Below are positions 1-22,853 of a stretch of 22,853 nucleotides of DNA, in pieces. This DNA is from a virus: positions 1 through 22,853 of the IMG/VR virus record IMGVR_UViG_3300047378_000033; one strand, written 5' to 3'. Position numbers and translations under genes: made by a program. The notes beneath the pieces are model-generated. The model was not told the DNA's origin. It saw only the letters and a list, made by a program, of their open reading frames with translations, and did not search any database. The stretch's first letter is position 1. The number at the start of each line of letters is the position of its first letter.

Positions 1-33
1 CCTAAGGGGTCACAACAACGAGAGGTAGTAACC

Positions 34-399
34 ATGGCAGTATTAGAAGGCTTAGTAGCATTTGAGAATCTGGACGAGCATGAGATGTATCAGGGTCAGT
101 CCACCGGGAAGTTTTCTCTGGTTCTCAGCTTGGATGAACCAACGGCTGGCACATTGGCTGAGGCTGGTGTCAAGCTCCGCGAGTACGAAGGTGTCAAGCA
201 GCGCAAGTTTAGCACCAAGTATGATGTCCCGGTGATGGACGCTGAAGGTAATCCGTTCAAGGGTCGCATTGGTCGCGGGTCTAAGGTTCGTATCATGTAC
301 GCAGAGGGTCAGCCCCATCCGGTACACGGCACCAGCACGTACCTTAACAAGATCAAGGTGTTGGAGGTCGCAGAGCAGGAAGGCGGAGAGGACTTCTAG
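34..399 (+). CDS. T7 gp2.5-like single-stranded DNA-binding protein
   Basis: A 121-residue protein, probably an OB-fold ssDNA-binding protein that coats single strands at the phage fork. What is visible: beta-rich sequence throughout, no membrane segment, and a C-terminus rich in acidic residues ending EQEGGEDF. An acidic tail with a terminal aromatic residue is the hallmark of phage and bacterial SSBs, including T7 gp2.5, where it docks on the polymerase. The ATG at 34 follows AGAGG at 21-25 with 8 nt spacing. It is the first gene of the replication operon seen here and touches the primase-helicase gene through a TAGTG junction. It is shorter than T7 gp2.5. The assignment rests on the tail, size and position rather than on clear sequence identity. 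Confidence 0.65.
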   Translation: MAVLEGLVAFENLDEHEMYQGQSTGKFSLVLSLDEPTAGTLAEAGVKLREYEGVKQRKFSTKYDVPVMDAEGNPFKGRIGRGSKVRIMYAEGQPHPVHGTSTYLNKIKVLEVAEQEGGEDF

Positions 400-2024
400 T
401 GGCGGTTGAGTCAACATTCGTCCAGCATGAGCCATGCCCCAAGTGTGGCTCATCTGACAATCTGGCTCGTTATAGTGATGGTCATGCAGTCTGCTTCTCC
501 GGGGGCTGCAACTATTACGAACATGGCAACGGTCAGATAGGACAAGCAGCACAACGCAAACCAACGAGGTCATTAGAGATGACAGGTGTAACAGCGGCAA
601 TCCCTGACAGACGTATCTCACAGTCAACGTGCCAGCGGTACGGTGTGACAGTTGAGTACGGTACGGATGGACAAATTGTCAAGCATCATTACCCGTACCA
701 CCACAAGGACACAGGTGCGGTGACAGGAACCAAGGTGCGGATCACCGAAAACAAATCTTTCTACGCAACGGGGGAGTTTAATGAGGCGGGTCTCTTCGGC
801 CAGCAGGCTTTCAAGAGTGGCGGTAAATACATCACGATCACAGAAGGCGAGGCGGACGCGCTTGCTGTCAACGAGATGTTCGACGGAAAGTGGCCAGTCG
901 TCTCCATCAGATCAGGTGCAGCCGGAGCAGCCAAAGACATCAAAGCAAACCTAGAGTGGCTTGAGACCTTTGACAATGTGGTGATCTGCTTTGACAACGA
1001 CAAGGCAGGACAGGAGGCAGCCAAGTCGGTGCTTGATCTGTTCACCCCCAACAAGGCCAAGAATGTCACACTGCCAGCCAAGGATGCAGGCGACATGCTC
1101 AAGAGCAATCAGGTGCAGTCGTTTGTTAAGGAGTGGTGGAACGCTAAAGCCTATCGCCCGGACGGTATCGTGGCAGGCAATGAGACATGGGACATGATCA
1201 TCAAGCAGGCTGATGTCAAGTCCATACCCTATCCATGGGAGTGTCTCAACGAGATGACCCATGGGTTCCGCAAGCAGGAGCTGGTGACAATCACGTCAGG
1301 CTCAGGCATGGGTAAGTCGCAGATCGTTAGGGAGCTGGAGCATTACCTCTTGGGTGCAACGGATGAGAACATTGGCATCCTCGCGCTTGAGGAGGACATC
1401 CCTAAGACAGCTCTGGGTATCATGTCCATTGAGGCTAACAAGCAGCTTCACTTGGACAAGACCGTCTCTCAGGAAGAGAAGAAGGGCTACTGGGATCAGA
1501 CGCTAGGCACAGGCCGTGTGTTTATGTTTGACCACTGGGGCAGTACCAGTGAGGACAACCTGCTGGGACGCATACGCTACATGGCCAAGGGACTGGACTG
1601 CAAGTGGATCATCCTTGACCACCTGAGCATCGTGGTCAGCGATCAGGACACAGGTGACGAGCGTAAGGCTATCGACAGTATTATGACCAACCTCCGCAAG
1701 CTGGTTCAGGAGACAGGTGTAGGGCTATTCCTAGTATCACACCTTCGCAGACCCAGCGGTGCTAAGGCACACGAGGACGGTGGTAAGATTAGCTTGGGTG
1801 AGCTGCGAGGTTCAGCGGCCATCGCCCAGCTCAGTGATATTGTCATAGGCTTGGAGCGTGACCAGCAACATGCTGACCCTGAGACACGCAACACCACCAC
1901 GGTACGTGTGTTGAAGAATAGGTTTGTAGGACTGACTGGCCCTGCCTGTTACCTGTACTACGACAAGGAGTCAGGTCGCATGATTGAGACTAGCTGCCCC
2001 ACAGGAGACGACCCGGAGTTCTAA
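399..2024 (+). CDS. T7 gp4-like primase-helicase
   Basis: A bifunctional replisome protein that makes RNA primers and unwinds DNA as a hexamer. The N-terminal zinc finger has Cys13, Cys16, Cys32 and Cys37. A TOPRIM fold follows, with TEGEADAL (Glu149) and CFDNDKAG (Asp199, Asp201). The RecA-like helicase has Walker A TSGSGMGKS (299-307), Walker B IILDHLS (Asp407), the LVSHLR motif (His448), and a LKNRFVG segment whose Arg508 matches the T7 arginine finger. The protein ends in an acidic tail with terminal Phe (GDDPEF), as in T7 gp4. The start is GTG at 399, overlapping the previous stop by one base behind GGAGAGGA. Met61 (base 579) has a GAGG 9 nt upstream and could start a helicase-only form. 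At 541 aa it is close to T7 gp4 (566 aa). Confidence 0.95.
   Translation: MAVESTFVQHEPCPKCGSSDNLARYSDGHAVCFSGGCNYYEHGNGQIGQAAQRKPTRSLEMTGVTAAIPDRRISQSTCQRYGVTVEYGTDGQIVKHHYPYHHKDTGAVTGTKVRITENKSFYATGEFNEAGLFGQQAFKSGGKYITITEGEADALAVNEMFDGKWPVVSIRSGAAGAAKDIKANLEWLETFDNVVICFDNDKAGQEAAKSVLDLFTPNKAKNVTLPAKDAGDMLKSNQVQSFVKEWWNAKAYRPDGIVAGNETWDMIIKQADVKSIPYPWECLNEMTHGFRKQELVTITSGSGMGKSQIVRELEHYLLGATDENIGILALEEDIPKTALGIMSIEANKQLHLDKTVSQEEKKGYWDQTLGTGRVFMFDHWGSTSEDNLLGRIRYMAKGLDCKWIILDHLSIVVSDQDTGDERKAIDSIMTNLRKLVQETGVGLFLVSHLRRPSGAKAHEDGGKISLGELRGSAAIAQLSDIVIGLERDQQHADPETRNTTTVRVLKNRFVGLTGPACYLYYDKESGRMIETSCPTGDDPEF
566..581 (+). promoter_or_regulatory. Possible internal ribosome-binding site and start for a helicase-only form
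   Basis: GAGG at 566-569 lies 9 nt before the in-frame ATG at 579 (Met61). This Met follows the zinc-finger domain and precedes the TOPRIM domain. T7 gene 4 uses an internal start at an equivalent place (Met64) to make the 63-kDa/56-kDa 4A/4B pair. That this site is used here is inferred from the spacing and position. Confidence 0.4.
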
Positions 2025-3754
2025 TGAAGCAGGTTGTATTTGACATTGAAGCCAACGGTTTAAAGCCTACAAAGGTCTGGGTAATTGTAACTCAGGAGCT
2101 GGACACCAGTGAGACTAATGTGTTCTCAGGTGACACGCTGCTGTCATTCAACGATTATATTGCAGGTCTTGGAGAGTGTGAGATCATAGGTCACAACATC
2201 ATTGACTATGACGTACCTGTCCTTGAGGAACTGCTAGGCACAGACTTTAGTAAGTGCAAGGTGTCTGATACTTTAGTTATGTCACGATTGGCTAACCCAT
2301 CAAGAGAGGGCGGTCACTCGCTCCGTAACTGGGGTGACAGACTTAATCAATCTAAAGGAGATCACGATGACTGGGATAATTATTCGCAGGATATGGTGGA
2401 CTATTGCAAGCAAGACGTTAATGTTAATGTGCTGGTGTACAAGAGATTACTTCGTGAGCTTGCAGATTTTGGAGCTGAAAGCATTAGCTTGGAACACCAA
2501 GTACAAAGCATTATATCAAAGCAGATTAAAACAGGATGGCTCTTAGATCAAGAGAAAGCATTCGTATTGCTGGCTGAACTGAAGGAGAAGAAGTTTGATT
2601 TGGAGGATGAGGTACAGAAGGTATTTAAACCCTTGCCTACCTACATCAAAGAGATCAAACCGAAGATCAAGAAGGACGGCAGTCTGTCTATCGTGGGCCT
2701 GAAGTTTTTAGGAGATGACTGGGAAACAGTGGGTGGCGAGTTTAGTCGCATCGACTTCCCTCAGTTCAACCTTGGTTCACGTCAGCAGATAGGACGATAC
2801 CTCCAGCACTTTGGCTGGAAGCCTAAGCAATTTACTGAGACAGGACAGGCCATCGTAGACGAGGCAGTGCTGAGTACAGTGAAAGGAATACCACAGGCTT
2901 CCCTGATAGGTGAGTACCTGATGATACAGAAGCGTGTCGCACAGGTGCAAAGCTGGCTAGATGCAGTAGAGGATGACGGTAGAGTACACGGGTACGTTAA
3001 TTCCAATGGCGCAGTGACAGGACGCATGACGCACTCCAGTCCCAACATGGGGCAGGTTCCTGCGGTCTACTCACCCTACGGCAAGCAGTGTCGTGATGTG
3101 TGGACAGTGAAGGAAGGGTACAAGCTAGTCGGTATGGATGCCAGCGGTCTTGAGCTACGGATGTTAGCGCACTACATGAATGACGAGGACTACACGAATG
3201 AGATACTCAATGGAGATATACACACGGCAAACCAGCTGGCTGCGGGCCTTGAAACTAGAGATCAAGCGAAGACTTTCATATACGCTTTCCTTTACGGGGC
3301 CGGAGATGCCAAGGTCGGAAGTATCGTTGGTGGAACTAGAAAGGACGGTCAACGACTTAAGGAAAAGTTCCTCACAAATACGCCAGCTCTTGGAGAGTTA
3401 CGAACACGAGTTGGAATGGCGTCTACAAGAGGCTATGTTTATGGCTTGGATAGGAGACGGATCGCCATACGATCAGAACACGCTGCATTGAACAGCTTAC
3501 TCCAGTCAGCCGGGGCTATCGTTATGAAGAAAGCCTTGTGTTTACTACACGAGTATGCTATAATATGGGGTATAGACTTTAACTTTTTAGGGAACATACA
3601 CGATGAGATCCAGACAGAAGTCAGACAAGAGAAGGCAGAGGTTTTCGGAAGACTGGCAGCAAGCTGTGTTGAAGCTGCCGGACTCCACTACGAACTCAAC
3701 TGCCCTCTCGCAGGAGATTACAAAGTCGGAACCAGTTGGGCAGACACACACTGA
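2024..3754 (+). CDS. T7-like family A DNA polymerase with 3'-5' exonuclease
   Basis: The replicative polymerase, 576 aa (T7 gp5 is 704). The N-terminal proofreading exonuclease shows FDIEANGLKP (Asp7, Glu9), GHNIIDYDVP (Asp61) and DYCKQDV (Asp131). A thumb segment (about 204-252, PLPTY to FNLGSR) corresponds to much of the T7 thioredoxin-binding insertion but is somewhat shorter. The polymerase domain has motif A GMDASGLELR (Asp372), O-helix KTFIYAFLYGAGD with Lys416 and Tyr420, and motif C GNIHDEIQ (His527, Asp528). The C-terminus SWADTH matches the T7 end NWAICH, so the gene is complete. Tyr420 is the equivalent of T7 Tyr526 and E. coli Pol I Phe762; an aromatic residue there has been associated with virulent phages. 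The ATG overlaps the helicase stop (TAATG). The last 152 bases also encode the start of the next ORF in another frame. Confidence 0.96.
   Translation: MKQVVFDIEANGLKPTKVWVIVTQELDTSETNVFSGDTLLSFNDYIAGLGECEIIGHNIIDYDVPVLEELLGTDFSKCKVSDTLVMSRLANPSREGGHSLRNWGDRLNQSKGDHDDWDNYSQDMVDYCKQDVNVNVLVYKRLLRELADFGAESISLEHQVQSIISKQIKTGWLLDQEKAFVLLAELKEKKFDLEDEVQKVFKPLPTYIKEIKPKIKKDGSLSIVGLKFLGDDWETVGGEFSRIDFPQFNLGSRQQIGRYLQHFGWKPKQFTETGQAIVDEAVLSTVKGIPQASLIGEYLMIQKRVAQVQSWLDAVEDDGRVHGYVNSNGAVTGRMTHSSPNMGQVPAVYSPYGKQCRDVWTVKEGYKLVGMDASGLELRMLAHYMNDEDYTNEILNGDIHTANQLAAGLETRDQAKTFIYAFLYGAGDAKVGSIVGGTRKDGQRLKEKFLTNTPALGELRTRVGMASTRGYVYGLDRRRIAIRSEHAALNSLLQSAGAIVMKKALCLLHEYAIIWGIDFNFLGNIHDEIQTEVRQEKAEVFGRLAASCVEAAGLHYELNCPLAGDYKVGTSWADTH
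3536..3564 (+). promoter_or_regulatory. Promoter-like sequence inside the polymerase gene, upstream of the GIY-YIG ORF
   Basis: TTGTGT at 3536-3541, a 17-nt spacer and TATAAT at 3559-3564 preceded by TGC, which makes an extended -10 (TGCTATAAT). The predicted start point is near 3571. It is followed by AGGGAA at 3589-3594 and an ATG at 3603, so promoter, ribosome-binding site and start codon are in the right order and spacing. The -35 matches only the TTG half. The codons are also required to encode polymerase residues just before motif C, so part of the match may be chance. Confidence 0.45.
3589..3594 (+). promoter_or_regulatory. Ribosome-binding site for the nested GIY-YIG ORF
   Basis: AGGGAA with 8 nt to the ATG at 3603. 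It supports the ATG over the later in-frame alternatives GTG 3666 and TTG 3669. It lies inside the polymerase coding sequence. Confidence 0.45.
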
Positions 3755-4298
3755 AGCCTCTTGTAAGTCATGCGGTGTTACACTAACCTCAGATAATTGG
3801 GTTCCTTCCTTGAAAGAAAGGAATAATAAGGTGTGTAAAAGCTGTTGGAACACAAACTATAATGCAAAGAATAACCCGCGTCATAATCCTAACAGGATGT
3901 GGGTCAACGGAAAGTACGTGCCCAAGACACACCCGCTGTATAAGGCAGGACGATACAAAGGGTTTGAGGAAGCAGCCTTCAGTGGACTGGAGAACTTCAA
4001 GACCAACCCAGAGGGTCAGGTGTACATCATTACTAACCCTGCGTGGGAGGGCTGGGTCAAGGTAGGGATGGCTGTAGATGCAGAGGATAGGGCCGGAGGT
4101 TATCAAACAAGCTCACCTTACAGGGACTACGAGCTGGCCTACGTGGTGGACACAAAAGACCGTAGAGCTACAGAAGCAGAGACCCACGCTAGACTAGGTG
4201 AGTTGTTTGAACAACGTAACGAGTGGTTCAAGTGTGATGTAGAGATGGCTAAACGTATTATAGATGGTGTAACAGGAGAGTACGATGAAGCGTGTTGA
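3603..4298 (+). CDS. Zinc-ribbon plus GIY-YIG (T5orf172/MUG113-like) nuclease-family protein
   Basis: A 231-residue protein with a free-standing or homing endonuclease-like architecture. Residues 1-51 are basic and polar and are read from the polymerase 3' end in another frame. A zinc ribbon follows with Cys54, Cys57, Cys78 and Cys81. The C-terminal half resembles the T5orf172/MUG113 branch of GIY-YIG nucleases: QVYIITNP and VKVGMA stand for the GIY and YIG strands, Arg163 for the catalytic Arg, and Glu193 in TEAETHARLGELF for the metal ligand. All homology-like sequence begins within four codons of the polymerase stop, and no start exists between that stop and the zinc ribbon. Translation must therefore begin in the overlap (ATG 3603, GTG 3666 or TTG 3669) or by a +1 shift from the polymerase. 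It may be a mobile-type gene parked after the polymerase. Confidence 0.75.
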   Translation: MRSRQKSDKRRQRFSEDWQQAVLKLPDSTTNSTALSQEITKSEPVGQTHTEASCKSCGVTLTSDNWVPSLKERNNKVCKSCWNTNYNAKNNPRHNPNRMWVNGKYVPKTHPLYKAGRYKGFEEAAFSGLENFKTNPEGQVYIITNPAWEGWVKVGMAVDAEDRAGGYQTSSPYRDYELAYVVDTKDRRATEAETHARLGELFEQRNEWFKCDVEMAKRIIDGVTGEYDEAC

Positions 4299-5154
4299 AG
4301 ATGTAGTACAGGACATCTACGCTCTGATGGAAAGCAAGGACGCTGACCCATCTGTAGATGTAGAGGCAGAGATAGACAGGTTTGGTGAAAGCGTTAAGGA
4401 ACTGATGCGTACTGAGTTTGGTCGGAAGAAGCGAGAGGATAACCGCAAGCTACGCTTGTCGAACATTGGCCGCACTGACCGCTATCTCTGGAATCACTTT
4501 AATGGCACAGCGGGCGAAGACTTACAGCCCCACACCTACGTCAAGTTTATGTATGGTCACTTGATTGAAGAGATGTTGTTGTTCCTCACTCGCATGGCTG
4601 GACATAGTGTTACTGATGAGCAGAAGGTATGTAAAGTTGAAGGCATCGTGGGTCACATGGACTGCAAGATTGATGGTGTTGTTACTGATGTTAAGTCAGC
4701 AAGCAGCTTTGGGTTCAAGAAGTTTAAGGATGGTACACTGGTCAACGATGATTCCTTCGGTTACATTGATCAGATCAAGGCGTATGCTCACTCTTGTGGT
4801 GAGACCCAAGTAGGTTGGCTAACAATGGATAAAGCCAATGGTCACTTGACTTATCTTAAGTATGACCTTGAGGATACAGATAACGATAAGCTCAAAGAAC
4901 CTATTGTCGATAGGGTTAAGCACATCAAGCAGCTAGTGGAAGGCGATGAGCCAACTGAGTATTGCTATGACCCAGTACCTGATGGCAAGTCAGGCAACAT
5001 GAAGTTAGCGGTGGGTTGTTCTTACTGTCAGTTTAAAGAACATTGCTACCCTGACATGAGGGTCTTCGCTTATTCCTACGGGCCAAAGTATTTAGTAGAC
5101 GTAGTAAAGGAACCCAAGGTACAGGAGGTCATGCCAGATGAAGAGGGCTTTTAG
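4285..5154 (+). CDS. PD-(D/E)XK exonuclease, RecB/Cas4-like
   Basis: A 289-residue nuclease of the RecB/Cas4 superfamily, likely filling the role of T7 gp6 in DNA processing or primer removal. Visible motifs in order: GHLIEEML (Glu95), GHMDCKID (Asp126, Asp130), TDVKSAS (Asp135, Lys137) and the family QxxxY motif as DQIKAY (Gln163, Tyr167). A cysteine group GCSYCQFKEHC (Cys245, Cys248, Cys254) sits near the C-terminus, as in Cas4/AddB iron-sulphur nucleases. However, the N-terminal partner position reads NIGRTDRYLW without Cys, so a 4Fe-4S cluster is doubtful. The protein ends MPDEEGF, an acidic tail with terminal Phe like the SSB and helicase. The ATG at 4285 follows AGGAGA and overlaps the previous gene by 14 nt. 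This is not a CRISPR gene: no array or cas neighbours are present. Confidence 0.85.
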   Translation: MKRVEDVVQDIYALMESKDADPSVDVEAEIDRFGESVKELMRTEFGRKKREDNRKLRLSNIGRTDRYLWNHFNGTAGEDLQPHTYVKFMYGHLIEEMLLFLTRMAGHSVTDEQKVCKVEGIVGHMDCKIDGVVTDVKSASSFGFKKFKDGTLVNDDSFGYIDQIKAYAHSCGETQVGWLTMDKANGHLTYLKYDLEDTDNDKLKEPIVDRVKHIKQLVEGDEPTEYCYDPVPDGKSGNMKLAVGCSYCQFKEHCYPDMRVFAYSYGPKYLVDVVKEPKVQEVMPDEEGF

Positions 5155-5509
5155 ATCAGGACTTGAGAAGGATTTATCAGAGAAGCTAGATGGACAGTAC
5201 AAGTTTGAACCGTATGATCTACCGTACACAGTACACAAGAAGTATCTACCGGACTTCGTACACGAGGACAAGGCAATACTGATAGAGTGCAAAGGGTTCT
5301 TCAGAGTAGGTGATACACAGAAGTACACAGCCATTAGAGATTCAATGCCAGAGTGGGAGTTAATCTTTGTGTTGTCAAACCCCAACAAGAAGGTACGAAA
5401 GGGTGGTAAGATAACTATGGGAGAGTGGTGTGAGAAAGAAGGGTTCCAGCACTACACTGTAGAGACAGCCAAGGAGATGACACGGTATATCAAAAGGAAG
5501 AAAGTATAA
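5138..5509 (+). CDS. T7 endonuclease I-like Holliday junction resolvase
   Basis: A 123-residue protein matching the phage endonuclease I family (T7 gp3), which cleaves branched DNA before packaging and helps break down host DNA. The T7 catalytic set Glu20, Asp55, Glu65 and Lys67 aligns with Glu10 (AFRSGLE), Asp39 (YLPDF), Glu50 and Lys52 (LIECKG). The N-terminal arm of T7 gp3 is shortened, since only three residues precede AFRSGLE. The C-terminus is basic (KRKKV). The start at 5138 overlaps the exonuclease gene by 17 nt, with AGGAGG at 5122-5127. Confidence 0.92.
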   Translation: MKRAFRSGLEKDLSEKLDGQYKFEPYDLPYTVHKKYLPDFVHEDKAILIECKGFFRVGDTQKYTAIRDSMPEWELIFVLSNPNKKVRKGGKITMGEWCEKEGFQHYTVETAKEMTRYIKRKKV

Positions 5510-5679
5510 TGGCTATGACACTGGAGGAGTTAAAAGAAAAGATGGTGTTACATTTAGATGAAGAGCTACTGTGTGAGCTGTTGTCTATAACACCGGATGA
5601 TTTAGTAGAGGCTTTTGAACGTAGGATTATTAGAAACTTTGACAGAATAGCAGAGGACTTTGAAGATGAGATTGAATGA
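5509..5679 (+). CDS. Small acidic protein of unknown function, 56 aa
   Basis: An ORF starting at ATG 5509, in a TAATG junction with the endonuclease gene, and ending with TGA at 5677-5679. The protein is strongly acidic and probably all helical (MTLEELKEKM, LDEELLCELLS, TPDDLVEAFERR), ending FEDEIE. No catalytic motif is visible. It fits the small accessory proteins found among phage replication genes; its tight coupling on both sides argues that it is a real gene. The name of any family is not known to me from sequence alone. Confidence 0.7.
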   Translation: MAMTLEELKEKMVLHLDEELLCELLSITPDDLVEAFERRIIRNFDRIAEDFEDEIE

Positions 5680-6013
5680 CGCAACACCCGCAGACTGGGA
5701 TAGAGTACGTAAGCAAGCACCAGCAATAGAGAGAAAGTCAGGACTAGAGGCATGGATGAAGGCGGCACATGAGGAAGCTGAACAAATAATGGACAACGTA
5801 AACAAACCTACCCACTACAACACAGGCAACATAGAGTGCATTGAAGCTATTGAAGAGTCCATGTCTAGTGTTGCATTTAAGGGCTACCTCAAGGGCAACT
5901 GCATGAAGTACCTGTGGCGTTACGACTACAAAGGTAAGCAGGTAGAGGACTTGAGGAAGGCTGGATGGTACTTAAACAAGCTAACAGCAATGGTAACAGA
6001 GGAGAATAACTAG
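5666..6013 (+). CDS. DUF3310 protein (T7 gp1.7-like nucleotide kinase family)
   Basis: A 115-residue protein. Residues 43-108 carry the DUF3310 signature: VNKPTHYNTGNIECIEAIE, then a region with GNCMKYLWRYDYKG, then DLRKAGWYLNKL. T7 gp1.7, which has such a domain, is a dGMP/dTMP kinase; the same role here would feed nucleotide synthesis next to the ribonucleotide reductase, but that is inferred. A TTG at 5660 is in frame, but AGAGGA at 5652-5657 stands only 2 nt from it and 8 nt from the ATG at 5666, so I chose the ATG. It overlaps the 56-aa gene by 14 nt and ends in a TAGTG junction with the next gene. Confidence 0.85.
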   Translation: MRLNDATPADWDRVRKQAPAIERKSGLEAWMKAAHEEAEQIMDNVNKPTHYNTGNIECIEAIEESMSSVAFKGYLKGNCMKYLWRYDYKGKQVEDLRKAGWYLNKLTAMVTEENN

Positions 6014-7893
6014 TGGATCAGTATCAACAGTTTATACACAAGAGCAGGTACGCACGTTGGCTACCTGAACAGAAGCGCAGAGAGACATGGGCAGAGACAG
6101 TGAACCGTTATGTATCCTTCTGGGTAGATCGTGGGCAGATAGACCAGAAGACCAGTGCTAAGATGTTTGACGCTATACATAACATGGACGTTATGCCTAG
6201 TATGCGCTGCATGATGACAGCAGGTGAGGCACTAGATAAAGATAACGTATCTGGATTTAATTGTAGTTACTTAGCTATTGACTCACCACGTAGCTTTGAC
6301 GAGCTAATGTACGTGTTGATGTGTGGCACAGGCGTAGGCTTTAGTGTTGAGCGTAACTTCATCACCAAGCTACCTGTCATTGCAGAGACATTCCACAAGA
6401 CTGACAGTGTGATTGTAGTAGCTGACAGCAAGATAGGCTGGGCCTCTGCATTCCGTGAGCTTATTAGCCTGCTGTACGCTGGTAAGATACCTAAGTGGGA
6501 CATGAGCAAGGTACGTCCATCAGGCGCTAGACTAAAGACCTTTGGCGGTAGAGCGTCAGGCCCAGAGCCTCTGGTGGATTTGTTTAACTTCTGTGTCGAA
6601 GTGTTTACTAAGGCAGCAGGACGAAAGCTGACGAGCATTGAGTGTCACGATGTAGTGTGTAAGGTAGCTGACATTGTAGTGGTAGGCGGTGTGCGTAGGT
6701 CTGCACTAATCAGCCTCTCTAACCTCTCTGATCCACGTATGGCGAAGGCTAAGTCAGGTAACTGGTGGGAGCTAGAAGGGCAGCGTAGGCTTGCTAACAA
6801 CAGCGTAGCGTACACTGAGAAGCCAGACTTTGAGTCCTTCTTAGGAGAGATGCAGAACATGTACGAGAGTAAGGCGGGTGAGCGTGGTATCTTCAGCCGT
6901 GTAGCAGCTCAGAAGATTGCAGGCCGTAACGGCAGGCGCGACCCTGAGCAGGACTTTGGTACTAACCCATGCTCTGAGATTATCCTGCGTAGTAACCAGT
7001 TCTGTAACCTGTCAGAGATTGTAGTACGTCCTGATGACACACTGGCTAGTCTCAAGAAGAAGGCAGAGATGGCTGCTATCATTGGCACACTACAGGCTAC
7101 CTTGACAGACTTCCGCTACCTGCGTAACTGCTGGAAGAAGAACACTGAGGAAGAGGCACTGCTGGGTGTCAGCATGACAGGTATCATGGATCACTACCTG
7201 CTGAGTAAGGGAGATTCTAAAGACTTAGCCAAGTGGCTGGAGGAGATACGTGATGTTGCTATTAAGACGAATAAGAAGTGGGCTGGAGTACTTGGGATTA
7301 ATCAATCTACAGCTATTACATGTGTTAAGCCAAGTGGTACTGTATCTCAGCTTGTCGATTCTGCTTCTGGTATCCATCCTCGCTTCTCTAAGCATTACAT
7401 TCGCAGAGTACGTAGCGACCACAAAGACCCGCTTGCGGTCTTCATGGGAATGGCCGGGTTCCCTGTAGAGCAGGATGTGATGTCACCTACGTCATCAGTC
7501 TTTAGCTTCCCTATCAAGGCTCCAGATACCTCTGTGACCGTCAAGCAGGTAGGGGCTATGCAGCAGCTAGAGCTTTGGAAGGCTTACCAGAATCACTGGT
7601 GCGAACATAAGCCAAGTATCACTGTGTACTATACGGATGACGAGTTCTTGCAAGTAGCACAATGGATATGGGAAAACTTTGATCTGTGTAGCGGGATTAG
7701 TTTGTTGCCATATAGTGACCATGTATATCAACAAGCTCCTTATGAGGACATCAGTGCTGAGGAGTACGATAAGCTAGTAGCAGAGATGCCGGTGGGTGTG
7801 GATTGGAATGATCTGGAGAAGTATGAGGAAGAGGATAACACGACAGGAAGTCAGGAGTTAGCGTGTGTAGGTGGTGCATGTGAGATAGTGTAG
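6013..7893 (+). CDS. nrdJ: Class II (adenosylcobalamin-dependent) ribonucleoside-triphosphate reductase, monomeric
   Basis: A 626-residue reductase converting ribonucleotides to deoxyribonucleotides with coenzyme B12. Active-site pattern: Cys84 (GFNCSYLAID), Cys320 with Glu322 (NPCSEI, thiyl radical Cys and Glu), Cys331 (FCNLSE), and a C-terminal C-x4-C pair, Cys618 and Cys623. The Cys320-Cys331 spacing of 11 and the terminal C-x4-C equal those of Lactobacillus leichmannii RTPR (Cys408/Cys419, Cys731/Cys736). The TSSVFSFPIKAP segment is also typical of that family. No nrdB-like small subunit is in the window. The GTG start at 6013 overlaps the previous stop by one base behind GAGGAG. It is the last gene before the terminator. 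The host must provide cobalamin. A class I assignment, as argued for some cyanophage enzymes, is less likely given these matches. Confidence 0.9.
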   Translation: MDQYQQFIHKSRYARWLPEQKRRETWAETVNRYVSFWVDRGQIDQKTSAKMFDAIHNMDVMPSMRCMMTAGEALDKDNVSGFNCSYLAIDSPRSFDELMYVLMCGTGVGFSVERNFITKLPVIAETFHKTDSVIVVADSKIGWASAFRELISLLYAGKIPKWDMSKVRPSGARLKTFGGRASGPEPLVDLFNFCVEVFTKAAGRKLTSIECHDVVCKVADIVVVGGVRRSALISLSNLSDPRMAKAKSGNWWELEGQRRLANNSVAYTEKPDFESFLGEMQNMYESKAGERGIFSRVAAQKIAGRNGRRDPEQDFGTNPCSEIILRSNQFCNLSEIVVRPDDTLASLKKKAEMAAIIGTLQATLTDFRYLRNCWKKNTEEEALLGVSMTGIMDHYLLSKGDSKDLAKWLEEIRDVAIKTNKKWAGVLGINQSTAITCVKPSGTVSQLVDSASGIHPRFSKHYIRRVRSDHKDPLAVFMGMAGFPVEQDVMSPTSSVFSFPIKAPDTSVTVKQVGAMQQLELWKAYQNHWCEHKPSITVYYTDDEFLQVAQWIWENFDLCSGISLLPYSDHVYQQAPYEDISAEEYDKLVAEMPVGVDWNDLEKYEEEDNTTGSQELACVGGACEIV

Positions 7894-7902
7894 ATAAAAC
7901 TT

Positions 7903-7926
7903 AGGGGCCAAGCGGCCCCTTTTTTT
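7903..7926. terminator. Rho-independent terminator between convergent operons
   Basis: A perfect 7-bp GC-rich stem, AGGGGCC (7903-7909) and GGCCCCT (7914-7920), with loop AAGC, followed by six T on the + strand. It ends the replication operon. On the - strand the hairpin lies just past the stop of the 1007-aa gene and is followed by a weaker AAGTTTTAT tract, so it may act in both directions. The gap between the two operons is only 31 bp. Confidence 0.9.
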
Positions 7927-10900
7927 ATTTGTTTCTTTCAGCTTCTTGTCTTTCATTGTACTCTTCAGCACCGCCAAGGAACCAGTTGTAAACTAAGTTA
8001 CCTACAACAGGAACAGGTTTGACTAGCTTTTCTACGTTAGGGTCGTCCTCTAGAAGCTCTTCTCCTAAACTAAACGCACTGTCTATGATAGGAGTAGCAG
8101 GAGCTATGGTATTTATAACTGCGCCCTTCCAATCACCGTTAGACAGGTAGCGATCAGTGGTGTACCTATTGATACCATACACACTAAGAAGATTCCACAT
8201 CGCCCTGTCGGGTATGTCTTCAGCTTTAACTTCCCTACCTAATACTAGGTCTTTAGCGTACTGAGTCCCTGTGTTAGCCGTGGATAAGTAAGCCGCCAGT
8301 AGTGCTGCGTTCTTAACTGCTTCCTTCTTATTACCTTTAGCGTACTCTTGTACGACATTCCTACGCACTACGTCAATCTGTTTAAGAGTAAAAGACTTAA
8401 GCATGTAAAGTATACGATGATTAGGATTGTTCAGATAAGCCTGAGGAAACTCACTCAAAGTCACGGGCTGAACATCTGACAACTCATTGAACAAGAAGTA
8501 CTTAACTGTGTCAGTCATGTTCCCTTCTTCAAGGTCTTTAATCAAGGCTTGAGTCTCGTCTCCGTAGGTAGACCCTATCTTCTTTTTAAACTTACTTAAG
8601 TCTTTCTTCACCATCTTCTGGGCGTTCTTATAAGCAGCATTGATAAAGGTTTCTTTACCTAGTCGGTCTAATTTTTTAAAGCCTGAACCTCTCATCACTT
8701 TTTCTAGCATCTTAGAAGTTCCTTTTAAACTTCCCTCAGCTAGTTCTTTAGAGATTTCATCTAGTCCTATATCTATTAGCTCAATGTTTTTAGTTTTGAA
8801 TAAACTAGCTAGTGTATTCCGAAGACCGTTAAGAGCGCCTGAAGTACCTAGATCACCTAGCTGAGTAATCGCAGAGACAGGGTTAGCGATAGTACCCATG
8901 TACCCTAAGTCCCTGATGGTAGCGTTCAACGCTCCCGGAGATTGTTCGCCTCCTACGAAACGACTCTTAAGCATCTCAAGCATATCAGCTTCTTGTTCTG
9001 GACGAATACGTCCTTGGTTTATAGCGTCTTCAACGTAGTTACCTATCGACTTGTCAGCGTCTAACATCCCTTCTTTGTTAAAGGCTCCAAACTGACCCAT
9101 GAACTTTCTCTTTTCAATATCGTTCACAGCCCTACGTAAGTAGATAGCTAATGATTCTTCAGGAGAAGCGTAGTACTTCATCTGATCGTCACTTAAAGTT
9201 AGCTTACGCTGACGAACAAAACCCGGCTGACCTTTTTTAATACCAAAGGTATGACCTCTCATCAGCATGTCAATTACTTCTGCGTTTTCTTCTGCCGTTA
9301 GTTTCTCAGCAGAGATACCTTTTTTAGCAGCGTATCTATTCTTCGCCGCGCCTATCAAACCTTTCTGCTGTACATTTAAACTTTTTTGTAGACCTTCTAA
9401 ATCTTTAACAAGACGGGGGAAGTAGTTATCAACCATCTTGAAGGAATGCCCTGAAGCTTTTAAATCTTTACCTATCTGTTTTAACATAGGCACAATCTTA
9501 TCGTCAAACTCTGTAGACAGCTCACGGCCCATCAGCGCCCTAGCAGCGTCGAAGTCTTCATTATATAACAGCCGTGCAATGTTGTTCTTGACAGGAGCAT
9601 TAAGCTGAGAGAAACCCTTAACCCAGTTTTCAGCTTTACCAAGTGCTTGAGACGTATTCCTATGTGAGTCAAACTCAAATCTACGTAGGCGACCAAAGGT
9701 CTGCTCATCTATAGCCTTGATACGGGTACTGAGTACGCCTAGAATCTTATCAACCTTGCTGTTAGTATACCGGCCTACAGCACTATCATTGACAACTACA
9801 TCATCTGCTTGCTTCTGTGCTACCTTTGCTGGAGAGATGTTTAGTTTAGCGCCTATGCGTGTTTGTGCTGCCTTAAGTTTATTAAGGTCTATACCCGCTT
9901 CCTGTAAAATCTCTTTTCCTTTTAACGGATCAGCCCCTCGAGCTAGAGCTTTGTCCAACTCTATCTGAGCTTTTCTTACTAGCTTCTTAGCACCTCTGTC
10001 TCCTAATGCTTTAGCGCCACCTATAAAAGCACCACTAAGTGCACCGCCTGCTGCTGCGGATATGCCTGCCTTAAGAGGGTCTATCTCTCCAGCTTCTGAG
10101 TATACGTAGTCGTCAGCAATGCTACCGAAGCCTGCAATAGCTGTACCTAAAGCAATACCACCTTTGACTGAAGCAGCCGCAGGTACTAAGTTAATAGGAT
10201 CAACCACTGCTTTAGATATAGCGCCTGCTAAAGCTCCCTTAGATTCAGGCTGATAGTCAAACATAGGGCCTGACATTTTCATCAAGGCTCTTTCGTTTCT
10301 TCTTTTAATAGCCAAACGTCTTTCGTTAAACGGCAGCTTGCTGATGTCTTCTTTAAACTCTTCCTCAACAGTAGTTCCTGAGGGCATTGTTCCCATGGCT
10401 ACAGGACTGTATCCGTAAGGAGTTGTGTATCCTTTGGCCCATGTAGGTACAGGATTAATAGCATCTAAAAAATTAAGAGCGTTAGCGATATAGCTAGGGT
10501 TCTTTTGAAACTCATATAAAAACTGTCTTGTTTCGTTTTCTGCGCCTCTTGATAGAAACTCACGCTTACCCTCTTTATTAATAATCAAGTCACCAGCTAC
10601 TGCGTCTAATCGTTGTAAAGTAGCAGAGTTGTCTATATCTTCCTGTGTTATAACCTGTTCAATATCTATGACATCATCTTCATCAGAAAAGATACGTACA
10701 AGTTTATTATCCTTTACACGATCTCCCGGCAATACCCCTAGCTTTTGAAGAGTAAAACTTCCTGCAATATCTTCAAGAGTGAGAGTCGTACCTAGCTCCG
10801 CTTCTCTAGCTTCTTGAGCAGCTCGCTCTGCATCTTTTTGTGCAGTTACTTCCGCAGCCACAGCTTCCCGTCTAGCTCTTCTTTGAGCCAGAGGATTAAC

Positions 10901-10948
10901 CTCGGTTTCTTCTTGCTGTACGTCTAAAGCTGCTGTCATGTCTACCAT
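7925..10948 (-). CDS. Large putative internal virion / DNA ejection protein
   Basis: A 1007-residue protein, the last gene of the late operon. The N-terminus is charged and helical (residues 20-52). Next come two copies of an EDIxxSxTLQxL...GD...NK...FxS motif at about 58-88 and 102-133. Two hydrophobic, glycine-rich stretches at about 247-278 and 294-316 could enter a membrane. The remainder is long, mostly charged and helical. No lysozyme or transglycosylase motif is recognised. Size, position after tail genes, and amphipathic or hydrophobic helices fit the internal core or ejection proteins of podoviruses (role of T7 gp15/gp16), but this is inferred. The ATG at 10948 follows the previous stop by 2 nt, with AGG about 9 nt upstream. 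Confidence 0.6.
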   Translation of the reverse strand: MVDMTAALDVQQEETEVNPLAQRRARREAVAAEVTAQKDAERAAQEAREAELGTTLTLEDIAGSFTLQKLGVLPGDRVKDNKLVRIFSDEDDVIDIEQVITQEDIDNSATLQRLDAVAGDLIINKEGKREFLSRGAENETRQFLYEFQKNPSYIANALNFLDAINPVPTWAKGYTTPYGYSPVAMGTMPSGTTVEEEFKEDISKLPFNERRLAIKRRNERALMKMSGPMFDYQPESKGALAGAISKAVVDPINLVPAAASVKGGIALGTAIAGFGSIADDYVYSEAGEIDPLKAGISAAAGGALSGAFIGGAKALGDRGAKKLVRKAQIELDKALARGADPLKGKEILQEAGIDLNKLKAAQTRIGAKLNISPAKVAQKQADDVVVNDSAVGRYTNSKVDKILGVLSTRIKAIDEQTFGRLRRFEFDSHRNTSQALGKAENWVKGFSQLNAPVKNNIARLLYNEDFDAARALMGRELSTEFDDKIVPMLKQIGKDLKASGHSFKMVDNYFPRLVKDLEGLQKSLNVQQKGLIGAAKNRYAAKKGISAEKLTAEENAEVIDMLMRGHTFGIKKGQPGFVRQRKLTLSDDQMKYYASPEESLAIYLRRAVNDIEKRKFMGQFGAFNKEGMLDADKSIGNYVEDAINQGRIRPEQEADMLEMLKSRFVGGEQSPGALNATIRDLGYMGTIANPVSAITQLGDLGTSGALNGLRNTLASLFKTKNIELIDIGLDEISKELAEGSLKGTSKMLEKVMRGSGFKKLDRLGKETFINAAYKNAQKMVKKDLSKFKKKIGSTYGDETQALIKDLEEGNMTDTVKYFLFNELSDVQPVTLSEFPQAYLNNPNHRILYMLKSFTLKQIDVVRRNVVQEYAKGNKKEAVKNAALLAAYLSTANTGTQYAKDLVLGREVKAEDIPDRAMWNLLSVYGINRYTTDRYLSNGDWKGAVINTIAPATPIIDSAFSLGEELLEDDPNVEKLVKPVPVVGNLVYNWFLGGAEEYNERQEAERNK
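10550..10786 (-). repeat. Duplicated ~31-residue motif in the 1007-aa protein
   Basis: Residues 58-88 and 102-133 align at an offset of 43-44. Shared positions are ED-I, S, TLQ-L, GD, NK and F-S (for example DIAGSFTLQKL against DIDNSATLQRL). This is protein-level duplication; the DNA copies have diverged. Confidence 0.7.
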
Positions 10949-10950
10949 GC

Positions 10951-12006
10951 TTATTTACCTATATCTGTATAAGCGTCATCATCTTGAGGTTCTACTTGTT
11001 TTTGTATTGGTCTGCCTCTACTGTCTAACTTTTTCTGATCGCCATTGTCGTCCGTCCCTAAATTAAGTGCGCCCATCACTTCAATAGCTTTAATTAGCGC
11101 CTTATCAAGAGCTAGTTGTTCTCTTATTGTCAGCTCTTTTGCTTTTAAGAAAATAGCACTTCTGGTTTTGTCGGAGATATCATCAAACCCGGGTAAAGAT
11201 TTACCAGCGCCAAGCCATCCATCTTTAAGCTCTGGTGGTAGGAGGGATTGGATTTGTTCTGTTGTAAAGATACCTTCATAAGCCTCTGTTTCATCTGATG
11301 TTAAAGGTTTAACTACAGCCGTTGAAGTTTTATAAAGCATATTTTCTGCTGTGTCTAAAGACATACCAGCTTGAATGTACCTTGCTAACTCAGGTCTTCC
11401 TCTATCAATTGCTTCTTTTGCGTACAGTTCTCGGAGACTTGCTTGTTGAGCCAGTAGTTTATTTTCATCGCTTAGAGCTTTTGCTGCTGCTGCTGAGGCT
11501 CTTTCTTCGCCTGCTGCGGATATCGCAAATCTTGCTTTAGAAAGTGCTAACTGTTCTCGTTGTATCTCATCTTGTCGTTTTTGCCTTTCTTTATTATCAA
11601 GCCTATCAATCTTACCAAACTCATAAGCTTCTTGCGCCCTTATCTCTGCCGAAACTGCTCTTGCTTCTCGGGCTTTAGCTCGCGCCTCTTCAACTTCTGC
11701 TTGTTTAATCGCTTGTATCTTAGCAGCCGTTTGTGCCGCGCCTGCCAAGTCTCCGCTTATTTGTTGAATCTTAGCTAACTTTGCTAGGTCTTCTACCTTA
11801 GTAAGGTCTAGCTGACCCATAGTCTGAGCTACTGTTTCTTCATACGAAGGCGCTCCACCACGGGTTAAAGCTCCTATAGCTTGTCCCATACCTGCTGTAG
11901 TCTGTGCGCCAAACTGTCCAGCAAAGCCAGCAGTACCGGGCATAGCCTGTACAGGAGCTGGGCCACCTACACCTGTCAACATCCTTGCAATATCTGTTCT
12001 AGCCAT
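10951..12006 (-). CDS. Helical/coiled-coil putative internal virion protein
   Basis: A 351-residue protein with Ala/Gly-rich N-terminus (residues 10-50) and a long Ala/Glu/Lys/Arg/Gln-rich helical region (about 80-215) with heptad-like composition. A mixed C-terminal part follows and the end is acidic (QDDDAYTDIGK). No enzymatic motif is seen. Its place between two other large late proteins and before the 1007-aa protein suggests an internal core or ejection component. An upstream in-frame TTG at 12024 exists, but it would make the GGAGGAGG at 12022-12015 part of the coding sequence. That Shine-Dalgarno lies 8 nt before the ATG at 12006, so I start there, one base after the previous stop. Confidence 0.6.
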   Translation of the reverse strand: MARTDIARMLTGVGGPAPVQAMPGTAGFAGQFGAQTTAGMGQAIGALTRGGAPSYEETVAQTMGQLDLTKVEDLAKLAKIQQISGDLAGAAQTAAKIQAIKQAEVEEARAKAREARAVSAEIRAQEAYEFGKIDRLDNKERQKRQDEIQREQLALSKARFAISAAGEERASAAAAKALSDENKLLAQQASLRELYAKEAIDRGRPELARYIQAGMSLDTAENMLYKTSTAVVKPLTSDETEAYEGIFTTEQIQSLLPPELKDGWLGAGKSLPGFDDISDKTRSAIFLKAKELTIREQLALDKALIKAIEVMGALNLGTDDNGDQKKLDSRGRPIQKQVEPQDDDAYTDIGK

Positions 12007-12007
12007 C

Positions 12008-13240
12008 TTAACCACCTCCTCCAAATATTCTACTAAATAACCCGCCCACAGCGCCTGCTGCTTGCTGCCTTAGAGCTGCTTCTGCCATGTCTTTTAACGA
12101 ACCTGTAGGCATAGCCGCCACTGTAGCCTGCTGTTGAGGAGTAGCTGGAGTGCCTAAAGCAGCACCTAACAATCCTTGCTGCTGTTGTAGACGTAACTGA
12201 TTAGCTAACTGCTCAGACTGTATCCTCGACTCTAAACCGCCTAGCTGTAATTGCCCTGCAATCTGTTGACCAGTCCTACGACCAACATCAGCAAAGCCAG
12301 CAGGAGTAGCACTAGCCTGTAGCATAGCAAGAGCTTGTTGCTGCGGCTGGTAGCCAGCAGTCATTAGACCTGTAGCACCTGCTAGAGCTTGCCGCTGCTC
12401 TGATAAGGCTTGCTGCCTAGCACCTACATTAGCTCGTGCCATAGCTTCCTGACGAGCAGTCTCTTGCGCTAGTAGCTCAGGAGATGCGCCGCCATAAGCA
12501 GCAGAGGACAGGCCTAGACGGCCTTGTGACAGCATACGCTCTTCTAGTGCTAGACGCTGACGCTCCTCTTCAGGACGCTGTGTAGCCCGTATCTGCTCAT
12601 ATATAGCAGCTTGTTGTTCAGTAGGGTCTTGACCTACCTGACCAAATAATCCCTGTGCCTGACCCATTAGTTGCGCTTGTAGAGCTTGTTGCTCTGGAGA
12701 CAGGTCAATACCAAAACCACCTTCAGCAGTAGTAGAAACACCACCTAATCCACCAGTAACGGTGTAGGGTCTAAACTGTGTAGCCTCGCGCCCTTCTTCT
12801 GCTAGTAAACCTAACTGCTCTTGAGTTTCTCTGCCTAGCTGTTGAACATCTTGTATGTTTTCACGACCTAAGTAATATTGACCAGCACCTCTGAGCAAGT
12901 TCTGAATCATGTTACTACCGCCAGCGGCTTGGCCAGTCTGCGGAGAACTAAGCATGGTTTGTGTCTGTTGCGTTGTTTGTTGAGTAGAGGGTGTAAGTGT
13001 TGGCTGATAATCTAAACCAAACAAACTAGCCATTGTGTTGTTAGCTGACGCTAGATCAAACGAAGGGAAAGCAGAAGAGCCTATATCGTACAAGCTAGGT
13101 ACAGACAAGCTAGACTCTATTTGCTGTGCCATTGTAGGAGGAACATAGCCAGTAATAGGATTAGCAATAAAACTACCTGTATTAGAAGGCGCGAAAGGAT
13201 TATCATCAGGTGTGTAGTTCCCGTACATATCAATAGCCAT
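12008..13240 (-). CDS. Gln/Ala-rich putative internal virion protein
   Basis: A 410-residue protein with unusual composition. The N-terminal 90 residues are Pro/Ser/Thr rich. A Gln-rich stretch follows around 84-95, then a helical Gln/Ala/Glu/Leu-rich body (about 125-395) containing RPYTVTGGLGG near 155-165. The C-terminus is Gly-rich (GGLFSRIFGGGG). Such Q/A-rich proteins occupy the inner virion or ejection slot in many podoviruses, so I infer a structural role. No catalytic motif is seen. The ATG at 13240 overlaps the preceding stop (TAATG) behind GGAGGG. A glycine/hydrophobic tail could be membrane-active. Confidence 0.55.
   Translation of the reverse strand: MAIDMYGNYTPDDNPFAPSNTGSFIANPITGYVPPTMAQQIESSLSVPSLYDIGSSAFPSFDLASANNTMASLFGLDYQPTLTPSTQQTTQQTQTMLSSPQTGQAAGGSNMIQNLLRGAGQYYLGRENIQDVQQLGRETQEQLGLLAEEGREATQFRPYTVTGGLGGVSTTAEGGFGIDLSPEQQALQAQLMGQAQGLFGQVGQDPTEQQAAIYEQIRATQRPEEERQRLALEERMLSQGRLGLSSAAYGGASPELLAQETARQEAMARANVGARQQALSEQRQALAGATGLMTAGYQPQQQALAMLQASATPAGFADVGRRTGQQIAGQLQLGGLESRIQSEQLANQLRLQQQQGLLGAALGTPATPQQQATVAAMPTGSLKDMAEAALRQQAAGAVGGLFSRIFGGGG
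12015..12022 (-). promoter_or_regulatory. Strong ribosome-binding site deciding the start at 12006
   Basis: GGAGGAGG on the - strand, 8 nt before ATG 12006. It also encodes part of the C-terminal Gly-Gly-Gly-Gly of the upstream protein. Confidence 0.8.
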
Positions 13241-13473
13241 TAGTACGACCCTCCAGTAATTGTGTCAGCCGTTAGTGTGCCTGTCACGTTTACGGTAGCG
13301 GCTGTTACAGTACCAGTAAAAGTAGGAGCAGCAGTGTCAGCCTTGCTGTTTACCGCTGTTGCTATGTTAGTGTATTCTGTGTCGATTTCTGTACCACGTA
13401 CAATCTTATTGGCGTTACCAGAGGGCAAAGAATCCTTAGCCGCAAAATTAGTGGTCTTTGTATAGTTGGACAT
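13240..13473 (-). CDS. Short tail-fibre N-terminus-like protein, 77 aa
   Basis: The sequence begins MSNYTKTTNFAAKDSLPSG and continues with GTEIDTEYTNIATAVNSKAD, then a short Thr/Val beta-rich repeat (TGTVTAATVNVTGTLTADT). This resembles the opening of many marine phage tail-fibre or collar proteins, but the ORF stops after 77 residues. It may be a small fibre anchor, or the remains of a longer fibre whose distal part is now encoded elsewhere (the fibre genes lie beyond 18 kb). The start ATG follows GGGAGA and the stop overlaps the next gene. Confidence 0.6.
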   Translation of the reverse strand: MSNYTKTTNFAAKDSLPSGNANKIVRGTEIDTEYTNIATAVNSKADTAAPTFTGTVTAATVNVTGTLTADTITGGSY

Positions 13474-15015
13474 TTAGATAAGTCTCCCTAGTAAAGCATG
13501 TATGTCAATCTTTTGAATGGAAAATGGTACGTTGTCTATTTGTGCTTCAATACCAATGGTAACAATAGAGCCACTACCACCAGTGTTTACAGAAGGCGTG
13601 TTGATTAGAGCGTCTGCTCCTCCTGAGTATTCTGCTATTGCGTACTCTGCAACACCATATTCAGCAATAGCGTTAGACGCAGAAAATGTAAAGGCTTGCT
13701 TATTGTAGACATCTGTATAGTCATAGCCCCAGTTAAGCGTTATGTCAGTACCGTGTGCGCCTACAATAGTCAAGTTAAACTTCTTTAAGAACTTGAGATT
13801 AGAAGAGTTACCAAAGTCTGTGGGGTTACTAAAGTAACGTAGCTGATAGGTAGCTGTACCGTCTAAGTAGCCTGCGTACTTAACAATGCCTGTAGACTTG
13901 CCTATGTAAATTGTGTCGTCTTCTAAACGTGCAAAAGACAAAGGGTCTAGTCCTGTCCATGTAGTAGCTCTGTGCGCCCCAGATTGATCTAACGGGCCAC
14001 GCATATCAAAGCAGTACACAGTATTGGTAGAGGGTAGAGAAAGCAGGTAGAAGGCTTCGTCTGGGCTATATAAAGACTTAATAGGTAGCTGCTCTACATT
14101 AACCTTCTCCATCAGATCGTTACGGACATATTTACTAATGTCGCGCATAGGTAGAGACTTTTCTTGTATTACTCTACCAAAACTACGTAGCCCGGAGTCT
14201 GATAAGAAGATGACATCTGTACCTGTCTGCTGTACTGAGTCTCTAGCTATACATCCTACTCCTTCAATGGTATCCGCTAGAACCATGTTTGCAGGACTAG
14301 TAGCTCCTGAGTACACAACAATAGAACGCTTACCAAATATAATTAAGAAGTCATTGTGTGCCGTTAATGATACAATCTCGTCATAACCTGAAGGCCATAC
14401 TTTTTCTATATCTAAACTACCAGAAGTGCCTCCTGTCCAGTGATGTCCTTGGAGAAGATCGCTCCAGTAAACAGTGTGTTTGTTACCTACTACATCTGCT
14501 ACCCATAGCCTACCAAAAGCTGCTAAAGCCTCGTTAGCTGACGGCATTGTTCCTGTAGCGTGTGAATGAGAAGCCACAGGTTCCAGCACAAACGATCCTC
14601 CGTGATCTGTAGCTAGTAAAGGAGCGTGGCCACTTTGCACCATATACAAATGATCGTTAAAAGTTACACACTTCCAGTTATTTGCCGTTATCGTGTAGCT
14701 GCTGGGGGTAATATCAGTAAGAGTAGTAGTGCCTAAAAATATTTTATTATTACCAGCAGAGATTACACGCTTGTCGCCGCTTTTGTCTACAAACTCAAAA
14801 ACTGTTTCTATACCACGGCTGCTGCCTAACACAGAAGAACCGTTAGTAGTGACCTCTTCCCAGCCTTTACGCGCCCCTATACGGCCTAGCTTGTCAATAA
14901 CACAGTTGTCAGCAATAGCAGCAAACGACGGGTCTACGCCTATTGGTGAGTCCTGAGTATTGAGTCCAGCAAAGCCGGGAGCTGCAATAGTAATGTTCTG
15001 TAGCTGTTGAGCCAT
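13474..15015 (-). CDS. Tail nozzle-like (tail tubular protein B / stabilisation) protein
   Basis: A 513-residue beta-rich protein following the head-tail adaptor gene, the usual place of the podovirus tail nozzle (T7 gp12 or P22 gp10 role). The N-terminus APGFAGLNTQDSPIGVDP followed by AIADNCVIDKLGRIGARKGW is the type seen in marine podovirus tail proteins. The middle has repeated strand patterns (NDHLYMVQ, FGRLWVADV, NDFLIIFGKRSIVVYSG) consistent with a beta-propeller. The start overlaps the adaptor stop (TAATG) and has only a weak Shine-Dalgarno, implying translational coupling. The identity is by context and fold pattern. Confidence 0.65.
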   Translation of the reverse strand: MAQQLQNITIAAPGFAGLNTQDSPIGVDPSFAAIADNCVIDKLGRIGARKGWEEVTTNGSSVLGSSRGIETVFEFVDKSGDKRVISAGNNKIFLGTTTLTDITPSSYTITANNWKCVTFNDHLYMVQSGHAPLLATDHGGSFVLEPVASHSHATGTMPSANEALAAFGRLWVADVVGNKHTVYWSDLLQGHHWTGGTSGSLDIEKVWPSGYDEIVSLTAHNDFLIIFGKRSIVVYSGATSPANMVLADTIEGVGCIARDSVQQTGTDVIFLSDSGLRSFGRVIQEKSLPMRDISKYVRNDLMEKVNVEQLPIKSLYSPDEAFYLLSLPSTNTVYCFDMRGPLDQSGAHRATTWTGLDPLSFARLEDDTIYIGKSTGIVKYAGYLDGTATYQLRYFSNPTDFGNSSNLKFLKKFNLTIVGAHGTDITLNWGYDYTDVYNKQAFTFSASNAIAEYGVAEYAIAEYSGGADALINTPSVNTGGSGSIVTIGIEAQIDNVPFSIQKIDIHALLGRLI

Positions 15016-15647
15016 TATGAGTACCAGATAGTTTCTTCAGGATGTAATGCAGCGTCCATTGCTATAGCGTCTGCTAGTGAAGCATCAGCTAGTGCGAACA
15101 GTTCCGCTGCGCTAGTACCACCAGTCTCTCCTCTCTCTCTTGCTCCTAACGCTGTAGCCAGACGTATAACAGGGTTATAAGGCACGTTCAGTGGGTCTGT
15201 GTCGTTGGTAAAGTCTGTAGTACGTAACACCACATTAAACCGCAGTGTGTACGCAGCGTCAGGAATAGGGTATAGATCAACACCGTTTATACCGTTAATG
15301 CTGTAAAACTGAGTAGTACCTTTAGGAACACTAGGGAAGTCTAGGAAAGCGTTGTCAAACCACTGAGATGGCTTGTACTGCAAGAAGCAGTTTTGTGTGT
15401 CGTTGGTAGCATCTAGTATCTTAATAGTGTTGTCAGCACCTGTAAGGACGTAGTTAAACACGTTAGCCTGTGTGTCTACTGTCAGTGTGTTACGTAGTCC
15501 TGTCCAGTCCCAAGCGTTCTCTACTGTACGTTTAGCGTCATTAACATACTCACCTATTAGCTTGGAGTAGCTGTTCTCGCCTACGGTAGAGACTTCGTTT
15601 TCACGTAGCCTGACCAGCACCTTGTTAACCAGTTGTAAGTATGTCAT
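15015..15647 (-). CDS. Head-to-tail adaptor-like protein (T7 gp11 / P22 gp4 type)
   Basis: A 210-residue protein. The opening MTYLQLVNKVLVRLRENEV, the YVNDAKRTVENAWDW helix and the later YPIPD...RFNVVLRT strand pattern are typical of podovirus adaptors or tail tubular protein A, which join the portal to the tail. The ATG at 15647 has AAGGAG about 11 nt upstream and directly follows the 597-aa gene. The nozzle-like gene follows at once, which is the standard adaptor-nozzle pair. Confidence 0.75.
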   Translation of the reverse strand: MTYLQLVNKVLVRLRENEVSTVGENSYSKLIGEYVNDAKRTVENAWDWTGLRNTLTVDTQANVFNYVLTGADNTIKILDATNDTQNCFLQYKPSQWFDNAFLDFPSVPKGTTQFYSINGINGVDLYPIPDAAYTLRFNVVLRTTDFTNDTDPLNVPYNPVIRLATALGARERGETGGTSAAELFALADASLADAIAMDAALHPEETIWYS

Positions 15648-17440
15648 TAGAGTGAAACTCCTTGTTTTTGGAATAACTCTTGTAAAAGCTCTTCTTGTGT
15701 TAGTTGTTGTAGTATGTTTAGTTCTAAACCGTTGTCATAAGTAAATTCAGACAAAGGAGACTGTATGTCTTCATAAACATAAGGCATTGTTTGTACGTCT
15801 CCAAACTCTAACGTACTAAAAGGCACTAGCTCTTGAGTGTCTTCTACCTTTGTTTTAAATTTAAACAACTCGTCAGCAAACAACGAGTCAGTAGTTCTAG
15901 TGGATGACATAGGAACAGCGCCAGAGGCTGTAGCCATCATTCCGGACATTGTTAAATCAACACTGGGTAAATCAACACTGGGTAAATCAATACGAGGTAA
16001 ATCAACACTAGGTAAATCAATATCTGGTAACGCGTCTCTAACGGCTGTGTCTAAAGCAGATAGAGCATCGCCTACAGGCCGTATAACAGCGTCATCTACG
16101 TCTTTAGCTACTTCTCGTACAGGTTGTATAATAGCATCATCTACAACGCTGCCTCCCGCTCTCACAACGTCTTCGACAGCACTGCCTGTTGTTTCAGCTA
16201 CTTCTTTAATTGGTTGTAAAATTTGATCATCTAAGTTACGACCTAGCTCTTTTACTGTCTCTGAATCCCCTACATCACCTAGAGCGTTTTCTACAAAACG
16301 AACAAAAGCTGTACCAACTTCCCCAAGAGGACGTACGAGATCCCTAACAACATCTTCAACAACCCTTAAGTCTATGTTAGTTTCGGGCAAATCAATAGAG
16401 CCTAACGTGCCGCCCTCTCTGATGTATTTACCTAAGCCCTGCGCCAGTGCCTCATCTAACTCCGCACCTCCAGCTACAGCAGATACAACCTGACCTAAAC
16501 CTTCTTGAAAATCATCATATTGTATTCCTGCGCCTTCAATGGTTGCTTGGTCTAACCCTACTGAGTCTAAACCTCTGTTAATCAGTGGTTGACCTACAAG
16601 AGCTAGAGCAGCTCCTTCGACATCACCAGCGGCTGCTACATTTAGGGCAGTCTGTGTTTGAGCATAAGTAGTGCCAAATAAACCCCTACCTGCGTTAGGA
16701 ACTGGAGGGCCTGCTTGTCCTGAAGGTAAGTCTGTTACGCTAGGCGGCTCAATAACTCCAGCAATGTTAAGTCCTTGCATCAAGCTAGTAGCTATCTCTA
16801 CAGGCGATACGTCCATACCTGCTGCTGCTTTAGCTCCTGTTAAAGCTAATGTTCCTCCGGGCACAAGGTTTGCAAATAATCCAATACGAGGGTCGCTTAA
16901 AACATCTTCAAAGAAATCATAATCAGGAGTCTCTATAAATTTACGAGTATACTCACCTATTCCTCCTTCTCCTCCTGAAACATCTTCCCAAGTACCCTCT
17001 AAGTAATTGCCAAACCTGTCAAACAGTTCTGGGTGAAACTCTTGGGAGCGTTCACTTTGAGGAATAGCACTAGCTCCACTAGGTAAATTAATGTAAAGCC
17101 TGTTTCCTTCCTCGTCTTCTTGATATAAAGGAATGCCCTGCGCTTGCAGTTCTTCGTGAAAAGGAGTATATACTAAATCTTCAAACCCTTGTTCGCTTCT
17201 TCCTGTGGTTAAGTTACCAAAGTTAGGATCGTTAGGGTTCATTGCTAACCGACCTGTTTGTTCTACAGTCGGCCCCGCTGTTTGGTAAAGAGTATCCCAA
17301 AAAGACTGAATGTTAAAAGGTTCTTGACTTTCAACATTATTCTCTGCAACATCTGAAGGGGCAAACGCATCCTGTGCTGTGTCAAAAGGACTAGCAAAAG
17401 GAGTTTTGTCTTTCTTTCCAAAGTCAGTTATTACAGTCAT
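15647..17440 (-). CDS. Unknown virion-associated protein with internal repeats, 597 aa
   Basis: I do not recognise the family. The N-terminal third is acidic and aromatic without a signal peptide. The middle (about 200-330) is Gly/Ala rich. Residues about 385-470 hold helical repeats of the type DDxIxQPxxEVA (ILQPIKEVAE, IIQPVREVAK, VIRPVGDAL). A pentapeptide tract of PSVDL/PRIDL/PDIDL units follows near 473-497, then a less regular acidic C-terminus. It sits between the 3TM holin and the adaptor gene, so a structural or ejection role is likely. Stop and start are coupled (TAATG) to the holin gene behind GAGAG. The repeats could be flexible linkers or length-variable spacers. Confidence 0.5.
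   Translation of the reverse strand: MTVITDFGKKDKTPFASPFDTAQDAFAPSDVAENNVESQEPFNIQSFWDTLYQTAGPTVEQTGRLAMNPNDPNFGNLTTGRSEQGFEDLVYTPFHEELQAQGIPLYQEDEEGNRLYINLPSGASAIPQSERSQEFHPELFDRFGNYLEGTWEDVSGGEGGIGEYTRKFIETPDYDFFEDVLSDPRIGLFANLVPGGTLALTGAKAAAGMDVSPVEIATSLMQGLNIAGVIEPPSVTDLPSGQAGPPVPNAGRGLFGTTYAQTQTALNVAAAGDVEGAALALVGQPLINRGLDSVGLDQATIEGAGIQYDDFQEGLGQVVSAVAGGAELDEALAQGLGKYIREGGTLGSIDLPETNIDLRVVEDVVRDLVRPLGEVGTAFVRFVENALGDVGDSETVKELGRNLDDQILQPIKEVAETTGSAVEDVVRAGGSVVDDAIIQPVREVAKDVDDAVIRPVGDALSALDTAVRDALPDIDLPSVDLPRIDLPSVDLPSVDLTMSGMMATASGAVPMSSTRTTDSLFADELFKFKTKVEDTQELVPFSTLEFGDVQTMPYVYEDIQSPLSEFTYDNGLELNILQQLTQEELLQELFQKQGVSL
15951..16025 (-). repeat. Five tandem 15-bp repeats
   Basis: Five back-to-back 15-bp units on the + strand, of form GGTAAATCAACACTG with changes at a few positions. 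On the coding strand they give five pentapeptides: PDIDL, PSVDL, PRIDL, PSVDL, PSVDL. The unit is in frame, so copy-number change would keep the reading frame. Confidence 0.95.
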
Positions 17441-17823
17441 TACCGCTCTCTCTGTACGCCTTTAGCTTTTTCTACCGTTCGCATTGCACCTAGACCTAAC
17501 ATACCCATAAGCACAGTAGTGAGCAGGGAGCTGTCAACAGGAGGAACAGTAAACCATATACCTAAGATGGGTGATAAAATAGTAGAGTACATCAACGCGA
17601 AACCACAGATCCATCCTATAGCGGGTCTCCACCCAGCTACAAACATGTTCTTATGAGCCGCCTCTACCTTATTGACTTCAAGCTGCTGCTTGGCATTCTC
17701 ATAGGCCGCTTTAGCAGCCATTGTAGCTACTTCGTGTGCTAGTTGATTCTTGGCATCTTTGTCTTCAATAAACTTATCTAACAAACCAGTGACTGGGCCA
17801 ATCAAACTATTTAATATACTCAT
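17440..17823 (-). CDS. Holin, GTA_holin_3TM family-like
   Basis: A 127-residue membrane protein. An amphipathic helical N-terminus (about 10-58) is followed by AGWRPAIGWICGFALMYS and TILSPILGIWF (about 63-92), which can form one or two membrane helices, then LLTTVLMGMLGLGAM (about 100-114) and a basic tail. The AGWRP...G motif and final GAMRTVEK are typical of the 3TM holin family, which permeabilises the inner membrane at lysis. The ATG at 17823 has no Shine-Dalgarno and lies 3 nt downstream of a TATAAT box, so its translation mode is odd (see findings). It follows another holin-like gene. Confidence 0.8.
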   Translation of the reverse strand: MSILNSLIGPVTGLLDKFIEDKDAKNQLAHEVATMAAKAAYENAKQQLEVNKVEAAHKNMFVAGWRPAIGWICGFALMYSTILSPILGIWFTVPPVDSSLLTTVLMGMLGLGAMRTVEKAKGVQRER

Positions 17824-17825
17824 AT

Positions 17826-17854
17826 ATTATACACTATTTTTAGTCAAAAGTCAA
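17826..17854 (-). promoter_or_regulatory. Near-consensus sigma70-type promoter between the two holin genes
   Basis: On the - strand TTGACT (17854-17849), a spacer of exactly 17 nt, and TATAAT (17831-17826). A second TTGACT overlaps at 17847-17842. It fills the 32-bp gap between the 55-aa and 127-aa genes, the longest gap in the late operon. The predicted start point is near 17819, which is inside the first codons of the 127-aa gene. It would serve the 597-aa gene and everything downstream. Confidence 0.65.
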
Positions 17855-17855
17855 G

Positions 17856-18023
17856 CTATTCTTTGTTACGTAGTTTCTGTACAGTGTCAGTTTCCCAGAT
17901 GCGGATACCTAACCATACTATAGTAAACAAAGAAGCAGTGGGTGGTAGCCATGCAGCCAAGGTCATAAGAGCTGTAGAAGCTGCTGCTACGTCAACGAGG
18001 TCTTTACCAGTATCAAGAGCCAT
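17856..18023 (-). CDS. Small holin-like membrane protein, 55 aa
   Basis: Two hydrophobic stretches, VAAASTALMTLAAWLPP (about 12-28) and ASLFTIVWLGIRIW (about 30-43), are followed by a charged tail (TDTVQKLRNKE). Size and layout fit small phage holins of the T7 gp17.5 type. Upstream in-frame TTG at 18041 exists, but its codons contain the Shine-Dalgarno (GCAGG) that lies about 8 nt before ATG 18023; I therefore use the ATG. It overlaps the preceding gene by 11 nt. Its partner, a different holin type, lies just downstream; one may act as antiholin. Confidence 0.65.
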   Translation of the reverse strand: MALDTGKDLVDVAAASTALMTLAAWLPPTASLFTIVWLGIRIWETDTVQKLRNKE

Positions 18024-18231
18024 AGGACAAACCTGCTGCAATAGCTGCGTTAAGCGGAGCCATGTCTTCAGTTGTCCAGAAGTCTTTACCTACCATTAGC
18101 TGTAGATGTTGTACGTTACGCTCTACACAGTTAGCAGGTTCATAGTAACCAGAGTCATCAGCAACAATAGCGTTGATTAGGTTTACGCTGTCTAAAGCAT
18201 AAGCGTAGTGTTGTGCGGGAGTAGTAGACAT
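18013..18231 (-). CDS. Small protein of unknown function, 72 aa
   Basis: The protein has no membrane segment. It contains an acidic/aromatic middle (DDSGYYEPANCVERNVQHLQ) and KDFWTTEDMAPLNAAI near the end. Similar small ORFs near the tail and lysis genes seem familiar from marine phages, but I can give no function. The ATG overlaps the stop of the S74 gene (TAATG) with GGAG upstream; its own stop overlaps the small holin gene by 11 nt, suggesting coupling to lysis-gene expression. Confidence 0.6.
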   Translation of the reverse strand: MSTTPAQHYAYALDSVNLINAIVADDSGYYEPANCVERNVQHLQLMVGKDFWTTEDMAPLNAAIAAGLSYGS

Positions 18232-19148
18232 TAGTTATTCTCCAGTTCTTCTACACGAGCAGTTAGCTCTTGGATAGCCTTAACCAGTATGGGTATTAAA
18301 TTACCTGCGGTAGCTTCTAGCTTATCTGGGTTAGAGTCAAGTACAAGATTAAGTACGTCTTTGTTATCTCCAGCAGCTTCAAGTAACTCCTGTGCAACAA
18401 ACCCTTGTTCTACTGTACCGTCTTTAATATTACCGTCACGGCTTTCCCATGTAAACTGACGAGGTTGTAGAGTATTAATAAAGTCTAAACCATAAGGTGT
18501 GTCAATAATGTCAGTTTTATCTCTAGCGTCTGACAGTGAAGATATGCTTTGTACATTACAACGCAAAGAAGCTATAGTAGAACCACCTAATGTAAACTCG
18601 TTACTAACCGTTGAAGAAGAAGCGTAAGCTAAAATACCAACACAAGTATTGCCTTGACCTGTAGTTATGTTAGCTCCTGCACTGTCCCCTAAACAAGTAT
18701 TGCTTAATCCTGTAGTTATGTTAGTACCTGCTAAATAACCTATACCAGTATTAAAGTTACCAGTAGTTAAAGAAAACAAAGACTCTGCACCTAAAGCGGT
18801 ACAAGCTACAGGATTAGTAGCTGTAGCTAAAGCATTAAAACCAACGGCTGTTATGTTATTGCCATTAGATGAGCCGCTTATATTTTTACCCGCTGTTGCT
18901 CCTATAAGCGTACAGGCTGTTTGAGCGGAAGTAAGGTCTTCACCAGCAGTAGCGCCTAATGTTACATTATTAGTGCCTGTAGAGTTGTTGGAAGCTAAGT
19001 CTGCACCTAAAGCCACAATAGCGTTGCTGTTGTTTTTTGTGTATAGCTTTTTGTCTGTGACGTTTACCGCCAGTTCACCCTGTACTAAGTCACTAGCAGA
19101 GGGAGCAGCGCCAGCGGTACTAGAGTTCTTAGTTATAATCTTAGTCAT
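18231..19148 (-). CDS. Tail appendage protein with S74 intramolecular chaperone
   Basis: A 305-residue protein. The N-terminus (ASDLVQGELAVNVTDKKLY) is the type seen at the head of many phage fibre proteins. Residues about 50-180 form a beta-roll-like region with 17-residue repeats. The C-terminal third is a peptidase S74/endosialidase chaperone: SSLSDARDKTDI, FINTLQPRQFTW, QGFVAQEL, then a coiled coil (LVKAIQELTARVEELENN). Ser206 and Lys211 match the five-residue spacing of the endosialidase Ser911-Lys916 dyad, so cleavage just before Ser206 would release a chaperone of about 100 residues after trimerisation. GGAGG precedes the ATG. It is probably a receptor-binding or fibre component. Confidence 0.85.
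   Translation of the reverse strand: MTKIITKNSSTAGAAPSASDLVQGELAVNVTDKKLYTKNNSNAIVALGADLASNNSTGTNNVTLGATAGEDLTSAQTACTLIGATAGKNISGSSNGNNITAVGFNALATATNPVACTALGAESLFSLTTGNFNTGIGYLAGTNITTGLSNTCLGDSAGANITTGQGNTCVGILAYASSSTVSNEFTLGGSTIASLRCNVQSISSLSDARDKTDIIDTPYGLDFINTLQPRQFTWESRDGNIKDGTVEQGFVAQELLEAAGDNKDVLNLVLDSNPDKLEATAGNLIPILVKAIQELTARVEELENN
18618..18770 (-). repeat. Three 17-residue (51-bp) repeats in the S74 protein
   Basis: Units at residues 127-143, 144-160 and 161-177 share the pattern xTTGxxNTxxGxxA. Two of them keep near-identical DNA at exact 51-bp spacing (for example GTAGTTATGTTAG on the + strand at 18661 and 18712). This resembles the left-handed beta-roll repeats of YadA-head adhesins. 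Confidence 0.75.
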
Positions 19149-19603
19149 TACTGACCTCCGTTAATAAATATGTATAATGCAATGCCTACAGTAATCAGTA
19201 AAGCTGTGCCTAAGATTGTCTTGACTGCTTCAGTTACTTTAGTTTGTTTACGTAGTTTAGCTAATCTTTCTTTCTCTAGCTTGTGCTTGTGTTCCATCAG
19301 AGACTTGTGTTGTATGTTTAACATGTCACGCCACACATCTCTAGGGGTTATCTTCTTCAGTTCCTTCTCACGCTCTCTAATAGCGTTCTTAGCCCATGCA
19401 AGCTCTAAGGCTTCCTCCTGTGTCAGTACGTGATCGCCCTGCTTAGAAGCCTCCTCAATCGTTTCTACGGCTACCTTGCTTTCCGTAAGACTTGTAAAAA
19501 TACCAGCAAGGTCAGACAGGTGCGACCCTGACTCTTTGACAGTCTTAATGCCTGCGTTGAGAGTCTTGAGTACACCTACAACTGCTGAGATTTCTGCAAG
19601 CAT
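19148..19603 (-). CDS. Coiled-coil protein with C-terminal membrane anchor, 151 aa
   Basis: A soluble, helical, highly charged region (about 60-125: ALELAWAKNAIREREKELKK, HKHKLEKERLAKLRKQ) ends in a single hydrophobic segment, ILGTALLITVGIALYIFI (about 130-147), with three residues beyond it. No signal peptide or lipobox is seen. It lies between tail-chaperone and S74 genes in the tail/lysis region. An inner-membrane accessory to lysis or ejection is possible, but the anchor is at the C-terminus, unlike i-spanins. Function unknown. The ATG at 19603 lies just after the previous stop, with AGG about 7-8 nt upstream. Confidence 0.6.
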   Translation of the reverse strand: MLAEISAVVGVLKTLNAGIKTVKESGSHLSDLAGIFTSLTESKVAVETIEEASKQGDHVLTQEEALELAWAKNAIREREKELKKITPRDVWRDMLNIQHKSLMEHKHKLEKERLAKLRKQTKVTEAVKTILGTALLITVGIALYIFINGGQ

Positions 19604-19604
19604 T

Positions 19605-19892
19605 TTAGCTACCTAAAGTTGGTCTAGTGTCTGGGAAGTCTGCTGTGCTAGGCCAATCACGCAAAGCTGTACGGTACGTCATATAGGCAGCGTGTTGCGG
19701 GTGGTCGGTTAGAGGTACTACCCAATCAGAAGCGCCTAGTTCCATATCACGCCACAGACGGGCTTCTTCTTCTGCCGTAGGCTCTGGTGTTGTCCACTCT
19801 TCGTAGTGTTCAAAGTTTGCTTCTACAAAAGCAACGTCTGCTTTAATTGTGTTTACAATGTTGCCGTCAGCATCTTTAATGTTGTACTTCAT
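19605..19892 (-). CDS. Phage tail assembly chaperone-like protein (copy 2), 95 aa
   Basis: The C-terminal half reads EEARLWRDMELGASDWV...YRTALRDWPSTADFPDTRP, the pattern of the Phage_tail_APC family (WRD-EL--TDW ... YR-ALRD-P ... FP), small proteins that help fibres fold or assemble. The N-terminus (YNIKDADGNIVNTI) differs from its paralogue. AAGGAG precedes the ATG at 19892. It follows the Gly-rich appendage gene in the same operon, as fibre chaperones usually follow their fibre. Confidence 0.75.
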   Translation of the reverse strand: MKYNIKDADGNIVNTIKADVAFVEANFEHYEEWTTPEPTAEEEARLWRDMELGASDWVVPLTDHPQHAAYMTYRTALRDWPSTADFPDTRPTLGS

Positions 19893-19902
19893 TTTATTCT
19901 CC

Positions 19903-20661
19903 TTACGATACTGTCAGATATTGAATAATTACAATGCCGTCACCGCCATGGCCGCCAATGCGAAGATAACTAGCTGAACCGTTCCAAGCTCCTCCACCGC
20001 CAGCACCAATACCACCTGAACCACCACTAACAAGCCTGTTATTATCGTTCAAGTAAGCCTGACCACCTCCCGACAACAAGCCTCCGCTTTCAGGGACAAA
20101 CCCACCATTACCGCCTCTGCCGCCTATAAGCTGACCAAGACCAAGAGGCTCAAAACCGTCAACGCCTGCGTCTGAACTTGCGCCTGAACCCATTACGGCA
20201 TTACCACTGCCGCTAGAATGTACGCTTACAGCACCCCCACCGAAAAAGTAATTACCATTCCCTCCTTGACCGCCTGTGTAGTTGACATCACCACCTGAAG
20301 CAGTCCCTGGGCTTGTAGCTGATGTTCCTGCTCCGTTTGCTGTCAGAGTGCTAGAGCCGTCAGTTGCTGAACTGTTACCGCCTGCTACGAGTCCTTGGTT
20401 AGATCCAGTAGAGGTGCCGCCCGCGCCAACTACAATTGTCCAGTTTGTCCCTGTAGATAAAGTTACGTCTTTTCGGCAATAGCCACCTGCCGCTCCACTA
20501 CTTATGCCACTGTTGTTAGAACCACCACTAGCGCCTCCACCAATGACATGAATACGTGCTGTGCCGTTAAACGGGGGTGTCCACGTTTGTGACGTAGTAA
20601 GTACGACAGTTTCAAGCGTAGCTCCGCCACCGCCACCTATAAAGTCTGTAAAGTTACTCAT
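19903..20661 (-). CDS. Glycine-rich tail appendage / adhesin-like protein
   Basis: About 252 residues, very rich in Gly with Ser/Asn/Ala. A TWTPPFNGTARIHVIGGG segment near 25-45 begins a glycine-rich domain whose turns (GGGASGG, GGQGGNGN, GGRGGNGG, GGSGGIGAGGGG) recall the polyglycine-II sandwich of receptor-binding adhesins such as those of T-even phages. It ends HGGDGIVIIQYLTVS. It probably contributes to host recognition. ATG 20661 overlaps the previous stop (ATGA); an in-frame ATG at 20673 gives four more residues, and neither has a clear Shine-Dalgarno beyond GGATGGG before 20661. Confidence 0.7.
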   Translation of the reverse strand: MSNFTDFIGGGGGATLETVVLTTSQTWTPPFNGTARIHVIGGGASGGSNNSGISSGAAGGYCRKDVTLSTGTNWTIVVGAGGTSTGSNQGLVAGGNSSATDGSSTLTANGAGTSATSPGTASGGDVNYTGGQGGNGNYFFGGGAVSVHSSGSGNAVMGSGASSDAGVDGFEPLGLGQLIGGRGGNGGFVPESGGLLSGGGQAYLNDNNRLVSGGSGGIGAGGGGAWNGSASYLRIGGHGGDGIVIIQYLTVS

Positions 20662-20981
20662 GCCATTACCCATCCGCGTGTAGCGTCTGCAAAAATAAAT
20701 TGAATTGAAAGATACTCTTTGTCCAGCGTCATGTCTGTACCGCTAGACATGATGTTGCTGCCGTTACGTCCTACCACTGTATTAGTAAAGTTACCTACAG
20801 TAATAAGCACCCGCTGGCCAGCAGAAGGTGAAGCAGGTAATGTAATAGTCTGCCCAGCCGCGCTGACGTATACATGCGTATTGACTGTAGCTGTAATAGA
20901 GGACGCTGTGCTAATTGTGGTAATGCCTACGGTTATAGGGTCAGAGGCAATGACACCTGCTTTTACTTTTGTTAAAGCCAT
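20658..20981 (-). CDS. Short tail-fibre C-terminal-domain protein, 107 aa
   Basis: The N-terminus MALTKVKAGVIASDPI is of a kind seen at fibre segments. Residues 45-107 (ITLPASPSAGQRVLITVG, VGRNGSNIMSS, FIFADATRGWVMA) match the C-terminal domain of the larger tail fibre at 21966-22853 (LTLPASPSAGDVVTVKNVG, VGRNGSNINSV, LVYVDSTIGWTTI). It is likely a stand-alone copy of a fibre tip domain. The ATG overlaps the upstream chaperone stop (TAATG) behind AGAGGTGA. Confidence 0.7.
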   Translation of the reverse strand: MALTKVKAGVIASDPITVGITTISTASSITATVNTHVYVSAAGQTITLPASPSAGQRVLITVGNFTNTVVGRNGSNIMSSGTDMTLDKEYLSIQFIFADATRGWVMA

Positions 20982-21262
20982 TAGCTCACCTCTGGTCTTG
21001 TGTCAGGGAAGTCAGAAGTTGACGGCCAGTCGCGTAGTGCTTGGCGGTAAGTTAGAATGGCCTCAGCGTTTGGATAGTCGGATACTGTGGCTGCTATGTC
21101 TGTGCGAGTTAGTTCGCCATCGCGCCATTTACGCGCATCTTCCTCTATCTCAGCGGTAGTTGGCTCAACAGCCTCATTGACCATCTTATCTTCATACCAA
21201 CCATCATACTGAAACCTAGTCAGGCCGTTGTCTAATACTGTTTCACTTATTGGGGTAGTCAT
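20981..21262 (-). CDS. Phage tail assembly chaperone-like protein (copy 1), 93 aa
   Basis: A paralogue of the 95-aa protein: EEDARKWRDGELTRTD and YRQALRDWPSTSDFPDTRP align with it almost residue for residue, while residues 1-35 differ. Phage_tail_APC-like. AAGGAG precedes the ATG at 21262. It follows the 226-aa appendage gene, so each appendage group carries its own chaperone copy. Confidence 0.75.
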   Translation of the reverse strand: MTTPISETVLDNGLTRFQYDGWYEDKMVNEAVEPTTAEIEEDARKWRDGELTRTDIAATVSDYPNAEAILTYRQALRDWPSTSDFPDTRPEVS

Positions 21263-21272
21263 TATTTTCTCC

Positions 21273-21953
21273 TTAGCTATCTAGCCGAACTAAGCAACCT
21301 GCTTGTCTTGAATCAGCATGTGTAGTCCCTACGCTTGACGCAACAGTAATGGTTAAGCTGTTTTCAAAACGCACACAGGCTGCGGGATTAACAAGAGGCG
21401 CGTTGACATTTGGCCACAACTGTTTAGGAAAGTAACCACCACCCGCTCCACTCCCTGAATAATCAACAGTCATGTTATCTGGGTTTCCTACGGGTGCGTT
21501 ACTTTGGCCAGCGTCCATTGCGGATTGAGGAGGAAGCGCAAACAATGTACTATTAGTACTTATAGTTTGATCTAAAGTTACTAGTGAAGGTAACCCTAAG
21601 TAACCTCTGGAGTAGTAAGACCCTGCCGCTGGAGCTAAAGTTACTGTTGTTGCTACTCCATCTACAGTAACTATAAAAGTAGTAACTAAATTAGCAGTGC
21701 CGTTTGGCGCAGCTCCTCCAAAAGCATATATTAAAGAACCCCCTTTACCGCTAACGCTGTAGATAGTCCTGTGTGTGTTCGCTACAGAATTAGTGTCTGT
21801 AAATGCAGTTAAAGTATTAGTGTTATAATAATAGGTACCATAAACTCTAAAACCGTTATTTACCCAAACACCTACACTTTGAAAATCAGCATTAAATCTT
21901 GGCATCTTTGCTGGGTCGCGATTTAAATCGTCTCTACTTCCTATTACTGCCAT
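21273..21953 (-). CDS. Putative tail appendage protein, 226 aa
   Basis: A beta-rich protein (Thr/Val/Ser/Gly/Asn) with no helix-rich part and no membrane segment. Features include a basic/acidic N-terminus (GSRDDLNRDPAKMPRFN), a Tyr-rich patch (GFRVYGTYYYNTNT) and a short Gly cluster (SGSGAGGGYFPKQLWP). No enzyme motif is recognised. It lies between the large tail fibre and a tail-assembly chaperone, so it is probably a fibre-tip or receptor-binding component. AGAGG precedes the ATG. This is a context call. Confidence 0.55.
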   Translation of the reverse strand: MAVIGSRDDLNRDPAKMPRFNADFQSVGVWVNNGFRVYGTYYYNTNTLTAFTDTNSVANTHRTIYSVSGKGGSLIYAFGGAAPNGTANLVTTFIVTVDGVATTVTLAPAAGSYYSRGYLGLPSLVTLDQTISTNSTLFALPPQSAMDAGQSNAPVGNPDNMTVDYSGSGAGGGYFPKQLWPNVNAPLVNPAACVRFENSLTITVASSVGTTHADSRQAGCLVRLDS

Positions 21954-21965
21954 GTCTATAACCTC

Positions 21966-22853
21966 TTAAATAGTTGTCCAGCCAATCGTGCTATCTACAT
22001 AGACCAACTGTGCTGCGTTATTCTGTGGCAGTTGAGCATCTCCAGCTACCGAATTAATATTTGAGCCGTTACGACCTACAGTAATTAATGCTGCTCCCAC
22101 GTTCTTAACAGTAACAACATCACCTGCTGATGGACTAGCTGGGAGTGTAAGAGTAAACGCAGTAGTAGCATGATTGCCTACAATTTGATCGCCAGACAAC
22201 ATAGTGTAGTTGGCTGTCTTAACTAGCCAGTCGTTATACAAGCCGCCAACTGTGGCAAAAGACAAAGTGCCTGAACCGTTAGTTATAAGTGCTTGTCCTG
22301 TGCTGCCGTCAGTGACAGCAAGTTTTGCAATAGTTACGGCACCATCTACAATCTTTGCCGTAGTGACTGTGTTGTCACTGGGTGTACCTACGTCAGTAAC
22401 TGCAATAGCCGCTACCATAATCTCTATAGCTGCTCCGTTGGCAGGAGCTTCAGAGAAAGTAACTACAGCGGGAGTTGCGCTAGATACTGCATAGGTTGAT
22501 TTGTTTTGATACACGCCATCTACATACACCAGCGTGTTGTTTTCTATTGCTGCGCCAGAGAGTGAGAAGGTTACGTCACTACCATCACCAGTGAAGCTGT
22601 TAAGCAGGAGGTCAGCAGCACCGCCACCAATCTCTCCCCACTCTGTGGAGTAGCCTTCAAACTTACCTTCAGTGGTGTTGTAGCGGAACTGACCAGCTAC
22701 GCCTGTAGGACGCTGGGCTGTAGTACCTGCTGACATCTTGACAGCGGTAGTACCTGTGACAGTGACTGAGTTAAAGCTAGGATCAGTACCAATAGAAGCT
22801 GCACTAGCGGCAGCAGCAGTAGCTGAGTTGGCTGCGTTGGTAGCTGAGGTAGA
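21966..22853 (-). CDS. Tail fibre protein, C-terminal part (gene runs off the right edge)
   Basis: The reading frame stays open from the stop at 21966 to the window edge, at least 295 codons. An ATG at 22736 is internal: the 39 codons upstream read SATAAAASAASIGTDPSFNS and on, the Ala/Ser repeat style of T7 gp17-like fibres, and there is no Shine-Dalgarno. The order of the visible part is Ala/Ser-rich stalk, KMSAGTTAQRPTGVAGQFRY segment (a common fibre motif), beta-rich domain with FTGDGSDVTFSLS and NTLVYVDGVYQ, then a linker with TAKIVDGAVTIAKLA, and a C-terminal domain shared with the 107-aa protein. It is likely the main fibre contacting the host. The N-terminal virion-binding domain is outside the window. 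Confidence 0.85.
   Translation of the reverse strand, partial: STSATNAANSATAAAASAASIGTDPSFNSVTVTGTTAVKMSAGTTAQRPTGVAGQFRYNTTEGKFEGYSTEWGEIGGGAADLLLNSFTGDGSDVTFSLSGAAIENNTLVYVDGVYQNKSTYAVSSATPAVVTFSEAPANGAAIEIMVAAIAVTDVGTPSDNTVTTAKIVDGAVTIAKLAVTDGSTGQALITNGSGTLSFATVGGLYNDWLVKTANYTMLSGDQIVGNHATTAFTLTLPASPSAGDVVTVKNVGAALITVGRNGSNINSVAGDAQLPQNNAAQLVYVDSTIGWTTI

Follow-up and report, generated by a model that had tools for sequence, protein, structure and literature searches.

Results and Discussion

What does a sigma70-type promoter do when its -10 box ends two nucleotides before the start codon of the next gene? The question is raised by a holin locus in a stretch of viral DNA of 22,853 nt, which we refer to as the window. 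The window is a 22.9-kb fragment, and its DNA polymerase shares about 51% identity with the enzymes of the pelagiphages HTVC103P and HTVC104P. Known isolates near it gave short DNA matches only, in three phage records, and the nearest isolate holins are those of CRP-810 and C72C1. The window's group probably consists of marine phages related to the HTVC103P-type pelagiphages.

The promoter and its surroundings in the window

The promoter comprises the following elements, given in the order of transcription:

17849..17854, minus strand: -35 box TTGACT, read in the sequence; 32 of the 78 holin loci, counting the window, retain TTGAC
17832..17848, minus strand: spacer of 17 nt, better conserved in the 3' half than in the 5' half among 20 representatives
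17826..17831, minus strand: -10 box TATAAT, read in the sequence
17819..17820, minus strand: predicted RNA start at the sixth and seventh bases past the -10 box, by the E. coli rule of PMC5730371

On the minus strand the order is AAAGAATAGC TTGACT TTTGACTAAAAATAGTG TATAAT AT ATG AGT, where the ATG occupies 17823-17821. Under the usual definition of sigma70-type hexamers lying 16-18 nt apart, TTGACT-N17-TATAAT matches at 11 of 12 positions and is the sole 11/12 site of the window, so that an earlier note on this DNA was right to single it out as the best promoter of this type. It fills a 32-nt gap, the only one of more than 12 nt among the 17 gene junctions of the minus-strand operon. Match quality alone is not beyond chance, since sites of at least 11/12 were present in 90 of 300 dinucleotide-shuffled windows (0.30) with spacers of 16-18 nt, and in 28 of 300 (0.093) with a spacer of 17 nt only; the evidence for the promoter is therefore its conservation. 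A scan of positions 10000-22853 gave 15 promoter-like sites, compared with 17.5 expected.

The genes around the promoter are as follows:

17856..18023, minus strand: upstream small membrane-type ORF of 55 aa with two hydrophobic stretches; it ends with a TAG stop immediately ahead of the -35 box
17440..17823, minus strand: GTA_holin_3TM holin of 127 aa (profile and PHROGs matches), ATG 2 nt past the -10 box, without Shine-Dalgarno
15647..17440, minus strand: ORF of 597 aa, the first whose start falls within the promoter's predicted RNA; start and holin stop overlap as TAATG, Shine-Dalgarno energy -5.0
7925..15647, minus strand: other downstream late genes (SU10-adaptor-like, head-closure/structural-like and others), from the ORF list and profile matches

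The product of 17440-17823 is a predicted holin of the GTA_holin_3TM family (PF11351; E 4e-17, 63.2 bits against a curated cut-off of 24.8), and the ORF also matches the PHROGs holin family phrog_3427. The 55-aa ORF had no Pfam or PHROGs family match, even with E up to 1, and could be called a holin by inference only. Hence the earlier description of the promoter as lying between two holin genes holds for the downstream gene, while the upstream one offers two hydrophobic stretches and no family match. The duplex energy at the holin start, +0.1 kcal/mol, makes its Shine-Dalgarno the weakest of 24 window starts scored (one of which, 18020, was placed 3 nt off the true ATG at 18023), and agrees with the reported lack of such a site. 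A search for an RNA hairpin across the holin start found none (shuffle z 0.46).

Several further features of this region were recorded. The C-terminal third of the 597-aa protein contains repeated DLPSVDLP units, and the gene at this place is highly variable in length among relatives. At 7904-7927, between two convergent gene blocks, GGGGCC-AAGC-GGCCCC is followed by a T run and looks by eye like a strong terminator. Two short proteins encoded at 19605-19892 and 20981-21262 have a common C-terminal motif, RDWPST-DFPDTRP, and one of them matches Phage_tail_APC, which suggests a duplicated tail chaperone-like gene.

Conservation at holin loci

A search of viral contigs for holin relatives returned 80 sequences. 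Of these, 77 have at least 90 nt upstream and three (L001, L044, L058) were left out because their contigs begin at or within the gene; together with the window this gives 78 loci. The arrangement TTGAC-N18-TATAAT directly before the ATG is found in 32 of the 78 loci, window included, so the proposed check that relatives might lack the -35 and -10 boxes came out in the promoter's favour. These 32 bearers form 23, 20, 13 and 9 groups at 98, 95, 90 and 85% ORF identity, respectively. The -10 box and the ATG are 2 nt apart in 30 bearers and 1 nt apart in two (L039, L049), which have lost one nucleotide between them and yet retain both. Because bearers were picked by their boxes, box identity among them is given by construction, and the fair control is provided by the 46 non-bearers, in which no 10/12 site occurs within 90 nt and no decayed copies were seen. 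The Shine-Dalgarno is absent before the holin in nearly all bearers, with a median of 0.1 kcal/mol, against -4.5 in non-bearers.

A second route, through the 597-aa gene, gave 21 loci, of which ten have a holin match and eight of these at least 40 nt upstream; the promoter is present in all eight, at least one of which (L237) lies on the same contig as a locus of the first search (L021). The upstream ORF stops 45 nt before the -35 box in L004 and L005, 10-11 or 4 nt before it in others, within it (TTGA read as TGA) in L006, L012, L043, L045 and L046, and 8-14 nt into the promoter in most other bearers, an overall range of -45 to +14 relative to the -35 box; the survey gave no result for L020 and two candidate stops for some loci. 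The boxes thus stay in place while the upstream stop codon wanders, which indicates that the DNA itself is conserved, independently of the coding frame. Among 20 representatives, the pairwise difference per site is 0.59 in upstream DNA, 0.46 in the 5' half of the spacer and 0.13 in its 3' half. As judged from these comparisons, the boxes are a genuine, conserved host-type (sigma70) phage promoter, its activity being presumed. Another locus (L090, 6569-6602) shows this promoter and overlap ahead of an ORF with holin-like sequence over its first 31 residues only (35% identity); by its sequence, the N-terminus and promoter have been retained there and the remainder replaced or diverged.

Predicted RNA start and use of the holin ATG

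According to PMC5730371, the E. coli polymerase most often starts 7 bp after the -10 box, usually within 6-9 bp, and seldom begins further upstream than 1 bp before base 7. With a start about 7 nt after the -10 box, the holin ATG lies upstream of the predicted RNA start; the rule is that of the E. coli polymerase, and the host of the window phage, and hence the polymerase, may differ. By this rule, the predicted start at 17819 lies beyond the ATG at 17823, just as the earlier note had placed it.

For calibration we used 988 kb of other viral loci with 119 TTGAC[AT]-N17-TATAAT sites that had not been chosen by the search pattern. The distance to the first long ORF peaks at 6-8 nt (12 sites, leaderless type) and at 22-28 nt (29 sites, leadered); 35 sites have no long ORF, and two have a distance of 0, both of them before the T5-like gene described in the next section. 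The 12 sites with an ATG 6-8 nt past TATAAT, among loci L082-L201, look like a second, leaderless-like class of phage promoter. Leaderless genes have their start codon at or beside the RNA start, about 6 nt after the -10 box, and the calibration peak is likewise at 6; at the holin the distance is 2 nt. In 20 record pieces of promoter-bearing relatives, the other TTGAC-TATAAT sites have leaders of 31-196 nt: 85-89 nt before the homologue of the window gene at 34-399, 138-196 nt before a gene of 111-134 aa and 31-69 nt before a gene of 79-88 aa. Among the promoters of those relatives, the start codon stands against the -10 box at the holin site only.

Is the excluded ATG a real start? For the 20 representatives, pN/pS was 0.26 in codons 2-8, 0.205 in codons 2-34 and 0.12-0.13 beyond. 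MSIL is retained with different codons in L030/L031, and several promoter-less relatives start with similar N-termini. The holin N-terminus is therefore under protein-level selection. This argues for an ATG in actual use, presumably by way of read-through RNA. We also considered, and rejected, added constraint at the DNA level on the opening holin codons, as the identical-codon fraction of codons 2-8 (0.688) falls within the range of 0.38-0.74 observed elsewhere; being unexceptional, these codons contain nothing past the -10 box that marks an RNA start.

A second case in T5-like phages

A scan with the pattern TTGAC-N18-TATAATATATG yielded at least 126 sites in at least 120 loci. Among the matches listed, at least seven sites precede a holin relative (four on contigs already seen) and at least 30 precede a protein of a second family, here family 2 (128-139 aa if complete), as recognized by its N-terminus; most other matches listed have tiny, probably spurious ORFs downstream. 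One listed match, at 1794-1827 of L143, has a 119-aa ORF (N-terminus MDNVNKPKHY) that starts 2 nt past TTGAC-N18-TATAAT and which we take to be DUF3310-like; it is possibly a third family with the layout.

The family-2 protein is phrog_4258, a PHROG with no assigned function, and corresponds to '123', the gene that precedes the SSB gene in T5-like phages; the gene that follows it matches single-strand DNA-binding protein families. The family-2 gene is unrelated to the holin, and the same layout is an independent case there. A search with this protein gave 80 loci, 78 of them readable. The layout occurs in 72 of the 78, all with TTGAC and a 17-nt spacer, and the start codon, which alternates between ATG and GTG, lies 2 nt past TATAAT in 56 and 1 nt past it in 16; the remaining six have TATACT. 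In two subclades, 20 of the 78 loci altogether, a Shine-Dalgarno is found inside the promoter spacer, directly ahead of TATAAT and about 10-20 nt before a GTG start: AAGGAAG in 11 loci (L272-L282, duplex energy -6.3) and AAGGAG in 9 (L291-L299, -8.2). Lying within the spacer, it would be absent from that promoter's RNA and carried by read-through RNA only.

Among T5-like isolates 901 records matched, and 10 isolates were compared, with distances counted by hand. From the -10 box to the start we obtained 29 nt in T5, 27 in Shivani and 70E38.1, 25 in DU_PP_V, 19 in Brizo, 11 in PG07, 4 in Boggle, 2 in Kamaji and 1 in Eos; of the ten, Akh-2 has no such promoter at the homologous locus. One homologous locus thus contains both ordinary leaders and clipped starts, at distances of 1-29 nt. 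At the T5 locus (AY692264, 1495-1573; L327), the annotation of T5p123 falls 78 nt short of the homologous start, and the T5 codon homologous to the family-2 start is ATT, behind GAGGAG and an annotated putative promoter.

Interpretation of the promoter at the holin start

Taking the sequence comparisons together, we think it probable that this promoter recharges the downstream operon while cutting off the holin start. A sigma70-type promoter, belonging to a small set that these phages carry, would sit inside the late operon, and the local RNA would begin just past the holin ATG. The late operon would also be read from upstream promoters, giving a longer RNA that carries the holin start; from this read-through RNA the holin would be translated without a Shine-Dalgarno, perhaps by ribosomes that re-initiate once they have finished the upstream ORF. 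To this the local promoter would add RNA for the late genes from 17440 down, with the holin start missing. Since the predicted start excludes the ATG and the ATG is selected as a start, the holin would come from read-through RNA and the promoter would serve the genes beyond; on this point the comparison of conserved boxes, predicted start and selected ATG favours what the earlier note had proposed. The RNA start, the activity, the read-through and any effect on lysis timing are what we infer, and a link of the promoter to lysis timing is plausible from the arrangement. Certain features weigh against start-clipping. The downstream gene has a modest Shine-Dalgarno (-2.9 to -5.0 in 31 loci scored), and in most loci its start and the holin stop overlap. 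Coupling to holin translation may therefore matter; if the gene needs such coupling, it would be poorly served by the clipped RNA. An untranslated stretch of about 380 nt would also invite termination, and drift with compaction could give the same picture.

That last possibility, in which a promoter for the downstream genes merely landed in the one small gap, both RNAs contribute and the closeness to the ATG has no regulatory meaning, seems rather unlikely to us: no other operon gap exceeds 12 nt and the T5-like isolates range from 1 to 29 nt, as they would under drift, but the 1-2 nt distance was held in 20 holin sequence groups while the Shine-Dalgarno was lost, and a distance of 0-2 nt recurs in marine members of the T5-like family. 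We regard as unlikely a leaderless holin mRNA, with the RNA beginning at the A of the ATG or just before and the promoter being the holin's own. Start codons within 1-2 nt of the -10 box in 32 holin and 72 T5-like loci, maintained through 1-nt indels, would suit it, as would the frequent ATG at 6-8 nt in other phage contigs (12 of 119 sites). However, transcription would have to begin 3 nt after the -10 box, and such early starts are rare in E. coli (PMC5730371); the calibration peak is at 6 and not at 2; and the Shine-Dalgarno upstream of the -10 box in two T5-like subclades would be useless on a leaderless RNA.

The other way out that the earlier note had offered, a later start, fares worse. 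Holins with two starts are known, lambda S being one, and an internal start on the short RNA could produce a short form besides the long one, for which codon 35, the first internal ATG, is a candidate, being ATG in 29 of 32 bearers. The codon is nevertheless CTA in 3 of 32 and is without a Shine-Dalgarno in the four loci inspected, so that an in-frame second start equipped with a ribosome site is not seen there; TTG codon 7 is TTA or TTT in other loci, and the selection on codons 2-34 (pN/pS 0.205) concerns just the part that the short form would lack. We consider this reading very unlikely. It is scarcely credible that the conserved element is a promoter-like operator or a packaging or recombination signal: the 3' half of the spacer (ATAGTG) is unusually conserved and ACTAAAAATAGT forms a short inverted repeat in some loci, but L049 and L015 alter the spacer and keep the boxes and the 17-nt spacing, and other operons of these phages are preceded by similar boxes at that same spacing.

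More tentatively, start-clipping might be a recurrent phage device in which a strong host-type promoter lies 0-2 nt before a start codon. On this reading, which is conceivable though less likely than not, the first gene would be read from upstream RNA only, at times by means of a Shine-Dalgarno in the spacer, and the promoter would recharge the genes beyond. Separate origins at the marine holin/late-gene junction and the T5-like 123/SSB junction are a possibility of the same tentative kind, as is a path from ordinary leader to clipped start, illustrated by the T5-like relatives. Should this be true, a strong promoter standing right in front of a gene would fail to drive it, automatic annotation and promoter-gene assignment would be wrong at such sites, and phages would have a cheap route to more late or SSB supply without more lysis or accessory protein.

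Comparison with known systems

This system is a variant arrangement of known parts. In a literature search we recognized nothing with the -10 box against the start codon, which does not prove its absence from the literature. Internal (sub-operon) promoters, in phage as in bacterial operons, add RNA for distal genes. The promoter in the window likewise lies inside an operon and would add distal-gene RNA; it differs in that its RNA start is predicted a few nucleotides past a start codon that is conserved, which would exclude the first gene almost exactly at its start. With leaderless genes the promoter-bearing holin loci have in common that neither a leader nor a Shine-Dalgarno fits between the -10 box and the start, whereas their spacing is 1-2 nt and not about 6, and the predicted RNA lacks their start codon. 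The closest parallel is the T5 promoter before 123/D11 (AY692264, annotated as 'putative promoter'), which is also of the sigma70 type and precedes a small gene, lying between a helicase gene and this small gene, which is followed by the SSB gene D11. Two T5 relatives, Eos and Kamaji, have 1-2 nt between TATAAT and the start codon, as at the window holin. T5 itself differs, with a 29-nt leader containing GAGGAG between the -10 box and the gene, and with a location in the replication-gene region instead of the lysis region.
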